From: Prevotella aurantiaca JCM 15754
Lineage (GTDB): Bacteria > Bacteroidota > Bacteroidia > Bacteroidales > Bacteroidaceae
Length of the DNA: 64,000 bases
Reading direction: 5' to 3'
Assembly (NCBI RefSeq): GCF_000614025.1
Contig: NZ_BAKF01000003.1
Location: forward strand, 62,001 to 126,000
Shown piece by piece: positions 1 to 64,000 of the stretch (position 1 is its first letter; the number at the start of each line of letters is the position of its first letter). Position numbers and translations under genes: made by a program. The notes under the pieces were generated by a model. That model was given only the letters and a program-made list of their open reading frames with translations, did no database searches and had not been told where the DNA came from.

Positions 1-214
1 ACACATCTTTGCCAACTTCTACCATTTCGTCTACAAAGTTGTGAGTGAATACTTCATCGGGCAATGAGTGGTAAAGCATTATAGTTTTTGCAGCAATAAG
101 TTTAGGATGATGGCGCAATCGTTCAATGATAGGTGCAGATAGAGCTTTAAGCTGCTCTTGTGTATATTGACGCTTACGAATTCTTATTTCTTTTCTTAAC
201 TCTGATTTATTCAT
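1..214 (-). CDS. 5-formyltetrahydrofolate cyclo-ligase, N-terminal part (cut by window edge)
   Basis: The reverse strand reads an open frame from ATG at 214 to the window edge, 71 residues beginning MNKSELRKEIRIRKRQY. The pattern of a basic N-terminus (KxxxRK) followed by a strand with ML-YHSLPDEVFT is that of the 5-FCL family (YgfA/MTHFS), which converts 5-formyl-THF to 5,10-methenyl-THF using ATP in the cytoplasm. The basic start region belongs to the nucleotide-binding part; the catalytic C-terminal half lies outside the window. It follows the CtpA-like protease gene on the same strand, separated by a strong hairpin. Family assignment is from residue pattern only. Confidence 0.85.
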   Translation of the reverse strand, partial: MNKSELRKEIRIRKRQYTQEQLKALSAPIIERLRHHPKLIAAKTIMLYHSLPDEVFTHNFVDEMVEVGKDV

Positions 215-250
215 AATAAGTAAGATTATGTGGGCTTGTTTGAAACGAAA

Positions 251-289
251 ATGAGGCTTATCAAGTCGTTTCGACTCGATAAGCCTCAT
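251..289 (-). terminator. Strong hairpin after the CtpA-like protease gene
   Basis: An 18-bp inverted repeat (251-268 with 272-289, one wobble pair, 3-nt loop) lies just past the stop codon of the protease gene at 296. On the minus strand it is followed by a T-rich stretch. It likely ends or attenuates transcription before the folate gene. Confidence 0.75.
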
Positions 290-295
290 CATGTT

Positions 296-1972
296 TTATG
301 TAGTTTTGCTTTGTTTATTATTTGCCATTCCCCCCCTTTTAATAGGTGCCTTTGGGAATGCCTCGCCGCTATTTAAAACTTTAATAGCCGCTTTTATCAT
401 GTCATTATCACGATTTAGATACTGGTTCCACGCTTGCTCATCTAGCATATTATAGATAATGCGGCTGTTAATATAGTTCTCTAATAATGAATGTGACTTA
501 TGAATTAGGTTGTTTCTCCGCTGCAATCCATTCTTTTCAGCATAGTTTGCAAAGTCGTTTACAAGATTATTACCTTTTAAATAGTCTGATAAAGTAATCA
601 AATCAGGATACTTATTCAGTGTCTGACGATTATCATCAGTATATTTGAAAGCAAATTGCAGAATGAGTCCACGCATTGCTGCCTCCTTGTAATATGATGT
701 TATGTCGCTCGTATCTTCTGGTATGAAGATGTCAGGCGTAATGCCTCCGCCACCATAAACAATACGTCCGTTGTTTGTGTGATAGGCTGGACCTGTATGT
801 TTAATGCTATCTTGTGAGAAGAACTCTCCATGTTGGTAGCGTGTCATCATATCTTGTTCGTATGCAGCAAGCCCTCCTGGCTTGAAAGGCTTTTGTATAC
901 AACGTCCAGAAGGGGTGTAATAGCGCGCTATAGTTAGGCGAATCATACTGCCATCGGGGAATTGTATTTGCTGCTGCACCAGACCTTTACCAAACGAACG
1001 GCGGCCTACGATTGTACCACGATCGTTGTCTTGAATGGCTCCTGCAAAGATTTCAGAAGCAGATGCAGACCCTTCGTTAATGAGTACTACCAAAGGAATG
1101 TGCTGGTAACTACCTTTTCCGCGGCTTCTATATTCACGTCGCGGACTCTTTCGCCCCTGCGTATAAACTATAAGTTGGTCCTTTTTCAAAAATTCTTCAG
1201 TCATGTGAACTGCACTTTCAAGGTATCCGCCAGAGTTATCACGCAAGTCTATAACCAATTTGTCAGCTCCTTGAAGGTTTAGTTGTTGTAGTGCTGTCAG
1301 CATTTCAGCATAAGTTCGTTCGCCAAAATTCTTTATCCGGATATATCCGATAGAGTCGTTGAGCATGTAAGTTGCTGAAATACTCTTCATAGTGATATCG
1401 TTTCGGGTAAGCACGAAATACTTAACGTTTTTCTCTCCAAAGCGTTTTACACCGATTTTAACCTTAGAACCTTTCGGCCCTTTTAGTCTATGCTGTGCTT
1501 CTTCGTTGGTAACGCTATCTCCAACAAATGGTTTGTTATCGATACTAACAATCTTATCGCCTGCAAGAACGCCTGTCTTGTCTGCTGGTCCGTTCTTTAT
1601 AACATTCTGAACGTGTAGGGTATCTTGCTGAATAGTGAACTCTATACCTACTCCGGAGAACGAACCTTTTAAGTCTTCTGTTGCCATTTGCACATCTTTA
1701 GCACTGATATAAACAGAGTGGGGGTCAAGTTCTGCAAGGATTTGAGGTAGAGCTTTGTCTACCAATTCATCAATATTAACCGAGTCAACATACTGGTCAT
1801 CAATGATATGTAGTAAGTTACTCAACCTACTACTACCGCTATTAATTATATTTAGGCGGTTTCCTGAAAAGTGATTGGCATAGAATGTTCCAACAAGCAC
1901 TCCGATAACAACACACAATGCCAGCCACAACGGCATGAAACGATTATTCTTGTTCTGACTCATAGTCTTCAA
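296..1972 (-). CDS. S41 family C-terminal processing peptidase (CtpA/Prc type)
   Basis: A 558-residue periplasmic serine protease with one N-terminal membrane anchor (about residues 12-32), a PDZ domain (about 100-190; GVGIEF and ADKTGVLAGDKIVSID are visible) and an S41 catalytic domain. The catalytic dyad is seen as Ser304 in EGSASASEIFAGA and Lys329 in SFGKGLVQ, spaced 25 residues apart as in Prc. Such enzymes trim or degrade proteins from a nonpolar C-terminus. The start overlaps the end of the dCMP deaminase gene by 29 nt; Met4 (1963) is an alternative start. It sits in an apparent operon with the deaminase and the folate cyclo-ligase. Confidence 0.93.
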   Translation of the reverse strand: MKTMSQNKNNRFMPLWLALCVVIGVLVGTFYANHFSGNRLNIINSGSSRLSNLLHIIDDQYVDSVNIDELVDKALPQILAELDPHSVYISAKDVQMATEDLKGSFSGVGIEFTIQQDTLHVQNVIKNGPADKTGVLAGDKIVSIDNKPFVGDSVTNEEAQHRLKGPKGSKVKIGVKRFGEKNVKYFVLTRNDITMKSISATYMLNDSIGYIRIKNFGERTYAEMLTALQQLNLQGADKLVIDLRDNSGGYLESAVHMTEEFLKKDQLIVYTQGRKSPRREYRSRGKGSYQHIPLVVLINEGSASASEIFAGAIQDNDRGTIVGRRSFGKGLVQQQIQFPDGSMIRLTIARYYTPSGRCIQKPFKPGGLAAYEQDMMTRYQHGEFFSQDSIKHTGPAYHTNNGRIVYGGGGITPDIFIPEDTSDITSYYKEAAMRGLILQFAFKYTDDNRQTLNKYPDLITLSDYLKGNNLVNDFANYAEKNGLQRRNNLIHKSHSLLENYINSRIIYNMLDEQAWNQYLNRDNDMIKAAIKVLNSGEAFPKAPIKRGGMANNKQSKTT

Positions 1973-2390
1973 GATTTAAATATTCAACCTCTATATTAGC
2001 ACGCTCAAGTAGGTCGATGCCTTCGGTAAGTCTGTATTTTTCTCCATATACCACACGCTTAATGCCCGATTGAATGATAAGTTTCGCACATTCAATGCAA
2101 GGCGAAGCTGTTACGTAAAGTGTTGAACCGTCACTGTTATTGCCACTTCGAGCCAGCTTGGTTATTGCATTAGCTTCGGCATGCAATACGTATGGTTTAG
2201 TAATACCATCTTGATCTTCGCAAATATTCTCGAAACCGCTAGGTGTTCCGTTGTATCCATCACTGATAATCATCTTGTCTTTCACTACCAGTGCACCCAC
2301 TTGGCGACGTTGGCAGTAGGAATTCTCTGCCCAAACACGTGCCATACGTAGGTAGCGATAGTCGAGAAGTGTTTGCTTTTCCATCTTCAT
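1944..2390 (-). CDS. Deoxycytidylate (dCMP) deaminase family protein
   Basis: A 148-residue cytosolic zinc enzyme of the ComEB/dCMP deaminase type, which deaminates dCMP to dUMP for thymidylate synthesis. The zinc site is complete: His70 and the proton-shuttling Glu72 in VLHAEANAI, and Cys98/Cys101 in SPCIECAK. The RQVGALVVKD and DGYNGTPSGF segments are typical of the family. Length is normal. Its 3' end overlaps the start of the S41 protease, which points to co-transcription and translational coupling. A competence role (ComEB) is not implied. Confidence 0.92.
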   Translation of the reverse strand: MKMEKQTLLDYRYLRMARVWAENSYCQRRQVGALVVKDKMIISDGYNGTPSGFENICEDQDGITKPYVLHAEANAITKLARSGNNSDGSTLYVTASPCIECAKLIIQSGIKRVVYGEKYRLTEGIDLLERANIEVEYLNLEDYESEQE

Positions 2391-2424
2391 GTTTTCTTCT
2401 TATATATGGATATATGTTGTTCCT

Positions 2425-4514
2425 TTAGTTTGATTTTGTTATACCATTGCGTTCCAAGAGCGCATCAATAGTAGGCTCTTGTCCACGGAAGCGTTTGTAC
2501 AGCACCATAGGATGCTCGGTACTACCTTTTGAAAGAACATTGTCTCGGAAGCTCTGAGCAGTAGCTTGGTCGAATATACCATTCTTTTTGAATAGGCTAA
2601 AAGCATCAGCGTCAAGTACTTCTGCCCACTTATAGCTGTAATATCCAGCTGCATAACCACCAGACATGATATGAGAGAACTGCGTAGTCATACAGGTTCC
2701 GTCTATCTGTTCACCGATAATGGCTTTTTCCCATGCCTTTTTCTCAAATGGAATTATATCCTCTTTAAGATCCTCTTGCTGTGTATAGTATGCCATATCT
2801 AACAGACCAAAGCTAACTTGACGTAGACAAGCCATTGCAACATTGAAGTTCTGGCTGGCTATAATTTTCTCAATGAGTTCATCAGACATAGGCTCTCCCG
2901 TTTCGTAATGGAAAGCAAAAGTTCGCAGGAAATCCTTCTCTACTGCAAAGTTTTCCATAAATTGCGATGGGAGCTCTACGAAATCCCACCATACATTAGT
3001 TCCCGACTGACTTTCAAAACGACTGTTTGCAAAAATACCATGTAGTGAATGGCCAAACTCGTGTAGGAATGTTGTAACCTCACCTAAGCGTAGTAATGCT
3101 GGTTTATCTTCGGTAGGCTTTGAAAAGTTCATTACTAACGATACGTGCGGACGTATGTTTTTACCTTCTTTTGTGATTCGTTGTCCTTGGTATTCTGTCA
3201 TCCATGCACCCGCACGCTTGCCTTTTCGCGGGAAAAAGTCTACATAAAGCACTGCTAGATAACTACCATCTTTGTCGTAAACCTCATAGGGTTTCACGTC
3301 AGAATGGTAAACAGGAATGTCTTTATTCTCTTTAAAGGTAATTCCATAAAGCGAGTAGCCAGTCCAAATATGCCTTTTATTACGTTGTTTACTTCGAAGT
3401 AAGGGCGCAAAACTTCTGGATCGAGGTTGTATTTTGCCAATTTCAGCTGATGCGCATAGTATGCTGTGTCCCATGGCATCATCTTAAAGTCGTCTCCTTC
3501 TTGCTTTGTCGCCATCTCACATAGTTCGTTGTATTCTTTAATAGCCGTTGGTTTGTATGCATCAATAAGGTTGTCAAGTAAGTTATAGACATTCTTTACA
3601 TTGCTGGCCATACGATATTTCATCACAAAATCGGCATAACTTTCGTATCCTAACAACTGTGCTGTTTCTCTACGAAGGTTCACCAATCGTTTGCAAATAT
3701 CAATATTGTTTTCCGAGTTAGCCTTAATACAAAGCGTATTATGTGCCATGTAGAGTTCTTTTCGTAGATCTCGCTGCGTACTATACATTAGGAACGGACC
3801 ATAACTTGGCGCATCTAATGTAAATACCCAACCTTCAAGACCTTGCTCTTTTGCTGTTGCAGCAGCTGATTCACGAATAGACTCAGGCAGACCTTCAAGC
3901 TTTTGCTCATCTGTGATGTGGAGTTTGTATGCTTTGTTCTCCTTTAATACATTTTGTGAGAAGTTCAATGATAACATGCTGGCCTCTTCTGTAAGTTTAC
4001 GATGCTTATCTTTGTCGTCTTCACTCAGTAATGCACCGCTGCGAACAAAGCCATCATAGCTTTCTTCAAGTAGTTTGTTTTCTTCGGGAGTAAGTTCGCG
4101 GTGCTTTTCATAAACAGCCTTTATACGCTCGAAAAGTTTGGGGTTAAGGCTTATATCGTTAGCATGTTTTGTTAGAATTGGACTCATCTTCTGTGCCAAA
4201 GCGTCCATTTCGTCGTTAGTTTCTGCACTTAACATATTGAAGAACACACTTTCGACACGTGAAAGGAGGTCGTAGTAATGCTTGCGTCCTTCCACTTCAT
4301 CTTCACGGATAAGTGTATTTTCGAAAGTAGGCTCTTCAGGGTCGTTTATTGTTTTCTCTATTTGTTCGTCCTCACGGCGAATTCCTTCTAACATAGCTTC
4401 TTCGTAATCGGCAAGCGTTATTTTGTCGAATGGAACAGTTTCGTGTGGAGTATTGTATGGCTCAAAGAAGGGATTCAGGCGTTGCTGTCCCTCCTTGTTT
4501 GTATTTTCTGTCAT
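2425..4514 (-). pseudogene. dcp: M3 family metallopeptidase (oligopeptidase / peptidyl-dipeptidase Dcp), one frameshift
   Basis: Two overlapping frames together make one M3 zinc peptidase of about 696 residues, the normal length. The N-terminal part runs from 4514 to the ATR before the break; the C-terminal part resumes at YGITFKENKDIPV. The zinc motif HEFGH is intact in the second part (TFLHEFGHSLHGIF), with the downstream glutamate in WWDFVELPSQFMENF. The frames rejoin if one base is added in the AAA run at 3348-3350 (plus strand). Without that base the first product stops after some 20 unrelated residues and lacks the active site. The protein would degrade short peptides in the cytoplasm. 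A -7 box lies at 4540-4547. Real mutation or sequencing error cannot be told apart here. Confidence 0.85.
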
Positions 4515-4539
4515 GTTTTGCTTTCTCTCTAATATGCTA

Positions 4540-4547
4540 CAAAGTTA
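4540..4547 (-). promoter_or_regulatory. Bacteroidetes -7 box upstream of the M3 peptidase
   Basis: TAACTTTG on the minus strand, 25 nt before the ATG at 4514, matches the TAnnTTTG -7 consensus of the group's primary sigma factor. Confidence 0.55.
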
Positions 4548-4585
4548 CTGAAAAAACTATGTATAAGCAAAAGAGTATAACACAT

Positions 4586-5248
4586 TTAACGCAATTTTTC
4601 TAATGAAGGAATGTTAATCTCGCTTCGTGTCAATGCGATAGTATTATTTTTGTTTAAAGCATTCAACATTTTTGAGACGTTAAGCCTACTTTCATGCAAT
4701 TCATTAGCTAAGGTTTGCATATTTATTTTAATAGTTTTTTTGCCTGCAGGATGGTCGCAATGTGTTCTTACAAAGTAAACAAATTTCTCTTGAATGTCCT
4801 TTGGATGCTGCTGCCAAGGTATGCGACTACAACGTTGTGCCTGTGTGGAAAGCATATTCAAGAGGTTTAAACGGAAGATGAGATAATTGTTTGTGAGGTT
4901 TAAAACTTCGCTTTTATCAATGTATAATATATTGCATTTAGTTGCTGCAACGAAAGTTTTGGAGTAAAATTGTACCAATCCGAATAAACGCTCAGGCTGT
5001 ATGGCAGTGGGAGCTGTTATTTCTTCAATGACACTATAGCTATGGTTGTCTGCATGACTTTCTACTATGAGTTTGCCATCCATAAGGAAATATAGCCTAC
5101 CACCCTTGTCGTTTTCCTTTACTAATATCTCTTTGGGTTTCAATTTAAGAAATCCAAACTTGGTTGTACTAACGATTTCTGCTAAATCAGTAGCTCCAAT
5201 ACCAAGGAACAAAGGTAGTTCAAGAAGTTTATCGTATATCTGAAGCAT
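4586..5248 (-). CDS. Crp/Fnr family transcriptional regulator
   Basis: A 220-residue regulator with an N-terminal cyclic-nucleotide-binding-like beta barrel (about 10-125; GRLYFLMDGKLIV is the typical segment) and a C-terminal winged helix (about 145-215; MQTLANELHESRLNVSKMLNAL is the helix-turn-helix). No cysteine cluster for an iron-sulfur centre is visible, so it is not a classical Fnr. The ligand and targets are unknown. It lies 32 nt upstream of apbE on the same strand, so it may be co-transcribed with it. Confidence 0.87.
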   Translation of the reverse strand: MLQIYDKLLELPLFLGIGATDLAEIVSTTKFGFLKLKPKEILVKENDKGGRLYFLMDGKLIVESHADNHSYSVIEEITAPTAIQPERLFGLVQFYSKTFVAATKCNILYIDKSEVLNLTNNYLIFRLNLLNMLSTQAQRCSRIPWQQHPKDIQEKFVYFVRTHCDHPAGKKTIKINMQTLANELHESRLNVSKMLNALNKNNTIALTRSEINIPSLEKLR

Positions 5249-5280
5249 TCGTTTTGGAGTATTTCTTTATCAGTAATTAT

Positions 5281-6309
5281 TTACTGAACAATTTTCTTTT
5301 CCAGTTCTGGACTATACCAAACCTTTAGTTTACCTTGATGGTCAGAATAGATGAAGTATGCCATAAGCTCCTTATGCTTTTCCAAAACCTTCTTAGATCT
5401 TTCCATTCCCATAACCATAAAGGCAGTGGCATAGGCGTCAGCAGTAGCACAATCGGCTGCTAAAACAGTCGCTGAAAGAAGAGAATGTTGCACAGGATAA
5501 CCTGTTTTAGGGTCAATTGTGTGTGCAAATTTCTTTCCACCCTTATAGTAGAAGTTACGATAATTACCACTTGTTGCCATAGCTTTGTTGGTAATGTTGA
5601 GAACTGTTTGTAGTTCTGTGTTCGTATTGGTGCTGTCTTCGATAGGTTTATTTACTCCAATCTTCCATGGAACACGGCTTTCGCTGTTTCCACTAACGAC
5701 GATTTCACCACCAATCTCTATCATAAAGTTCTTAATATCATACTTTTTGAATAGCCTTGCAATCACATCTGAGCTGTAACCTTTAGCAATAGCAGAGCAA
5801 TCAAGCATGATACGTTGATCAGTTTTTTTTATTCTCTTGCCCATTATAAGCGAAATTTTTTCGTAACCAACGAGTTGCTTTAAACTATCAATCTGTTGCT
5901 TAGATGGTGTTGTTCCTTGTTTAAAACCAAACCCCCATAGGTTTACCAGTGGTGCAACTGTTATATCAAAAGCTCCGTCAGTCTCTTTTGATATTGCTTT
6001 CGCTTTGTCGAAGATCTCTATAAATAGTTCATCGAGTTTTGTTACTTCGTTATTGTTCACTTTTGAGATGACAGATTGCTTATTAAAAGTAGACAAAGAG
6101 TTGTCTATCTTCTTGAGTTCGGCTTCAATTTCTTTCTGTAAGTCTTGGTCGTTTTGGTATGTTATATGGTAAAATGTACCAAAAACCTGTCCTTCGTTGT
6201 ACTGATAGGGAGTAGAACGTTGTTGTGTTATAATGAAAATGGAACCTATGATGAGCAATGTCAAGAAAGGAAGCTGCCATAATAGCTTTTTATTTGTTAT
6301 CTTATTCAT
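5281..6309 (-). CDS. apbE: FAD:protein FMN transferase (ApbE family)
   Basis: A 342-residue protein that attaches FMN covalently to threonine in membrane flavoproteins such as NqrB/NqrC and RnfD/RnfG. An N-terminal hydrophobic segment (about 9-28) anchors or exports it. Family segments are visible: LDCSAIAKGYSSDVIARLF, IEIGGEIVVSG, HTIDPKTGYPV and the metal-site region DCATADAYATAFMVMG. Length is usual. It is transcribed toward the Crp/Fnr gene's upstream neighbour order (apbE first, then the regulator at 5248). No NQR or RNF genes are in the window. Confidence 0.92.
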   Translation of the reverse strand: MNKITNKKLLWQLPFLTLLIIGSIFIITQQRSTPYQYNEGQVFGTFYHITYQNDQDLQKEIEAELKKIDNSLSTFNKQSVISKVNNNEVTKLDELFIEIFDKAKAISKETDGAFDITVAPLVNLWGFGFKQGTTPSKQQIDSLKQLVGYEKISLIMGKRIKKTDQRIMLDCSAIAKGYSSDVIARLFKKYDIKNFMIEIGGEIVVSGNSESRVPWKIGVNKPIEDSTNTNTELQTVLNITNKAMATSGNYRNFYYKGGKKFAHTIDPKTGYPVQHSLLSATVLAADCATADAYATAFMVMGMERSKKVLEKHKELMAYFIYSDHQGKLKVWYSPELEKKIVQ

Positions 6310-6351
6310 TATTTATCTGTGTTTATCAGTTGAGGAATAAATAACAAGGAG

Positions 6352-6395
6352 GAAAGGTTTAAGAATATGGTATTTACCATATTCTTAAACCTTTC
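6352..6395 (-). terminator. Perfect 21-bp hairpin after the glycosyltransferase gene
   Basis: The arms 6352-6372 and 6375-6395 are perfect inverted repeats with a 2-nt loop, lying directly after the glycosyltransferase stop at 6402 and 43 nt before the apbE start. The A/T ends make it usable as an intrinsic terminator on the minus strand. Confidence 0.8.
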
Positions 6396-6401
6396 TTTGT
6401 T

Positions 6402-7358
6402 CTATAAGTTTATTTCTTCTTCTATTAAATAGTCGTTTCGTCTATCGCTGTTACGGCTAATTAAGTCGCCTAAGAAGCCTGCAAGGAAGAGTTGCGTACC
6501 TAAAATCATAGCTGTAAGAGCGACAAAGAACGTTGCATGGTTTGTGAGTAAGTCGCCATAAACACCATTTAGTAGGTTAATTACCTTTTCAATGATGAGA
6601 AAAAGGAAAGCAATAAGACCTATGAAGAATACAAAACTGCCCAACAAACCAAATACATGCATTGGTTTCTTACCGAAATTAGTCAAGAACCAAAGTGTTA
6701 TAAGGTCGAGGTAACCATTAAAAAAACGATTAATGCCAAATTTTGTAGTGCCATATTTGCGTGCTTGATGGTGTACAATCTTTTCACCAATCTTCTTAAA
6801 CCCAGCCTCTTTTGCTAAGTATGGTATATAACGATGCATCTCTCCGTACACCTCAATATTCTTCACAACAGCTTTTCTATATGCTTTCAGTCCACAGTTG
6901 AAGTCGTGTAAGTTTTTAATACCACTTATTTTACGTGCTGTTGCATTGAAGAGTTTGGTCGGAATGGTCTTTGTTAGTGGATCGTAACGTTTCTGTTTGT
7001 AACCACTTACAAGGTCGTAGCCTTCTTCAGTAATCATCTTATATAGTTCTGGAATCTCGTCAGGAGAGTCTTGAAGATCTGCATCCATTGTTATAATAAC
7101 ATCTCCTTGAGCTTCTTTAAAGCCACAGAATAGAGCAGGACTCTTGCCGTAGTTCCTGCGAAACTTTATACCACGCACGTTTTTATCTTCTTTGCTGAGT
7201 TGTTGAATAACTTCCCAACTTTTGTCTGTAGAGCCATCGTTTACAAAGATAACCTCATAAGTGAAGTGGTTGGCATTCATTACTCTACAAATCCAAGCGT
7301 GCAATTCTGGCAAACTTTCGTCTTCGTTGTAGAGCGGTACTATAACAGATATGTCCAT
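6402..7358 (-). CDS. Family 2 glycosyltransferase, DPM1/GtrB-like, membrane anchored
   Basis: A 318-residue protein with a GT-A domain (about 1-220): SVIVPLYNEDESLPEL at the start, FVNDGSTDKSW, and the metal-binding DADLQDSPDEIP. Two membrane helices follow (about 232-258 and 268-295), the layout of polyprenyl-phosphate glucosyl/mannosyl transferases (GtrB, DPM1-like, ArnC). It probably moves a sugar from a nucleotide carrier to undecaprenyl phosphate for surface glycans; the sugar is unknown. The DUF4199 gene lies 29 nt upstream, a common Bacteroidetes pairing. Confidence 0.9.
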   Translation of the reverse strand: MDISVIVPLYNEDESLPELHAWICRVMNANHFTYEVIFVNDGSTDKSWEVIQQLSKEDKNVRGIKFRRNYGKSPALFCGFKEAQGDVIITMDADLQDSPDEIPELYKMITEEGYDLVSGYKQKRYDPLTKTIPTKLFNATARKISGIKNLHDFNCGLKAYRKAVVKNIEVYGEMHRYIPYLAKEAGFKKIGEKIVHHQARKYGTTKFGINRFFNGYLDLITLWFLTNFGKKPMHVFGLLGSFVFFIGLIAFLFLIIEKVINLLNGVYGDLLTNHATFFVALTAMILGTQLFLAGFLGDLISRNSDRRNDYLIEEEINL

Positions 7359-7387
7359 ATATTGTATTTCTTCAAGTATTGTTTCTT

Positions 7388-7915
7388 TTATTTTGTATTC
7401 CGAGCCATAATGCTTGACACGATAAGACTGATGATTGCGCCAAAGAGAACTTCGTACATCAAGCTGTTTATCACCATTGTAGTTGGAGAGAAAGCTTCAG
7501 GTAGAGTCGCTGTAAATTCCTCCCTACTTATTCCTAAGGCTGTAAAAAAGCTATCGTATTCAGGCAAAGATGTTATCGCCGATATTATATTTATCACCTT
7601 TCCATGATCTAAAAAGGTCATATAGAGCCATTGTAACAAACTGAAAAGTAGGGCAGCATTCATAAAAACACGCATACAATAGAAGTAAGCACGTTTGAAC
7701 GAGATGATACCTTTTAGTCCAATTTCTCTGTAAATCTTTAGTCTGTAAGCTACAAAAAATGGGGTAGATAATGTAATTAGGGAACTAAATGTTCCTAATA
7801 TTGCAAGTAAAGGCGATGCTAAGAAGCAAGTGAAACTTGCTGCCCATACAATAGCTAAATATATTCCATCATATCGTGCGTAGGCACGGAGTTGTGTTAT
7901 CTCCTCATATTTCAT
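7388..7915 (-). CDS. DUF4199-family integral membrane protein
   Basis: A 175-residue protein with four likely membrane helices (about 18-40, 42-58, 85-110 and 146-170) and few charged residues in between. Size, helix layout and its place just before a DPM1-like glycosyltransferase fit the DUF4199 family of Bacteroidetes. Function is unknown; a partner role in glycolipid synthesis is suggested by context only. It is the first gene of the pair. Confidence 0.75.
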   Translation of the reverse strand: MKYEEITQLRAYARYDGIYLAIVWAASFTCFLASPLLAILGTFSSLITLSTPFFVAYRLKIYREIGLKGIISFKRAYFYCMRVFMNAALLFSLLQWLYMTFLDHGKVINIISAITSLPEYDSFFTALGISREEFTATLPEAFSPTTMVINSLMYEVLFGAIISLIVSSIMARNTK

Positions 7916-8031
7916 ACTGCAAAAATACAGAAATTATATTATAAATAAGGTATAGCTATTGTGAAATTATGTTTTTTTGTTAAAAACGCAAAAAGAGTGC
8001 CACGAACTTGTTTTATTTCAATTATTCTTTC

Positions 8032-8039
8032 TATCTTTG
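8032..8039 (+). promoter_or_regulatory. -7 box of the SRP RNA promoter
   Basis: TATCTTTG lies 31 nt before the paired 5' end of the SRP RNA. It matches the TAnnTTTG consensus. Confidence 0.6.
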
Positions 8040-8070
8040 CATTGGCTTTTCAGAAATGAAAAGATAATAT

Positions 8071-8166
8071 GGGCAAGTCTTTTACGGTCAGCTCCCTTTT
8101 AATCCCCCAGGATGGGAACGTAGCAAGGGCAGAAGGTTGTAGCGACGCGATAAGAGTAGCTTGCCC
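8071..8166 (+). ncRNA. ffs: Signal recognition particle RNA, bacterial small type (4.5S/ffs)
   Basis: The sequence contains the universally conserved apical part of bacterial SRP RNA (CCCCAGGATGGGAACGTAGC then AAGGGCAG), where Ffh's M domain binds. The ends pair: GGGCAAG at 8071-8077 with CTTGCCC at 8160-8166, giving one long hairpin of about 96 nt. It sits between a promoter box and tRNA-Thr and may be co-transcribed with it. Its protein partner Ffh is encoded at 54511-55863 in this window. Exact ends are approximate by a few bases. Confidence 0.88.
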
Positions 8167-8172
8167 ACCTCC

Positions 8173-8246
8173 GCCTCTTTAGCTCAGTTGGCCAGAGCAC
8201 GTGATTTGTAATCTCGGGGTCGTTGGTTCGAATCCGACAAGAGGCT
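8173..8246 (+). tRNA. tRNA-Thr (anticodon TGT)
   Basis: A 74-nt cloverleaf with acceptor stem GCCTCTT/AAGAGGC, D arm GCTC/GAGC, anticodon loop TTTGTAA (anticodon TGT) and T arm GTTGG-TTCGAAT-CCGAC. The anticodon stem has one T-T mismatch. CCA is not encoded. It is followed by a terminator. Confidence 0.95.
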
Positions 8247-8271
8247 CAAAAATAATAGCAATTAACTATCT

Positions 8272-8303
8272 AAGAGTACTTTTAATAAAGTGCTCTTTTT
8301 TTA
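8272..8303 (+). terminator. Intrinsic terminator after tRNA-Thr
   Basis: AGAGTACTT pairs with AAGTGCTCT (one wobble) around a short loop and is followed by seven T residues, closing the SRP RNA/tRNA unit. Confidence 0.8.
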
Positions 8304-8794
8304 TTCTATGACGTTTCAACTTTTCTTGAGTTGTTTAGATGCTGTTTGAGTAACGAGGCAACAAAATTCATAGTTCACTTTTTATAATGGGATAATACAC
8401 TTTCCAGCTACCTTATTTTTACTTTCGCAAATTGTTTTATAAGTTAGAAAAAGAGATAAAGAGTGTAAATTCACTTGGAAACACATGGTGTCGTGTATCT
8501 TTCTAGTTATCAGGGTAATGTAAAACAATCGGTTTTATATTATAAAAGTACCTATTTTGCCTCGCAAAACAGGCACTTTTGTTGTTCAAAATGGGATCTA
8601 TTGCAAAGTCAAAGCTTAGCTATGATTTTTCGTAAGGATAAGTAGCTTGTTTTTAAAGGTATATTAACTCTTATGATCCAGTAGAGGGAAGAAGATTATA
8701 TCCTCGAAAAATGTATCCAGAACATAATTCTGTTGTCATTTTGTTAAGTCAAAATGTCGCTATAATGAATAAATAAGAGGCGTACCATTCAAGT
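8304..8794. other. Intergenic stretch between convergent units
   Basis: About 490 nt with no convincing coding frame. The only structure seen is the degraded fifth copy of the 22-nt-unit repeat at 8539-8607. Confidence 0.6.
8539..8607 (+). repeat. Degraded copy of the 22-nt-unit palindromic repeat (copy 1)
   Basis: An inverted unit (8539-8560, ending CCTATTTTGC), the 3-nt loop CTC, and direct unit 1 (8564-8585, GCAAAACAGGCACTTTT) form a stem with one mismatch. Unit 2 (8586-8607) is recognisable but eroded and unit 3 is lost. The upstream TTGTAAAGAAAA box is absent. Confidence 0.7.
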
Positions 8795-9601
8795 TTAAAG
8801 CACTTTAAACTTTGAAAAATCAGTTATTTTCAACAGTTCATCATATGAGGTTTTACGATGTTCCTGCATATAATTTTCCACTGCAACAACATATTTTGTA
8901 CGGAAAGTACGTCGGCCTAAAGCTTGGTTAACGACCCAATTTATCTTTCCTATGTGAAGATCACGCTCTAATTGAGGTCGTTTATCGGATTCTTTTAGTT
9001 GATAAACACTCATTAAATAGAACGAAATACAATCGGAGACAATATGCTCGCGTGTCATTTGTTGACGTTGTAATGGTGAGTAATATTTCTGATATAGTGG
9101 GAATTTTTCGCCTAAATATTTATCAAGTGATACACCTACTGTACCATTTCCAACAACAATACTTTGGTCTAATGCCGATATTTGGGCATAAATGCGTGGT
9201 ATCTCTAAGTTAGGAAGCTTATGCGTTAAGTGCTTAAAAGCTACACTTAGTTGCTCGTTAAGGTCGTCAACATTAGCATATTCCGACTCAACAGATGCGA
9301 TCAGTGCTTGTAAAGTAGTATCTTGGTAAAACTTTAAGAATTTTGTATTGATGTCAGGGTCTGTTGTATTGCCAAGTTGGACAACGTCTTCAATAAGTGT
9401 ACGAGTTTCCATTGGATACTCGGAATTCATTTGTTGCAATGCAGAAAAGTCTCCCGTAGTAAGATAACGGTATTGTAAACGGTCGTAACGTTCTATCTCT
9501 ACAATGTTGTCATTGGCACTTTCATCTTCAGATGAAAGTTTTATATGGCAACTATTTAGAGCTATGCAAAATGCTAGCAATATATAATAGAACTTATTCA
9601 C
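8795..9601 (-). CDS. gldB: GldB-like lipoprotein
   Basis: A 268-residue lipoprotein with lipobox-type signal LNSC (Cys18). The central segment GNGTVGVSLDKYLGEKFPLY followed by REHIVSDCISFYLMS matches GldB, a gliding-motility-associated lipoprotein of Bacteroidetes. In gliding species GldB is required for the GldKLMN/type IX secretion apparatus to work, but homologues are common in non-gliding Bacteroidales, so motility is not implied. The gene stands alone, with a long upstream gap to the next glycosyltransferase. Family confidence is fair to good; function here is unknown. Confidence 0.8.
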   Translation of the reverse strand: MNKFYYILLAFCIALNSCHIKLSSEDESANDNIVEIERYDRLQYRYLTTGDFSALQQMNSEYPMETRTLIEDVVQLGNTTDPDINTKFLKFYQDTTLQALIASVESEYANVDDLNEQLSVAFKHLTHKLPNLEIPRIYAQISALDQSIVVGNGTVGVSLDKYLGEKFPLYQKYYSPLQRQQMTREHIVSDCISFYLMSVYQLKESDKRPQLERDLHIGKINWVVNQALGRRTFRTKYVVAVENYMQEHRKTSYDELLKITDFSKFKVL

Positions 9602-9758
9602 TTGTATTTTCTTTACTTATTTGAAATGCTGTTATCGTCCGCAAAAGTACTAAAAAGTATTTAATAATGCAACTAATTAGCTAAAGATCTTAAAATACGT
9701 TATGTAATTTTCTTTGTTTTCGGCTTATAATTGGTGTAATTGTGTATTTTTTTAACAC

Positions 9759-10760
9759 TTATATGTCTTTTAATTTGTCGAAAGTATCACTCTTCTTAGC
9801 ATAATATTGCCAAAGGATAGAGTAGGGTGTGCGCTTGTCTTTGTAACCTTTTTGTTTTGTATGTTCAAACGTATTGCGCCATTTCTTGAATGCTCTTCTT
9901 GCTTTTATTACTGCTAAGAAGTCGCCCAAGTTTAATTTCAATAGCAGCATTTGGAAAGCTGCGAGATAGTCAAGCGCCCATCTTTTACGCATTATAGACT
10001 TTAATTCTTCCTCAGGAAGATTCTTCCATAACATTGTTAGATTGTTGCGGAAGTTCAAAAAAGTCTTTCTTGAATTAGATTTGGGCAATGTTCCGCCTCC
10101 TACATGGTAGACATAGCTGGTTGGAAAGCAATATATTTTTCGTCCGGCAAGCTGCAAACGCCAGCAAAGGTCTATTTCTTCGCTGTGCGCAAAGAAGCGT
10201 TCGTCGAGTCCGCCTACCGCCCAATAGTCTTTTGAACGTATCATAAGGCAAGCTCCTGTAGCCCAGAATATTTCGGAATTGGTATCGTATTGCCCGTTGT
10301 CTTTTTCCACTTTGTCGAATATTCTGCCACGACAGTAAGGATAACCATACTTGTCGAGGAACCCGCCCGAAGCTCCTGCATACTCGAAAGCGTCCTTGTC
10401 GTGCACGGCAAGCAGCTTGGGCTGGCAAGCTGCAATCTCTTCGTGGGCGTCCATTTCTTCGATAAGGGTTGTCAGCCAATGATGTGTTACCTCTACATCG
10501 CTGTTCAACAGAATGTAGTAATCGCTTTCCACCTGCTTCAATGCAATATTGTAGCCACCTGCAAACCCATAGTTCTTGTCGAGTACGATGGTTCTGATGT
10601 GGGGGAAATTCTCTGCAAGCCATTGCAAAGAATCGTCGGTCGAAGCATTGTCGGCTACGATAACTTCCGCTTCTGCTTGTGAGTAGCGCACCACAGATGG
10701 CAGGTATTGCTGCAGCATAGCGCGCCCATTCCAGTTTAAAATAACAATGGCTACTTTCAT
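9759..10760 (-). CDS. Family 2 glycosyltransferase, rhamnosyltransferase-like (WbbL type)
   Basis: A 333-residue soluble GT-A enzyme. Seen: VAIVILNWNGRAMLQQYLPS at the start, VADNASTDDSLQWL, NYGFAGGYNIAL, LLNSDVEV as the metal-binding DxD region, and ATGACLMIRS then GGLDERFFAHSEEIDLCWRL. These are hallmarks of WbbL-like transferases that add rhamnose or a related sugar to cell-surface glycans. Substrate is not predictable. Its start overlaps the stop of mtaB by 4 nt, so the two are translationally coupled although functionally unrelated. Its G+C looks higher than its neighbours' in the middle third. Confidence 0.9.
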   Translation of the reverse strand: MKVAIVILNWNGRAMLQQYLPSVVRYSQAEAEVIVADNASTDDSLQWLAENFPHIRTIVLDKNYGFAGGYNIALKQVESDYYILLNSDVEVTHHWLTTLIEEMDAHEEIAACQPKLLAVHDKDAFEYAGASGGFLDKYGYPYCRGRIFDKVEKDNGQYDTNSEIFWATGACLMIRSKDYWAVGGLDERFFAHSEEIDLCWRLQLAGRKIYCFPTSYVYHVGGGTLPKSNSRKTFLNFRNNLTMLWKNLPEEELKSIMRKRWALDYLAAFQMLLLKLNLGDFLAVIKARRAFKKWRNTFEHTKQKGYKDKRTPYSILWQYYAKKSDTFDKLKDI

Positions 10761-12097
10761 AACAGTTCTACTTTTAATGCAGATTTATCGAAATTGAAGT
10801 CTCCAAGGCGCACTTGCATAATTTGGTTATCATATGATTCTTGTACTTGTGCAGGAGATAGTTCTACACGAATATAGTTTTTTGTAAATCCGTGCATAGC
10901 CTTTCCGCGTACTGCTTTCTCGAATAATACCTCGGCTTTGCGTCCAATATGCTCTGTGTAAAATCTATGTGTCATCTCGTCAGAAAGTTGTAAAAGCTGA
11001 TGTGCACGGCGTTTTTTCTCCTTGTCATCTACAACGTATGGAATGGAAAGTGCCGATGTGCCTGGACGTTCTGAGTAAGGGAATACGTGAAGTTGAGTGA
11101 TTGGTAAAGTTGAAATAAATTTATAGCAGTCTTCAAAATATTGTGGTTCTTCACCACGGCAACCCACCATAACGTCTACACCTATAAAAGCATCGGGTGT
11201 GATTGTTTTTATAAGATTTATTTTGTGAGCAAACAATGCTGTGTCATATCTTCGGTGCATTAGTTTTAAAACTTCGTCCGAACCACTTTGCAGTGGTATA
11301 TGGAAATGAGGCATGAAGGCACGCGACTGCGCACAGTATTCTATAAGCTTATCATCGATAAGGTCTGGTTCGAGCGAACTTATTCGGAAACGTTCAATAC
11401 CTTCTATTTGGTCTAATGCTTTTACTAAATCAAGAAAGCTTTCGCCTGTTGTCCTGCCAAAGTCTCCAATGTTTACACCTGTTAGTACAATCTCTTTTCC
11501 ACCTTCTTTAGCAGCTTGTTTAGCTTGCTGAACTAACGATGCAATGTCAGGATTACGTGAAAATCCTCGTGCATAAGGTATCGTGCAATAGGTACAGAAG
11601 TAGTTACAACCATCTTGTACCTTTAAAAAATAGCGTGTACGATTACCCTTCGAACAGCTGGGTTGGAACTTAACAATTTCTTTTGTCTTTACAGAATGGA
11701 AGGTTCCTTGCTGATCTTGTCCATCGAATTTGTTCCAAGCATCGCTTAAATATTGTATTAAATCTGCCTTTTCGTTGCTTCCTAACACTAAGCTCACTCC
11801 AGGAATATTTGCCACTCGTTCACTTTCGAGTTGGGCATAACACCCCGTTACTACAATAAAAGCATTCGGATTCTGCCTTGCCATTCGATTGATGACTTGG
11901 CGGCACTTGTGGTCGGCAACTTCTGTTACTGAACAAGTATTTATAAGGCAAATATCGGCAATTTCGTCTTTTTTAGCTTCTCGTACGCCCATTTCTCGCA
12001 ACATACGAGCGAAAGTACTTGTTTCTGAGAAATTAAGTTTGCACCCTAAGGTATAGAACTTTGCCGTTTTACCTTGAAATGAAGATGTATCTATCAT
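10757..12097 (-). CDS. mtaB: tRNA t6A37 methylthiotransferase MtaB
   Basis: A 446-residue radical SAM enzyme that adds a methylthio group to t6A37 of ANN-decoding tRNAs. The UPF0004 domain begins with FYTLGCKLNFSETS and holds the auxiliary cluster cysteines; the radical SAM motif is CNYFCTYC in DGCNYFCTYCTIPYARG; a TRAM-type C-terminal domain follows. The upstream-most frame start (12166) would add 23 residues, but a -7 box ends only 6 nt before the ATG at 12097, and the family normally begins at that methionine, so I choose 12097. The transcript is probably leaderless or nearly so. Confidence 0.93.
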   Translation of the reverse strand: MIDTSSFQGKTAKFYTLGCKLNFSETSTFARMLREMGVREAKKDEIADICLINTCSVTEVADHKCRQVINRMARQNPNAFIVVTGCYAQLESERVANIPGVSLVLGSNEKADLIQYLSDAWNKFDGQDQQGTFHSVKTKEIVKFQPSCSKGNRTRYFLKVQDGCNYFCTYCTIPYARGFSRNPDIASLVQQAKQAAKEGGKEIVLTGVNIGDFGRTTGESFLDLVKALDQIEGIERFRISSLEPDLIDDKLIEYCAQSRAFMPHFHIPLQSGSDEVLKLMHRRYDTALFAHKINLIKTITPDAFIGVDVMVGCRGEEPQYFEDCYKFISTLPITQLHVFPYSERPGTSALSIPYVVDDKEKKRRAHQLLQLSDEMTHRFYTEHIGRKAEVLFEKAVRGKAMHGFTKNYIRVELSPAQVQESYDNQIMQVRLGDFNFDKSALKVELL

Positions 12098-12103
12098 AAT
12101 TTG

Positions 12104-12111
12104 CAAAGGTA
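12104..12111 (-). promoter_or_regulatory. -7 box directly before the mtaB start
   Basis: TACCTTTG on the minus strand is separated from the mtaB ATG (12097) by only 6 nt. Transcription starting the usual few bases downstream would begin at or next to the start codon. Confidence 0.65.
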
Positions 12112-12539
12112 CTGTTATTCCACCATACCTCCAAATTTCAGCATACTTGTTGAGAATATTTTGCAAGTTTAAAGTCTACTTCTTAATTTAACATCTTATA
12201 CATGTCTGACTTTATGATTTTATAGCCTGACATACCTGACTTTTAAGTGTTCGTACAATAATATGTGGTTGTTCTTTTTATAATAATGTAAACTTGCTCT
12301 TATTCACATGTATATTTGCGTTTTGTCATAATTAATTCTTTTTTGTTGAAGGAATCAAGCATTTTTCTTTATCCTTTATAGACTTAAATAGAGCATCATG
12401 GGTAATTGAAAATCTTTATTAGCAATATTTAACAGAAAATCTACGTCTGTAATCGTCTAATAATCAATAGAATATAAAATGGTTACAAAAATAGTGAAAA
12501 AAAAATATTAAAAAACGTGCGACAATTAAAAAAAATGCC
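12112..12539. other. AT-rich divergent intergenic region
   Basis: About 430 nt between the mtaB promoter and the small-lipoprotein promoter. No credible frame or RNA gene is seen. Confidence 0.5.
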
Positions 12540-12547
12540 TACCTTTG
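12540..12547 (+). promoter_or_regulatory. -7 box of the small lipoprotein gene
   Basis: TACCTTTG, a perfect match to TAnnTTTG, lies 51 nt before the ATG at 12599, giving a leader of about 45 nt. Confidence 0.65.
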
Positions 12548-12598
12548 CATCGTTTTAAGAAACTAATGATCGTTTTACAGATTTAAAAAGCAAAGAAA

Positions 12599-12793
12599 AT
12601 GAAAAAGTTATTATTTGTAGCAGTAGCTTTCGCAGCTATCTCTTTGACATCTTGCGATGGTAAAGGTAAACCAGCTGAAGGTACAGATTCATCTAAGGTT
12701 GACACATCTATGGTTGATACTACACGCCAAGATACAAACAAGGTTGATACACCTGCAGTAGGGGCTAACGCTGATACAGCTACAGTTAAGTAA
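12599..12793 (+). CDS. Small Asp/Thr-rich lipoprotein
   Basis: A 64-residue protein with a lipoprotein signal (MKKLLFVAVAFAAISLTSC, Cys19) and a mature part of only about 45 residues rich in Thr, Asp, Ala and Val, with repeated VDT triplets (KVDTSMVDT, NKVDTP). The mature part is probably unfolded. It has its own promoter box and terminator, and no overlapping better frame. Small entericidin-like or surface-spacer lipoproteins look similar, but I do not recognise a family. Confidence 0.75.
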   Translation: MKKLLFVAVAFAAISLTSCDGKGKPAEGTDSSKVDTSMVDTTRQDTNKVDTPAVGANADTATVK

Positions 12794-12821
12794 TTAAGTT
12801 TACTTACATTTAAAGAAATCT

Positions 12822-12853
12822 CCGTTGAACTCAAATAGTTCAACGGTTTTTTT
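12822..12853 (+). terminator. Intrinsic terminator of the small lipoprotein gene
   Basis: CCGTTGAAC (12822-12830) and GTTCAACGG (12838-12846) form a perfect 9-bp stem followed by a run of seven T. Confidence 0.85.
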
Positions 12854-13081
12854 ATGTCTTTTAGCCTGAGTATTATAGCTTTTTTTATTTAAAATTGATT
12901 ATCAAAGAAATTTTAGTTATGGTATCAGAATAAAGATGTAATGTACTTTTAAAGCGATTCGATTTTAAAACTAATAATTAGAAACAAAATAGCAGTAGGT
13001 TTTATTATGTAGAAGTGCTGTTAATTTTTTAGTATGTGTATACTTTAATAAAGTCGATTGAAATTTATAATAACAAAATAT

Positions 13082-13122
13082 AAAATTGTAATTATGTTTT
13101 TTAAATTTATAATTATAATTTT
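13082..13122. repeat. AT-rich hairpin, related to 48901-48940
   Basis: Arms 13082-13095 and 13109-13122 pair over 14 bp (one wobble) around a loop beginning GTTTTTT. The same order of blocks (AATTGTAATTA, T-run, ATAATTA, T-run) recurs at 48901-48940. Confidence 0.55.
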
Positions 13123-13224
13123 GCAGAATTCTTATTATGTTTTTCTAATCAGAAATTACCGCCTCTCTATAATGGAATAGTTTATCTTGGTAGTGCTTTA
13201 AGTCTTTCTTTATAATTATATAAA

Positions 13225-13311
13225 CGTGAGTTCGATACGAGCTCTATGTATTACTCTGACATTATTATTCATGCCTAAGACTTTTACACGACTACTTATA
13301 TCGAACTCACG
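13225..13311. repeat. 13-bp perfect inverted repeat bounding 61 nt
   Basis: CGTGAGTTCGATA at 13225-13237 is exactly inverted at 13299-13311, and the outer flanks (TATAAA-like) are also roughly symmetric. The layout resembles a tiny non-autonomous element or a protein-binding pair; no coding capacity. Confidence 0.55.
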
Positions 13312-13474
13312 CTTTATAAATTTCTTCTTATTCTTGATAAGTTTGAATGACAATAGTTATCTTATTCTTTATTGATTTTCATTAACTACCATCTGTTTCT
13401 AGATAATATTAGTATTACTTAATTAATTGCAAGTTATTTGTACTCATTATCTAAAAATCGAAAGAGTTTAGTTT

Positions 13475-14233
13475 TTAATTGTTGATTGATTTTGTTGACT
13501 TTTGTGTACCATTCTTATACTTTATGGTCTTGATAGTAATCCCCTTTACAGATTTAGATAGTTTACGTCCAGAAATATCATAGTATGTTTCGTTAACAGC
13601 TTGTGTACTGCTATTTTCCTCTATAGCTTTTACATCGTTTGTTGTTTTTTCCTTGTTTAATATATATAAAGCACCTGTATATTCGCTCATTCTAAACCAT
13701 GAATCGTCTGCTGAAATACATGATAACACATAAGTTTTGTCGTTTCCTGGTGCCTCAAGTATAATTTTATCACCATCTATAGTGTAGGTAACGTCTACAG
13801 TTGGATTTAGAGGAGAAGCTTGGCTATTTTCTATGCCATAATACCCCATGTATATATTTACAGTCTGATCTTGATCAGTTTTAATAGAGAAGATTAAAGA
13901 TTTGTGAGGAATAGTAATTTTATTACCTTCTATATTTCCTTTTACCCAACGATTCGTTACATCAGAAAATGTCGCTGGTAGCGCAGCAATTGGGTTTTTA
14001 ACATAAACAGTCTTGTTGTCTGCTAAAAAAACAACTTCAAAATCTGAAGCATCTGCTAAGTTAAGACTAGTCATCTCAAGTGAACCATCATCTCCTTGTT
14101 GTAACTTAATACCTTTACCAGAGCGGTCGTAGACTTTAATAATTCCTGCTGGGCGTTCAGTCAGTAATGATTCTTGAGCACTTACACTCATACCAATAAT
14201 AGCTGCAAAAGCTAAAAGTAATAGTTTCTTCAT
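13475..14233 (-). CDS. Secreted protein with Prevotella-type C-terminal tail
   Basis: A 252-residue exported protein: signal peptide MKKLLLLAFAAIIGMSVSAQ (cleavage after about residue 19), a beta-rich middle part (lipocalin-like strand pattern, unproven), and a C-terminal segment YYDISGRKLSKSVKGITIKT. That tail resembles the end of many Prevotella secreted proteins (YDLxGRxxxxxxKGxxI), likely derived from type IX sorting domains. No enzyme motif is seen. Function is unknown. Long non-coding stretches flank it on both sides. Confidence 0.8.
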   Translation of the reverse strand: MKKLLLLAFAAIIGMSVSAQESLLTERPAGIIKVYDRSGKGIKLQQGDDGSLEMTSLNLADASDFEVVFLADNKTVYVKNPIAALPATFSDVTNRWVKGNIEGNKITIPHKSLIFSIKTDQDQTVNIYMGYYGIENSQASPLNPTVDVTYTIDGDKIILEAPGNDKTYVLSCISADDSWFRMSEYTGALYILNKEKTTNDVKAIEENSSTQAVNETYYDISGRKLSKSVKGITIKTIKYKNGTQKSTKSINN

Positions 14234-14404
14234 TATTTCTTTTTTATTAGATTAGATAATTGATGATTTATCCATTAATACTAAATTCTTATACATTCAT
14301 TATTATATCTGTTCGCTTTAATATAATTGGCTTATTTCAATGTTTGCAAAGATAAATAAATTGTATGAATGGACAAAATATTTGGAAATGTTGTTTAATA
14401 TAAA

Positions 14405-14446
14405 AATAAAGGCTTACACATCATGGGTTTTGTGTAAGCCTTTATT
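14405..14446 (-). terminator. Perfect 16-bp terminator after carB
   Basis: AATAAAGGCTTACACA (14405-14420) and its exact inverse (14431-14446) flank a 10-nt loop, 13 nt past the carB stop. The A/T ends make it bidirectional. Confidence 0.88.
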
Positions 14447-14458
14447 AAAGTATTTGAA

Positions 14459-17400
14459 TTAGTATTCTCCCCAAGCCTTGATATCTATCTCGTCTAACTT
14501 AACATTGCAGAATGCTGCAATGAAAGCACTTGCAAGACGGCTATTAGTCAGCAATGGAATGTTGAAATCGATCGCCGCTCGGCGGATTTTATATCCATTG
14601 GTTAGCTCGCGTGGTGACAGGTCTTTTGGAATATTTACCACCATATCTATTTTCTTCTCATGTAGAAGGTCTAATGCTTGTGGTTGTTTACCCTCATCTG
14701 AAGGCCAATAAACCAATGTATTCTCTAATCCATTTTCTGTTAGATATTGAGAAGTTCCTCCAGTAGCAAAAAGATTGTAACCATTAGCTTTTAATATCTT
14801 TGCAGCATCAAGCATTTCTGCTTTTTGTTTGGCTCCACCTGTAGAAAGAAGTATATTCTTTTCAGGTATTCGTTGTCCAACAGAAAGCATACTCTTTAAT
14901 AAAGCGGTGTGTGTATCTTCACCAATACAGCCAACTTCTCCTGTAGAACTCATATCAACACCTAAAACTGGATCGGCTTTTTGTAAGCGATTAAATGAGA
15001 ATTGAGAAGCCTTGATTCCTACATAATCAAGATCGAACAAGTTTTTGTTTGGCTTTTCCACTGGTAAGCCAAGCATAATCTTGGTAGCTAAATCAATGAA
15101 ATTTAGTTTCAATACCTTGCTAACAAATGGGAATGAACGGCTGGCGCGAAGGTTACATTCAATAACAAGTATATCATTATCGCGCGCCATAAACTGTATG
15201 TTAAACGGACCATTGATGTGTAAGGCTTTAGCAATTTGTCTACTAATGCGTTTTACACGACGTACAGTTTCCACATAAAGCTTCTGTGGTGGGAACTGAA
15301 TGGTAGCGTCGCCTGAGTGAACACCTGCAAATTCTATATGTTCTGATATTGCGTAAGCCATAATCTCTCCATCACGGGCCACAGCGTCCATTTCTATTTC
15401 TTTTGCATTCTCAATGAATTTGCTAACAACTACTGGGTGGTCTTCGCTCACATTAGCTGCTAATTGGAGGAAACGCTTCAACTCGTCATCGTTAGAACAA
15501 ACATTCATTGCTGCACCAGAAAGTACATAAGAAGGACGAACAAGTACAGGGAATCCTACTCGATCTACAAACTCTTTAATATCTTCCATACTTGTTAGCG
15601 CACGCCACTCAGGTTGGTTTACGCCAATATCATTAAGCATAGCAGAGAATTTTGCACGATCTTCAGCATTATCAATATCTTTTGCTTTTGTTCCTAGTAT
15701 AGGTACATTTTCAGCATCAAGATGTATGGCGAGGTTATTTGGGATTTGGCCGCCCGTAGATACAATCACTCCCTGTGGCATTTCCATATCAATAATGTCC
15801 ATAACACGTTCGAAGGTGAGTTCGTCAAAGTAAAGACGATCACACATATCGTAGTCAGTTGATACGGTTTCGGGATTGTAATTTATCATTATAGAGCGAT
15901 AGCCTTGCTTGCGAATTGTATTTAATGCTTGCACACCACACCAGTCAAACTCGACAGAAGAACCAATACGATAAGCACCAGAACCCAGAACAATTACGCT
16001 TTTTCGGTCAGTTTCTAACTTAATATCAGAAGCTACCCCTGAGTAAGTAACATAAAGATAATTAGTTTGTGCAGGATATTCTGCCGCAAGTGTATCAATT
16101 TGTTTTACAACAGGGAGGATTCCATAGCTTTTACGCAACTGACGAATTAGTAGAACTGCCTTATGCATATTGTTAACTTCGTCTTCCAAACCAACAGCAC
16201 GAGCAATTTGGAAATCTGTGAAGCCATATACCTTTGCTGTACGAAGTAATTCTTTGTCAAGTGTGTTGATGTTGCAAGTCTTTAATTGCTCATCAACATC
16301 AATGATATGCTTTAACTTGTGTAGGAACCAATGGTCAATTTTTGTAAGTTTGTGAATTTGTTCAATGGTATAACCTTTATGCATTGCCTTTGAAATAACG
16401 AAGATACGTTTGTCAGTAGGTTCACACAATGCTGCATCTATATCTTTGATTTCAAGTTCTTTGTTCTCTACGAAGCCATGCATACCTTGACCAATCATGC
16501 GCAATCCCTTTTGTATAGCTTCCTCGAAGTTGCGACCGATAGCCATAACTTCACCTACCGACTTCATACTTGAGCCTAATTCCTTGTCCACGCCACGGAA
16601 CTTGCTCAAGTCCCAACGTGGTATCTTGCAGACAACATAGTCAAGTGCAGGCTCGAAAAAAGCCGATGTGGTCTTTGTAACAGAGTTCTTCAATTCGAAC
16701 AAACCATAGCCCATACCTAATTTGGCTGCCACGAAAGCAAGAGGATAACCTGTTGCCTTACTTGCTAAAGCAGAAGAACGAGAAAGGCGTGCATTTACTT
16801 CAATTACACGGTAGTCTTCGCTCTTGGGGTCGAAAGCATATTGTACGTTACATTCACCTACTATTCCGATGTGGCGTACAATCTTTATTGCTAACTTACG
16901 AAGCTTGTGATATTCGCTATTAGTTAGGGTTTGAGAAGGTGCAATTACGATAGATTCGCCCGTATGGATACCTAATGGGTCAAAATTCTCCATGTTGCAG
17001 ACCGTAATACAATTGTCGTATTGGTCGCGTACCACTTCGTATTCTATTTCTTTCCAGCCCTTTAAACTCTTTTCCACCAAAACTTGAGGCGAGAACGAAA
17101 AAGCTTTTTCGCAAAGTTTGTTGAGTTCTTCTTCGTTATCGGCAAAGCCGCTACCAAGTCCACCCAAAGCATAAGCTGCACGAATTATAACAGGATAACC
17201 CAATGTTGCAGCAGCCTTTCGTGCTTGATCTGCAGTTTCACAAGCCTCGCTCTTAATAGTTTTAACATCGATTTCGTCTAATTGCTGCACGAAAAGTTCA
17301 CGGTCTTCGGTATTCATAATGGCCTTTACAGGTGTACCAAGTACCTTTACATTGTACTTTTCGAGTATTCCAAGACGGTCTAACTCCACGCCACAATTAA

Positions 17401-17683
17401 GAGCAGTTTGTCCACCGAATGCCAAAAGAATACCATCGGGACGTTCTTTTTGGATTACGCGTTCTACGAAATAAGGCTGAACGGGCAGATAATAGATTTG
17501 GTCTGCCACACCTTCTGATGTTTGAACGGTTGCAATATTCGGATTGATGAGCACGGTAGAAACACCTTCTTCACGCAGTGCTTTTAGTGCTTGTGAACCA
17601 GAATAGTCAAATTCACCAGCTTCACCTATCTTTAATGCGCCTGAACCAAGTAGCAGGACTTTTTTTATTGATTCGTCTTTCAT
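14459..17683 (-). CDS. carB: Carbamoyl-phosphate synthase large subunit
   Basis: A 1074-residue subunit of normal length that makes carbamoyl phosphate from bicarbonate, ammonia and two ATP for pyrimidine and arginine synthesis. Two ATP-grasp halves are seen, each opening with a GSGxxxIGxxxEFD(W/Y)xGxQAL segment (near residues 13 and 568). The C-terminal allosteric MGS-like domain is present (ILLSTGGAKQKAEMLDAAKIL onward). The start codon shares one base with the carA stop (TAATG), so carA and carB are coupled. Confidence 0.97.
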   Translation of the reverse strand: MKDESIKKVLLLGSGALKIGEAGEFDYSGSQALKALREEGVSTVLINPNIATVQTSEGVADQIYYLPVQPYFVERVIQKERPDGILLAFGGQTALNCGVELDRLGILEKYNVKVLGTPVKAIMNTEDRELFVQQLDEIDVKTIKSEACETADQARKAAATLGYPVIIRAAYALGGLGSGFADNEEELNKLCEKAFSFSPQVLVEKSLKGWKEIEYEVVRDQYDNCITVCNMENFDPLGIHTGESIVIAPSQTLTNSEYHKLRKLAIKIVRHIGIVGECNVQYAFDPKSEDYRVIEVNARLSRSSALASKATGYPLAFVAAKLGMGYGLFELKNSVTKTTSAFFEPALDYVVCKIPRWDLSKFRGVDKELGSSMKSVGEVMAIGRNFEEAIQKGLRMIGQGMHGFVENKELEIKDIDAALCEPTDKRIFVISKAMHKGYTIEQIHKLTKIDHWFLHKLKHIIDVDEQLKTCNINTLDKELLRTAKVYGFTDFQIARAVGLEDEVNNMHKAVLLIRQLRKSYGILPVVKQIDTLAAEYPAQTNYLYVTYSGVASDIKLETDRKSVIVLGSGAYRIGSSVEFDWCGVQALNTIRKQGYRSIMINYNPETVSTDYDMCDRLYFDELTFERVMDIIDMEMPQGVIVSTGGQIPNNLAIHLDAENVPILGTKAKDIDNAEDRAKFSAMLNDIGVNQPEWRALTSMEDIKEFVDRVGFPVLVRPSYVLSGAAMNVCSNDDELKRFLQLAANVSEDHPVVVSKFIENAKEIEMDAVARDGEIMAYAISEHIEFAGVHSGDATIQFPPQKLYVETVRRVKRISRQIAKALHINGPFNIQFMARDNDILVIECNLRASRSFPFVSKVLKLNFIDLATKIMLGLPVEKPNKNLFDLDYVGIKASQFSFNRLQKADPVLGVDMSSTGEVGCIGEDTHTALLKSMLSVGQRIPEKNILLSTGGAKQKAEMLDAAKILKANGYNLFATGGTSQYLTENGLENTLVYWPSDEGKQPQALDLLHEKKIDMVVNIPKDLSPRELTNGYKIRRAAIDFNIPLLTNSRLASAFIAAFCNVKLDEIDIKAWGEY

Positions 17684-18759
17684 TATTTCAGTGCTTCTAC
17701 AAATTTATCAAACATAAATACTGTATCTATCGGACCCGAACTAGCTTCAGGGTGGAACTGTGAACTAAACCAAGGATTTGTCTTGTGACGAATTCCTTCG
17801 TTGCTGCCATCGTTCATGTTTACAAAAAGTTCTTCCCAGTCTTTGCTCAATGTTTTTGCATCAACAGCATAACCATGGTTTTGAGAAGTTATATAGCAAT
17901 GGTTTGTTCCTACTAATCTGACGGGCTGATTATGTCCACGATGACCATACTTTAGTTTAAAGATGGTTGCACCAGCAGCCTTCGCCATAAGTTGGTTTCC
18001 CATACAAATTCCACAGATTGGTTTTGTGCTTTCGTTCATTTGCTTGCGGAGAATCTCTACCGCATCGCTGCACATATCTGGGTCGCCAGGACCATTTGCA
18101 AGGAAAAGTCCGTCGTATTCCAATGATGAATAATCGTAATTCCAAGGTACACGAATTACTTCGATGTTGCGATTTATCAATTCACGTAAGATGTTGGCTT
18201 TTACACCGCAGTCTACTAATACTACTTTCTTCCCGCCTCCTTCATTGTAACGAATGATTTCTTTTGTAGAAACAAGGTCTACAAAATTAACTCCTTCATA
18301 ATGTGCAGTAGGAATGTTGTCAGCTTCATCGTCGAAAATGATTTGTCCCATCATTACACCATGTTCACGCAATACCTTTGTAAGTTCACGTGTGTCAATT
18401 CCTGTGATTCCAGGAACTTTTTCTCGCTTGAGCCATGATGCTAAGCTCTCGACGGCATTCCAGTGAGAGTACTCCTCCGTATAATCGGAAACGATGAGTG
18501 CAGAGACATAAATCTTGTCACTTTCCATAAACGATGGAATATGATTCTTCTCAATCGTAAATGGTGGAACACCGTAGTTGCCGACCAAGGGGAATGTCAT
18601 GACAAGCATTTGACCTGCATAGGAAGGGTCGGTAAGACTTTCGGGGTATCCCATCATTGCTGTGTTGAATACAACTTCGCCCGCAATAGGCTTATCGTAT
18701 CCAAATGATTTGCCGTGAAACTCTGTACCATCATTTAAGACTAAAGTTACATTCCTCAT
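17683..18759 (-). CDS. carA: Carbamoyl-phosphate synthase small (glutaminase) subunit
   Basis: A 358-residue class I glutamine amidotransferase subunit that supplies ammonia to CarB. The N-terminal CPSase_sm domain (VLNDGTEFHGKSFGYDKPIAGEVVFNT) is followed by the GATase domain with Cys252 in GICMGNQL and the pair His336/Glu338 in SQFHPEAS. The length is normal. It lies 36 nt downstream of the PurF-like gene and overlaps carB by one base. Confidence 0.97.
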   Translation of the reverse strand: MRNVTLVLNDGTEFHGKSFGYDKPIAGEVVFNTAMMGYPESLTDPSYAGQMLVMTFPLVGNYGVPPFTIEKNHIPSFMESDKIYVSALIVSDYTEEYSHWNAVESLASWLKREKVPGITGIDTRELTKVLREHGVMMGQIIFDDEADNIPTAHYEGVNFVDLVSTKEIIRYNEGGGKKVVLVDCGVKANILRELINRNIEVIRVPWNYDYSSLEYDGLFLANGPGDPDMCSDAVEILRKQMNESTKPICGICMGNQLMAKAAGATIFKLKYGHRGHNQPVRLVGTNHCYITSQNHGYAVDAKTLSKDWEELFVNMNDGSNEGIRHKTNPWFSSQFHPEASSGPIDTVFMFDKFVEALK

Positions 18760-18795
18760 TTTATTTTGTATGTTGATGATTTAATGTTATCTGAT

Positions 18796-20685
18796 TTACT
18801 TATTATAAACTTGTTCATAAAAGTTTATGAATGCTTGGTTTACAAGTCGCATTCCACCAGGAGTTGGGAAGTTTCCAGTAAAATACCAGTCTCCTTTATG
18901 GTTTGGTATAGCTTCGTGCAAGCCTTCAATACTTTGATAAACAAGCTCTACTGGAGTGGTCATACCTTTTGGACGCAACATCTCTACTATCCTTTTATTG
19001 ATTTCTTCTACTGTAAAAGGAGCATAAACTTTACAAACTGCATTGTTAATAGTTTCGCCTTTTTCTTTAGCAACTTCCTTTTTACAAGCTTCGTAGACTT
19101 CGGAAAGGAGCGATTCCATATTTCGTTCCTTAATCAATTCTATAGTTGCATCAAAAACGCAAAACTCTTCTAAGCGTGGCATGTCAATGCCATAATAATC
19201 AGGATAGCGGATTTGCGGTGCACTTGATACAATTATAATCTTCTTTGGGTGAAGTCTGTCAAGTATTCGTAATATACTTTCTTTCAGTGTGGTGCCACGA
19301 ACAATGGAGTCGTCAATAATAACGAGATTATCCTCTTTAGGTGTAATGCTCTCATAACTTATGTCGTAGACGTGAGAAGCTAAGTCGTTACGCGAATTAC
19401 CTTCAGTTATGAAGGTGCGTAGTTTAATGTCTTTCCATGCTACTTTCTCGGAACGGATAGACTGACTTAATATTTTCTCTATCTCTACATCGTTTGCATT
19501 ACTTCCTAATTTCTTTATTTCTTCTGCTTTTTTAGAATTCAACCACTTCTCAAAACCTTGTAGTAAGCCATAAAAAGCTACTTCAGCAGTGTTTGGAATA
19601 AAAGAGATTACAGTATGATTGGTATCGTAATCAATAGATTTCAATACATTTTCGGTAAGTTGCTCGCCAAGTTTTTTACGTTCTTTGTATATATCTCGAT
19701 CTGAACCACGTGAGAAATAAATACGTTCAAATGAACAGGCAGAATTGCCTTTAGATTCTAATATCTGATGTAGTGAGCTTTCTCCTCGTTTATTTACAAT
19801 GAGTGCTTGACCAGGTAAAAGCTCTTTTATATCTTCACAACTTAAATCAAACGTTGTTTGAAGTACAGGACGCTCGCTAGCTAATGCCATATATTCGTCG
19901 TTCATGTAGAAAAATGCTGGACGAATTCCCCAAGGATCACGCATAGCACACATTTCCCCAGAACCTGTAATACCACATATCACATAACCACCATCGAAGT
20001 ATTGCATTGTGGTTTGTAAAACATTCTTCATTTCCATATGGTCTTCAATGTAGTGCGTAATATCGAATTTTTCTAATCCAAGTGCTTTTGCATCACGGAA
20101 ATTACGCTCTACTTCGCGGTCTAAACGGTGACCCATAAACTCAAGAAGTAAATAGGTGTCACTGTATTTGCGTGGACATTGACCATAATCTGTGAGATGC
20201 TCGAAAATCTCACTTAGGTTTGTCATATTGAAGTTTCCACAAAATGAAAGGTTTTTTGCTCTCCAATTGTTTCTTCTTAGGAATGGATGAACATATGATA
20301 AGCCACTTTTACCTGTTGTAGAGTAACGCAAATGTCCCATATAAAGTTCGCCTGCGAAAGGTAAATGTTCTTGTGCGAAATCAACATCAGCAATTTTTGT
20401 TTCAGTATAGTCCTTATATTGCTTATGAATGTTGGCAAAGATCTCAGTAACGGCATTTTTACCTTCTGCCCTTTCACGAAACATATATTCGTTTCCAGGT
20501 TGCGTCTCAAGTTTTACGCTTGCTATGCCTGCTCCTTCTTGACCTCGGTTGTGTTGCTTTTCCATCATAAGATACATCTTATTCAAGCCGTACATCCAAG
20601 TACCATATTTCTCTTTAAAATAGCTCAATGGTTTCAGCAATCTTATCATTGCTACACCGCAATCTTCATGTATGTTCTTTTCCAT
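18796..20685 (-). CDS. PurF-like class II glutamine amidotransferase/phosphoribosyltransferase
   Basis: A 629-residue protein with an N-terminal Ntn glutaminase domain and a C-terminal phosphoribosyltransferase domain whose PRPP motif is VIIDDSIVRGTTL at about 455-467. It resembles amidophosphoribosyltransferase (PurF), the first enzyme of purine synthesis, but differs: the would-be nucleophile is Cys9 (HEDCGVAMIRL) and not residue 2 or the end of a short propeptide, and it is over 100 residues longer, with extra sequence around 30-110 and 380-430. Removal of eight residues would expose Cys9. Bacteroidetes often carry this longer form beside glmS and carAB. True substrate is uncertain. Confidence 0.85.
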   Translation of the reverse strand: MEKNIHEDCGVAMIRLLKPLSYFKEKYGTWMYGLNKMYLMMEKQHNRGQEGAGIASVKLETQPGNEYMFRERAEGKNAVTEIFANIHKQYKDYTETKIADVDFAQEHLPFAGELYMGHLRYSTTGKSGLSYVHPFLRRNNWRAKNLSFCGNFNMTNLSEIFEHLTDYGQCPRKYSDTYLLLEFMGHRLDREVERNFRDAKALGLEKFDITHYIEDHMEMKNVLQTTMQYFDGGYVICGITGSGEMCAMRDPWGIRPAFFYMNDEYMALASERPVLQTTFDLSCEDIKELLPGQALIVNKRGESSLHQILESKGNSACSFERIYFSRGSDRDIYKERKKLGEQLTENVLKSIDYDTNHTVISFIPNTAEVAFYGLLQGFEKWLNSKKAEEIKKLGSNANDVEIEKILSQSIRSEKVAWKDIKLRTFITEGNSRNDLASHVYDISYESITPKEDNLVIIDDSIVRGTTLKESILRILDRLHPKKIIIVSSAPQIRYPDYYGIDMPRLEEFCVFDATIELIKERNMESLLSEVYEACKKEVAKEKGETINNAVCKVYAPFTVEEINKRIVEMLRPKGMTTPVELVYQSIEGLHEAIPNHKGDWYFTGNFPTPGGMRLVNQAFINFYEQVYNK

Positions 20686-20708
20686 TTTACTAAGGTTATT
20701 TTTCTGTT

Positions 20709-22555
20709 TTATTCTACTGTAACCGACTTTGCCAAGTTACGTGGTTGGTCTACGTCTTTGCCTTTACAGACAGCTACGTGATAGGCTAAAAGCTGCAGCG
20801 GTATAGTTGCTACTAGTGGTTCTAAACAATCCATTGTATCTGGAAGTTCAATAACAGCATCAGCAATCTGTGATATTGTCTTGTCGCCTTTAGAAACCAA
20901 TGCTATTACTCGACCATTTCGTGCTTTTATTTCCTGTATATTGCTACGCACCTTTTCATACATTGAGTTATGGGTAGCTATAACAACTACAGGCATATCA
21001 GAGTCTATTAATGCAATTGGTCCATGTTTCATTTCAGCAGCAGGGTATCCTTCAGCGTGTATATATGAAATTTCTTTCAATTTTAAAGCACCTTCCAATG
21101 CTACTGGATAGCTGAATCCGCGACCTAAATAAAGGAAGTTATGTGCATAAGTAAATGTCCTTGCTAAATCTGCAATAGCCTCGTTAGTCTTTAAAACCTC
21201 TTTAATTTTTTCAGGAATAGCGGATAGCTCTTCTACAACTTTGATGTACTCATCATGTTTTATTGTTCCTTTTGCTTCTGCTAAAGTAAGTGCAAGCATA
21301 GTTAAAACAGTTACTTGGCCAGTAAAAGCTTTTGTAGAGGCAACACCAATTTCTGGACCTACGTGAATATAAGTTCCAGTATGGGTGGCACGTGGGATAC
21401 TAGAGCCAATAGCGTTACATATACCATAGATAAATGCTCCATGTTCTTTTGCTAATTCAATGGCAGCAAGCGTGTCGGCAGTTTCACCACTTTGTGATAA
21501 TGCAATTACTACATCGTCAGCAGAAACCACAGGATTGCGATAGCGGAACTCACTTGCATACTCAACATCAACAGGGATTCTGCAGAATGTTTCGAGTAAT
21601 TGCTTGCCAATAAGACCAGCATGCCAACTTGTTCCACAGGCAACAATTATAATTCGTTTTGCACTAAGTAAGCGCTGTCTATGGTCAATGATGGCACTTA
21701 AAGTTACATTGTTGTTATCTATGTTGATGCGTCCTCGCATACAGTTAATAAGACAATCGGGCTGCTCAAATATTTCTTTGAGCATAAAGTGTGGATAACC
21801 ACTTTTCTCTATTTGACCAAGGTTTATGTCTACTTTCTTTATTACGGGTGCTAAAGATTCATTCTGAATATTTACAACCTTTAATTCTTCGCCCAATTTC
21901 ATGACAGCAATGTTCTCGTCTTCCAGGTAAACAACCTTATCAGTAAACTCAATAATTGGGCTTGCATCTGAACCTAAAAAGAACTCATCATTTCCAATAC
22001 CCACTACAAGTGGACTTTGTTTGCGTGCTGCAATGATAGTATCAGGATGACGTTTGTCTAAAATTGCTATAGCATATGCGCCAATAACTTGATTCAGAGC
22101 TATCTGAACAGCTGTAAGTAAATCTAATTCTTTCTTTGTTTGAACGTATTCAACTAATTGTACCAATACTTCTGTATCGGTGTCAGAAGCAAAGTGTATA
22201 CCTTTATCAATAAGTTTCTTCTTTATTTCTGCGTAGTTTTCAATGATGCCATTATGAATAATGGCTAAATTCTTTGACTCAGAATAGTGCGGATGTGCAT
22301 TTGTTGAAGAAGGCTCACCATGTGTTGCCCACCGTGTGTGTGCAATACCGATACCACCTTCAATATTCTTTCTGCGCAGAAAGCTTCTAATTCACTTACT
22401 TTACCTTTTGCCTTATATACATTTAAATCGCCATTACTATTGATAAGTGCAACGCCTGAACTATCGTATCCTCTATATTCAAGTCTTTTAAGTCCTTTTA
22501 TTAAGACGGGATAAGCTTGTCTTTTTGTTCCTAAATACCCAACAATTCCACACAT
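20709..22555 (-). pseudogene. glmS: Glutamine-fructose-6-phosphate aminotransferase (GlmS), one frameshift
   Basis: The reading frame is complete apart from one lost base. The first part (22555 to about 22367) starts MCGIVGYLG with the nucleophile Cys2; the sequence after the break continues in another frame as IEGGIGIAHTRWATHGEPSS and on through two SIS domains to the conserved end KSVTVE. Adding one base in the TT at 22366-22367 (plus strand) gives a normal 615-residue enzyme, which makes glucosamine-6-phosphate for peptidoglycan and LPS. Because the gene is normally essential, the break is more likely a sequence error than a true null. It is the first gene of the glmS-purF-like-carA-carB run. 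Confidence 0.9.
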
Positions 22556-22615
22556 ATTTTTTATCTTTTTCTTTTAAACCTAATTTAATTTCTCTAGCTT
22601 ACTTCTTATATTTTA

Positions 22616-23392
22616 CTATCTTAAAATAGTAATTAATAAAGAAACAAGCGACGTTGTGATACCAATTACTGAATAGAATATACTTGTGTTACTTCCAAAG
22701 AATGTATTTCTTGCCTTCATCTTTTGCGGTTCAACGTAAATGATGTCATTCTGTTGTAAATAATAATAAGGTGAGTTTATAAGGTTCGCATCGTTCATAT
22801 TTAAGCGTATCTTATGCTTCTCTCCAGTCTTATCTTCTCTAACAAGAAGTATATTATCGCGCTTTCCAAAAATGGTCATATCTCCAGCTTCAGCTAATGC
22901 TTCAACTAAACTAATCTTTTCTGTCGCTACTGGAATAACACCAGGACGATTTACTTCTCCAATAACAGTGATACGATAGCTACTCATGCGAACTGAAACG
23001 AGTGGATTTTCTGTACGTGCCAAATATGGCTGAATTTTACTTTTAATAAGGTCTTCGCACTCAGTCTTAGTTAATCCTGCGACATGGATTTTGCCTATGA
23101 TGGGAAAATTTATCATGCCATCATTATCAACCAAATAATTAGTAACTTGACTTTTACTATTTGTTTGTCCTGTAGAACGTAGGTTGAATGGCTCTGAAGT
23201 AAGAGGATCGGTGGTTTGCACCAAAATGGTTAATTCATCTTTTGGCATAATCTTAGCATCATATAAGCCTTTAGATGCTGCTAAGCTAATAGAGTCAATG
23301 TTCTGCCAGTAAGCTACTTGTTTGCTTGAACCACAGCCTACCATCGCTAAAATCATGGTAATAACCATGATAGGGAAAAGTAATTTCTTCAT
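22616..23392 (-). CDS. Polysaccharide export lipoprotein (Wza/BexD family)
   Basis: An outer-membrane lipoprotein of about 258 residues: signal and lipobox MVGCGSSKQ, then the polysaccharide-export domain (YDAKIMPKDELTILVQTTDP), SLBB repeats (ITVIGEVNRPGVIPV) and a C-terminal hydrophobic helix that would span the outer membrane as in Wza. The frame opens five codons further up (23407), but the lipoprotein-like MKKLLF start at 23392 is preferred. A -7 box lies at 23478-23485. No tyrosine kinase or other capsule genes follow; glmS is 60 nt downstream. Confidence 0.88.
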   Translation of the reverse strand: MKKLLFPIMVITMILAMVGCGSSKQVAYWQNIDSISLAASKGLYDAKIMPKDELTILVQTTDPLTSEPFNLRSTGQTNSKSQVTNYLVDNDGMINFPIIGKIHVAGLTKTECEDLIKSKIQPYLARTENPLVSVRMSSYRITVIGEVNRPGVIPVATEKISLVEALAEAGDMTIFGKRDNILLVREDKTGEKHKIRLNMNDANLINSPYYYLQQNDIIYVEPQKMKARNTFFGSNTSIFYSVIGITTSLVSLLITILR

Positions 23393-23477
23393 AAAATATA
23401 AGTGCAATAACGTTATTTCATTCTCGCTAAGGTGAGTTTCTTCTATTATCTATAAATCCTCCACCATAATTACGTTG

Positions 23478-23485
23478 CAAAAATA
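23478..23485 (-). promoter_or_regulatory. -7 box upstream of the Wza-like lipoprotein
   Basis: TATTTTTG on the minus strand matches TAnnTTTG and lies about 85 nt before the chosen start. Confidence 0.5.
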
Positions 23486-23757
23486 CTATTATTTTTTGAG
23501 AATGGCAAAAGTTTAATTGACTTTTGATATAGAGAAAAAAAATAACTTTATAATATAGTAAAATAATTCAATTGTCATTATGTTGTTGTAAAGTAAAAGG
23601 TTTGCGTCAATTTTATAGTTATCTTTTTGTTTGATGTGTCTTAAGGTTTAGCACAGCCTTGTTTCTGTCAACTTATGGAAAGATAAAACATGTAACAATT
23701 TAATATTAAGCGATAAAAAAGAAGGATGTAAATAAACAATTACTGAAAATAAATTAC
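23486..23757. other. Divergent intergenic region
   Basis: About 270 nt of AT-rich sequence between two divergent promoter boxes; nothing further is seen. Confidence 0.5.
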
Positions 23758-23765
23758 TATCTTTG
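23758..23765 (+). promoter_or_regulatory. -7 box of the asparaginase gene
   Basis: TATCTTTG, 21 nt before the ATG at 23787. It covers the TTG that opens the longer frame, which rules that start out. Confidence 0.65.
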
Positions 23766-23786
23766 CCCCCAAAGTATAATACGAGC

Positions 23787-24836
23787 ATGAAAAGAACAGA
23801 GAAAGTTTTACTGATTTATACCGGTGGAACCATTGGAATGGGTTGTAATCCTACGACGGGGGCCTTAGAGCCTTTAGATTTCGATCACCTTGCTGATAAG
23901 GTTCCAGAGTTTAAGCTGATTCCAACAGCCATTGATACCTATCAATTTATTCCTGCTATTGACTCTTCAAACATGTCTCCAGATAATTGGGCAGATATTG
24001 TTAGAATCATAGTGGATAGGTATGACGATTATGATGGGTTTGTTATCTTGCATGGTACAGACACCATGTCTTATACAGCATCGGCATTGTCGTTTATGCT
24101 TGAGAATCTTACGAAGCCTGTTATCCTAACAGGCTCACAGCTTCCAATAGGTCAATTGCGCACAGATGGCAAGGAAAATCTTATGACAAGTCTCGAGTTA
24201 GCAGCAGCTCACCACCAAGATGGTACCCCTATGGTGCCTGAAGTATGTATTTACTTTAATGGACACTTGCTCCGTGGTAATCGTTCTACGAAGCAAAATG
24301 CTGACGAGTTGAATGCTTTTGATTCGTTCAACTTCCCTCATCTTTGCGAGGCAGGTGTTAGTTTTAACTTCCAAACGCACCATATCTTAACTCCTGACTA
24401 CAGCAAACCAATGGTGCCTCACTTTGAAGTGAACAGCAATGTATTTGTGCTTTCGTTGTTTCCTGGTGCTGAGGAGAACATAGTGCGTCACATATTCGAT
24501 GCTCCTGAACTCCGTGGCATTATCATGCGTACATACGGAAGCGGCAATGCACCTCACTCTCCTTGGCTGATGAACTTGCTAAAAGAGGCTTCTCAGCGTG
24601 GAGTAGTTACTGTTAATGTAAGTCAATGTATTAGTGGACAAGCCGATATGAATCGTTATGATACGGGATATCAACTGAAAGAAGCTGGTGTTATTAGTGG
24701 TTACGATACGACAGTTGAGGCTGCGCTAACCAAACTAATGCTTCTTCAGGCGAAATATAGTGATCACGAGATTGTGCGCAAGTACATGAACCAATCTATT
24801 GCAGGTGAAATCACTATTCCTGCAGCGTTAATTTAA
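23787..24836 (+). CDS. ansA: Type I L-asparaginase
   Basis: A 349-residue cytoplasmic enzyme hydrolysing asparagine to aspartate and ammonia. Both catalytic threonine motifs are present: LLIYTGGTIGMG near the start and VILHGTDTMSYTAS. No signal peptide, in line with type I (AnsA) and not the periplasmic type II. The frame extends upstream to 23763, but that start lies within the promoter box, so the ATG at 23787 is chosen. It converges with dapA, sharing a bidirectional terminator. Confidence 0.94.
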   Translation: MKRTEKVLLIYTGGTIGMGCNPTTGALEPLDFDHLADKVPEFKLIPTAIDTYQFIPAIDSSNMSPDNWADIVRIIVDRYDDYDGFVILHGTDTMSYTASALSFMLENLTKPVILTGSQLPIGQLRTDGKENLMTSLELAAAHHQDGTPMVPEVCIYFNGHLLRGNRSTKQNADELNAFDSFNFPHLCEAGVSFNFQTHHILTPDYSKPMVPHFEVNSNVFVLSLFPGAEENIVRHIFDAPELRGIIMRTYGSGNAPHSPWLMNLLKEASQRGVVTVNVSQCISGQADMNRYDTGYQLKEAGVISGYDTTVEAALTKLMLLQAKYSDHEIVRKYMNQSIAGEITIPAALI

Positions 24837-24901
24837 TAAGAAAAACTTTAATAGAAGGTTTAAATATAGTGTTCATCAATTATGAACACCAAAAGAATAA
24901 A

Positions 24902-24936
24902 AAAAGATGAGGCTTCTTAATGAAGTCTCATCTTTT
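24902..24936. terminator. Bidirectional terminator between ansA and dapA
   Basis: AAAAGATGAGGCTTC and GAAGTCTCATCTTTT pair over 15 bp (one wobble) around a 5-nt loop, with A and T runs on the two sides. The dapA stop lies within it. Confidence 0.88.
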
Positions 24937-25804
24937 TTAGTATATCGTTCATTTTCTGTTTTGTTTCGATACGTGTAGGTACCAATGGTAATCGCAAAAC
25001 GTTTTCTATCATTCCCATATCGTTAAGCAAAGCCTTGCAGCCTGCTGGGTTTCCGTCTACAAACAACAGTTTATAAAGTTCTGTAAACTGGTGGTGAATT
25101 ATGCGCGCAGCATCGTATTCACCATTAAATTCCAATCGAATCATACGCGAAAACTCTTTTGGCAGTGCATTACCAATAACCGAAATAACACCAGCAGCAC
25201 CACTTGCTATCATTGGGAACGTCAGTGCATCATCGCCACTAATTACTTCAAAGTGTTTTGGCTTGTTCTTAATGATTTCATCTACCTGCTCTAAACTGCC
25301 AGCAGCCTCCTTAATTGCCACGATATTAGGGAAGTCGGTAGCAATCCTCACTGTGGTCTCCGCTTTCATATTTACGCCCGTTCGTCCAGGCACATTATAT
25401 AAAACCACTGGTAGCGGGCTAACTTCTGCAATGGCTTTGAAGTGTTGATACAATCCTTCTTGGCTGGGTTTATTGTAGTATGGACAGATACTAAGTATTC
25501 CATCAATACCTTTCCAGTCAGATTGTTTTATTTCTTCCACAACGGCAGCAGTATAGTTGCCACCACAATATTTCAGTATCGGAACGCGTCCAGCTACAAT
25601 CTTGATTATGGTTTTTGTGATTTCGTTTTTCTCTTCTGCCGATAAACAAGGACTTTCGCCCGTTGTTGCTAGTATGGTAAAGAAGTCAGCACCATTCTTT
25701 ATTTGGTATTCTATTAGTCTTTCTAAGGCATCGTAATCTATTTCTCCATTCTGTTTGAATGGTGTTACCAATGCTATTCCTAATCCACGAAAGATATTAT
25801 TCAT
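24917..25804 (-). CDS. dapA: 4-hydroxy-tetrahydrodipicolinate synthase
   Basis: A 295-residue TIM-barrel enzyme of usual length that condenses pyruvate and aspartate semialdehyde, the first committed step to diaminopimelate and lysine. The Schiff-base lysine is Lys165 in VAIKEAAGS; Tyr136 lies in LYNVPGRTG; the TTGES segment (47-51) is conserved. It is a single-gene unit on the minus strand. Confidence 0.96.
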   Translation of the reverse strand: MNNIFRGLGIALVTPFKQNGEIDYDALERLIEYQIKNGADFFTILATTGESPCLSAEEKNEITKTIIKIVAGRVPILKYCGGNYTAAVVEEIKQSDWKGIDGILSICPYYNKPSQEGLYQHFKAIAEVSPLPVVLYNVPGRTGVNMKAETTVRIATDFPNIVAIKEAAGSLEQVDEIIKNKPKHFEVISGDDALTFPMIASGAAGVISVIGNALPKEFSRMIRLEFNGEYDAARIIHHQFTELYKLLFVDGNPAGCKALLNDMGMIENVLRLPLVPTRIETKQKMNDILKKMRLH

Positions 25805-25990
25805 AAATCTATAGCTTTAAAAGCTTTGTCGGTTTAATTCAATCAAAATCCAAAGGCTTCATTCCTATAAAATAGGCGAGCCCTTTTATCATTATGCAAA
25901 AATAAGAAATAAACATCAATCCACAAAGTTTTTGCATCTTATTGTTTTCTTTTTTTGTTTTATTCCTTTTGTACTTTTATGAAATAATAA

Positions 25991-25998
25991 TACCTTTG
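25991..25998 (+). promoter_or_regulatory. -7 box of the sulfatase gene
   Basis: TACCTTTG, 33 nt before the ATG at 26032. Confidence 0.6.
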
Positions 25999-26031
25999 CA
26001 CAGCTTTCCTTACATTTAGGAAATATGAAAG

Positions 26032-27997
26032 ATGAATTATCTTACTGCAAAAATAGTTGAAATACTGAAGCATACGCTTATTATAGTGAGTGTATTCTTT
26101 ATTGTCAGACTGCTCTTCGCTGTCTGTTTTGTTCCTTTTTCTACTTTCGGTGAGTATGCAAATTCGTTACCTTCAGCGTTTTTTAACGCATTACGCTTCG
26201 ATCTTCAAGTAGCAGCATACGTTGCCATTCTGCCTTTTCTTGTTGTATTATTTTGCCTTTTAGTGCGCAATAAGAATGTAACAGATAGGTTATCTCGGTT
26301 TGTTAGTTTTTATTATTGGTTACTTGAAACTATATTGCTAATACTTGCACTATTTGATATAGGTTTTTATCACAATTTTCAGTCACATATTAATATAACA
26401 GCTTTCGACTTTTTTTATGAAAACCCCTTGAGTTTACTGCAAACGATTTGGAAGAATATCACGTCATGCTATATCTGTCAGTGGTTGGAATTGTAGCTTT
26501 TGGCATTTATCTTCTTAATAAGAAAATTGCAAACAGCGCACAAAGCTATGATAGTGGAAAGGAAAAGGTGAGAGTAACGGGTAAGATGTTCGCCCTCATA
26601 ATTGTATTTTTACTTGTTGAAACAGCTTGTCTTCGTGGCTCTGTATGGCGTTTCCCTTTGCAAGTTGAAGATTCTTTTGTGTCGAGTAGTAAGCAAATTA
26701 ACGACCTTGTACCCAACGCTGCCTACATGTTGAAGAAGGCAATAAAGGAAAAGAAAGACGCTTTTACCTTTCATTCTATTGAAAGTTTGCTTACCGAATA
26801 TAAGTTCAGGTCGCTGCAAGAAGCCATAAACGTATATACAAACTCGGATACAATACGTTTAAAGAGCGATATTCTGTCTGCATTACGCACTGCCTTGTTC
26901 TGCGAGGTGCCCGATACAATGAAACACAAACAGCCGAATGTGTTGATAATCTATGAGGAAAGCTGGAGTAATTACCTTATGAACTTAGATAATTCTCATT
27001 GTGATATGTTATTTGGAATGCGCCGTCACTTTAAAGAAGATTTGCTTTTTCGCAATTTCCAGTCTGTTGGTAACGGCACAATTGCCTCTATTGAGAACAT
27101 CATAAGTAGTGTTCCGTTCCCTCGTTTCTTCTCATCCGCTTATCGTTTCAATTGCTTACCCTCGTCGATAGCATTACCTTTTAACGAAAGTGGCTATACC
27201 ACAGAGTTATTTCAGGTATGGACGTAGCATGGGAGAATTGTTATGAGGCTCTGAAACACCAACAGTTTATGAAGATTACTGGCAAGTTTACGCTGAAAGA
27301 GCAGCACCCCGAATACAAAAATAATAGTATCGGAGTGTTCGACCATCATCTTTTCCAAAGCATACAAGAACGTTTAGACCAACAAACAACTAAACCACAG
27401 ATGATGCTTTGCATGACAACTACCAATCATCCGCCGTTCGAATTTCCTAAAGAAGCGCAACTTAAGGAGCTTCCAAGTGATATTTATAACAATGAATGCT
27501 TTGCCGAAAAGAACCACGAAGTACTGAAAAAGTACATTATGGGATATCGTTACGCCAATAAAACATTAGGCGATTTCCTAGACAAATTTAAGCAATCGAA
27601 AGCAGCAAACAATACGATTGTCATTATATCGGGCGACCATAACGTGCGTTCCATTCTTGATTATACAAAGATAAATAAGCGTTGGGAACGCTCAGTGCCA
27701 TTCTATGTTTACCTGCCACCTTACCTTCGGAAAGAAAACTATCGTAAAATGACTCAGCGTTGGGGAAGCCATGACGATATATTAGCTACACTTGCGCCCT
27801 TTGCTTTCCGTAATACGAAGTATATGTGTTTAGGCAAAAACTTGCTGAAAGAGGGTGTAGCCGATAATACATATTATAGTGCTAACGTGGAACAACTACT
27901 TGCTTGTCCTGATTATCAGGCGCAAGCTCAGCGCATTATAAATGCCCGTAACCTTTTACGTCTAGTGTATTTTCAGCAAATCTTTGCAAAATACTAA
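26032..27997 (+). pseudogene. LTA synthase-like membrane sulfatase, two frameshifts
   Basis: Three consecutive frames build one protein of about 655 residues. The first (to about 26452) holds membrane helices (about 15-35, 55-80, 95-115). The second (to about 27215) adds a further helix and the start of the alkaline-phosphatase-like domain (NVLIIYEESWSNYLMN, then the nucleophile region VGNGTIASIENIIS). The third holds metal ligands (TTNHPPFEFP, ISGDHNVRS). Frames rejoin if one base is added at AA 26452-26453 and one at GG 27215-27216. The family includes lipoteichoic acid synthase and phosphoethanolamine transferases; in a Gram-negative anaerobe the role is probably glycolipid or LPS modification. 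Two breaks make true decay more thinkable here than in glmS or ligA. Confidence 0.82.
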
Positions 27998-28582
27998 ACC
28001 CATTATTTAGTTTTTGGCATTTGTAAGCTGTGTTTTCGTATTGTATTACTGAAAGAATGAACATTGTCAACCATCTTTCTGATACAGAAGAAAAACTTCT
28101 ATTGATGTGAGATAGATAGCATATCTTAAACCTACTTTATTTCTATTGTTTTAGTATAGTATAGCTCTTATTTTGTAAAGAAAATAGTAGGAAAAAACAA
28201 TGATTGTTATTTTGCTTTGCAAAAGCGGTTGTTTTGCGAGGCAAAACAGGCTCTTTTACCGCGCAATATAGGCACTTTTGTAATGCAAAACAATGGGTTT
28301 TGTAACACGTTGATAGTGAAATTGTTACGTAATACCATTGCTAATAATAAATCTTTACACTTTCATAATCTCATCTTCATACGAATCATAAGATCGTTTT
28401 TATTAGTTTCGTGTTATCCGAATGCCATTTTAAGATGTGTACTCAGATAGCCGTGATAAGTCAGAAGCGTTACAATTGTAAAATGGGAATGGTTTTACGA
28501 TGTTTTATTATCAAAGTGTAAAGACGATGTTGTAAAAAGAAAAATTTCTAATACCAATGTAGTTTTATTCCAATTTTATTCT
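27998..28582. other. Intergenic region holding repeat copy 2
   Basis: About 585 nt without a credible gene. The 22-nt-unit repeat with its flanking blocks occupies 28173-28430. Confidence 0.6.
28173..28430 (+). repeat. 22-nt-unit palindromic repeat, full copy (copy 2)
   Basis: Order of parts: TTGTAAAGAAAA (28173-28184); inverted unit (28216-28237); loop GAG; direct units 28241-28262, 28263-28284 and 28285-28306, each 22 nt and starting GCAA; TTGATA (28310-28315); a TGCTAATAATA block near 28339; and TCCGAATGCCATTT (28417-28430). The last block sits 201 nt from the inverted unit; in the copy at 57 kb the distance is 202 nt. Confidence 0.85.
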
Positions 28583-28590
28583 TATCTTTG
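28583..28590 (+). promoter_or_regulatory. -7 box of xseA
   Basis: TATCTTTG, 24 nt before the ATG at 28615; the longer frame start at 28588 falls inside it. Confidence 0.65.
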
Positions 28591-28614
28591 CGATTGAAAG
28601 GACAGTACAGATAT

Positions 28615-29912
28615 ATGGAGAACGCTCTAACGCTACATGAACTCAACTCTTTGGTCGCCGAGCTTATCGACGCTGCCATGCCGAAATCGTATTGGGTGGA
28701 AGCTGAAATTTCGGAAGCGAGAGAGAGTAGGGGACATCTTTACTTAGAGCTAATACAGAAAGACGAACGCTCAAACACACCTATTGCACGCGCATCTGCA
28801 AAGTGTTGGCGCACATCGTGGTCGCTTATAGAACCTTATTTTGAACGTGTTGCAGGTGTAAGACTTCGTGCTGGTCTTCAAATCATGGTACAAGTACATG
28901 CTCAGTTTCATGCCCAGTACGGCTTTTCGTGGATCGTTGACGACATCAATCCCGAATATACAATGGGCGACATGGTACGCAAGCGCCACGAAATCATCGC
29001 TCGGTTGAAGGCAGAGGGCGTGTTCGACCTGCAAAAAGAGCTTCGCCTGTCTTTATTTGCGCAACGAATAGCCGTTATTTCTTCGGCTTCGGCAGCTGGA
29101 TATGGCGATTTCTGCAACCAATTAGCAGGCAACGAGTATGGAATAACCTTTCAAATAGAGCTCTTTGGAGCAATTATGCAAGGTGAACAAGTTGAGCAAA
29201 GCATTGTAGAAGCGCTGAACAAGATAAACGAAAGAGAAGACGAATTCGACTGTGTAGTCATCATTCGTGGTGGCGGAGCAACTGCCGATCTTAGTGGTTT
29301 CGACACACTGATACTGGCAGAGAACGTGGCTAATTTCCCTTTACCCATTATAACAGGTATTGGGCACGACCGCGACGAGAGTATACTTGATATGGTTGCC
29401 CATACAAAAGTGAAGACACCGACGCTGCCGCAGCCTTCTTGATAGAACATTTGGCAAGTACTTTGCATCGAATAGAACAAGCCCAAGTGGCTATTCATCG
29501 TGCAGTAGGACATAAAATACAGCACGAAAAAATGCATTTACAGCAGCTTTCATCTCATATACCTATACTGTTTTCAATGGTAAAGAATAGGGAAGAAGCA
29601 CGTTTAGACGACTATTGGCATGCAATTTTGCAGCGTACAGGATTGCACTTGCAGCATCATCGAATGAAAATAGAGATGTTTTCAGGCAAGATAATCCCAG
29701 CAGTCGAACGCAAGTTGACGGCAGAATATCATCGCTTACAACTGATAAGACAGCGTGTAGATGCCGTAAACCCAGAACGAATGTTGCGCTTAGGCTATAG
29801 CTTAACCTACAAGAATGGGCGTGTAGTGCGTAATGCTAACGAACTAAAAGCTGGTGATGAAATTACAACGCAACTCGAAACAGGTAGCGTAACGTCAATA
29901 GTAAAGAAATAG
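28615..29912 (+). pseudogene. xseA: Exodeoxyribonuclease VII large subunit, one frameshift
   Basis: The large subunit of a single-strand-specific exonuclease. An N-terminal OB-fold (LTLHELNSLVAELIDAAM onward) leads into the XseA catalytic domain (IAVISSASAAGYGDF, IIRGGGATADLSGFD, TGIGHDRDESILDMVAHTKVKTPT). The frame then breaks: a base added at the G at 29424 restores AAAAFLIEHL and continues into the coiled-coil C-terminal part (29439 onward). The repaired length is about 432 residues. The ATG at 28615 follows a -7 box by 24 nt. xseB begins 18 nt after the stop. Confidence 0.88.
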
Positions 29913-29930
29913 AAACCTAAGAAATAAAGT

Positions 29931-30110
29931 ATGAAATACGAAGAAGCACTTAGTAAACTGGAAGCTATCGTAGACAAAATGGAACGTGGCGACATGGATA
30001 TAGACACCATGGCAAGCGAACTAAAGAAGGCGCAAGGACTGATAAAGGTGTGTAAAGATAAACTAACACACACCGACGAGGAAATTAAAAAGTTACTCGA
30101 AACAAAATAA
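29931..30110 (+). CDS. xseB: Exodeoxyribonuclease VII small subunit
   Basis: A 59-residue protein, MKYEEALSKLEAIVDKMERG at the start, typical of XseB, which forms helical hairpins around the XseA coiled coil and is needed for nuclease activity. It lies 18 nt after xseA on the same strand. It starts at an ATG with no Shine-Dalgarno sequence. Confidence 0.93.
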   Translation: MKYEEALSKLEAIVDKMERGDMDIDTMASELKKAQGLIKVCKDKLTHTDEEIKKLLETK

Positions 30111-30215
30111 CAGAGACTTAAACGATAAATAAAAACTATAAAACAATTACTAACCGCCGACCTTCTGACTTTCCTTCTCGGAACGAAATAGAAGGCAGGC
30201 ACAAAATTTAAGATT

Positions 30216-31229
30216 ATGAAAAAAATAGATTGGGAGAACCTTTCATTCGGGTATCAGAAGACCGATTACAATGTTCGTTGCTACTATCGCGATGGAAAAT
30301 GGGGAGAAATTGAAGTTTCTTCAGACGAAAACATCAATATACACATGGCAGCAACCTGTCTTCATTACGGACAAGAGGCCTTTGAAGGATTGAAAGCATA
30401 CCGCTGTCCTGATGGTAAAGTACGTGTCTTCCGTCCTGAAGAAAACGCTGCTCGCTTGCAACGTACTTGCCGTGGTATCGTTATGGCTGAACCTCCAACC
30501 GAACTTTTCATAGAAATGGTGAAGAAAGTTGTAAGCTTAAACGAAGCTTATATACCTCCTTATGAAAGCGGAGCTACACTTTACCTTCGCCCATTGCTCA
30601 TCGGTACAGGAGCACAAGTAGGTGTTCGCCCTGCTGAAGAATATCTATTTATGATATTTGTTACCCCTGTTGGCCCTTACTTCAAAGGTGGTTTCTCAAC
30701 AAATCCTTATGTAATCATGCGTAATTTCGACCGTGCTGCACCATTAGGAACTGGTACTTACAAGGTAGGAGGTAACTATGCTGCATCGTTAAAGGCTAAT
30801 CAGATTGCTCACGAAAAGGGTTATGCGTCTGAATTCTACCTCGATTGCAAAGAAAAGAAATATGTTGACGAGTGTGGAGCAGCTAATTTCTTCGGTATAA
30901 AGAATAACACTTATGTTACTCCTGAGTCTTCTTCGATCTTGCCTTCTATTACAAATAAGAGCTTAATGCAGATAGCTGAAGACCTCGGAATGAAGGTAGA
31001 GCGTCGCCCAATACCGGAAGAAGAACTTGCTACTTTCGAAGAAGCAGGTGCTTGTGGTACTGCTGCGGTTATCTCGCCTATATCTCGTTTGGACGATGTA
31101 GAGGAAGGAAAGTCTTACAACTTTGGCGAGAAGCCAGGACCATGGTCTTTGAAGTTGTACGAAACACTACGTGGAATACAATACGGAACCATAGAAGACA
31201 AGCACAATTGGACTATGATAATAATGTAA
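30216..31229 (+). CDS. ilvE: Branched-chain amino acid aminotransferase
   Basis: A 337-residue fold-type IV PLP enzyme interconverting leucine, isoleucine and valine with their 2-oxo acids. The PLP lysine is Lys183 in TGTYKVGGNYAAS; other family segments are CLHYGQEAFEGLKAYR and the phosphate-binding GACGTAAVISPI. Normal length. It lies 105 nt after xseB and 16 nt before a secreted protein gene. Its 2-oxo acid products are possible substrates of the Vor/Kor-type enzyme at 50.6-53.5 kb. Confidence 0.95.
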   Translation: MKKIDWENLSFGYQKTDYNVRCYYRDGKWGEIEVSSDENINIHMAATCLHYGQEAFEGLKAYRCPDGKVRVFRPEENAARLQRTCRGIVMAEPPTELFIEMVKKVVSLNEAYIPPYESGATLYLRPLLIGTGAQVGVRPAEEYLFMIFVTPVGPYFKGGFSTNPYVIMRNFDRAAPLGTGTYKVGGNYAASLKANQIAHEKGYASEFYLDCKEKKYVDECGAANFFGIKNNTYVTPESSSILPSITNKSLMQIAEDLGMKVERRPIPEEELATFEEAGACGTAAVISPISRLDDVEEGKSYNFGEKPGPWSLKLYETLRGIQYGTIEDKHNWTMIIM

Positions 31230-31245
31230 GATTAGCAGCTTTTAA

Positions 31246-32250
31246 ATGAGAAAGCTATTATCTTTCATATTATTTTCACTTATTGCGTTGGTATCTACAG
31301 CGCAAGATAAACAACATTATTGCCCACAATTCGTTGTTGGGCAATATGTTTCTTACGACTATGTTGCTAGTTTAAACTGGCAGCATAGTCCTTATTGGTT
31401 GTTTAACGATGTGGAATTTATTTTCTCATTGAATATGTTTGATGGCGAGTTGCATAATAACTTTAGTTTGAAAGTACTGAAAACAGATGCTGATAGTACT
31501 ACTTTCGAACTTGATATAACAAAGATTGTTGCACCAAATAACCTCTCATACGAAGCAGACAAGCAACTAATAGAGAAGATTCAGCAGATTTTTAATCACA
31601 CAACGCCTATTGTAAAGGTGGAATGGAAGGCACAACAATGGCAAATAGTAAACCAAACAGATTTGTTGTATGGCTTTTATGATTTCCTAAAGTCGCAGAT
31701 TCCCAATAAGAATGTTAGTAAAGAAGCGTTTAATGAAGAACTAAAGAACTTACCAACTGATATGGTTAAGGCTGTTTTTTTAAGCTTTTGCCCAGGGTTT
31801 GATGCGTGGCTTAAAGCTTATTGGCAACCTTATGCTGTACCAACGTTCAGTTTTAAAATAACGAAAGAACCTATAACAGCGCAGGTTACAGCAGAAAATT
31901 ACCTGCAAATAAATGGTACGGCTTATATTGACAGTGCTAAAATGCTCTGCATTGACGCTGATATAGAAACAGCAAGAGTGCATTACGATTATACAGGTCC
32001 AATTGTAATGAAAGTTGATTCGAACGATGTTCGTGAGGAAAACGTAACTGATGAAGATGATAAAGATATTCCGCAAAATTCTTCTTCTGAATATGTTGTC
32101 GTCGAAGATAAGCCTGCTTTGTATCTCATACAACGACATCGAAAACTTCGTTTTGCTGCTGATTCGTGGGTAACAAACTTAACTGACGATGTAAAGGTAG
32201 AGCCAAGCAACTCGAAAAGTACAGCACGGATAGTGTTGAAACGAAAGTAA
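31246..32250 (+). CDS. Secreted protein of unknown function
   Basis: A 334-residue protein with a signal peptide (MRKLLSFILFSLIALVSTAQ) and a beta-rich mature part without any enzyme motif I know. An acidic linker rich in Asp and Glu (about 262-278) precedes a last beta segment ending in KRK. It begins 16 nt after ilvE, so the two may share a transcript. I do not recognise a family. Confidence 0.8.
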   Translation: MRKLLSFILFSLIALVSTAQDKQHYCPQFVVGQYVSYDYVASLNWQHSPYWLFNDVEFIFSLNMFDGELHNNFSLKVLKTDADSTTFELDITKIVAPNNLSYEADKQLIEKIQQIFNHTTPIVKVEWKAQQWQIVNQTDLLYGFYDFLKSQIPNKNVSKEAFNEELKNLPTDMVKAVFLSFCPGFDAWLKAYWQPYAVPTFSFKITKEPITAQVTAENYLQINGTAYIDSAKMLCIDADIETARVHYDYTGPIVMKVDSNDVREENVTDEDDKDIPQNSSSEYVVVEDKPALYLIQRHRKLRFAADSWVTNLTDDVKVEPSNSKSTARIVLKRK

Positions 32251-32365
32251 TAGTGTAAAATAGCTTCCTTTCCGATATGCAAGCAAATATTGTATATATT
32301 TCCTTTATACAACTATCGTTTTGTTTTTTCTTATGTATATGTTTTAAATATTAGTAAAACCTATG

Positions 32366-32373
32366 TACCTTTG
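32366..32373 (+). promoter_or_regulatory. -7 box directly before the EamA transporter start
   Basis: TACCTTTG ends 5 nt before the ATG at 32379, so the transcript would be leaderless or nearly so, as for mtaB. Confidence 0.65.
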
Positions 32374-32378
32374 CACCT

Positions 32379-33289
32379 ATGAATAGCGAAGGAAATATTA
32401 CTAATATCAAGTCAAATGGGCTTCTTGGTCATGTCGTAGCTTTAGTTATAGTTATGATTTGGGGCGGAACGTTTGTCAATACTCGCCTGTTGATAGATAA
32501 AGGCTATTGCCTGAGGAGATATATGTACTGCGAACGTTGTTGGCTTACGTATGTATTTGGTTCATTTCTCCCAAGAAACTGTTCTGCGATTCGCTGAAAG
32601 ACGAGCTAATAGTGTTTCTATTAGGTATCTTCGGTAGCTCTCTTTACTTCTTAACAGAGAATTATGCGTTGAAATTAGCTGTTGTAAACGATGTTAGCTT
32701 CATTGTTTGCACTACTCCTTTGGTCACGATTATCTTGGCATTGCTATTCTTGAAGAGTGTAAAAGCGAGCCTTCCGCTTGTTGTGGGCTCTGTTTTTGCT
32801 CTGATAGGTGTTGCTCTTGTCATCTTTAATGGCCATTTTGTTTTGCATCTAGACCCATTGGGAGACTTCCTTGCATTGGCTGCAGCAGCGAGTTGGGCTA
32901 TCTATTCGTTGGTTATGAAGAACTTTTCATCGCATTATTCTCCGTTTTTTATCACGCGTAAAGTTTTCTTTTACGGGTTAATCACTATACTTCCTATCTT
33001 TATTATACACCCTTGGACATTCCCATTCGAACAGTTATTTACGCCATCTATAGGTCTTAACCTACTATATCTTGGTGTTGTTGCGTCGTTTGTGTGCTTC
33101 GCTGCGTGGGCATGGGTTATTACAAAGTTAGGTGCTTTGCGCGCTTCGAACTATATTTACTTTAACCCTGTAACTACAGTAATCACGAGTGCGATAGTCT
33201 TGAACGAGCATATGACACCCATTGCGTATGTTGGTAGTGCCTTCATACTTATTGGAGTGTTTGTTGCAAATAAGGCAAAAGGCATTTAA
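32379..33289 (+). pseudogene. EamA/DMT family transporter, one frameshift
   Basis: Two overlapping frames make one ten-helix drug/metabolite transporter of about 303 residues. The first part holds helix 1 (VVALVIVMIWGGTFVNT). The frame is restored as LPEEIYVLRTLLAYVCIWFI if one base is added in the TT at 32507-32508. The second part has both EamA repeats, with the AAASWAIYSLVMKNFS and AWAWVITKLGALRASNYIYFNPV segments. The substrate is unknown (amino acid or metabolite efflux is common). Without repair only one helix and unrelated residues are made. Confidence 0.86.
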
Positions 33290-33361
33290 TGCAAATGGTA
33301 CAGAGAAGCAAAGATGGAGAAAAAAGAAGTAGAAATCTGCTATAGTTTTCAACTTCTTTTG

Positions 33362-33369
33362 TATATTTG
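33362..33369 (+). promoter_or_regulatory. -7 box of the MORN-repeat secreted protein
   Basis: TATATTTG, 19 nt before the ATG at 33389. The longer frame from 33314 would start upstream of the promoter and is rejected. Confidence 0.6.
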
Positions 33370-33388
33370 CATTAAAATTAAGAGTTTT

Positions 33389-34705
33389 ATGAAACGATTT
33401 TTCTTATTCCTCATAATCCTGTTGCTACCTTTTGTGGTGCTGGCACAAGGACGTGTGAAGCGCAATATACCTAAAGATGCAATTTTCTATAATGCAAATT
33501 GGAAGGGAGTAAGCTCAGCCAAGCAAGCCTCTTATTATCGTATTTTGTCTGTAGATAAGCGCGGTCAGAAGATACTTCACGACTATTATATCACTGGACA
33601 GCTATGTGCGGAAAAGCAATATATAAGTGTTAGTAAGACAGACGATAAACAAACTGTGCTTACTGGAACTGCCCGTACATTCTATAAGTCGGGTAAAATA
33701 GAATCGATAATGAAGTATAGCAATGGCAAAGCCAATGGTAGAGCGGTTTCGTTCTTTGCCAATGGCAATGTAGGAATGAAACTAAACTATGCTAATGGTT
33801 TGCTAAATGGAACATCGTACACATATTCAGAGCGCGGAAAACTGGAGTTTACGACAGTTTGGAAGAACGGAACGAAGGTGAGCGAACGTTCCGGAGGCAC
33901 TGATAAATACATTAACAAAGCCACTGGTAAGGACGATTTTGTAGAGAGTTATCGCTATGGAGGAAAGATCGTAAAGGAACATACGCATGCTGTTACCAGT
34001 GATTCTACACCGAAAGCAGCTCACTCTAACGATCACAACCCCCATATAGCAACACATGAAATAGAGTCAGAGCCTGTTGTAACGTACTCTAATTCTATAG
34101 AAGCAGAACAAACATCAGATACTGATTTAGCGAATAATGTAAAGTACCCTCCTATGGAAGGAGTTCAGAATGGACCTGTGGAAAAACTTCAAAGTCTTCA
34201 TAAAAGTACTGATTTCAAGTTTTCTTTTATGTACGAACTATTGGTAAATGGCGACCAACGTACCAATGAAATGCACTTTTTCGATAACATTGGGGCAGCA
34301 CACGGCCTAATATTAGCACAAGTAATTAAAGGATATGGTGCACAAAAGGAGCTGACTTACAGCTATAACATGCATTATGATGAGGCTTTAGGTAACGATG
34401 TTGTTACTGGAACGCACCCTCGTCAGATGGGCTTTTGGGGGGTTGGTCTAAACAATCGCTTTACAACACAGCGCATTAACCTTTATACATGGTCGGAAGA
34501 AGAGATGATTCGCTTTGCAGAAGATGCTCTTTCGTATGGTTATAAAGTACTTGGGGAGGACGATTATCTTTCTTTGAATGGCAATTTTGTGCTCGGACAC
34601 CCTGAACACAATAAGAAAGGAGACGACTTTGCAGTGGTTATTTCGTTCACACACATGGAGGATGCATATGCAGGTTTGTACCATATCACACTCGAAAGAA
34701 AGTAG
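33389..34705 (+). CDS. Secreted protein with MORN/YwqK-like repeats
   Basis: A 438-residue exported protein: signal peptide MKRFFLFLIILLLPFVVLAQ, then several repeats of the YxNGKxxGxxxxYxxxGxxxxxxxYxNG kind (FYKSGKIESIMKYSNGKANG, FFANGNVGMKLNYANG, YSERGKLEFTTVWKNG) at about residues 90-175, a low-complexity linker, and a separate C-terminal domain (about 265-438) with no recognised motif. Similar repeats form beta hairpins in MORN and YwqK-type proteins. Function is unknown. Confidence 0.8.
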   Translation: MKRFFLFLIILLLPFVVLAQGRVKRNIPKDAIFYNANWKGVSSAKQASYYRILSVDKRGQKILHDYYITGQLCAEKQYISVSKTDDKQTVLTGTARTFYKSGKIESIMKYSNGKANGRAVSFFANGNVGMKLNYANGLLNGTSYTYSERGKLEFTTVWKNGTKVSERSGGTDKYINKATGKDDFVESYRYGGKIVKEHTHAVTSDSTPKAAHSNDHNPHIATHEIESEPVVTYSNSIEAEQTSDTDLANNVKYPPMEGVQNGPVEKLQSLHKSTDFKFSFMYELLVNGDQRTNEMHFFDNIGAAHGLILAQVIKGYGAQKELTYSYNMHYDEALGNDVVTGTHPRQMGFWGVGLNNRFTTQRINLYTWSEEEMIRFAEDALSYGYKVLGEDDYLSLNGNFVLGHPEHNKKGDDFAVVISFTHMEDAYAGLYHITLERK

Positions 34706-34833
34706 TTTCAGTAACGTTTATCCTCTTTTCATTGTATCACAAGCGTGATACTCCATTCATTGTAGATGGACTTTACTGCGCTATTAGTAAGGATTTATCT
34801 TGTTTACAATTTGGTTGATTTCAGAAAAAGCAG

Positions 34834-34841
34834 TACATTTG
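34834..34841 (+). promoter_or_regulatory. -7 box of the DUF4738-like lipoprotein
   Basis: TACATTTG, 28 nt before the ATG at 34870. Confidence 0.5.
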
Positions 34842-34869
34842 CAATGAATATACATTTTATTTTTATCAG

Positions 34870-35490
34870 ATGAAGGCTATAAGAAATACATCATTGTTCC
34901 TATTATGCGGGTTGCTTACGGTTGTCGTAGTTTCTTGTAAGAAGGAAAAGAAGTCGGATAACATTATCACTAAGATAAAACCACAGGCTGTTCCGTCGCA
35001 CAATCCGCAGCAACTTGCTGACTTTGAGTATAAAAAACAAGTGGAATGGTTGGGAGGAACATACACGATAAATATTCAACGCCATGCTGATAAAGACCTT
35101 CCCATGGTAATAGATAGCGATGGGAAGAAGTATTACGACAATAAAGTAGAAGTTCTTATTACCCGTTCTGACGGAACAGAGTTCTTTAAACGCACTTTTA
35201 AAAAGAGTGATTTTAAAGAGTTTACCAATAATAAGTATGGCAAAAATGGTGCATTTATTGGTTTCATGTTCGATAAAGTAGATGGCAATTTCCTTAAGTT
35301 TGGTGCAAGCGTAGGCTCGCCTGACCCTAATAGCGACGAGTTTATTCCGATTGATATAACTATAAACAATTTGGGAGCACTGAAGATTACGTCATCTGTT
35401 CAACTTGATATTGAAAGCGATACTGAGGGCAATGCACCTCAAGAAAAGCCAAAAACAGAATTGGAAATGGCTGAAGAGGAAGGTATGTAA
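34870..35490 (+). CDS. Lipoprotein, probably DUF4738 family
   Basis: A 206-residue lipoprotein with signal LTVVVVSC (Cys23) followed by a Lys-rich stretch. The mature part has VEWLGGTYTINIQRHADKDLP then a long beta-rich domain (GTEFFKRTFKKSDF, NGAFIGFMFDKVDGNFLKFGASVGSPD) that resembles DUF4738 proteins of Bacteroidales. The end is acidic (EMAEEEGM). Function is unknown; family placement is from memory of the pattern and is moderate. Confidence 0.75.
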   Translation: MKAIRNTSLFLLCGLLTVVVVSCKKEKKSDNIITKIKPQAVPSHNPQQLADFEYKKQVEWLGGTYTINIQRHADKDLPMVIDSDGKKYYDNKVEVLITRSDGTEFFKRTFKKSDFKEFTNNKYGKNGAFIGFMFDKVDGNFLKFGASVGSPDPNSDEFIPIDITINNLGALKITSSVQLDIESDTEGNAPQEKPKTELEMAEEEGM

Positions 35491-35686
35491 GACATACGAA
35501 GCATTGCTTTTAGCTTTTTCAGTTCATCAAATCTGTATGATTCATGTATTTAAAGTCGATTGGTTGCATAACATCAGCAGATTAAGAAGATAGTAATATA
35601 GGTTATCTCTCTCTTTGTTTATGAATCGGAAAGAATGTATTCCTATCGCTACTGAAGTCTGATAAACCTTGTACTTACTTATACAA

Positions 35687-35719
35687 ATAAGGCTGAACTC
35701 TAAGGGGTTCAGCCTTATT
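35687..35719. terminator. Hairpin terminator downstream of the DUF4738-like gene
   Basis: AATAAGGCTGAAC and GTTCAGCCTTATT pair perfectly over 13 bp and are flanked by A- and T-rich ends, so it can act in both directions. It lies some 200 nt past the gene. Confidence 0.75.
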
Positions 35720-35787
35720 TGTTATTAAAAATAGTCGTTTGTATTTTCTTTCGTACGACTATGATTTGTCCTTCAAATGGTTCTGAA

Positions 35788-35970
35788 TTGTAAAGAAAAG
35801 TGCAGCGGGAAAACGTTGACTGCGCTTTGGTGTTGCAAAAGTGCCTATATTGCGACGCAATATAGGCACTTTTACCATGTAAAACAGGCACTTTTATAAC
35901 GCAAAACAGGCTGTTTTTCAATGCACTGATTATCATATAATTAGATAATAATTATGTGCTTGAAAAATAT
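35788..35970 (+). repeat. 22-nt-unit palindromic repeat, full copy (copy 3)
   Basis: TTGTAAAGAAAA (35788-35799); inverted unit (35832-35853); loop GAC; direct units 35857-35878, 35879-35900 and 35901-35922; then a diverged TGATTATC box and a TGCTTGAAAAATA block near 35957. The stem between the inverted unit and unit 1 is perfect over 17 bp (AAAAGTGCCTATATTGC with its exact inverse). Here unit 1 and the inverted unit carry the same compensating variant (TATATTGC/GCAATATA). Confidence 0.88.
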
Positions 35971-36121
35971 TTACATTGTTAGCGTCTTTTTATCCGATAG
36001 AAGTGGCTTATTTCTCTTGGCTATTTAAAATTCTCCAAAGGCTTTGTTATTACATTGGTATAATAGGAAAGCCAAGTTGGGAATGCTAAAAGAATGAGCC
36101 TGTTAATCCATTTTCCGACAA

Positions 36122-37477
36122 CTATTGCTCTAGTTTGGTTAGCTTATTTAACTGCTTGTTAAAGTAGTAATAGTAGAGCAAGCCTGCTGCAGTCAATCCG
36201 AATGGGAAAGCATACCATATACCATGTAGTCCAAAATCAAACCTTATACCAAGCAAATAACCAATTGGCAGACTGATTAAGAAGAATGATACAAATGAAG
36301 TTGGGACGAGAGGCTTCACATAAGATAGCCCTCTCATAGCGTTTCCATAAGCACACTGCAAACCATCGCCTATCTGATATATCATCAAAGGCCATATAAG
36401 CTGTGCTACCATACGGCAAACTTCTTCGCTATCGGTAAAGATTGCCCCCATGCTATTACGATAAATGAAGACAGGAATGGCTACTATGAACGCAATTAAC
36501 ATAATGAGATGAAAACCAGCTGACGAAGAAAAACGCACCGCTTTGTAGTCGTGTTGCCCACTAAAGTAGCTTACGCGAATTGCAACTGCAGCCCCCATGC
36601 CGTAATAGACCATATAGAACAGTTGCGAAATAGACAGCATGACCTGGTGGGCAGCCAATGCTTTGGTTCCAATCCAGCCTACCATGATAGAGCTTAGACT
36701 GAAAGCTGCCGTCTCCATACCCATCTGAAGACTTAAAGGAAAGCCTATTTGGAAGAGCAAAGTAAGGTCTGAACGATTGATAGACTGGTTGAAGAAGCCG
36801 TGATGGTATGACTTATATCGCTTTGAAGTAAAGAAAATGATGGCTATTGTAACCGCCATCAAGATGCGCGAAACCATTGTTGAAATACCAGCACCATACA
36901 ATCCTAACTCAGGAAAGCCTAATTTACCATATATTAAGACGTAGTTGCCTGCTACATTGAGTAGGTTTCCACCCAGCATAATCCACATTGGAGTCTTCGT
37001 ATCGGTGGTTCCGTCGCACAATTGCTTAAAGGTATTGAACCAAGAAACAAAAGGTAGCGATACAAGATTAACGATAAAGTAAGGCCGCATGATGGGTAAC
37101 AGTTCCTCAGGTTGCCCTAAATTACCAAGATTGGCATAGAGTAACCACATGATTGCTACGAGTAAAACTACCAATAGTGTATTTACTAAGAGAGCATTCT
37201 TTAAAATTCCGCCTATCTTCTCGTTCTCTTCGCGTCCGAAAAGCGAGCCAACAATAGGTGTAACACCATAGGCAAAGCCCATTCCGAATACTAAAACCAA
37301 CGTAAACATATTGTTTACGAAAGCCGCTGCACCCAGTTCGGTAGTGCTATGCTGGCCAATCATGAGTGTGTCGGCAAGTCCAAGAATAATTGTTCCTATT
37401 TGTCCAACAATGATAGGCAAGCCCAATTGAGTGAGTGATCTATAGTGAGTATAATATGGTTTTAGATTAAAATACAT
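36122..37477 (-). CDS. MATE family efflux transporter
   Basis: A 451-residue protein with twelve predicted membrane helices in two six-helix halves, the NorM/DinF-type multidrug and toxin extrusion fold driven by sodium or protons. Seen: QLGLPIIVGQIGTIILGLADTLMIGQHSTTELGAAAFVNNMF at the start and AHQVMLSISQLFYMVYYGMGAAVAIRVSYFSG in the second half. The substrate cannot be predicted. It stands 37 nt after the DUF4230 pair on the same strand. Confidence 0.93.
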   Translation of the reverse strand: MYFNLKPYYTHYRSLTQLGLPIIVGQIGTIILGLADTLMIGQHSTTELGAAAFVNNMFTLVLVFGMGFAYGVTPIVGSLFGREENEKIGGILKNALLVNTLLVVLLVAIMWLLYANLGNLGQPEELLPIMRPYFIVNLVSLPFVSWFNTFKQLCDGTTDTKTPMWIMLGGNLLNVAGNYVLIYGKLGFPELGLYGAGISTMVSRILMAVTIAIIFFTSKRYKSYHHGFFNQSINRSDLTLLFQIGFPLSLQMGMETAAFSLSSIMVGWIGTKALAAHQVMLSISQLFYMVYYGMGAAVAIRVSYFSGQHDYKAVRFSSSAGFHLIMLIAFIVAIPVFIYRNSMGAIFTDSEEVCRMVAQLIWPLMIYQIGDGLQCAYGNAMRGLSYVKPLVPTSFVSFFLISLPIGYLLGIRFDFGLHGIWYAFPFGLTAAGLLYYYYFNKQLNKLTKLEQ

Positions 37478-37514
37478 CTTTTTACCACCTGAATATCCTT
37501 AAATAATAAATTTT

Positions 37515-38147
37515 TTATTTTGTTGTAGCCTTCTTTTCAAATTCTACTCGCACGTTTTTATAGCCCATAGCATTAAGCATTTTCTCGAAATGTTTGCGCG
37601 CATTGTTTTCTGTTGTGGCTATGTTCTCTTTCGTGAAACAGCGTTTCAACATTTTCTGATAGGCTCTGTTATAAAGTTTTTCTCTATCTTCAGCAGACCA
37701 GTTTCCACTTTCAAAGAACGATTGCGTGCGTGCCTCGTCAATGAAGTTGCGGTCTAAAAGTTCTATATTGGGTAGCGTTGCCACAACAACAGAATCATTT
37801 TCTACACGTAGCCATCTGGGTTTCGCCTTATGTAGGTCTATTCCCAACCGAAGAGTTCCATAGTAAATGCGGACTAATTCATTATCAGAAAAGAAGCGTT
37901 CTCGCACTGTATCAACAATTTCTTCGTCGTTAATGGCAAGAAATTCCCATTGTCCAATGCTTTGGATAGACTGTATTTGTTGTGGTGTAATGTCTATATG
38001 TTGGTCTACATTCACAGAAATGGAAGTGGAATTATTAAGCCATTTCACAAGCCAAATGCCACCACCGATGAGCAATGCAATTCCAAATACTTGCAACCAA
38101 AAGGCTCTGGTAGTATTACGAACGAACTTTTGTATGCTGTTACTCAT
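37515..38147 (-). CDS. DUF4230 protein, membrane anchored
   Basis: A 210-residue protein with one N-terminal membrane helix (about 16-37) and a DUF4230 domain: QSIGQWEFLAINDEEIVDTVRER, GTLRLGIDLHKA, VATLPNIELLDRNFIDEARTQSFFESG. The start overlaps the stop of the upstream DUF4230 gene by 4 nt, so the two are coupled. Function of the family is unknown. The catalytic look of the charged residues is not enough to propose a reaction. Confidence 0.85.
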   Translation of the reverse strand: MSNSIQKFVRNTTRAFWLQVFGIALLIGGGIWLVKWLNNSTSISVNVDQHIDITPQQIQSIQSIGQWEFLAINDEEIVDTVRERFFSDNELVRIYYGTLRLGIDLHKAKPRWLRVENDSVVVATLPNIELLDRNFIDEARTQSFFESGNWSAEDREKLYNRAYQKMLKRCFTKENIATTENNARKHFEKMLNAMGYKNVRVEFEKKATTK

Positions 38148-38827
38148 TTCTTTCTATCAGTTTGAAGGGTTGAACTTTCGATAAATCGTGTAATATCTGA
38201 CAGTGTAAACTCTTTGCGGAAGCTAATGGTTATATCGTTTTCGTTATATCCAAGCATCTTTAACATCGGAATAAGCTGCCTTGCTGCACTCTCTTGAGCA
38301 TGCTCAATAATGCCCATCTGACCTATAGAACTAACAATTTGTTGCCTTCCCTGTTGCTCGTAACTTGTTAGTTCGGCATCAGAAAAGTTACTTCGAGTGA
38401 ATGCAACATATTGTTTCATTTCTTTATGATTTACCTTTGTACTGGTTATTACTATACGTGGGTCGGGCAATATAATAGTTATTTTGCCATTACCGTCTTT
38501 CTTTACGTTCTTGTTGCTAAAGTCTGAAAAATCAATATAGGCCTTTACAACGGCATCAAGTGGTATGGCTACACGACGATCGCCAAGAGGAAGGTTCACT
38601 GAAAACTTCTTGTTGAGGAATGTTCCTTCTGCTTTTACCTTGTCGCTATGTGTGATTATCTTGTGAATATGATACTCAGAAGTGTACAATCGAGAACTTT
38701 TCTGCACTCGTTCTACCAACATTGGAATTGTGTCTATTGACTTGTTGGTTGATGATTTCCCCTCTTGCTTATTACAAGATATAAGTAAGAGCAATGCGAA
38801 GATAAAATATGCGAAACTACCTTTCAT
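38144..38827 (-). CDS. DUF4230 lipoprotein
   Basis: A 227-residue lipoprotein (lipobox LLLISC, Cys18) with a DUF4230 domain: LYTSEYHIHKIITHSDK, RRVAIPLDAVVKAYIDFSDF, ITIILPDPRIVITSTKVNH. Same family as the next gene but attached to a membrane by lipid instead of a helix, which suggests partner subunits in different leaflets or membranes. A -7 box lies at 38847-38854. Function is unknown. Confidence 0.85.
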   Translation of the reverse strand: MKGSFAYFIFALLLLISCNKQEGKSSTNKSIDTIPMLVERVQKSSRLYTSEYHIHKIITHSDKVKAEGTFLNKKFSVNLPLGDRRVAIPLDAVVKAYIDFSDFSNKNVKKDGNGKITIILPDPRIVITSTKVNHKEMKQYVAFTRSNFSDAELTSYEQQGRQQIVSSIGQMGIIEHAQESAARQLIPMLKMLGYNENDITISFRKEFTLSDITRFIESSTLQTDRKK

Positions 38828-38846
38828 TACTATTAGTTTAGTATTG

Positions 38847-38854
38847 CAAAGGTA
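38847..38854 (-). promoter_or_regulatory. -7 box of the DUF4230 pair
   Basis: TACCTTTG on the minus strand, 19 nt before the ATG at 38827. Confidence 0.65.
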
Positions 38855-38981
38855 CTACATTTTTCTTTTATAGGCAAATTAAACTGTTTGTTTGCTATGT
38901 AAATGCTGTATTTACGAAAGATGCGGTGTTAAATGGCGTTAAAAAGTACTATGTTGTATCGGTTTATGATTAAATTATCAT

Positions 38982-38989
38982 TATCTTTG
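38982..38989 (+). promoter_or_regulatory. -7 box of the membrane protein/winged-helix pair
   Basis: TATCTTTG, 24 nt before the ATG at 39014; it lies inside the longer open frame from 38933 and so rules out that start. Confidence 0.65.
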
Positions 38990-39013
38990 TTTCATTACAT
39001 AAATTCTATTAGT

Positions 39014-39667
39014 ATGGATAATATTACCAAAGAAACAATGAAAGTAATGAAAGAAAACAGCAACGAAACTACTGATGAAAAGCAAATGGAGGTAGCTGAA
39101 AGTATTGCAACTATTAAAGAGGCAATTGAAAACTCCGATGGTATCAATTCGAAATTACCACGATTCATTGCTGTTTGGTCTGTTCTGACACTCGTTCTTT
39201 ATGCTATGAGCTACTTTGTTGGCCCTTGGATATCTTACTTGTATGGCATTACTCCTTTAATTGCTTGGTGTACGTTCGGCTTTACATACATAATAAAGAA
39301 GAAGCGACTTGCTACTTATAGTGTCGTTGAATGTAGAATACTTTCTGCATGGACTTGGATGGTTTTCATTACAGCTTGTTTAACATTGTTTTCTAAGTTC
39401 GAAAGTAATTTCATACCATTTTGTTTCTCATTCTTAGGCATTGTATTGTCAGGTTTGTGTTTATGTTTACCTCAACGTTCCAATAATGTAAGCGTAGGAG
39501 GATACATCATTTTTACATACTATGCAATTGATACGCTTATGCAGAATATCTTTGAGTTTGATACAAGAGAAAAAATTCTTTTTCCTTTATTCCTACTAAT
39601 TGTGATTCTTGATGCCTTGGTTACTAACACCGATGTTTCTTTTAGAAAGAGAGAAAGAAAAGTATGA
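39014..39667 (+). CDS. Membrane protein paired with a winged-helix regulator
   Basis: A 217-residue protein with an acidic, probably helical N-terminal part (about 1-45) followed by five or six membrane helices (about 52-70, 76-92, 110-128, 133-150, 160-178, 185-202). No transporter or enzyme motif is seen. Its last codons overlap the start of the winged-helix gene by 4 nt (ATGA). In Bacteroidetes such pairs often form a simple membrane-sensor and regulator unit; here that is inference from coupling only. Confidence 0.78.
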   Translation: MDNITKETMKVMKENSNETTDEKQMEVAESIATIKEAIENSDGINSKLPRFIAVWSVLTLVLYAMSYFVGPWISYLYGITPLIAWCTFGFTYIIKKKRLATYSVVECRILSAWTWMVFITACLTLFSKFESNFIPFCFSFLGIVLSGLCLCLPQRSNNVSVGGYIIFTYYAIDTLMQNIFEFDTREKILFPLFLLIVILDALVTNTDVSFRKRERKV

Positions 39668-39945
39668 GGAAGCCATTAGACCCATTTTTTCAGAACAAGT
39701 TGAGCCTTTCTGTAATGTCAATCTTAATGACAAACAGGGAGGTGGCGTTTCTTTATCTGTGTGAACAAACTGGTGCAACCGATGAAGAAATGAACGAGCA
39801 GTTAGAACTTTTGGAACAAAAAGGTTATATTACTACTATGCGTGCGCTCTTTGGCAAGTGTCCACGGAAGTCCTGTACGATAGAACCAAAGGGCGAACAA
39901 GTTTTTTTAGATTACTTAGAAGCATTGGAAGAACAACTTAAATAA
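39664..39945 (+). CDS. Winged-helix transcriptional regulator, short form
   Basis: A 93-residue one-domain DNA-binding protein: LDPFFQNKLSLSVMSILM (helix 1), a helix-turn-helix with GATDEEMNEQLELLEQKGYI, and a wing with KSCTIEPKGEQVFLDYLEALEEQL, similar to stand-alone MarR/PadR-like winged helices (PF13601 type). It starts within the stop region of the membrane protein gene, so its level is tied to it. Targets unknown; self-regulation of the pair is a fair guess. Confidence 0.83.
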   Translation: MRKPLDPFFQNKLSLSVMSILMTNREVAFLYLCEQTGATDEEMNEQLELLEQKGYITTMRALFGKCPRKSCTIEPKGEQVFLDYLEALEEQLK

Positions 39946-39960
39946 GAAATATAAAGCCAT

Positions 39961-39996
39961 AAAAAAGGCATCTTCAGAAATGAAGATGCCTTTTTT
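39961..39996. terminator. Perfect 16-bp bidirectional terminator
   Basis: AAAAAAGGCATCTTCA (39961-39976) and its exact inverse (39981-39996) with a GAAA loop. It serves the winged-helix gene on the plus strand and the two tRNA genes on the minus strand. Confidence 0.92.
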
Positions 39997-39997
39997 G

Positions 39998-40079
39998 TGG
40001 GTAGTGATGGATTCGAACCACCGAAGCTAGAAGCAGCAGATTTACAGTCTGCCCCATTTGGCCACTCTGGAAACTACCC
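39998..40079 (-). tRNA. tRNA-Tyr (anticodon GTA)
   Basis: An 82-nt class II tRNA on the minus strand with acceptor stem GGGTAGT/ACTACCC, anticodon loop around GTA, a long variable arm and the T arm TTCGAATCC. It lies 5 nt after tRNA-Val. Confidence 0.95.
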
Positions 40080-40084
40080 TCTAG

Positions 40085-40159
40085 TGGGCGTTGACGGATT
40101 CGAACCGCCGACCCTCTGCTTGTAAGGCAGATGCTCTAAACCAACTGAGCTAAACGCCC
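40085..40159 (-). tRNA. tRNA-Val (anticodon TAC)
   Basis: A 75-nt tRNA on the minus strand: acceptor GGGCGTT/AACGCCC, D arm GCTC/GAGC, anticodon stem TCTGC/GCAGA with loop CTTACAA (anticodon TAC), T arm TTCGAAT. It is upstream of tRNA-Tyr in the same unit. Confidence 0.95.
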
Positions 40160-40291
40160 TTACTTTTTGTAAGCGGGTGCAAAAATAGCGATATTATTTT
40201 GAACCTACAAGTTTTTATCAAACTTTTTCTTTATTTTTTTGGGAGTGTTTTCTGTCTTATACGACCGCTTGAAAGTGGATTATTCATTGGT

Positions 40292-40894
40292 TTATAGCAA
40301 GTTCTCTATACTCGAAATGGGTAAAACGAGTTCTTCTAAATCTATCATAGCATTGATAAGAGATATGGATTGAAACGAATTTAGGTCGGTAACAAGCACT
40401 TCACGCTCTATTATTTTACCAGCATTGAGTAGTTGTTTGCGTCGCGTTCCATTAAGTAAGGGTGTAGAAGGTGTTATCCATAGCTCACCATCGAATAGTG
40501 CTATATTCGTATAAGAGGTGTCAGTAAGATGATTTTGTTGTACAATGACAATCTCTTCTGAGGGTTTTACTTGGCCCTTCAATAAGTTTAAAGCGCTTCT
40601 ATCAATATTTTTATAAGCGTATTCTATATCGTTGTTTATCAGTATCTTAAGTTTTTCAATCTTTCTTATACTATAAGGCGTACAAGAAAGGTCGTATATG
40701 TTTTCTTTGTCGTAGGTAAAACGCAACTTTGCTCGGTCGTTTTGGGTTGCGGCAAGGGCTGAAAGATCGTCTACAGAAACTATATTTTCTGTATTCCAAA
40801 AGCGTTTCCGCGTGGATTTTATCCGTTCTAAGTGGTAGTCAAGGTTGATAATCCTCCCTTGTTCTACACACATTGTTTCAATAAATAGGCACAT
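40292..40894 (-). CDS. pabC: Class IV aminotransferase, PabC-like (aminodeoxychorismate lyase)
   Basis: A 200-residue fold-type IV PLP protein, short for the family (usually 250 or more) but typical of the Bacteroidetes form. Seen: FIETMCVEQGRIINLDYHLERI at the start, the PLP-lysine region near AYKNIDRSALNLL, TSYTNIALFDGELWITPSTPLLNGTRRKQLL. It probably releases pyruvate from aminodeoxychorismate to give 4-aminobenzoate for folate. Its start lies within the 3' end of pabB (17-nt overlap), which supports the assignment. Confidence 0.85.
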   Translation of the reverse strand: MCLFIETMCVEQGRIINLDYHLERIKSTRKRFWNTENIVSVDDLSALAATQNDRAKLRFTYDKENIYDLSCTPYSIRKIEKLKILINNDIEYAYKNIDRSALNLLKGQVKPSEEIVIVQQNHLTDTSYTNIALFDGELWITPSTPLLNGTRRKQLLNAGKIIEREVLVTDLNSFQSISLINAMIDLEELVLPISSIENLL

Positions 40895-41864
40895 ATACCT
40901 TTTCTAATATTTCGTTATATTCGTCGTCATCGTTACTTTGTGCTGTAATACCTCCACCAGCTTTGTAGAAAAGTTGTTTTCCATCGGTGTCAATAAAACG
41001 AATCATTACTGCACTATCGAGGTTTCCATTTGCCCAATGTCCCATAACGCCCGTATAAAAACCACGTTCATAAGTCTCAGCTTCAGCAATAATACGGGTT
41101 GTTATAGACTTTGGTGCACCTGTTATTGAACCTGCTGGAAGTAGACTGAATACCAAATCACCAACATTTGTATGGTAATGAGGAAGGATTTGTCCAACTA
41201 TTTCTGAGCTAGTCTGTAGTATTTGTCCTTTATTAGTTGTTAGTTTGTCGATATAACGATACCTCTCTACTGATACTTGATTGGCTACAATACTTAGATC
41301 GTTACGTATTAAGTCTACAATTGTAGCATGTTCGGCAGCTTCTTTTGCATTGTTCATTAATATTTCTGCAGCGTTTGGTGTATTGGCAGCTATGGTTCCT
41401 TTCATAGGAAATGAACGAATAGTTTGTCCTTCTATACGAACGAATATCTCAGGAGAGAAGCAAACAAAGTTGTTTTTAACCCAACAGCGGTACTTAGCAG
41501 TCGAGCGGAGAAAAATTTCTCGCATTGAAAGGTTGGTATGAATGGGTATTTGGCAAGTTAAATTGGTCAAATAGCTGTTGCCATTATGTTGATTGGTCTT
41601 TACGTGTTCAATGCTACGCTGATATTCCGCACGGTCTGGTGCATCAAATATCCATTCTACTGGCGTGTTATTACTTGCTGTTTTGTCAGTTGGAATATTA
41701 TTTATTGCGGGAAAGGCATAAAGCATTTCCGAAGCGTCTATATGCTCAAGCTCTTCTATATAAGCTTTTTTCTGATTGTAACTGATAATAAAAACAAATG
41801 ATTTATTTGCTTTTGCAAGTTCGTTCATGCGTTGTTGTGCTTCCCGTTGATTGTAGATATTCAT
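40878..41864 (-). CDS. pabB: Aminodeoxychorismate synthase component I
   Basis: A 328-residue chorismate-binding enzyme making aminodeoxychorismate for 4-aminobenzoate and folate. The C-terminal catalytic domain is clear: YLTNLTCQIPI, FPMKGTI, VDLIRNDLSIVA, AGSITGAPKSITTRIIAEAE, RGFYTGVMGHW and a final AGGGITAQSND. It lacks most of the N-terminal domain of longer PabB proteins. The frame opens upstream at 41963, but a -7 box lies inside that extension, so the ATG at 41864 is used. No PabA glutaminase is nearby. Confidence 0.9.
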   Translation of the reverse strand: MNIYNQREAQQRMNELAKANKSFVFIISYNQKKAYIEELEHIDASEMLYAFPAINNIPTDKTASNNTPVEWIFDAPDRAEYQRSIEHVKTNQHNGNSYLTNLTCQIPIHTNLSMREIFLRSTAKYRCWVKNNFVCFSPEIFVRIEGQTIRSFPMKGTIAANTPNAAEILMNNAKEAAEHATIVDLIRNDLSIVANQVSVERYRYIDKLTTNKGQILQTSSEIVGQILPHYHTNVGDLVFSLLPAGSITGAPKSITTRIIAEAETYERGFYTGVMGHWANGNLDSAVMIRFIDTDGKQLFYKAGGGITAQSNDDDEYNEILEKVYVPIY

Positions 41865-41911
41865 CTTTTTGCAGTATCGTTCGTATTTTAAACCAGTAAA
41901 TATTGATAATG

Positions 41912-41919
41912 CAAAAATA
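41912..41919 (-). promoter_or_regulatory. -7 box of pabB/pabC
   Basis: TATTTTTG on the minus strand, 47 nt before the ATG at 41864. Confidence 0.5.
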
Positions 41920-42409
41920 CATTTTTTTAATGAGACAACCAATCTTTCATAACTCTTTTCCAATGTTTATTGCTTTTCTCACATGATTTAATGTGTTATA
42001 GTAGATAGGTTTTGGTTTGTAAAGAAAAAACCAGTTAATAATCAATACCCAATTGTTTGGTTTTGCAAAAGCGCCTGTTTTGCGATGCAAAATAGGCACT
42101 TTCAGCGTGCAAAACAGGCGCTTTTACATTGCAAAACAATAGGTTTTGCAATATGTTGATAATAAGACGGTTAGTATATATATGTTCTACTGAGAAATCT
42201 TAACGAAATCATGACAAAATTATAATGTAAAAAATAACAAAGTGGACTTGTATTATTATCAATTAAATAAAAGAGTAATGTTTTAATAGAATAGTCTTTT
42301 AGTATTTCTCTTTTGTTTATTCTTTAATTGAAGGAAGCAATTTTAAAGAACTGTCTATAAAAGTTTATAGCTATTATCGAAAATATTTTATTATACGAAA
42401 GAAAAGTAT
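41920..42409. other. Divergent intergenic region with repeat copy 4
   Basis: About 490 nt without a credible gene; the 22-nt-unit repeat fills 42017-42200. Confidence 0.6.
42017..42200 (+). repeat. 22-nt-unit palindromic repeat, full copy (copy 4)
   Basis: TTGTAAAGAAAA (42017-42028); inverted unit (42062-42083); loop GAT; direct units 42087-42108, 42109-42130 and 42131-42152; TTGATAAT (42155-42162); TACTGA (42188-42193) at offset 126 from the inverted unit, the same offset as in the 57-kb copy. It lies between divergent genes, unlike the other copies. Confidence 0.88.
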
Positions 42410-42417
42410 TAAATTTG
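42410..42417 (+). promoter_or_regulatory. -7 box of the zinc-ribbon membrane proteins
   Basis: TAAATTTG, 13 nt before the ATG at 42431. Confidence 0.5.
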
Positions 42418-42430
42418 CAGAAAAATAAAG

Positions 42431-43216
42431 ATGCTCTATCAAGTAACTTGCAAAAAGTGCGGAGGGAAGTTTCGTATTTCAGTTGATAACATACTGCGAA
42501 CAACTTCTGTTTGCCCACATTGTGGGCAAAAATTAACTATTTTGATACCTAAAGAACAAATTACGGTACCAACAATACAAGCTCCAGATTCTCAAAATAC
42601 TGGTGTTCAAAGTGTAAATGAACCTCTTTCACATGAAAATGAGAAAAATATTCCGACATCAAAAAGTCGTAAGAAAAGCAGAAAGTTAGTATCAATAATA
42701 TTTTTTCTTCTTGCAATAGTACTTCTTATAGGAGGTGCTTTTACGTTTAATTGGTATCAGCAGCAACAAAAGGAACTTGAAAGAATAGCACGTAAACATC
42801 ATCGTGATTCAGTGATGAAGGTGAAGGAAATGCTTAAAGTAAAAGCGATTGAAGCCGAAAAACAAGAGAAGCTACGGGCTTCAGCTTGCTCTTTCTTACG
42901 GTCGTTCTATCTAAATGCTGTACTATCTCGAGTAGACGTAAGACAATATGAGTCTTATCTGACTGAAGGTTGTAAGCGAATACTTTATGGAGACGATGAA
43001 AATGCTTCTGATTTAGATAAAGAATCAGCTTGGTGGGGAATGTTTGGTACACTCTCAGGATTAGAGAATGCAGATGAATTGGCTCGTAATTTAAGAATTT
43101 CATATTATGAAGACGATTGGTATAAGGTAAGATTATCGCAAAATGGAGAGACAGAACAGCGACTTGTTAAACTAAAACAAGTTGATAACAAGTTCTTAAT
43201 AGAGAATGTAAGATAA
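42431..43216 (+). CDS. Zinc-ribbon membrane protein
   Basis: A 261-residue protein with an N-terminal four-cysteine ribbon (Cys7/Cys10 and Cys28/Cys31, CKKC...CPHC, MJ0042/zinc-ribbon-like), a charged linker, one membrane helix (about 84-107), a Lys/Glu-rich coiled-coil segment (about 112-152), and a C-terminal domain (about 155-261) facing the other side of the membrane. No enzyme motif is seen. The ribbon would be cytoplasmic. The next gene repeats the ribbon and single-helix design. Function unknown. Confidence 0.8.
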   Translation: MLYQVTCKKCGGKFRISVDNILRTTSVCPHCGQKLTILIPKEQITVPTIQAPDSQNTGVQSVNEPLSHENEKNIPTSKSRKKSRKLVSIIFFLLAIVLLIGGAFTFNWYQQQQKELERIARKHHRDSVMKVKEMLKVKAIEAEKQEKLRASACSFLRSFYLNAVLSRVDVRQYESYLTEGCKRILYGDDENASDLDKESAWWGMFGTLSGLENADELARNLRISYYEDDWYKVRLSQNGETEQRLVKLKQVDNKFLIENVR

Positions 43217-43220
43217 GGTT

Positions 43221-43511
43221 ATGGCACTACGATACTTCCAAGTCAGCTGTAAGAACTGCATGCGACAGTTTAGTATTAAAGCGGAAGAAGGCGCTACAGT
43301 GAAGTGTAATTGTCCATTCTGTAGTGTAGAATCTACAATTGCAGTACCAATGCTTACGGCTGAAAAGCAAAGAGAAAAGGAAAAAGAGACACGAAAACAA
43401 TTTATCAGCGAAATTGGTAAGAAGGCTATCATAAGTTTCCTTATATTTGCAACCATCTTGATTATAGCATCAACTTTATTATACGTCGTTTTTACGGCAA
43501 TGTCTAACTAA
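43221..43511 (+). CDS. Small zinc-ribbon protein with one membrane helix
   Basis: A 96-residue protein: ribbon cysteines Cys10/Cys13 and Cys31/Cys34 (CKNC...CPFC, extra Cys29), a Lys/Glu-rich link, and a C-terminal membrane helix (about 70-92). It starts 4 nt after its larger relative, so they are one unit; pyruvate kinase follows 18 nt later. It looks like a shortened paralogue of the gene before it. Confidence 0.8.
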   Translation: MALRYFQVSCKNCMRQFSIKAEEGATVKCNCPFCSVESTIAVPMLTAEKQREKEKETRKQFISEIGKKAIISFLIFATILIIASTLLYVVFTAMSN

Positions 43512-43529
43512 ACAAAAATAACACGAAAT

Positions 43530-44981
43530 ATGAAGCAAACGAAGATTGTATGTTCGATCAGTGATTTTAGATGTGATGTTGATTTTCTACGCAAACTATT
43601 TTTCTCAGGTATGAATGTTGTGCGTATAAATACTGCACATGCACCAGAAGAGGGGATAAGAAAGATAGTAAAAAATACGCGCGCAGTTTCACCTCATATT
43701 GCTTTGCTTATTGATACAAAAGGTCCTGAAATTCGTACAACATCTGTTGGTGAGCCGATAAAGTATAAAATGGGCGATATAGTCAAGGTTTTTGGACGCC
43801 CTGATGTAGAATCTACCCACGACATAGTGAACCTTTCTTACAAGAATATAGCAAGCGATGTGAAAGAAGGTGACCATTTGTTATTCGACGATGGTGCGAT
43901 TGATATGGAAATTATCGAAAGTGCTGGTCCTATGCTTGTGGCAAAAGTAACGAACGATGGGGAGTTAGGCTCACGAAAAAGTGTGAACGTACCAGGTGCT
44001 CATATAGATTTGCCTGCATTAACAGAAAAAGATATTACGAATATAAAGTTGGCGATTGATTTAGATGTAGATTTTATTGCCCATTCATTTGTACGTTCTG
44101 CAGCAGATGTTAAGGTCGTTCAAGATCTTTTGGATGAGCATAACTCTGATATAAAGATTATTTCAAAAATAGAAAACCAAGAAGGAGTAGACAATATTGA
44201 CGAGATTATTGATGCTTCATATGGTATTATGATTGCGCGTGGAGATTTGGGAATTGAGGTTCCAATAGAACAAATACCAGGTATTCAGCGTAATATCATT
44301 AGAAAGTGTATAGCAAAACGAAAGCCAGTAATTGTTGCTACGCAGATGTTACACACAATGATTAACAACCCTCGTCCAACTCGTGCTGAGGTAACCGATA
44401 TTGCAAATGCTATTTATAGCTACACTGACGCATTGATGTTGAGTGGTGAAACTGCTAGTGGAAAGTATCCGATTGAAGCTTGTCGTACGATGGCTACTAT
44501 TGCAGAACGTGCTGAAAAAGATGCACATCGCGAAGGATTTTTAGATATTCCACTCAACGATGATATGGGACAGCGCGAGTTTTTGGCAAAGAGTGCTATT
44601 GAAGCAACCGAACATCTTGGTGTAAAAGGAATTATAACTGATAGTGATACTGGAAAAACAGCACGCAATTTGGCTGCTTTCCGAGGCCCTAATCCAGTAT
44701 TAGCAATTTGCTATCATGAAAAGTTACAACGTTGGTTGAATCTTAGTTATGGTTTAATTCCTGTTGCTTATCAGCAGGAAAAGAAAGCTAAACATGAGGT
44801 TTTTAAGGCTGCTTTACGAATGTTACGCCAACGTGGCTATATTTCTTTAGACGATAAGATAGCCTATATTTCAGGGGAAATGGGTAAAGGTGGTGTTACC
44901 ACTTTCCTAGAAATCAACACTGTAAGTGCAGTATTTGAAGAGTCTTATAACTCACATCTGAGTGATAGAAAGAAACTATAA
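43530..44981 (+). CDS. pyk: Pyruvate kinase
   Basis: A 483-residue glycolytic enzyme converting phosphoenolpyruvate and ADP to pyruvate and ATP. Motifs seen: VVRINTAH, LIDTKGPEIRT, KIENQEGVDNIDEII (catalytic lysine and metal-binding Glu), MIARGDLGIEVP, ATQMLHTMINNPRPTRAEVTDIANA. The C-terminal allosteric domain is complete. It begins MKQTKIVCSI and lies 18 nt after the small zinc-ribbon gene, so it may share that transcript. Confidence 0.96.
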   Translation: MKQTKIVCSISDFRCDVDFLRKLFFSGMNVVRINTAHAPEEGIRKIVKNTRAVSPHIALLIDTKGPEIRTTSVGEPIKYKMGDIVKVFGRPDVESTHDIVNLSYKNIASDVKEGDHLLFDDGAIDMEIIESAGPMLVAKVTNDGELGSRKSVNVPGAHIDLPALTEKDITNIKLAIDLDVDFIAHSFVRSAADVKVVQDLLDEHNSDIKIISKIENQEGVDNIDEIIDASYGIMIARGDLGIEVPIEQIPGIQRNIIRKCIAKRKPVIVATQMLHTMINNPRPTRAEVTDIANAIYSYTDALMLSGETASGKYPIEACRTMATIAERAEKDAHREGFLDIPLNDDMGQREFLAKSAIEATEHLGVKGIITDSDTGKTARNLAAFRGPNPVLAICYHEKLQRWLNLSYGLIPVAYQQEKKAKHEVFKAALRMLRQRGYISLDDKIAYISGEMGKGGVTTFLEINTVSAVFEESYNSHLSDRKKL

Positions 44982-45077
44982 AGTAAAAGTAGAGTGTAAT
45001 TAGCTTATATTTTTTTCTTTGGTTAAAAGGCAAATAAAGAAAATGAAACTAAGATAACATAAGGTTCAAACAAAAAT

Positions 45078-45110
45078 AAAAGAGACTTTCCATTATGGAA
45101 AGTCTCTTTT
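45078..45110. terminator. Bidirectional terminator between pyk and rpiB
   Basis: AAAAGAGACTTTCC and GGAAAGTCTCTTTT pair perfectly over 14 bp with a 5-nt loop, between convergent genes. Confidence 0.9.
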
Positions 45111-45132
45111 ATTTTATATACTGGCGATGTAT

Positions 45133-45576
45133 TTATTTTGCAATGTCAATCTTCTGTACACGACGTTCGTGGCGTCCACCTTCAAAAGTAGCTTTAAAGA
45201 ATGCATCCATAATCTTTCCTGCAGTTCTGTTATCAACAAAACGACCAGGTAAAACGAGTGCATTAGCATCGTTATGTTGACGGATAAGTTCTGCAACATC
45301 TTTGTTCCAAGCTAAACCAGCTCTTACCCCTTGGTGCTTATTGAGTGTGATTGCCATACCTTCACCACTACCACAAATAGCAATAGCAGGATAAACTTCT
45401 CCATTACAAAGAGCTTCTGCAAGTGGGTGCGCATAGTCTGGGTAATCGCAACTTAAATCGCTGTTGCAGCCAAAGTCCTTATAAGGGAGTTTATTTTCTT
45501 CGAGATACTGAATGACAAATTTCTTTAAAGGAAGGCCAGCGTGATCGCAGGCAATACCTACTGTTTTAATTTCCAT
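45133..45576 (-). CDS. rpiB: Ribose 5-phosphate isomerase B
   Basis: A 147-residue RpiB/LacAB-type isomerase linking ribulose 5-phosphate and ribose 5-phosphate. Typical segments: VGIACDHAGLPLKKF, YKDFGCNSDLSCDYPDYAHPLAEAL, ICGSGEGMAITLNKHQGVRAGL, NDANALVLPGRF. The frame opens five codons earlier (45591), but MEIKTVGIACDHAG is the usual start. It lies 57 nt after tkt, joining two pentose-phosphate steps in one unit. Confidence 0.95.
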   Translation of the reverse strand: MEIKTVGIACDHAGLPLKKFVIQYLEENKLPYKDFGCNSDLSCDYPDYAHPLAEALCNGEVYPAIAICGSGEGMAITLNKHQGVRAGLAWNKDVAELIRQHNDANALVLPGRFVDNRTAGKIMDAFFKATFEGGRHERRVQKIDIAK

Positions 45577-45633
45577 AAGCGTTAAAGTCATTAAGAGCCC
45601 CGTAGGAGAGTATTCTGCGAGGCTCGGTTAGTA

Positions 45634-47649
45634 TTATGCTAAAAATAATTTAACTTGTTCGTAAACATTCTGAGCAGTAAAGCCCAGTTTTTCATCAAGT
45701 ACTTTGTATGGTGCCGAAAAACCGAAGCTATTCAGACCATAAACAGTACCATTTGCTCCTACTAAGCCTTGTAATGTAACAGGAAGACCCGCTGTTAAAC
45801 CAAATATCTTTGCATTCTTAGGAAGAATACTTTCTTGATATTCAGCAGATTGACGGCGGAACAATCCTTCTGATGGTGCACTTACAATACACACCTTTAC
45901 TCCATCGGCTTTAAGAAGTTCAGCTCCAGCAATACAAGTAGAAACTTCTGAACCACTAGCAACAAGAATTACGTCATAGTTCTCGTCAGAGTCATTTACA
46001 ATGTATGCTCCCTTGCGTGTTAACTCGTAATTATTACCTTCTGGGAGATTTGTAACATTTTGACGAGAAAGAATCAAGGCTGTTGGTGTATCTATGTTTT
46101 CCATCGCCATTTGCCAGCAAATTGTTGTTTCTTCTGCATCGGCAGGGCGGAATACGCGTAAAGAATCTTTTCCCGAATGGTTCTGGAGTTTCTCCATTAA
46201 GCGTATTTGTGCTTCTTGTTCAACTGGCTCGTGTGTAGGACCATCTTCACCTACACGGAATGCATCGTGGCTCCAAATGAATTTTACAGGAACTTGCATT
46301 AAGGCAGCGAGGCGAACAGCAGGTTTCATATAGTCAGAGAATACAAAGAATGTCCCCATAGCTGTAACGACTCCACCATGTAGCATCATACCAATACACA
46401 TGCAAGCCATTGTTAATTCACTAACACCAGCTTGGAAGAAAGCACCAGAGAAATCATCACGTACAATACTCTTTGTCTTCTTTAGGAAACCATCTGTCTT
46501 ATCAGAATTAGAAAGGTCAGCAGATGAACAAATCATATTAGGAACTTGTTCAGCAAGTACGCTTAAGCAAGTAGCACTTGCTGCACGTGTTGCAACGTCA
46601 GCTTTTTGACTGACAGCAGTCCAATCTATTTTAGGTGCTTTACCGCTAAACCATTCTTTGTATAATTTTGCTTTTTCAGGATTAGCTTCCGCCCATTTTT
46701 GTTCTTCTTCATGGCGTTTCGCTACAATATCCCTCAGTTCCTTCAAACGATTAGCATAAAGTTCTGAAACCTCAGGGAATACTTTAAATGGATCGTTAAT
46801 ATCGCCGCCCAGGTTCTTTATGGTATTAATGTATGCATTCCCACCTAGTGGTGCGCCATGTGTTTGAATACTATGTTCGTAGCTTGTGCCATCTTCTCTA
46901 AGTGCACCTTTACCCATGATTGTTTTACCAATAATAAGTGTTGGACGCTCTTTCTCGGTATGTGCAGCATCAAGAGCTTGTCGTATCTCGTTTACATCAT
47001 TACCATTGCAAGTTAGTACATTCCAGCCCCATGCTTTATATTTAGCAGCTGTGTCTTCGTTCATAACTTCGTTACATTCAGTAGAAAGCTGAATGTCGTT
47101 GGCATCATAGAACATGATAAGGTTGTTTAGACCTAAAGTTCCTGCAATACGTCCAACGCCTTGCGAAATTTCTTCTTGAACACCACCATCAGAAATATAT
47201 GCATAAATCTTATGTTGCATAACCTCACTACCCAATCTTGCTTCGAGGAATTTCTCGGCAACAGCAGCTCCAGCTGCAAATGTATGTCCTTGTCCTAATG
47301 GTCCAGAAGTATTTTCTATACCTCTTTTAATATCGCGTTCAGGATGTCCAGGAGTAGGGGATCCCCACTGACGGAAATCTTTTAATTCTTCTATTGTAAA
47401 TTTTTCTTGAAGTGCCAATGCTGAATATAGCATTGGAGACATGTGACCAGGGTCTAGAAAGAACCTATCGCGACCAGCCCATTCAGGTTGTTCGGGGTCG
47501 AATACCAAGTATTCAGAAAAGAGGACATTGATAAAGTCTGCGCCTCCCATTGCTCCTCCAGGGTGTCCTGATTTTGCTCTTTCTACCATGGAAGCAGCAA
47601 GAATTCTGATATTGTCCGCCGCACGGTTCATTACTTTGTTGTCGTTCAT
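45634..47649 (-). CDS. tkt: Transketolase
   Basis: A 671-residue thiamine-diphosphate enzyme of the non-oxidative pentose phosphate pathway, full length. Seen: SGHPGGAMGGADF, GPLGQGHTFAAGAAVAEKFLEARLG, the ThDP/Mg motif (ISDGGVQEEISQGVGRIAGTLGLNNLIMFYDANDIQL), HDAFRVGEDGPTHEPVEQ. A -7 box (TATATTTG) lies at 47684-47691. rpiB follows on the same strand. Confidence 0.97.
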   Translation of the reverse strand: MNDNKVMNRAADNIRILAASMVERAKSGHPGGAMGGADFINVLFSEYLVFDPEQPEWAGRDRFFLDPGHMSPMLYSALALQEKFTIEELKDFRQWGSPTPGHPERDIKRGIENTSGPLGQGHTFAAGAAVAEKFLEARLGSEVMQHKIYAYISDGGVQEEISQGVGRIAGTLGLNNLIMFYDANDIQLSTECNEVMNEDTAAKYKAWGWNVLTCNGNDVNEIRQALDAAHTEKERPTLIIGKTIMGKGALREDGTSYEHSIQTHGAPLGGNAYINTIKNLGGDINDPFKVFPEVSELYANRLKELRDIVAKRHEEEQKWAEANPEKAKLYKEWFSGKAPKIDWTAVSQKADVATRAASATCLSVLAEQVPNMICSSADLSNSDKTDGFLKKTKSIVRDDFSGAFFQAGVSELTMACMCIGMMLHGGVVTAMGTFFVFSDYMKPAVRLAALMQVPVKFIWSHDAFRVGEDGPTHEPVEQEAQIRLMEKLQNHSGKDSLRVFRPADAEETTICWQMAMENIDTPTALILSRQNVTNLPEGNNYELTRKGAYIVNDSDENYDVILVASGSEVSTCIAGAELLKADGVKVCIVSAPSEGLFRRQSAEYQESILPKNAKIFGLTAGLPVTLQGLVGANGTVYGLNSFGFSAPYKVLDEKLGFTAQNVYEQVKLFLA

Positions 47650-47683
47650 AAAATTTAGATTAATAATATATTTATTCTATTTG

Positions 47684-47691
47684 CAAATATA
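47684..47691 (-). promoter_or_regulatory. -7 box of tkt
   Basis: TATATTTG on the minus strand, 34 nt before the ATG at 47649. Confidence 0.55.
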
Positions 47692-47875
47692 ATGAATTAT
47701 TGGGGAAATCCAAAATATAAGATTGTTTAATTGCTAAATTTCGCATTATTTTATGAATATTCAATGCGAGATTTGATAGTTTATTTTTATCATCTACTTT
47801 TTAGAGTATACTTGTATATAAAAAGTGTATTGAAAAGCTGCTCATTTTAATAATACAGAAGGAAAAATAATAATC

Positions 47876-48642
47876 CTAACCAAATATTATTTTGCAACGA
47901 CAAACCTCAGTTTCACCTTCAATACTTGATTTTGTTATTTGTATCGCAACTTCGTTATTTATAGGCTCAATTTCTTTATCCGTATAGAAATTGAGTGTTT
48001 CACCATAGTGAGATTCTACTATGTAGGCAATATCAAACTTCTGTATGCTATGTTGTTTATACCATTCGAGTGGGAAAATATCTAAGATGTGTTCTATATA
48101 TTTTATAGAATTTACATGTCCGTTGATGTCAACATCATTGTAATGGGCTATAATTGATTTCTGAAGTATGAGGTTGCTGTCCAATTTTACTCTAGACGAT
48201 TTCTTGATAGGGTTGTCATAGTTAGTTTCTATATGTTTTGAGATAGTTTCGTTGTCAACTTTCATAATATCTACAGGTTCCCGAGTTTCTGTATCAATCA
48301 TTGCCCATATACTTTTTCCATAACCATATATGTGTCCGTCTTCATTTGTTATTTTGAAGTTACGGTTTGTAAAATAGCGCATAACACTATCTACCATGTT
48401 TCTATTATAAATTTATCATAGATAGCAGGCGTTTCGTCTAATTCTATAGCAAGTCTGCTTAGAACCCATGTCTTATTTATGGTGTTTAGATAATTTACTC
48501 CATAACCACGATCGTTACTATGGAAATCAGCTGCATTTAAAAGATTATTTCCTAAATGCCCAATAAATAAATGCTTTGTAAAATCGCAATGGAACGGCTC
48601 AGCCATAAAGTGGTATTTGCCTATTGTAGGTAGGTTATTCAT
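47876..48642 (-). pseudogene. Acyl-ACP thioesterase, one frameshift
   Basis: Two frames make one double-hotdog acyl-ACP thioesterase (FatA/B-like) of about 255 residues, which frees fatty acids from acyl carrier protein. The first part reads GKYHFMAEPFHCDF and TWVLSRLAIELDETPAIYDKFIIETW; the frame is restored as ETWVDSVMRYFTNRNFKI when one base is added in the CC at 48394-48395. The second hotdog has the HYNDVDINGHVNSIKYIEH catalytic segment. The gene stands alone between tkt and the porin. Confidence 0.86.
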
Positions 48643-49190
48643 ATGCTCTATTTATATAATGTTGTCTTTAGTGCAAAAGTAGTGATAATTTTCTTAATTG
48701 CTTTCCACAATGAAGGTTATTTTATATTTGTTTTTAAGAGTGATAAATTATATCTAGTCTTATTCTTTTCTCAAACGTCTAATTGTTCTCTGCTAAACTA
48801 GTTTATAGTGCAGATGAAATAATCAACATGTTCAATGACGTTGACATGTAGTATTAATAGGAGGATAGAATTGCTATATAAAATGTAATTACGAAAAATT
48901 AAATTGTAATTACTTTTTTAAAATTCATAATTACATTTTTCTTAATATATAATAATTTTTTCTTTATAGGCTAATAGATAGGGGAAACAATATATTTCTA
49001 GTCTTATTATTACCGAGTTCTACAATCATTTTTTAAAATATATCTTAGCTATAAGAAAGAATAGTTGTAAGTAACTATTTGACTGATAAGTGAAAAAATG
49101 AATAATAATCGTTATAATATCACTTCTCAATAATCTTCTAATTTTATTTTTAAAAGGGAACTTGATATTTGTTTTAAAAGTTTAGACAAT
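48643..49190. other. AT-rich intergenic region with hairpin repeat
   Basis: About 550 nt of very AT-rich sequence with no credible gene. It contains the hairpin at 48884-48940. Confidence 0.55.
48884..48940. repeat. AT-rich hairpin, related to 13082-13122
   Basis: TGTAATTAC occurs at 48884 and 48905, and TAATTACA (48928-48935) is the inverse of TGTAATTA. The block order AATTGTAATTA, T-run, ATAATTA, T-run is shared with the 13-kb hairpin. Confidence 0.55.
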
Positions 49191-49193
49191 AAA

Positions 49194-49221
49194 AATCCTC
49201 GGTACTTTCGCACCGAGGATT
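49194..49221 (-). terminator. Terminator after the OmpA-family gene
   Basis: AATCCTCGGT (49194-49203) and ACCGAGGATT (49212-49221) pair perfectly over 10 bp, 38 nt past the stop; the minus strand continues with T residues. Confidence 0.85.
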
Positions 49222-49258
49222 AATTATGTAATTAAAAAATTATTTGTTCTGTGTTAAA

Positions 49259-50359
49259 TTACTTAACGTAAACAACTGCAAGACGATTAGAGGTTACACC
49301 CTGAACACCCTTACCAGTAGCTTCGTCGATGATAACACCACGGCTTCTGAGGTAATCAGCTACAACCTGAGCGCGGTTTTCAGACAACTTCTGGTTGAGA
49401 GCTGCGCTACCTTCTGGAGATGCTGTACCAACAACTTGTACGTGGCTACCTTCCTTAACGTTGTCAAGAGCTGCCTTTGCCTCTCTTGTAAGATTGTACT
49501 TACCTTGAGCGAATGTTACGAATACAAGGTCAGAAACAGTGAATTCCTTAACTGCAGGTACTTCCTTAACAACTTCAACTTGCTTAGTGATAACTTCTGG
49601 CTTACGATTGCGAAGTTCATTAATTTGTGCGTTGAGTGCATCAATTTCAGCTTGGTCACGTGGAGTAACGATTGTGAAGTTGTGAGCACCATTAGAGTTC
49701 TTAAACTTGTAAACGATACCAGCATTCAGCTGAACCATTGAGTTGTGAATGTTGTAAACTGGTTGGTCACCATTTGAGTAAGCATTGAAACGATATTGAC
49801 CTGAACCATCATTCTTGGTACGACCTTCGTGCTGACCAAGGAATGCCCAGTTGATAGAAGGCTCAATATAAATTTGCCATTGCTTCTTTGAACCAAAGTT
49901 GAATGCGAGGTCAAGACCTGCCTTTGATGTCATGCGGTTGATTGGTTCCATATCGTCTCTGTGATTGAAAACGTGACCCCAACCGAGACCATATACACCA
50001 CTTACTTCAAATACACGTGGCTCACCTTTGTAACCACCAAACCAATTGCTGAAGTTTACAGTACCCAACAACTGTGTATTGATGTAGCGAACGATAGTTC
50101 CTGTTGATCTCCAAGGTTTGTTAGAGAAGTATGCGTTACCCTCAATTGCTAAACCGAATACAGGAGTGAAATAACGACCAATACGAAGACCTGCGTTAGG
50201 GTTGAGGTCGCTCAACCATTTGTGGCCAGTTGTCTTAGTAGCAACACCACCGTTAATACCGATGTAAATGTTGTCGAAAGTCTTACTTTCTGCAACTGTT
50301 TGTGCAGATGCAGATGCTGCAAAAACTGTGGCAGCAAACAATAAACCTAACTTTTTCAT
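49259..50359 (-). CDS. OmpA family outer-membrane protein
   Basis: A 366-residue outer-membrane protein: signal peptide MKKLGLLFAATVFAASASAQ, an eight-strand-type beta barrel (about 25-230; GINGGVATKTTGHKW, NAGLRIGRYFTPVFGLAIEGNAY), a short coiled linker (ALNAQINELRNRKPEVI), and a C-terminal OmpA peptidoglycan-binding domain (LTREAKAALDNVKEGSHVQVVGTASPEGSAALNQKLSENRAQ). It resembles the major OmpA-like proteins (Omp40/41-type) of oral Bacteroidales. Codon use looks more biased than its neighbours, as expected for an abundant protein. Confidence 0.93.
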   Translation of the reverse strand: MKKLGLLFAATVFAASASAQTVAESKTFDNIYIGINGGVATKTTGHKWLSDLNPNAGLRIGRYFTPVFGLAIEGNAYFSNKPWRSTGTIVRYINTQLLGTVNFSNWFGGYKGEPRVFEVSGVYGLGWGHVFNHRDDMEPINRMTSKAGLDLAFNFGSKKQWQIYIEPSINWAFLGQHEGRTKNDGSGQYRFNAYSNGDQPVYNIHNSMVQLNAGIVYKFKNSNGAHNFTIVTPRDQAEIDALNAQINELRNRKPEVITKQVEVVKEVPAVKEFTVSDLVFVTFAQGKYNLTREAKAALDNVKEGSHVQVVGTASPEGSAALNQKLSENRAQVVADYLRSRGVIIDEATGKGVQGVTSNRLAVVYVK

Positions 50360-50558
50360 TTCTCTGAAAATTTATTAATACTTTTTTAAATAATATTTTA
50401 TATTACGATGCAAAGTAATAAAAAATTACGCAATTGACCAAATGTTTTTGCTGAAAAGTGTGTAAAAAGTGTGTTTTTAGATGTGAAATGAGACAAATTG
50501 CACTAAAAAAGTATTTTTTATCTATTTTTTAAGCTTTTGAGAGATTATCATATATAAA

Positions 50559-50594
50559 AAAGAGGCTCGTCAACATTTCTGCACGGGCCTCTTT
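50559..50594 (-). terminator. Terminator of the 2-oxoacid oxidoreductase operon
   Basis: AAAGAGGC and GCCTCTTT with adjacent pairing (one wobble) around a loop, about 33 nt past the operon's last stop codon at 50627. Confidence 0.75.
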
Positions 50595-50626
50595 ATATAA
50601 GGATAGGGTGAAACTAAATGTTACTT

Positions 50627-51169
50627 TTAGATTTGCGTAATAATGCTACCACCAACTTCTACAGCTTCCATATTTAGAGGTATTAAGTGGTGATGGCGCT
50701 CAGGTAAAGTTTTAAACAATGCTTTGTTTAATCCGTCCAAACTTACAATAGGACAAACTTTGAGTAGTCCACCAAGAACAATCATATTGAAGACCTTAGA
50801 GTTCTTCATTTCTGCTGCTTTGTTCATCGCATCTATACGATAAACAGTAATATCTGTACGAGTTGGTGGGTTTACAATGCCAAATCCATCATATATAAGT
50901 ATACCGCCTGGCTTAATCTTTTCTTCAAACTTTTCGAGTGAAGGTTGGTTGAGCACAATAGCAACATCATACTTACTCAAAATAGGAGATGATACGCGTT
51001 CGTCGCTTACAATAACAGTAACATTCGCTGTTCCACCACGTTGTTCTGGTCCGTATGCGGGCATCCATGTTACTTCTTTATCTTCCATAAGTCCCGAATA
51101 GGCCAAAATCTTTCCCATAGAGAGAACGCCTTGTCCTCCGAAACCGCTAATTATGATCTCTTTCTTCAT
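50627..51169 (-). CDS. 2-oxoacid:ferredoxin oxidoreductase, gamma subunit
   Basis: A 180-residue subunit of the POR/KOR/VOR gamma type: IISGFGGQGVLSMGKILAYSG at the start, MPAYGPEQRGGTANVTVIVSD, then NMIVLGGLLKV. It completes the heterotetramer with the alpha, beta and ferredoxin subunits encoded just upstream. Normal length. Last gene of the operon, 22 nt after beta. Confidence 0.93.
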   Translation of the reverse strand: MKKEIIISGFGGQGVLSMGKILAYSGLMEDKEVTWMPAYGPEQRGGTANVTVIVSDERVSSPILSKYDVAIVLNQPSLEKFEEKIKPGGILIYDGFGIVNPPTRTDITVYRIDAMNKAAEMKNSKVFNMIVLGGLLKVCPIVSLDGLNKALFKTLPERHHHLIPLNMEAVEVGGSIITQI

Positions 51170-51191
51170 ACTATAAATGCTTTAAGTTTGG

Positions 51192-51962
51192 TTATATGCC
51201 AGTTTCGTCTTTAAGGTCGCCCTTTTCATAATGAGGAAACATATTTTCTCGCATCCATTCATTAGCTTTTACAGGACTTAGTTTCCATCCACTATTACAA
51301 GTAGATACAATCTCTACAAGTGAGCTGCCTTTACCTTGCAAACTTGATTCGAATGCCTTGCGAATAGCTTTCTTTGCTTTGTTTATAGATGCAACAGTGT
51401 CAACACTTTGACGAGTAACATAGCAAGTTCCTTCTAAGCGACTTGCCAAGTCGGTCATATTAAGTGGATAACCATGTATATCTGGAGTTCTTCCGAAAGG
51501 ACAAGTAGCTGTCTTTTGACCAATCAAAGTTGTTGGTGCCATTTGTCCTCCGGTCATTCCATAGATAGCATTATTTATGAAGATGATTGTAATGTTCTCA
51601 CCTCTGTTAAGAGCATGTATGGTTTCAGCTGTACCAATACAAGCCAAGTCACCATCACCTTGGTAAGTAAATACCAAACGGTCTGGCCAAAGGCGTTTGA
51701 TGGCAGTAGCAACTGCAGGTGCTCTTCCATGTGCTGCTTCTTGCCAGTCGATATCAAGATAGCGATAAGCGAACACTGCACAACCTACAGGACATACACC
51801 AATTGTTTTTTCTTCCATACCCATGTCGGCAATAACCTCTGCTACGAGCTTATGCACAACACCATGTGAACAACCAGGACAATAGTGCATTGTCGTGTCA
51901 TTCATTAGTTTGGGTTTTGCGTATACCAGATTCTCTGGCGAAATTATATTATTTTCTGCCAT
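51192..51962 (-). CDS. 2-oxoacid:ferredoxin oxidoreductase, beta (thiamine diphosphate) subunit
   Basis: A 256-residue subunit binding thiamine diphosphate and an iron-sulfur cluster. Seen: MHYCPGCSHGVVHKL (cluster cysteines), GCAVFAYRYLDIDWQEAAHGRAPAVATAIKR, the ThDP motif TYQGDGDLACIGTAETIHALNRGENITIIFINNAIYGMTGGQMAPT. It carries out oxidative decarboxylation of a 2-oxo acid to acyl-CoA with ferredoxin reduction. 2-oxoglutarate or branched-chain 2-oxo acids are both possible. A GGAGG sequence lies shortly upstream of the start. Confidence 0.93.
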   Translation of the reverse strand: MAENNIISPENLVYAKPKLMNDTTMHYCPGCSHGVVHKLVAEVIADMGMEEKTIGVCPVGCAVFAYRYLDIDWQEAAHGRAPAVATAIKRLWPDRLVFTYQGDGDLACIGTAETIHALNRGENITIIFINNAIYGMTGGQMAPTTLIGQKTATCPFGRTPDIHGYPLNMTDLASRLEGTCYVTRQSVDTVASINKAKKAIRKAFESSLQGKGSSLVEIVSTCNSGWKLSPVKANEWMRENMFPHYEKGDLKDETGI

Positions 51963-51981
51963 TGGGCATTCCTCCGATTTC

Positions 51982-53067
51982 TTATTTTATAAGTTTATCT
52001 TTTAGTGCTTCTACTATCTCTTCTGGTTCAGGAACGATACCACCCAATCTTCCAAAGTGTTCTACTTGTATGGTACCATCAATAGCAAGTCTTACATCTT
52101 GAACCATTTGACCAGCATTAATCTCGCTAACTAATATTCCTTTCTTGTTTTTTGAGATTTCAACAAGCTCTTTACTTGGGAATGGCCATAGAGTAATAGG
52201 GCGGAATAACCCAACTTTCATACCTTGTTCGCGTGCCAATTCTACTGCTTTTTCGCCAATACGAGAAGCACTACCAAAGCTTACTATAATGTAATCGGCA
52301 TCTTCGCATTGGCTTGTTTCAAAGCGTGTTTCGTTCTCTCGAATGGTCTTATACTTCTCTTGTAAGTGTAAGTTTCTCTTTTCCATTACTTCCGACTTAA
52401 GCTCAAGCGATGTAATTATGTTTGGCTCACGCTCTGCTTTGCGGCCCATACTTGCCCATGGACATTCTTTTGCTATTTCTTCTTCTGTACGACGTGGCTT
52501 TAGTGGTGGCAATACAACCTTTTCCATCATCTGACCGATGACACCATCAGAAAGAATCATAGCAGGGTTGCGATACTTAAATGCCAATTCAAAAGCCAAA
52601 TCTACGAAGTCAGCCATTTCTTGAACAGAGTTTGGTGCCAACACGATTACGTTGTAGTCGCCATTACCACCACCTCTTGTAGCTTGGAAATAGTCACTTT
52701 GACTTGGTTGAATTGTACCCAAGCCAGGACCTCCACGTTGTACGTTTACGAATACACCTGGTAGCTCAGCACCAGCCATATAACTTATGCCTTCTTGCAT
52801 AAGTGCTATACCTGGAGAAGATGAAGATGTTAGTACACGTTTTCCAGCACCGGCACCACCATATATCATATTGATAGATGATGTTTCACTTTCAGCCTGC
52901 AAGACAACCATTCCTGTTGTTTCCCATGGCTTCAGAAGTGCGAATGTTTCAATTATTTCACTCTGTGGAGTAATAGGATAGCCGAAATATCCATCTGCAC
53001 CACAACGTATGGCAGCGTGCGCTATGGCTTCGTTGCCTTTCATTAATGTTACTTCTCTTTCTGCCAT
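51982..53067 (-). CDS. vorB: 2-oxoacid:ferredoxin oxidoreductase, alpha subunit (VorB type)
   Basis: A 361-residue subunit with the pyrimidine-binding domain (MKGNEAIAHAAIRCGADGYFGYPITPQSEIIE), the RGGPGLGTIQPSQSDYFQATRGGG segment and a C-terminal transketolase-like domain (LWPFPSKELVE). Similar proteins are annotated as 3-methyl-2-oxobutanoate dehydrogenase VorB, but the sequence does not fix the substrate. A clear GGAGG lies 8-12 nt before the ATG, unusual in this group. Confidence 0.92.
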   Translation of the reverse strand: MAEREVTLMKGNEAIAHAAIRCGADGYFGYPITPQSEIIETFALLKPWETTGMVVLQAESETSSINMIYGGAGAGKRVLTSSSSPGIALMQEGISYMAGAELPGVFVNVQRGGPGLGTIQPSQSDYFQATRGGGNGDYNVIVLAPNSVQEMADFVDLAFELAFKYRNPAMILSDGVIGQMMEKVVLPPLKPRRTEEEIAKECPWASMGRKAEREPNIITSLELKSEVMEKRNLHLQEKYKTIRENETRFETSQCEDADYIIVSFGSASRIGEKAVELAREQGMKVGLFRPITLWPFPSKELVEISKNKKGILVSEINAGQMVQDVRLAIDGTIQVEHFGRLGGIVPEPEEIVEALKDKLIK

Positions 53068-53070
53068 TCT

Positions 53071-53304
53071 TTATTCCTCCACTCTTTTTTTGTATACTGT
53101 GATACAACCATCTGGACATACTGTTGCACATGCTGCACAACCTATACATAAGTCAATGTGTGCAGGTTCAACATAAGTGTATCCGTGGTTATTAACTTTT
53201 TTATGAGCTATGTCTATCACGTCTTTTGGACAGGCAACAATACACAATTGGCATCCTTTACATCTGTCGGTGTTTACGACAATCGCTCCTTTAATCTTGC
53301 TCAT
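53071..53304 (-). CDS. 4Fe-4S ferredoxin subunit of the 2-oxoacid oxidoreductase
   Basis: A 77-residue dicluster ferredoxin with two CxxCxxCxxxCP motifs: CKGCQLCIVACPKDVID and CIGCAACATVCPDGCI. It carries electrons within the complex to free ferredoxin. The stop is 3 nt before the alpha-subunit start, so the two are tightly coupled. Confidence 0.95.
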   Translation of the reverse strand: MSKIKGAIVVNTDRCKGCQLCIVACPKDVIDIAHKKVNNHGYTYVEPAHIDLCIGCAACATVCPDGCITVYKKRVEE

Positions 53305-53316
53305 GCTTTTGTATTT

Positions 53317-53496
53317 TTAAGGATTATAAGCGTCCTTGTTGTAAAAATTAAAAATGTCTTCTAGCATTTTCTTTGCTTCTAAGGCTGGAGATTCAGGATC
53401 GAGATCTATTGCCTCTAAGTAGCAATTCATTGCATTTTTAAAATCGCCTTTCTTTTTGTACTCATTGCCCTGTCGGAAATATTCTTCCGCGGTCAT
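53317..53496 (-). CDS. Small TPR-like protein heading the oxidoreductase operon
   Basis: A 59-residue protein (MTAEEYFRQGNEYKKKGDFK at the start) with a single tetratricopeptide-type repeat (AMNCYLEAIDLDPESPALEA) and an extra C-terminal helix. It is the first gene of the oxidoreductase operon, with AGGAGG about 7 nt before its ATG. Perhaps a small assembly or scaffolding factor; that is inference from position. Confidence 0.85.
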   Translation of the reverse strand: MTAEEYFRQGNEYKKKGDFKNAMNCYLEAIDLDPESPALEAKKMLEDIFNFYNKDAYNP

Positions 53497-53585
53497 AATA
53501 AATCCTCCTTTCGTTTATAGTTGTTTTGTAATAGGTTTAGGTAGGAGAACGAATTCCCCACCTTATTAATTATAATGTAGTTGTC

Positions 53586-54470
53586 TTATTTGTAGAATTC
53601 TTTCTTACCTGCTGCAAGTGTATTTTTCATTAATGAGCAGATTGTCATTGGGCCTACACCACCAGGGACAGGTGTTATGTAAGAACATTTTGGCGCTACC
53701 TCGTCGAATTTAACGTCCCCTGTTAAGCGGAAGCCACTTGGACGAGAAGAATCTGAAACACGTGTAGTACCTACATCAAGTACGACAGCACCTTCTTTTA
53801 CCATGTCTGCAGTGAGAAATTCTGGCTTTCCAATAGCTGCAATAATGATATCAGCTGCTAAACATTCTTCCTTCAAAGTCTTTGAATGTGAGTGACAAAC
53901 TGTAACTGTAGCGTCACCGAAGTGCTTTTGCATCATGAGTTGAGCCATAGGCTTACCAACGATATTGCTTCTTCCGAGAATAACGCACTTCTTTCCTGAT
54001 GTAGGAATGTTGTAGTGTTGAAGCAATGTCAGCATGCCTAATGGTGTTGCAGAGATAAAGCAAGGAAGACCAATAGACATACGGCCAACGTTAATAGGGT
54101 GGAAGCCATCAACATCCTTGCGATAGTCCACTGCCATAATTATCTTTTGCTCGTCGATGTGCTTTGGTAATGGAAGTTGCATAATAAATCCATCTACATC
54201 GTTGTCTTTATTCAATTTGTCCACGCAAGCTAACAATTCTTCTTCAGTAACATCGCTTTCAAAACGAATTAGTGAAGATTTAAAACCGCAAGCCTCGCAA
54301 GCGAGTACTTTATTCTTAACGTAAGTTTCGCTTCCGCCATCGTGTCCGACAAGTACGGCAGCAAGATGTGGTTGCTTTCCGCCTGCTTCTACGATTTTGC
54401 GTACTTCTTCCGCAATTTCTTTTTTAATAGCTGTTGCGGTAGCCTTTCCATCGATTAGTTTGTAATCCAT
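53586..54470 (-). CDS. folD: Bifunctional methylene-THF dehydrogenase/cyclohydrolase FolD
   Basis: A 294-residue enzyme interconverting 5,10-methylene-, methenyl- and 10-formyl-THF with NADP. Seen: the catalytic lysine region [30 protein letters not shown], the Rossmann part [17 protein letters not shown] and the final [20 protein letters not shown]. Normal length. ffh lies upstream on the same strand (40-nt gap). Confidence 0.96.
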
Positions 54471-54510
54471 AGGTCTTGAGCTTAGATTTAATACTGTTTT
54501 TAATTTGTGT

Positions 54511-55863
54511 TTATAGTTTAGGCGCTTTTGGCATGCCAGGCATGTTTTTCATTTTTCCCATCATGCCTGCCATTTTAGAGCCTGTAACCATTTTCATCAT
54601 CTTGCGTGTTTGCTCGAATTGCTTTACAAGTCTGTTTACTTCTTGTATATTTGTGCCCGAGCCTTTTGCAATACGTAGGCGACGTGAATTATTCAAGAGT
54701 TCAGGATTTGTTCTTTCCTTTGGTGTCATACTTTGTATGATTGCCTCAATTCCCTTGAAAGCATTATCATCAATATCCACATCGCGTATAGCTTTTCCTA
54801 CACCTGGAATCATAGCAGCAAGGTCCTTCAAGTTACCCATTTTCTTTATCTGCTGTATTTGATTGTAGAAATCATTGAAATCAAATTTATTCTTCTGAAT
54901 CTTTTTCTGTAGTCTCTTTGCTTCTTCCTCGTCGAATTGCTCCTGTGCACGTTCAACAAGCGAAACAACGTCACCCATTCCTAAGATACGATCTGCCATT
55001 CGAGTAGGATGGAAGACATCGAGTGCTTCCATCTTCTCTCCTGTACCGATGAACTTTATAGGCTTTGTAACAACAGTACGGATAGATAAAGCCGCACCAC
55101 CTCGTGTGTCACCATCAAGCTTTGTAAGTACTACGCCATCAAAATCCAATCTGTCGTTAAATTCCTTAGCTGTATTTACTGCGTCTTGACCCGTCATAGA
55201 GTCAACAACAAACAAGACTTCGTCAGGGTTTACATGATTCTTCAGACTTTCAATTTCGTCCATCATTTCCGCATCAACAGCTAAGCGTCCAGCAGTATCA
55301 ATGATGATTATGTCGTTGCCATTGGCCTTTGCTTCCTTGATAGCATTGTCTGCAATAGCATTTACATTCTTATTTTCAGGTTCACTGTATACAGGTACAC
55401 CTACCGATTCGCCTACAACTTTTAGCTGCTGAATAGCAGCAGGACGATATACGTCGCAGGCTACAAGTAATGGTTTTTTATGTTCTTTGGTTTTTAGAAG
55501 GTTTGCTAATTTACCTGAAAAGGTTGTCTTACCAGAACCTTGCAAACCACTCATTAAGATAATAGCAGGTTTGTTTTCTAATTTCAGCCCTACAGTATCG
55601 CCACCCATCAATTCTGCTAACTCGTCATGAACAATTTTAACCATAAGCTGTCCAGGCTTAACGGCTGTTAATACGTTCATACCTAATGCCTTTTGTTTAA
55701 CAGTGTCTGTAAACGATTTAGCTACTTTGTAATTGACGTCAGCATCTAACAATGCCCTACGGACATCTTTTAGTGTTTCTGCTACGTTTATTTCTGTAAT
55801 CTTTCCCTCTCCTTTCAGTATCTTGAAGGAGCGTTCTAGACGATCACTTAAATTTTCAAACAT
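54511..55863 (-). CDS. ffh: Signal recognition particle protein Ffh
   Basis: A 450-residue SRP GTPase. N domain ([18 protein letters not shown]), G domain with [15 protein letters not shown] (P loop), [20 protein letters not shown] and [14 protein letters not shown], and a Met-rich M domain ([19 protein letters not shown]) that binds signal peptides and SRP RNA. The frame opens to 56046, but the -7 box at 55896-55903 and the family start fix the ATG at 55863. Its RNA partner is at 8071-8166. Confidence 0.96.
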
Positions 55864-55895
55864 TATTTTATATGTGTACTTTTTCGAAATATATG

Positions 55896-55903
55896 CAAAG
55901 ATA
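55896..55903 (-). promoter_or_regulatory. -7 box of ffh
   Basis: TATCTTTG on the minus strand, 32 nt before the ATG at 55863. Confidence 0.65.
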
Positions 55904-56067
55904 ATAAATAAGGTAAATAACGACAAGAAAAAACGTAACTTTTTTTTCTTGTTCATAGTTTTTATAGTCTTATGGAAATCATTAACGGATAAAAACATGC
56001 TGAAATCTTGTTTGTTTTGGAAAAAATGTATAATTTCGCACTCCATAAAGTTTAATATTATAACATA

Positions 56068-56982
56068 ATGTCAGAAGGAATGGAATTTTATATTAATGTA
56101 GATAATAAAAAGCAGGGGCCTTATAGTGTTCAGGAACTTGCGGTTCGAGGCATAGAAGCAACTACTTTGGTATTGGCCACTAACTCGAGTGAATGGAAGC
56201 CTGCGTGGCAAGTAGATGAGTTACGACTAATTTTAATGGGAAACAAGAGTAATAATGCACAACAATCTGATAATAAGCGTAATATATTAGATAGTGAATC
56301 AGTTTTGGTCGGTGCCCCTGTTGATGGAATCCCCCATGTTAATGCTCAGCCAATAGACGATGTTTATGAAAAAGGAGTTACTCCCGAAAAGCCTAAAAAA
56401 CATTATGGTTGTCTTATAGGTTTTTTGATTTCACTTGTTGTTTTGACTTGTTTGCTAATCTTTACCTGTCCTTCAGCGGAAGAACATAAGCGTGTTTTAT
56501 CCGATGTTGTAACTGCTACGGTAACTGAAACAGCAGTAAATGCTGCTCAAGGTTCAGATAATGCACTCTTTTCAAAAGCGTTACAGACAGTCAATGATAT
56601 GTTTACGAAGAAGGTTATAGATGCAGCCATGGAAAATTTGATAAGTGTTGATAATAATTTCGTATATTCAATTGGCAGAATTAACTTTGGCGGGAAAAGC
56701 TATATTGTTTCGTTCGGTGTGTTAAATCATGTATTCACGTTGAATAAAGACCAACTAAAATTAGCAACAGAAAAGTACTATAAGAAGGCTGAATTTAATG
56801 TTCAATCAGATCTTCAAAAGAAAGCTGAAAAGCTATTGAAAGAGAATGTAATAGATCCTGCTGCGAAAGAGATTGAAAAGATGGCTGGTTCAGCAATTGA
56901 TGAACTACTTGATGGCTTAGGGTTTGGCTTAAGAGGAAAGTCTAAAAGAGATGATTCAGGCTTATTAGAAGATTCTATTTAG
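56068..56982 (+). CDS. GYF_2-domain membrane protein
   Basis: A 304-residue protein with an N-terminal GYF_2/DUF4339 domain (FYINVDNKKQGPYSVQELAVRGIEATTLV, W-KPAWQVDELR), a linker, one membrane helix (about 114-132, HYGCLIGFLISLVVLTCLLIFTC region) and an extracytoplasmic helical part with a short beta stretch (FGGKSYIVSFGVLNHVF). The GYF_2 domain usually mediates protein contacts in the cytoplasm. Met5 is an alternative start. Function is unknown. Confidence 0.83.
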   Translation: MSEGMEFYINVDNKKQGPYSVQELAVRGIEATTLVLATNSSEWKPAWQVDELRLILMGNKSNNAQQSDNKRNILDSESVLVGAPVDGIPHVNAQPIDDVYEKGVTPEKPKKHYGCLIGFLISLVVLTCLLIFTCPSAEEHKRVLSDVVTATVTETAVNAAQGSDNALFSKALQTVNDMFTKKVIDAAMENLISVDNNFVYSIGRINFGGKSYIVSFGVLNHVFTLNKDQLKLATEKYYKKAEFNVQSDLQKKAEKLLKENVIDPAAKEIEKMAGSAIDELLDGLGFGLRGKSKRDDSGLLEDSI

Positions 56983-57519
56983 TCCATAAAAATTTAATTA
57001 TGGTAGAATCCTATTAGGGAGAATGTTGTCATTTAGAACTTTCATAGATCGTTAATCTGTATTTGTCTGAACATAGTTCTTAAGTTCTCACATTTATGTA
57101 AAAGAATAAATAGAATGTTAGTAAACCACAAAGTTGTACTCATTCTAGTGCTTTAGTCCTGTAAAGAAAATTTTAGTAAATAATGAAGGTTATGCTTTGA
57201 TATTATAATAATGCCTGTTTTGCAGCGCAAAACAGGCACTATTGCCTTGTAAAATAGGCTCTTTTGCATAACAAAACAGATGCTTTTTCAACATCTTGAT
57301 ATTCAGATTGTTGAATAAGAGAGTTATTACTGAAAATAGTTTACGATTTTATTATGGTCATTTTTTCTTGTAAAGGAGGTTTTCTCATCTTGAATTGAGA
57401 AGTTCCGAATGCCATTTAGTAGTATTAGTAAATACGTTTCCAAAGCGTATAACGAAAAAGCTGCTATCATTGGATCTACACTTTTTATCCTTGATAGCGG
57501 CTTTCTTTAGTTTCTGACC
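56983..57519. other. Convergent intergenic region with repeat copy 5
   Basis: About 540 nt without a credible gene. The repeat and its flanking blocks span 57159-57417. A loose hairpin follows around 57460-57505. Confidence 0.6.
57159..57417 (+). repeat. 22-nt-unit palindromic repeat, full copy (copy 5)
   Basis: CTGTAAAGAAAA (57159-57170); inverted unit (57202-57223); loop AGC; direct units 57227-57248, 57249-57270 and 57271-57292; TTGATA (57296-57301); TACTGAAAATA from 57328 (offset 126 from the inverted unit); TCCGAATGCCATTT (57404-57417, offset 202). The distal part of the inverted unit is eroded in this copy, so the stem is shorter (GCCTGTTTTGC with its inverse). Confidence 0.86.
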
Positions 57520-59492
57520 TTACTTGTTAGTGAACTTATTGATAAAGTCTTCCTCAGAGATAATGTCTATTCCAAGTTCTCGCGCCTTCTGATTCTTGCT
57601 TGATGTGCTATTTATATCGTTATTGATAAGATAATTTGTAGATTTAGATACGCTGCCAGTAACCTTGCCTCCTTGACTTTCTATGTAGGCCTTAAGTTCG
57701 TTTCGGTTCTTGTAATGACGCACATCACCAGTAACAACAAATGTTTTACCCTCACATAGAGAACCTTTCTCAATTGGTAAAACCTCTGTAATTTCGAGTT
57801 CTGAAAGCAGATTTTCAACAATGTTTCTGTTTTTCTCATCCTGCATCCACCTTACAAAGCTTGCGCTTTTCTCTGGCCCAATGCCTGAAATAGTGGAGAA
57901 AATAGTTAAGTCAGTAGTCGTTTGTGCTGTTGAAATAAGTTCTAAAAGCGAATAAGTCGATAGCAAACGTGTACAAACATCTTGTCCTACGAGCGGAATA
58001 AAGAGCGCATATAGAAATCTTTTTGCTTCTACTGTTCTTGCTTTATCTATTGATTTCAGTAGATTTGAAACACTTTTACTGCCAAATCCTTCCATTGTAC
58101 GAAGCTCGTTGGCGTATTTATCTAAGTGGAAAAGGTCTGCATATTCTGTTATCCAGCCGAGATTGATAAACTTTTGTACTGTTTGTTCAGATAGTCCATC
58201 AATGTTTACACCTTCTTTTGATACAAAACGAGCAAACTTTTTCAATTGTTTTGCAGGACAATTAGGATTGATGCAGTGCAATGTCTTGGTAGCACTACTT
58301 TCGCTTTCCATTACTTCTGTGGCAGCTTTGCAGACAGGACAAGTGCACGGAATTGCAAGTTTACCAATAGTTTCCGTAACATTGATAACCTTTGGAATAA
58401 TCTTGTTTGCCTTTATTACCTCAATTTTGGTACCCTTATCGCCTATACCAAGACGTTCACATTCCGATATATTGCAGAGACTTGCACGTTTTACAGTTGT
58501 ACCTTCTAAGTTTACAGGTTTAAAAACAGCAACAGGTGAGATGGTTGAAGCAGCACACGACCATTCTATATATTCTAGTTCGGTAGCTGCACTCTCGTCC
58601 TGCCACTTGAAAGCATAGCCTCCTCGTGTGGCGTGGTGCCCTGTCACGCTTCCCGAAGTGGCATATATGGTGTCGTCATACGAAATAACGAGACCATCGA
58701 CAGGGTAGTCAAAAGTATTCAATTTAACTGTCCATTCCTGAATAACTTTATCTATGCTTTCCTGTGTAGGGTGGATTATTTGTTCATGTTCTACTGTTTT
58801 AAAGCCTAAATGTTCGAGAAAGGCCATTTGTTTTCCCCAAGTTACGATGTCCTCGTCGGTGTGAACCAATGTGAAAGGTATCCATCGAATGTGTCGTGAC
58901 TTTACTGCATCAATGTTTTTTAGTGTGAGCGACCCAGACGCAAGGTTACGTGGGTTGGCATATTCTTCACCCATTTCCATATTGAATACGTTGAAATCAG
59001 TATAGCTAATAATAGCTTCGCCACGGATAACAATGTGTCCAGTGTTGCTAATCGTAGGTAAAATGCCATCGATGCACTTGCAAGATGCGTGATATTCGTA
59101 CCGATATGTCCATTACCTCGTGTTACAATTTTCGATAACTTGCCATTATCGTATGTAACTACTAATGTAAGACCATCTAATTTCCACGAAAGCCAAATAG
59201 GTTTACCCTCAGCCCATTTTGCAAGTTCGGCTGTACTCTTCGTCTTCGCAAGCGAAAGGGCTGCATATTCGTGTTCTTCCTTTTCACCCGCAATACTATC
59301 TGCACTTACGTTTGCAGTTGGCGAGTCGGGTAGGATAGTATCTGTTTCTTCTTCCAGCCTTTTCAGGCGGTCGAAAGTTGCATCCCATTCATGGTCCGAC
59401 ATCATTTCTGCCTTACCATTATAATATGTATCGGAAGCTTTGTTGAGCTTATCAACAAGTTCCCTCATCATAGCTAATTTGTCCTCTTGCAT
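57520..59492 (-). pseudogene. ligA: NAD-dependent DNA ligase LigA, one frameshift
   Basis: Two overlapping frames make a ligase of about 657 residues. The first holds the Ia domain, the SLAKTKS segment and the adenylated lysine in WKLDGLTL (Lys104). The frame then breaks: adding one base at T 59073 restores IDGILPTISNTGHIVIRGEA and leads into EYANPRNLASGSL, the OB fold, a four-cysteine zinc finger (CPVC...CINPNC), helix-hairpin-helix repeats and a C-terminal BRCT domain. LigA is normally essential for replication, so this break is probably a sequence error. The B3/4-domain gene ends 10 nt upstream. Confidence 0.9.
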
Positions 59493-59502
59493 ATATTAAT
59501 AG

Positions 59503-60168
59503 TTATTTATAAATATGGTAGGTGCCTCCATCGCTTTCGCAAAACTTCTGCAAAAGCTTTTGAATAAACTCTGCATTTTGTCTTACTGAAGTTTCGTTAC
59601 CATCGTATCCATTGATTAGTACCAGCAAATGAGAGGTATCAATAGTTATCTTTGTGCGTTCATGGTCGGAAGTTGGTGTACCCACTCCGCCTACTTCATC
59701 TCTGTAAACAGGCAGACCGTGAATATTAATCATACCTCTCCCTATACCCTCGTAAGGTTCTCCTTCCTTTCCAATGCCCAATGTTAAGGTGTTGCCCACG
59801 AATTTATTGGCATCGAAACCGCCAATACTATAGCCATACGCCATAGAAGCAAGGTTTATAAGGTCTACCAATGTATCTATCTGATAAAGGGCTTTACCTT
59901 GTAAAACTCGTCTTATAAGTGCTTCAGAAGCAGGACGATAACGTGATGGATCCTTTCCGCAAGCACGATAAATACGACGAGTGGCTGCAATGCCAGATAT
60001 ATCTTTTAATGTTTCTGTGGTAAGTTCAGCTTTGAACTTTTGTTCAAGTGTGTTTATTTCATCCCAAAGAGGCTGACAGTATTGCGAGTTTTTTACTCTG
60101 GCTTCAACACAAGCGCCTACAAAATTAGGACAAACAGATTCTATTTCGTTACTTACTATTATTTCCAT
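59503..60168 (-). CDS. Stand-alone B3/4-domain protein (PheRS beta editing-domain-like)
   Basis: A 221-residue protein matching the B3/B4 tRNA-binding/editing domain of phenylalanyl-tRNA synthetase beta: ISGIAATRRIYRACGKDPSRYRPASEALIRRVLQGKALYQIDTLVDLINLASMAYGYSIGGFDANK then GEPYEGIGRGMINIHGLPVYRDEVGGVGTPTSDHERTKI. Free-standing forms are thought to bind or hydrolyse mischarged aminoacyl-tRNA, unproven in most bacteria. Its start overlaps the end of the Nudix gene by 10 nt and ligA follows. Confidence 0.87.
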   Translation of the reverse strand: MEIIVSNEIESVCPNFVGACVEARVKNSQYCQPLWDEINTLEQKFKAELTTETLKDISGIAATRRIYRACGKDPSRYRPASEALIRRVLQGKALYQIDTLVDLINLASMAYGYSIGGFDANKFVGNTLTLGIGKEGEPYEGIGRGMINIHGLPVYRDEVGGVGTPTSDHERTKITIDTSHLLVLINGYDGNETSVRQNAEFIQKLLQKFCESDGGTYHIYK

Positions 60169-60563
60169 ATATTCTTTATAAGTTCTTTATCTGCTGCCAT
60201 CCAGTTTAAAGAATCGAATTCTTCAATTTTCAGCCATTTAGCATTGATGTGCGAAAGAAGTTTGAAATTGTAGTCACGCGCCAAACATTCGTATGCTGTG
60301 AGGGTAATTATGAAATCGGGATACTTGTAAGTTATGGTTCCTAATTTCTTACCAATGTAAATATCCCAGTCCATTTCTTCTTTTATTTCTCGAAGTAATG
60401 CCTCGTAATTGCTTTCTCCAGGTTTCACCTTTCCGCCAGGAAATTCCCAGTGTTCAGCTACATATTCTGGACCTTTTCGAAGTCGTTGTGTGCAAAGATA
60501 CTTATCGTCTTTCCGAACGACAGCACAAACCACATTTATAAACTTATTCTCCATCACCGCCAT
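60159..60563 (-). CDS. Nudix hydrolase, MutT-like
   Basis: A 134-residue hydrolase with a full Nudix box, GKVKPGESNYEALLREIKEEM, which binds the catalytic magnesium. The preceding CAVVRKDDKYLCTQRLRKG and WEFPGGK are typical of 8-oxo-dGTP-cleaning MutT and related (d)NTP pyrophosphatases. Met4 is an alternative start. It leads a unit with the B3/4 protein and ligA, so the three may all serve nucleic acid quality control. Confidence 0.92.
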   Translation of the reverse strand: MAVMENKFINVVCAVVRKDDKYLCTQRLRKGPEYVAEHWEFPGGKVKPGESNYEALLREIKEEMDWDIYIGKKLGTITYKYPDFIITLTAYECLARDYNFKLLSHINAKWLKIEEFDSLNWMAADKELIKNIWK

Positions 60564-60655
60564 TAATTTTCTACAAATATACTACAAATAAACCAATGTC
60601 TGAATATTTTTACAAAAATATCATGCTAAAACCTTTCCACTTAATATCTTTTATA

Positions 60656-60663
60656 TACCTTTG
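60656..60663 (+). promoter_or_regulatory. -7 box of nhaD
   Basis: TACCTTTG, 58 nt before the ATG at 60722. Confidence 0.6.
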
Positions 60664-60721
60664 TGGGCGTTTTTAAAAGATGCAATTTAATTATTACTAA
60701 TTTTAAATATAAATAAAAGAA

Positions 60722-62104
60722 ATGTCTACATTAACAATCGCGATTATTATCGTTTTTGTTCTTGGCTATGCATCGATAGCCATGGAAAGCTTAGTGAAAA
60801 TTGACAAGGCTGCTATTGCTTTGTTGATGTTTGTATTTTGTTGGACACTATACATGTTCGACCCTACACCTTTTGTTCAGTTAATGCATGCTAGCAATGC
60901 CTCTGAATGGACAGGGAACATTACAGAGTTTGTAAATAAACTTATCATAGAACATTTAGGTGATACCTCAACGACTCTGTTCTTCTTGATGGGTGCAATG
61001 ACAATAGTTGAAATTGTTGACCAAAATGGCGGTTTCAACTGGGTAAAAGGTGTTATGCAAACGAAGTCGAAGCGTGCTTTATTGTGGCGTATAGCATGTA
61101 TGACTTTTTTCCTATCGGCTATTTTGGACAACCTTACCACAAGCATCGTTATGATAATGATTCTTCGTAAGCTCATCAGTAACAAGGAGGACCGAATGAT
61201 TTATGCTGCATTGGTAATTATTTCAGCTAATTCAGGTGGTGCTTTCTCGCCAATTGGTGATGTTACGACTATCATGTTGTGGAATGCAGGAACAATTACA
61301 GCAGCAGGAGTCATTAGTGAAATCTTTATACCTTCAATTGTTTCTATGGTTATTCCTGCATTTATTATGCAGTATATGCTCAAAGGCGAACTTGCTGTTA
61401 CAGGACAATCTGAATCAGAAAACGATGAAGCTGGAGAGTTTGGAAGTTCGCAACGAAAAATAGTATTTACTATTGGTGTTGGCGGTCTTTGCTGTGTGCC
61501 AATCTTTAAATCTATCACTCATCTTCCCCCATTCGTTGGTATTATGCTTGTTTTAGGCTTATTGTGGACTATAACAGAAATTTTTTACCATCAGTTACAT
61601 CGTGTAAAAGGTGATGGTGTAACCTTCGCAAAACGTGTAACAAGTCTATTGTCACGTATAGATATGTCTACTATTCTTTTCTTCCTCGGTATCTTGATGG
61701 CGGTTGCTTGTTTGGAAGAAATTGGAGTATTGATGAATCTTGGTAAGTCATTAAATACTATATTTGATGAAAACCATTATGCAGTAACAGGAATTATTGG
61801 TGTTCTTTCTTCTATCGTTGATAATGTTCCTTTAGTTGCAGGCAGCATGGGTATGTATCCTATTCAAGCTGCAGGTGATATGGCTGTTGATGGTATCTTC
61901 TGGCAATTGCTTGCTTATTGCGCTGGTGTCGGTGGTTCTATGCTTATCATTGGTAGTGCTGCAGGTGTGGTAGTTATGGGTTTGGAGAAGATTACTTTCG
62001 GTTGGTATATGAAGAAAATTACTTGGATAGCTTTCGTAGGCTATGTTGCAGGTATTCTTTCTTATTACATTGTTCGTACATTTATTTTCACAACTCCATT
62101 GTAA
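60722..62104 (+). CDS. nhaD: Sodium:proton antiporter NhaD
   Basis: A 460-residue membrane protein with about twelve helices of the NhaD branch of the ion transporter superfamily. Seen: FFLMGAMTIVEIVDQNGGFNWV, SAILDNLTTSIVMIMILRKL, NSGGAFSPIGDVTTIMLWNAG and IVDNVPLVAGSMGMY. The acidic and polar residues in the LDNLTT and IGDVTT half-helices are the expected ion site. It exports sodium in exchange for protons. It has its own promoter and terminator. Confidence 0.95.
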   Translation: MSTLTIAIIIVFVLGYASIAMESLVKIDKAAIALLMFVFCWTLYMFDPTPFVQLMHASNASEWTGNITEFVNKLIIEHLGDTSTTLFFLMGAMTIVEIVDQNGGFNWVKGVMQTKSKRALLWRIACMTFFLSAILDNLTTSIVMIMILRKLISNKEDRMIYAALVIISANSGGAFSPIGDVTTIMLWNAGTITAAGVISEIFIPSIVSMVIPAFIMQYMLKGELAVTGQSESENDEAGEFGSSQRKIVFTIGVGGLCCVPIFKSITHLPPFVGIMLVLGLLWTITEIFYHQLHRVKGDGVTFAKRVTSLLSRIDMSTILFFLGILMAVACLEEIGVLMNLGKSLNTIFDENHYAVTGIIGVLSSIVDNVPLVAGSMGMYPIQAAGDMAVDGIFWQLLAYCAGVGGSMLIIGSAAGVVVMGLEKITFGWYMKKITWIAFVGYVAGILSYYIVRTFIFTTPL

Positions 62105-62116
62105 GGAAAAATAAAT

Positions 62117-62165
62117 AAAAAAGCCCCTATCAAAATGAAACTTTTATCTTGATAGGGACTTTTTT
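62117..62165 (+). terminator. Terminator of nhaD
   Basis: AAAAAGCCCCTATCAA and TTGATAGGGACTTTTT pair over about 16 bp with one mismatch, ending in a T run, 13 nt past the stop. Confidence 0.85.
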
Positions 62166-62299
62166 ATTTTATAATATTTTGTGCAACTTACTTGCTTATT
62201 CTTTATTTCTTATTCTATTTTCTTTCTTCTGAATTCAAAATATCTATTAACAACGAAAAGTTTTTAATGAAAAGCATGCACAAATGAAAAAGAATTGCG

Positions 62300-62307
62300 T
62301 ATATTTG
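62300..62307 (+). promoter_or_regulatory. -7 box of tnaA
   Basis: TATATTTG, 84 nt before the tnaA ATG. The leader of about 80 nt has no visible TnaC-like small frame with a tryptophan codon. Confidence 0.55.
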
Positions 62308-62391
62308 CAACTCTAAAAACTTATTTTTTTTAAATGTGGAAATAAAATTCTTATAACCATTATATACCAATAATTAAAAACAAATCAAATT

Positions 62392-63768
62392 ATGGAAATA
62401 CCATTTGCAGAGTCTTGGAAAATCAAGATGATTGAACCAATCAAGAAAAGTACACGCGAAGAAAGAGAACAATGGCTAAAGGAAGCTCATTACAATGTAT
62501 TCCAGCTCAAAGCAGAGCAGGTTTATATTGATTTGCTTACAGATAGTGGTACAGGTGCAATGTCAGATCGTCAGTGGGCAGCGATGATGTTAGGCGATGA
62601 AAGCTACGCTGGTGCAACTTCGTTCTATAAATTCGAGGAAACCGTACAGAACATTCTTGGATTGAAGTATATTATTCCAACTCATCAAGGACGTGCTGCT
62701 GAAAACGTACTCTTCTCATTCCTTGTAAAGGAAGGTAACGTTATTCCTGGAAATGCACATTTCGATACTACTAAAGGACACATTGAAAGCCGTAAAGCAC
62801 ACGCTATTGACGTAACGACTGACGATGCAAAAGATACACAAAAAGAAGTTCCTTTTAAAGGTAATGTTTGCCTTAAAAAGCTAGAGAAGGTGCTCCAAGA
62901 AAATAAAGGTAACGTCCCATTCATGGTGCTTACAGTTACTAACAACACTGTAGGTGGTCAGCCTGTCAGCATGAAGAATATTAAGGAGACATGTGCTCTT
63001 TGCCACAAATATGGTATACCTGTAGTAATGGACTCTGCACGTTTTGCAGAGAACGCTTACTTTATTAAGGTACGTGAAGAAGGATATGCTGATAAGAGTA
63101 TCAAGGAAATTGTTCGTGAAATGTATGCTGAAGCTGATGCAGCAACTATGTCAGCGAAGAAAGACGGCGTAGTAAATATGGGTGGTTTCATTGCTACAAA
63201 TAATAAGGAATGGTTTGAGGGCGCAAAGATGTTCTGTATTCCAATGGAAGGTTATGTAACCTATGGAGGTATGAGCGGACGCGATCTCAATGCACTTGCG
63301 CAAGGTTTAGATGAGAATACAGAGTTTGATATGCTTCAGACCCGTATCCATCAGGTAGAGTATCTTGCAAAGAAACTTGATGAATATGGAATTCCTTATC
63401 AACGTCCTGCTGGTGGTCATGCAATATTTGTAGATGCAAGTAAAGTACTTACCCATGTACCAAAGGAAGAATTCCCTGCACAAACATTGACATGTGAACT
63501 TTATCTTGAAGCTGGTATCCGTGGTGTAGAGGTTGGATATATGCTTGCCGACCGTGATCCTGAAACTGGTGAGAATCGTTTTGGAGGACTTGATCTTCTA
63601 CGCTTAGCAATTCCTCGTCGAGTATATACAGATAATCATATGGATGTGGTTGCAGCTGCTTTGAAGAATGTTTTTGATCGTCGCGAAAACGTTACACGTG
63701 GCGTTGCTATTGAGTGGGAAGCTCCGTTAATGCGTCACTTTACTGTGAAGTTGAAACGTCTCGGTTAA
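62392..63768 (+). CDS. tnaA: Tryptophanase
   Basis: A 458-residue PLP enzyme cleaving tryptophan to indole, pyruvate and ammonia. Seen: MSDRQWAAMMLGDESYAGATSFYKFEETV, IPTHQGRAAENVLFS, TVTNNTVGGQPVSMKN, DSARFAENAYFI and the PLP lysine in TMSAKKDGVVNMGG (Lys256 or 257). The related tyrosine phenol-lyase is possible, but general pattern and lineage favour tryptophanase. No tryptophan permease follows within the window. It makes the host a likely indole producer. Confidence 0.93.
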   Translation: MEIPFAESWKIKMIEPIKKSTREEREQWLKEAHYNVFQLKAEQVYIDLLTDSGTGAMSDRQWAAMMLGDESYAGATSFYKFEETVQNILGLKYIIPTHQGRAAENVLFSFLVKEGNVIPGNAHFDTTKGHIESRKAHAIDVTTDDAKDTQKEVPFKGNVCLKKLEKVLQENKGNVPFMVLTVTNNTVGGQPVSMKNIKETCALCHKYGIPVVMDSARFAENAYFIKVREEGYADKSIKEIVREMYAEADAATMSAKKDGVVNMGGFIATNNKEWFEGAKMFCIPMEGYVTYGGMSGRDLNALAQGLDENTEFDMLQTRIHQVEYLAKKLDEYGIPYQRPAGGHAIFVDASKVLTHVPKEEFPAQTLTCELYLEAGIRGVEVGYMLADRDPETGENRFGGLDLLRLAIPRRVYTDNHMDVVAAALKNVFDRRENVTRGVAIEWEAPLMRHFTVKLKRLG

Positions 63769-63817
63769 TGCATTTGATAGATAGAGCTTAACATTAATAG
63801 TTTTATCTACATCTAAC

Positions 63818-63851
63818 AATAGGGAGTATCATAAAAATGATACTCCCTATT
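63818..63851 (+). terminator. Terminator of tnaA
   Basis: AATAGGGAGTATCAT and ATGATACTCCCTATT pair perfectly over 15 bp with a 4-nt A loop, followed by a T run. Confidence 0.9.
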
Positions 63852-64000
63852 ATTTTTTAATACCCTTAAGTCCCAATTTAATTTTGTTGTTGATAGGTTG
63901 GTTGAAATCTTCTAGCTCTTTTATTTTATTTGTGATGTGGTGATGGGAATCTTTTTTCTACTGGATCTTTAAGAGGCGTTGAAGGCAAAAGTTTCTTTCT

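Follow-up and report, generated by a model that had tools for sequence, protein, structure and literature searches.

Copies of an intergenic repeat in the window

The DNA analysed here, called the window, is a stretch of 64,000 nucleotides from the genome assembly of Prevotella aurantiaca JCM 15754 (Bacteroidales; 3.0 Mb in 148 contigs; G000 in the comparisons). At 28.2, 35.8, 42.0 and 57.2 kb it carries four copies of one element, which can be aligned over 189-191 bp. These copies, a degenerate one, two AT-rich repeats and the parts of the 57-kb copy are listed in Table 1; G100 and G017 are two further genomes with which the window is collinear.

Table 1. Positions of the element, its parts and related features in the window
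Feature	Position	Strand	Basis and remarks
8-kb degenerate copy, 54 bits	8464..8652	-	G100 has a full-length copy at this place, G017 has none
AT-rich repeat	13068..13143	.	Full-length copy there in G100/G017; tentatively a decayed copy
28-kb copy, 189 bp	28171..28359	+	Orthologues in G100 and G017, that of G017 minus one 22-bp unit
35-kb copy, 189 bp	35787..35975	+	Spacer around the copy absent in G100 and G017
42-kb copy, 191 bp	42015..42205	+	Orthologues in G100 and G017
Second AT-rich repeat	48886..48961	.	Full-length copy there in G100/G017; tentatively a decayed copy
57-kb copy, 189-bp core, PINSR-type	57157..57345	+	Model R1/nhmmer positions 3-188; syntenic copies in the same orientation in G100 and G017
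Left block of 57-kb copy	57157..57170	+	Here TCCTGTAAAGAAAA, family TTTTGTAAAGAAAA; partly inverted relative to the right end; alignments
Unit u1, inverted, degenerate here	57205..57223	-	GCAAAA-N7-TTTTGC frame laid on the alignment
Unit u2	57227..57245	+	GCAAAA-N7-TTTTGC frame laid on the alignment
Unit u3	57249..57267	+	GCAAAA-N7-TTTTGC frame laid on the alignment
Unit u4, diverged	57271..57289	+	GCAAAA-N7-TTTTGC frame laid on the alignment
Right arm	57295..57313	+	Family CGTTGATAatcAGATgGTTA; can also be recognised elsewhere in the genus
Right-end block with TACTGA	57328..57345	+	Family TTTTGAAAAATCTTTACA; alignments
Right extension	57346..57381	+	Conserved in G100/G017 (family CTTTTATTGCCTTTTTTTCG...), weak here
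TCCGAATGCCATTT at 57 kb	57404..57417	+	Common to the 28-kb copy only; judged outside the element

The initial annotation had described these copies as one repeat with distant blocks at fixed offsets. Taken as a whole this observation stands as far as the four named copies are concerned, which on alignment form a single element, but not for its distal TCCGAATGCCATTT block. The constant offset of TACTGA is real: TACTGA (42188-42193 and 57328-57333) and the diverged forms of the 28- and 35-kb copies belong to the same block of the alignment, close to the right end. Across an alignment of 44 copies from this genome the TTTACA letters of the right end are 89-100% conserved, compared with 45-82% for the TACTGA columns, and thus the best-conserved part lies just 3' of TACTGA. 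The block TCCGAATGCCATTT was located at 28417-28430 and 57404-57417. Since no copy other than those at 28 and 57 kb was found to have it, it is not a block of the family. Its last 13 letters occurred at one of the 173 loci examined, namely the 28-kb copy itself, and no column exceeded about 0.3 bit at this distance in 46 copies of this genome and 39 copies of G100. The orthologous 57-kb sites of G100 and G017 have GTTCCGAA in common at this distance, the remainder being different.

In G100 and G017 conservation extends beyond the 189-bp core by about 22-27 bp on the left and about 36 bp on the right, which gives a total of about 250 bp. The extent of about 258 bp proposed originally comes close to this value, but its ends differ. 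Identity of the 57-kb copy with its orthologues in G100 and G017 amounts to 59-63%, at an unchanged net length. That one element had been copied as a whole was a sound suggestion: model R1, built from 33 copies, gave at least 150 matches in this genome (at least one place being counted on both strands), most of them spanning the full model, and at least 150 in G100.

Some further features of the window were observed. The AT-rich repeats at 13068-13143 and 48886-48961 are alike at 74%, and in the former TGTTTT and TTTTGC are, by eye, kept at the family spacing. Perfect 21-bp inverted repeats lie between listed ORFs at 6352-6395 (loop of 2 bases) and 45073-45115 (loop of 1 base). The G+C content of the window (1-64000) is 37.7%, compared with 42-43% in contigs C148 and C144 of this assembly and in the syntenic part of G100; 3-kb loci on other contigs span 37 to 47%.

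Probable identity with PINSR

Matched by description, the element very probably belongs, as a diverged copy, to PINSR, the 188-bp repeat of the P. intermedia/nigrescens group, because length, copy number, intergenic position, species and a copy downstream of tnaA agree. In the parts of the paper by Naito et al. considered here, PINSR is intergenic and present in 177 copies in one P. intermedia strain and 184 in another, with PCR-positive results for P. intermedia, P. nigrescens, P. falsenii and P. disiens and a copy downstream of tnaA in P. intermedia (PMC4755523). In the same parts its authors describe it as group-specific, lacking a terminal inverted repeat, missing from most strain-specific regions and of unknown function, and state for function and source that "further studies are necessary" (PMC4755523). 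A full-text literature search for PINSR together with Prevotella returned no naming of PINSR outside that paper.

The element described here resembles PINSR in length (189 versus 188 bp), intergenic position, abundance (at least 150 matches versus 177 and 184 copies) and species group, and many of its places are likewise common to several genomes. Among 74 copies from contiguous stretches there was no overlap with an ORF of more than 153 aa. In G100, tnaA (C1:1534940-1536067, minus strand) is followed by an element at 1534413-1534599 (minus strand), about 230 bp past the 3' end of the gene. With its two contigs and a tnaA with an adjoining copy, G100 would fit P. intermedia. G017, in which tnaA is found on contig C91 at about the same place as in P. 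falsenii NZ_BAJY01000002.1, is very probably P. falsenii and hence one of the four PCR-positive species; the G017 stretches examined contain 46 distinct, full-length PINSR-type cores. The flanks of tnaA (up to 2 kb) in 80 named records were without a copy. The exact core pattern had no match in the named genomes, a set outside which this genome and its near relatives may lie, and a single match among 40 relatives, which is this genome itself.

The element differs from the published description in three respects: other species within the genus have related arrays, a subterminal inverted repeat, albeit imperfect, is present, and the conserved extent is about 250 bp. The unit structure, the rigidity of length, the spacing of the copies and the constraint in situ, which are described below, are new beyond the PINSR paper.

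A unit array of fixed length with unequal spacers

Internally, each element consists of one inverted and three direct 22-bp units of the form GCAAAA-N7-TTTTGC, followed by the right arm CGTTGATAatcAGATgGTTA. This arrangement places TTTTGC-N3-GCAAAA palindromes every 22 bp, i. e. at about two helical turns, and the A-tract signal has its peak at 11.0 bp. In 969 kb there were 93 exact matches to TTTTGC-N2-4-GCAAAA, 89 of which fall within elements; three of the other four lie in or beside weak partial copies.

The length is tightly kept. Exactly 189 bp were found in 31 of the first 34 copies, and of 150 matches 126 showed no net length difference, 15 a difference of 1-3 bp and nine one of 10-12 or 22-23 bp, with nothing between these classes. 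Six of the longer changes, one from G017, were inspected; among them are the gain or loss of a unit, an insertion within the right arm and a changed order of the units. A copy at about 80.6-80.8 kb of contig C144 is longer by 23 bp and has an inverted unit pair with the new spacer word GTATGGT/ACCATAC.

The N7 spacers are drawn from a few words per species (CAGCCGC, GAGCCGC and CCTACGC in G100; CAGCCGC, CCTACGC and CCTACGG in G017; mostly [CT]AGGCNC in this genome), and outside the spacers the word classes hardly differ. Neighbouring direct units tend to carry unequal words: u2 and u3 had the same word in one of 66 G100 copies (17.4 expected), in none of 46 G017 copies (12.5 expected) and in two of 44 copies here (3.6 expected; not significant). 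Whole words are swapped between orthologous copies, and some copies have an inverted u2. The simplest explanation for the unequal neighbours is that perfect tandem repeats would be lost by slippage.

Tyrosine recombinase sites are built in a comparable way, and the array could be one for site-specific recombination, with GCAAAA/TTTTGC arms around a 7-bp crossover and neighbouring words kept different so that deletion is prevented. The 7-bp spacer, the word vocabulary, the neighbour rule, the whole-word swaps and the inverted u2 units would all suit it. Yet slippage avoidance accounts for the neighbour rule without a recombinase, and no whole element was flipped in orientation at the shared sites, which makes this explanation very improbable.

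Conservation of place and constraint in situ

Seven G100 copies lie in the stretch collinear with the window, and for four of them the window has a copy that agrees in place and orientation. At two of the three remaining sites the window contains an AT-rich repeat instead; tentatively, these repeats may be decayed copies. In six comparisons, 29 of 44 mapped loci had a copy in the other species, 15 had none, and no copy was in the opposite orientation; the comparisons overlap, so that the 44 loci are not independent. Only contiguous targets were used for these counts, since many other loci had been chosen for holding the element, which biases paired counts. Lineage-specific sites in the compared region are the one at 35.8 kb here, one in G100 and two in G017.

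In three of five orthologous G100-G017 pairs, the partner was the closest of all compared copies. Where one copy came from this genome, orthologues were no closer than non-orthologous copies. At L027 (contig C129), 3.15 kb including the element are 95% identical to G100, compared with 75-94% for the other loci; this suggests a recent exchange or a stray contig.

The suggestion of selection on certain blocks is supported by ten orthologous G100-G017 pairs, the flanks of which are 91% identical. With rising column conservation in this genome, substitutions per site and pair in these copies fell from 0.31 to 0.29, 0.115 and 0.064, i. e. they were about five times rarer at conserved columns, and none of 188 circular shifts was as extreme. 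Five pairs involving this genome showed the same trend against the column conservation of G100, and column conservation correlates between the species with r 0.47-0.80. Ectopic gene conversion could mimic part of this result. Alone, it does not account for the conservation of identical columns in lineages that are separate. The copies are constrained after insertion, and their sites are probably gained and lost slowly.

Spacing, gap preference and the question of mobility

Contiguous stretches of three species, 905 kb together, gave a mean spacing of copies of 6.4-11 kb. The stretches of G100, G017 and C144 contained no pair closer than 3 kb, versus 17.8 +/- 3.2 expected for placement in random gaps. 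Under a strict null, in which only roomy gaps were allowed and the window was added, five such pairs were found versus 23.9 +/- 3.6 expected. In each of five stretches the spacings were less spread than under the null (P 0.000-0.06). These nulls rest on ORF calls of at least 100 aa, minus ORFs that overlap the element, and not on an annotation. Contig C148 had six pairs closer than 3 kb versus 9.6 expected, which is not significant; four of them belong to one series close to the end of the contig, in which spacings do not exceed about 2.8 kb.

C148 carries two series of copies. Between 37.5 and 56.3 kb six copies follow each other about 3.65 kb apart and at near-equal distances to neighbouring ORFs, and at 206-216 kb, near the contig end, five copies are 1.4-2.8 kb apart. 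This suggests that the element was possibly duplicated here together with gene blocks. C148 and C144 shared no aligned block of more than 600 bases with a 400-kb stretch of G100.

Convergent gaps are favoured, with 37 of 84 occupied versus 53 of 265 tandem and 14 of 86 divergent gaps. Such a preference is also expected from plain tolerance of insertions. Within tandem gaps 31 copies have the orientation of the genes and 22 the opposite one. A bias of orientation by chromosome arm was considered for the 150 best copies of G100 and was not significant (P 0.125 and 0.305).

As convergent gaps are flanked by gene 3' ends, their preference would fit a structured RNA or transcript-end element in which the inverted units fold as a hairpin in the transcript, e. 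g. a terminator, a 3' end stabiliser or a processing signal. The predicted folds are strong (z -5.1 for the 57-kb copy; -2.5 and -4.0 on the two strands of one G100 copy), and in four of 33 copies one particular pair is changed from A-U to U-A on both sides. However, the occurrence of tandem-gap copies in both orientations disfavours such a role, and so do the u1 units that by word type have no matching u2 or u3 (four of 46 G017 copies). Moreover, exact u1-u2 matches are below chance in G100 (5 versus 14.8), u2 itself is inverted in some copies, the covariation term amounts to only -0.26 kcal/mol, and apart from SRP and tRNAs the window has no Rfam match at the gathering score. We therefore regard an RNA function as improbable. 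A pairing rule of u1 with u2 or u3 was overall not supported, the u1-u2 deficit in G100 being accompanied by an excess of exact u1-u3 matches (31 versus 23.3). At a relaxed E-value all Rfam matches in 57100-57500 were far below the gathering score.

A mobile element is a more serious candidate. The copies could be an old, non-autonomous, MITE-like element that was spread by a transposase acting in trans; the constrained bases would then reflect the needs of the transposase, and the distances between copies would result from transposition immunity or from the loss of close pairs by recombination. High copy number, intergenic position, lineage-specific sites, the preference for convergent gaps and the absence of pairs at less than 3 kb in the stretches of G100, G017 and C144 are in line with this, as is an imperfect subterminal inverted repeat in the G100/G017 consensus (TTTTGTAAAGATAATTC / AAGTGTAAATATTTTTC, 11 of 17 matches by eye). 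Target-site duplications, which the initial annotation had proposed to look for at the ends, were not convincing in a scan of 112 copies from G100 and G017: the best case was found in seven of 112 copies (about 1.1 expected) among 19250 tests. The single comparable filled/empty site differs by about 350 bp and not by 189 or 250 bp; the empty site at window position 34707 is poorly alignable and showed no clean gap of either size. A Y1_Tnp search in eight genomes gave matches in three, none of which was G000, G100 or G017. The constraint persists after fixation, and in the parts of the PINSR paper considered here no terminal inverted repeat is reported and most strain-specific regions are without copies (PMC4755523). 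A mobile origin of the family is likely. The searches made gave present mobility no direct support, with no convincing target-site duplication, no Y1 transposase and no clean 189- or 250-bp empty site. As a full explanation of the copies we consider the MITE-like element possible, albeit doubtful.

REP/BIME, ERIC and Correia-type repeats occur in hundreds of short palindromic copies. The element shares with them this abundance of short, palindromic, intergenic copies; unlike them, it has a 22-bp unit array and a fixed length of 189 bp, and a Y1 transposase as associated with REP was found in none of the three element genomes. The BrickBuilt MITE of Porphyromonas gingivalis is likewise an intergenic Bacteroidales element with short tandem units, which are 23 nt long and lie between a leader and a tail (19 copies in one strain, in the parts of the paper considered; PMC4596501). 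It differs in that its ends, GAGACCTTTGCA, are said to resemble those of P. gingivalis IS elements, that its unit number is variable and that target-site duplications are described for single elements (PMC4596501, same parts). Its 23-nt unit, AGAYCATARTATCCTCTCRTRTG, had no match in the window at up to three mismatches.

A possible double-stranded DNA platform

The stable place of the copies, their kept length and key bases and the rarity of close neighbours suggest that they act in the chromosome. The interpretation which we tentatively favour, and which seems quite possible to us, is that the element is a PINSR-type platform of double-stranded DNA for a putative dimeric protein, originally a mobile repeat and now kept by selection. 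On each copy, dimers of this protein would be lined up next to one another on a single helical face. The N7 sequences would be mere spacers, of which length and helical phase matter, and direct neighbours would differ in their N7 words so that units are not removed by slippage. Hundreds of such platforms, on average 6-11 kb apart, could serve chromosome organisation or topology, and the family, which probably started as a mobile repeat, would still gain and lose sites slowly.

We infer such a platform from the combination of rigid length, indels in helical steps, the palindrome grid, unequal spacers, shared places, constraint and the avoidance of neighbours. Against it stand the 15 of 44 mapped sites that are not common to the species, the word rule, which is not significant in this genome, and the six pairs closer than 3 kb on C148.

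Strong intrinsic curvature was also considered as the function. With a wedge table the predicted bend was 42 degrees in this genome versus 47 for shuffles, and 61 (G100) and 71 (G017) degrees versus 50 for shuffles. Since this static curvature is only modest, and here no greater than in shuffles, simple curved DNA is not the answer.

A protein-binding platform predicts that insertions of 5 bp are harmful and insertions of 22 bp are tolerated, and that the copies mark features of chromosome conformation. The TTTTGC/GCAAAA palindrome grid offers a defined bait for such a protein. PINSR serves as a signature for one group of oral bacteria, and the present data give testable claims on its function. 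If the copies are merely old mobile DNA, the rules of length and spacing need another cause, which would be informative on transposition immunity in Bacteroidales.

Related arrays beyond the species group

At E<=0.01, a match to model R1 was found in 64 of 120 genomes from the genus, counting this genome; most matches were weak and lay over the unit array, and E-values of R1 and of R2 come from a shortened calibration. For G074, 148 of 150 scored matches were recorded, some places being counted on both strands; its copies keep the 22-bp grid and the right arm and have different words and ends. Among the matches listed, strong full-length copies were restricted to G000, G100 and G017; G326 had a decayed one. 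A wider model at E<=1e-4 matched 19 of 251 genomes of the family. Ten of them, including this genome, belong to the same genus, and the nine from other genera had one or two weak matches each. Across the order this model matched three of 119 genomes, again including this one.

From the matches across the genus, the family as a whole appears to be centred on the genus, with PINSR as its form in one species group. Judged by sequence similarity, these relatives would stand against the PCR-based statement, in the parts of the paper considered here, that other clades lack PINSR (PMC4755523). It is conceivable, though rather unlikely, that PINSR and its relatives constitute a genus-wide class of chromosome-architecture elements, i. 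e. hundreds of phased multi-site platforms of fixed length, held several kilobases apart through selection, on which one protein family would bind the TTTTGC-N3-GCAAAA grid, with species-specific spacer words that differ between neighbours.

The decayed copy in another species of the genus (L252; G326:C91:13234-13358) is of the PINSR type and AT-decayed, and both of its end blocks are recognisable.
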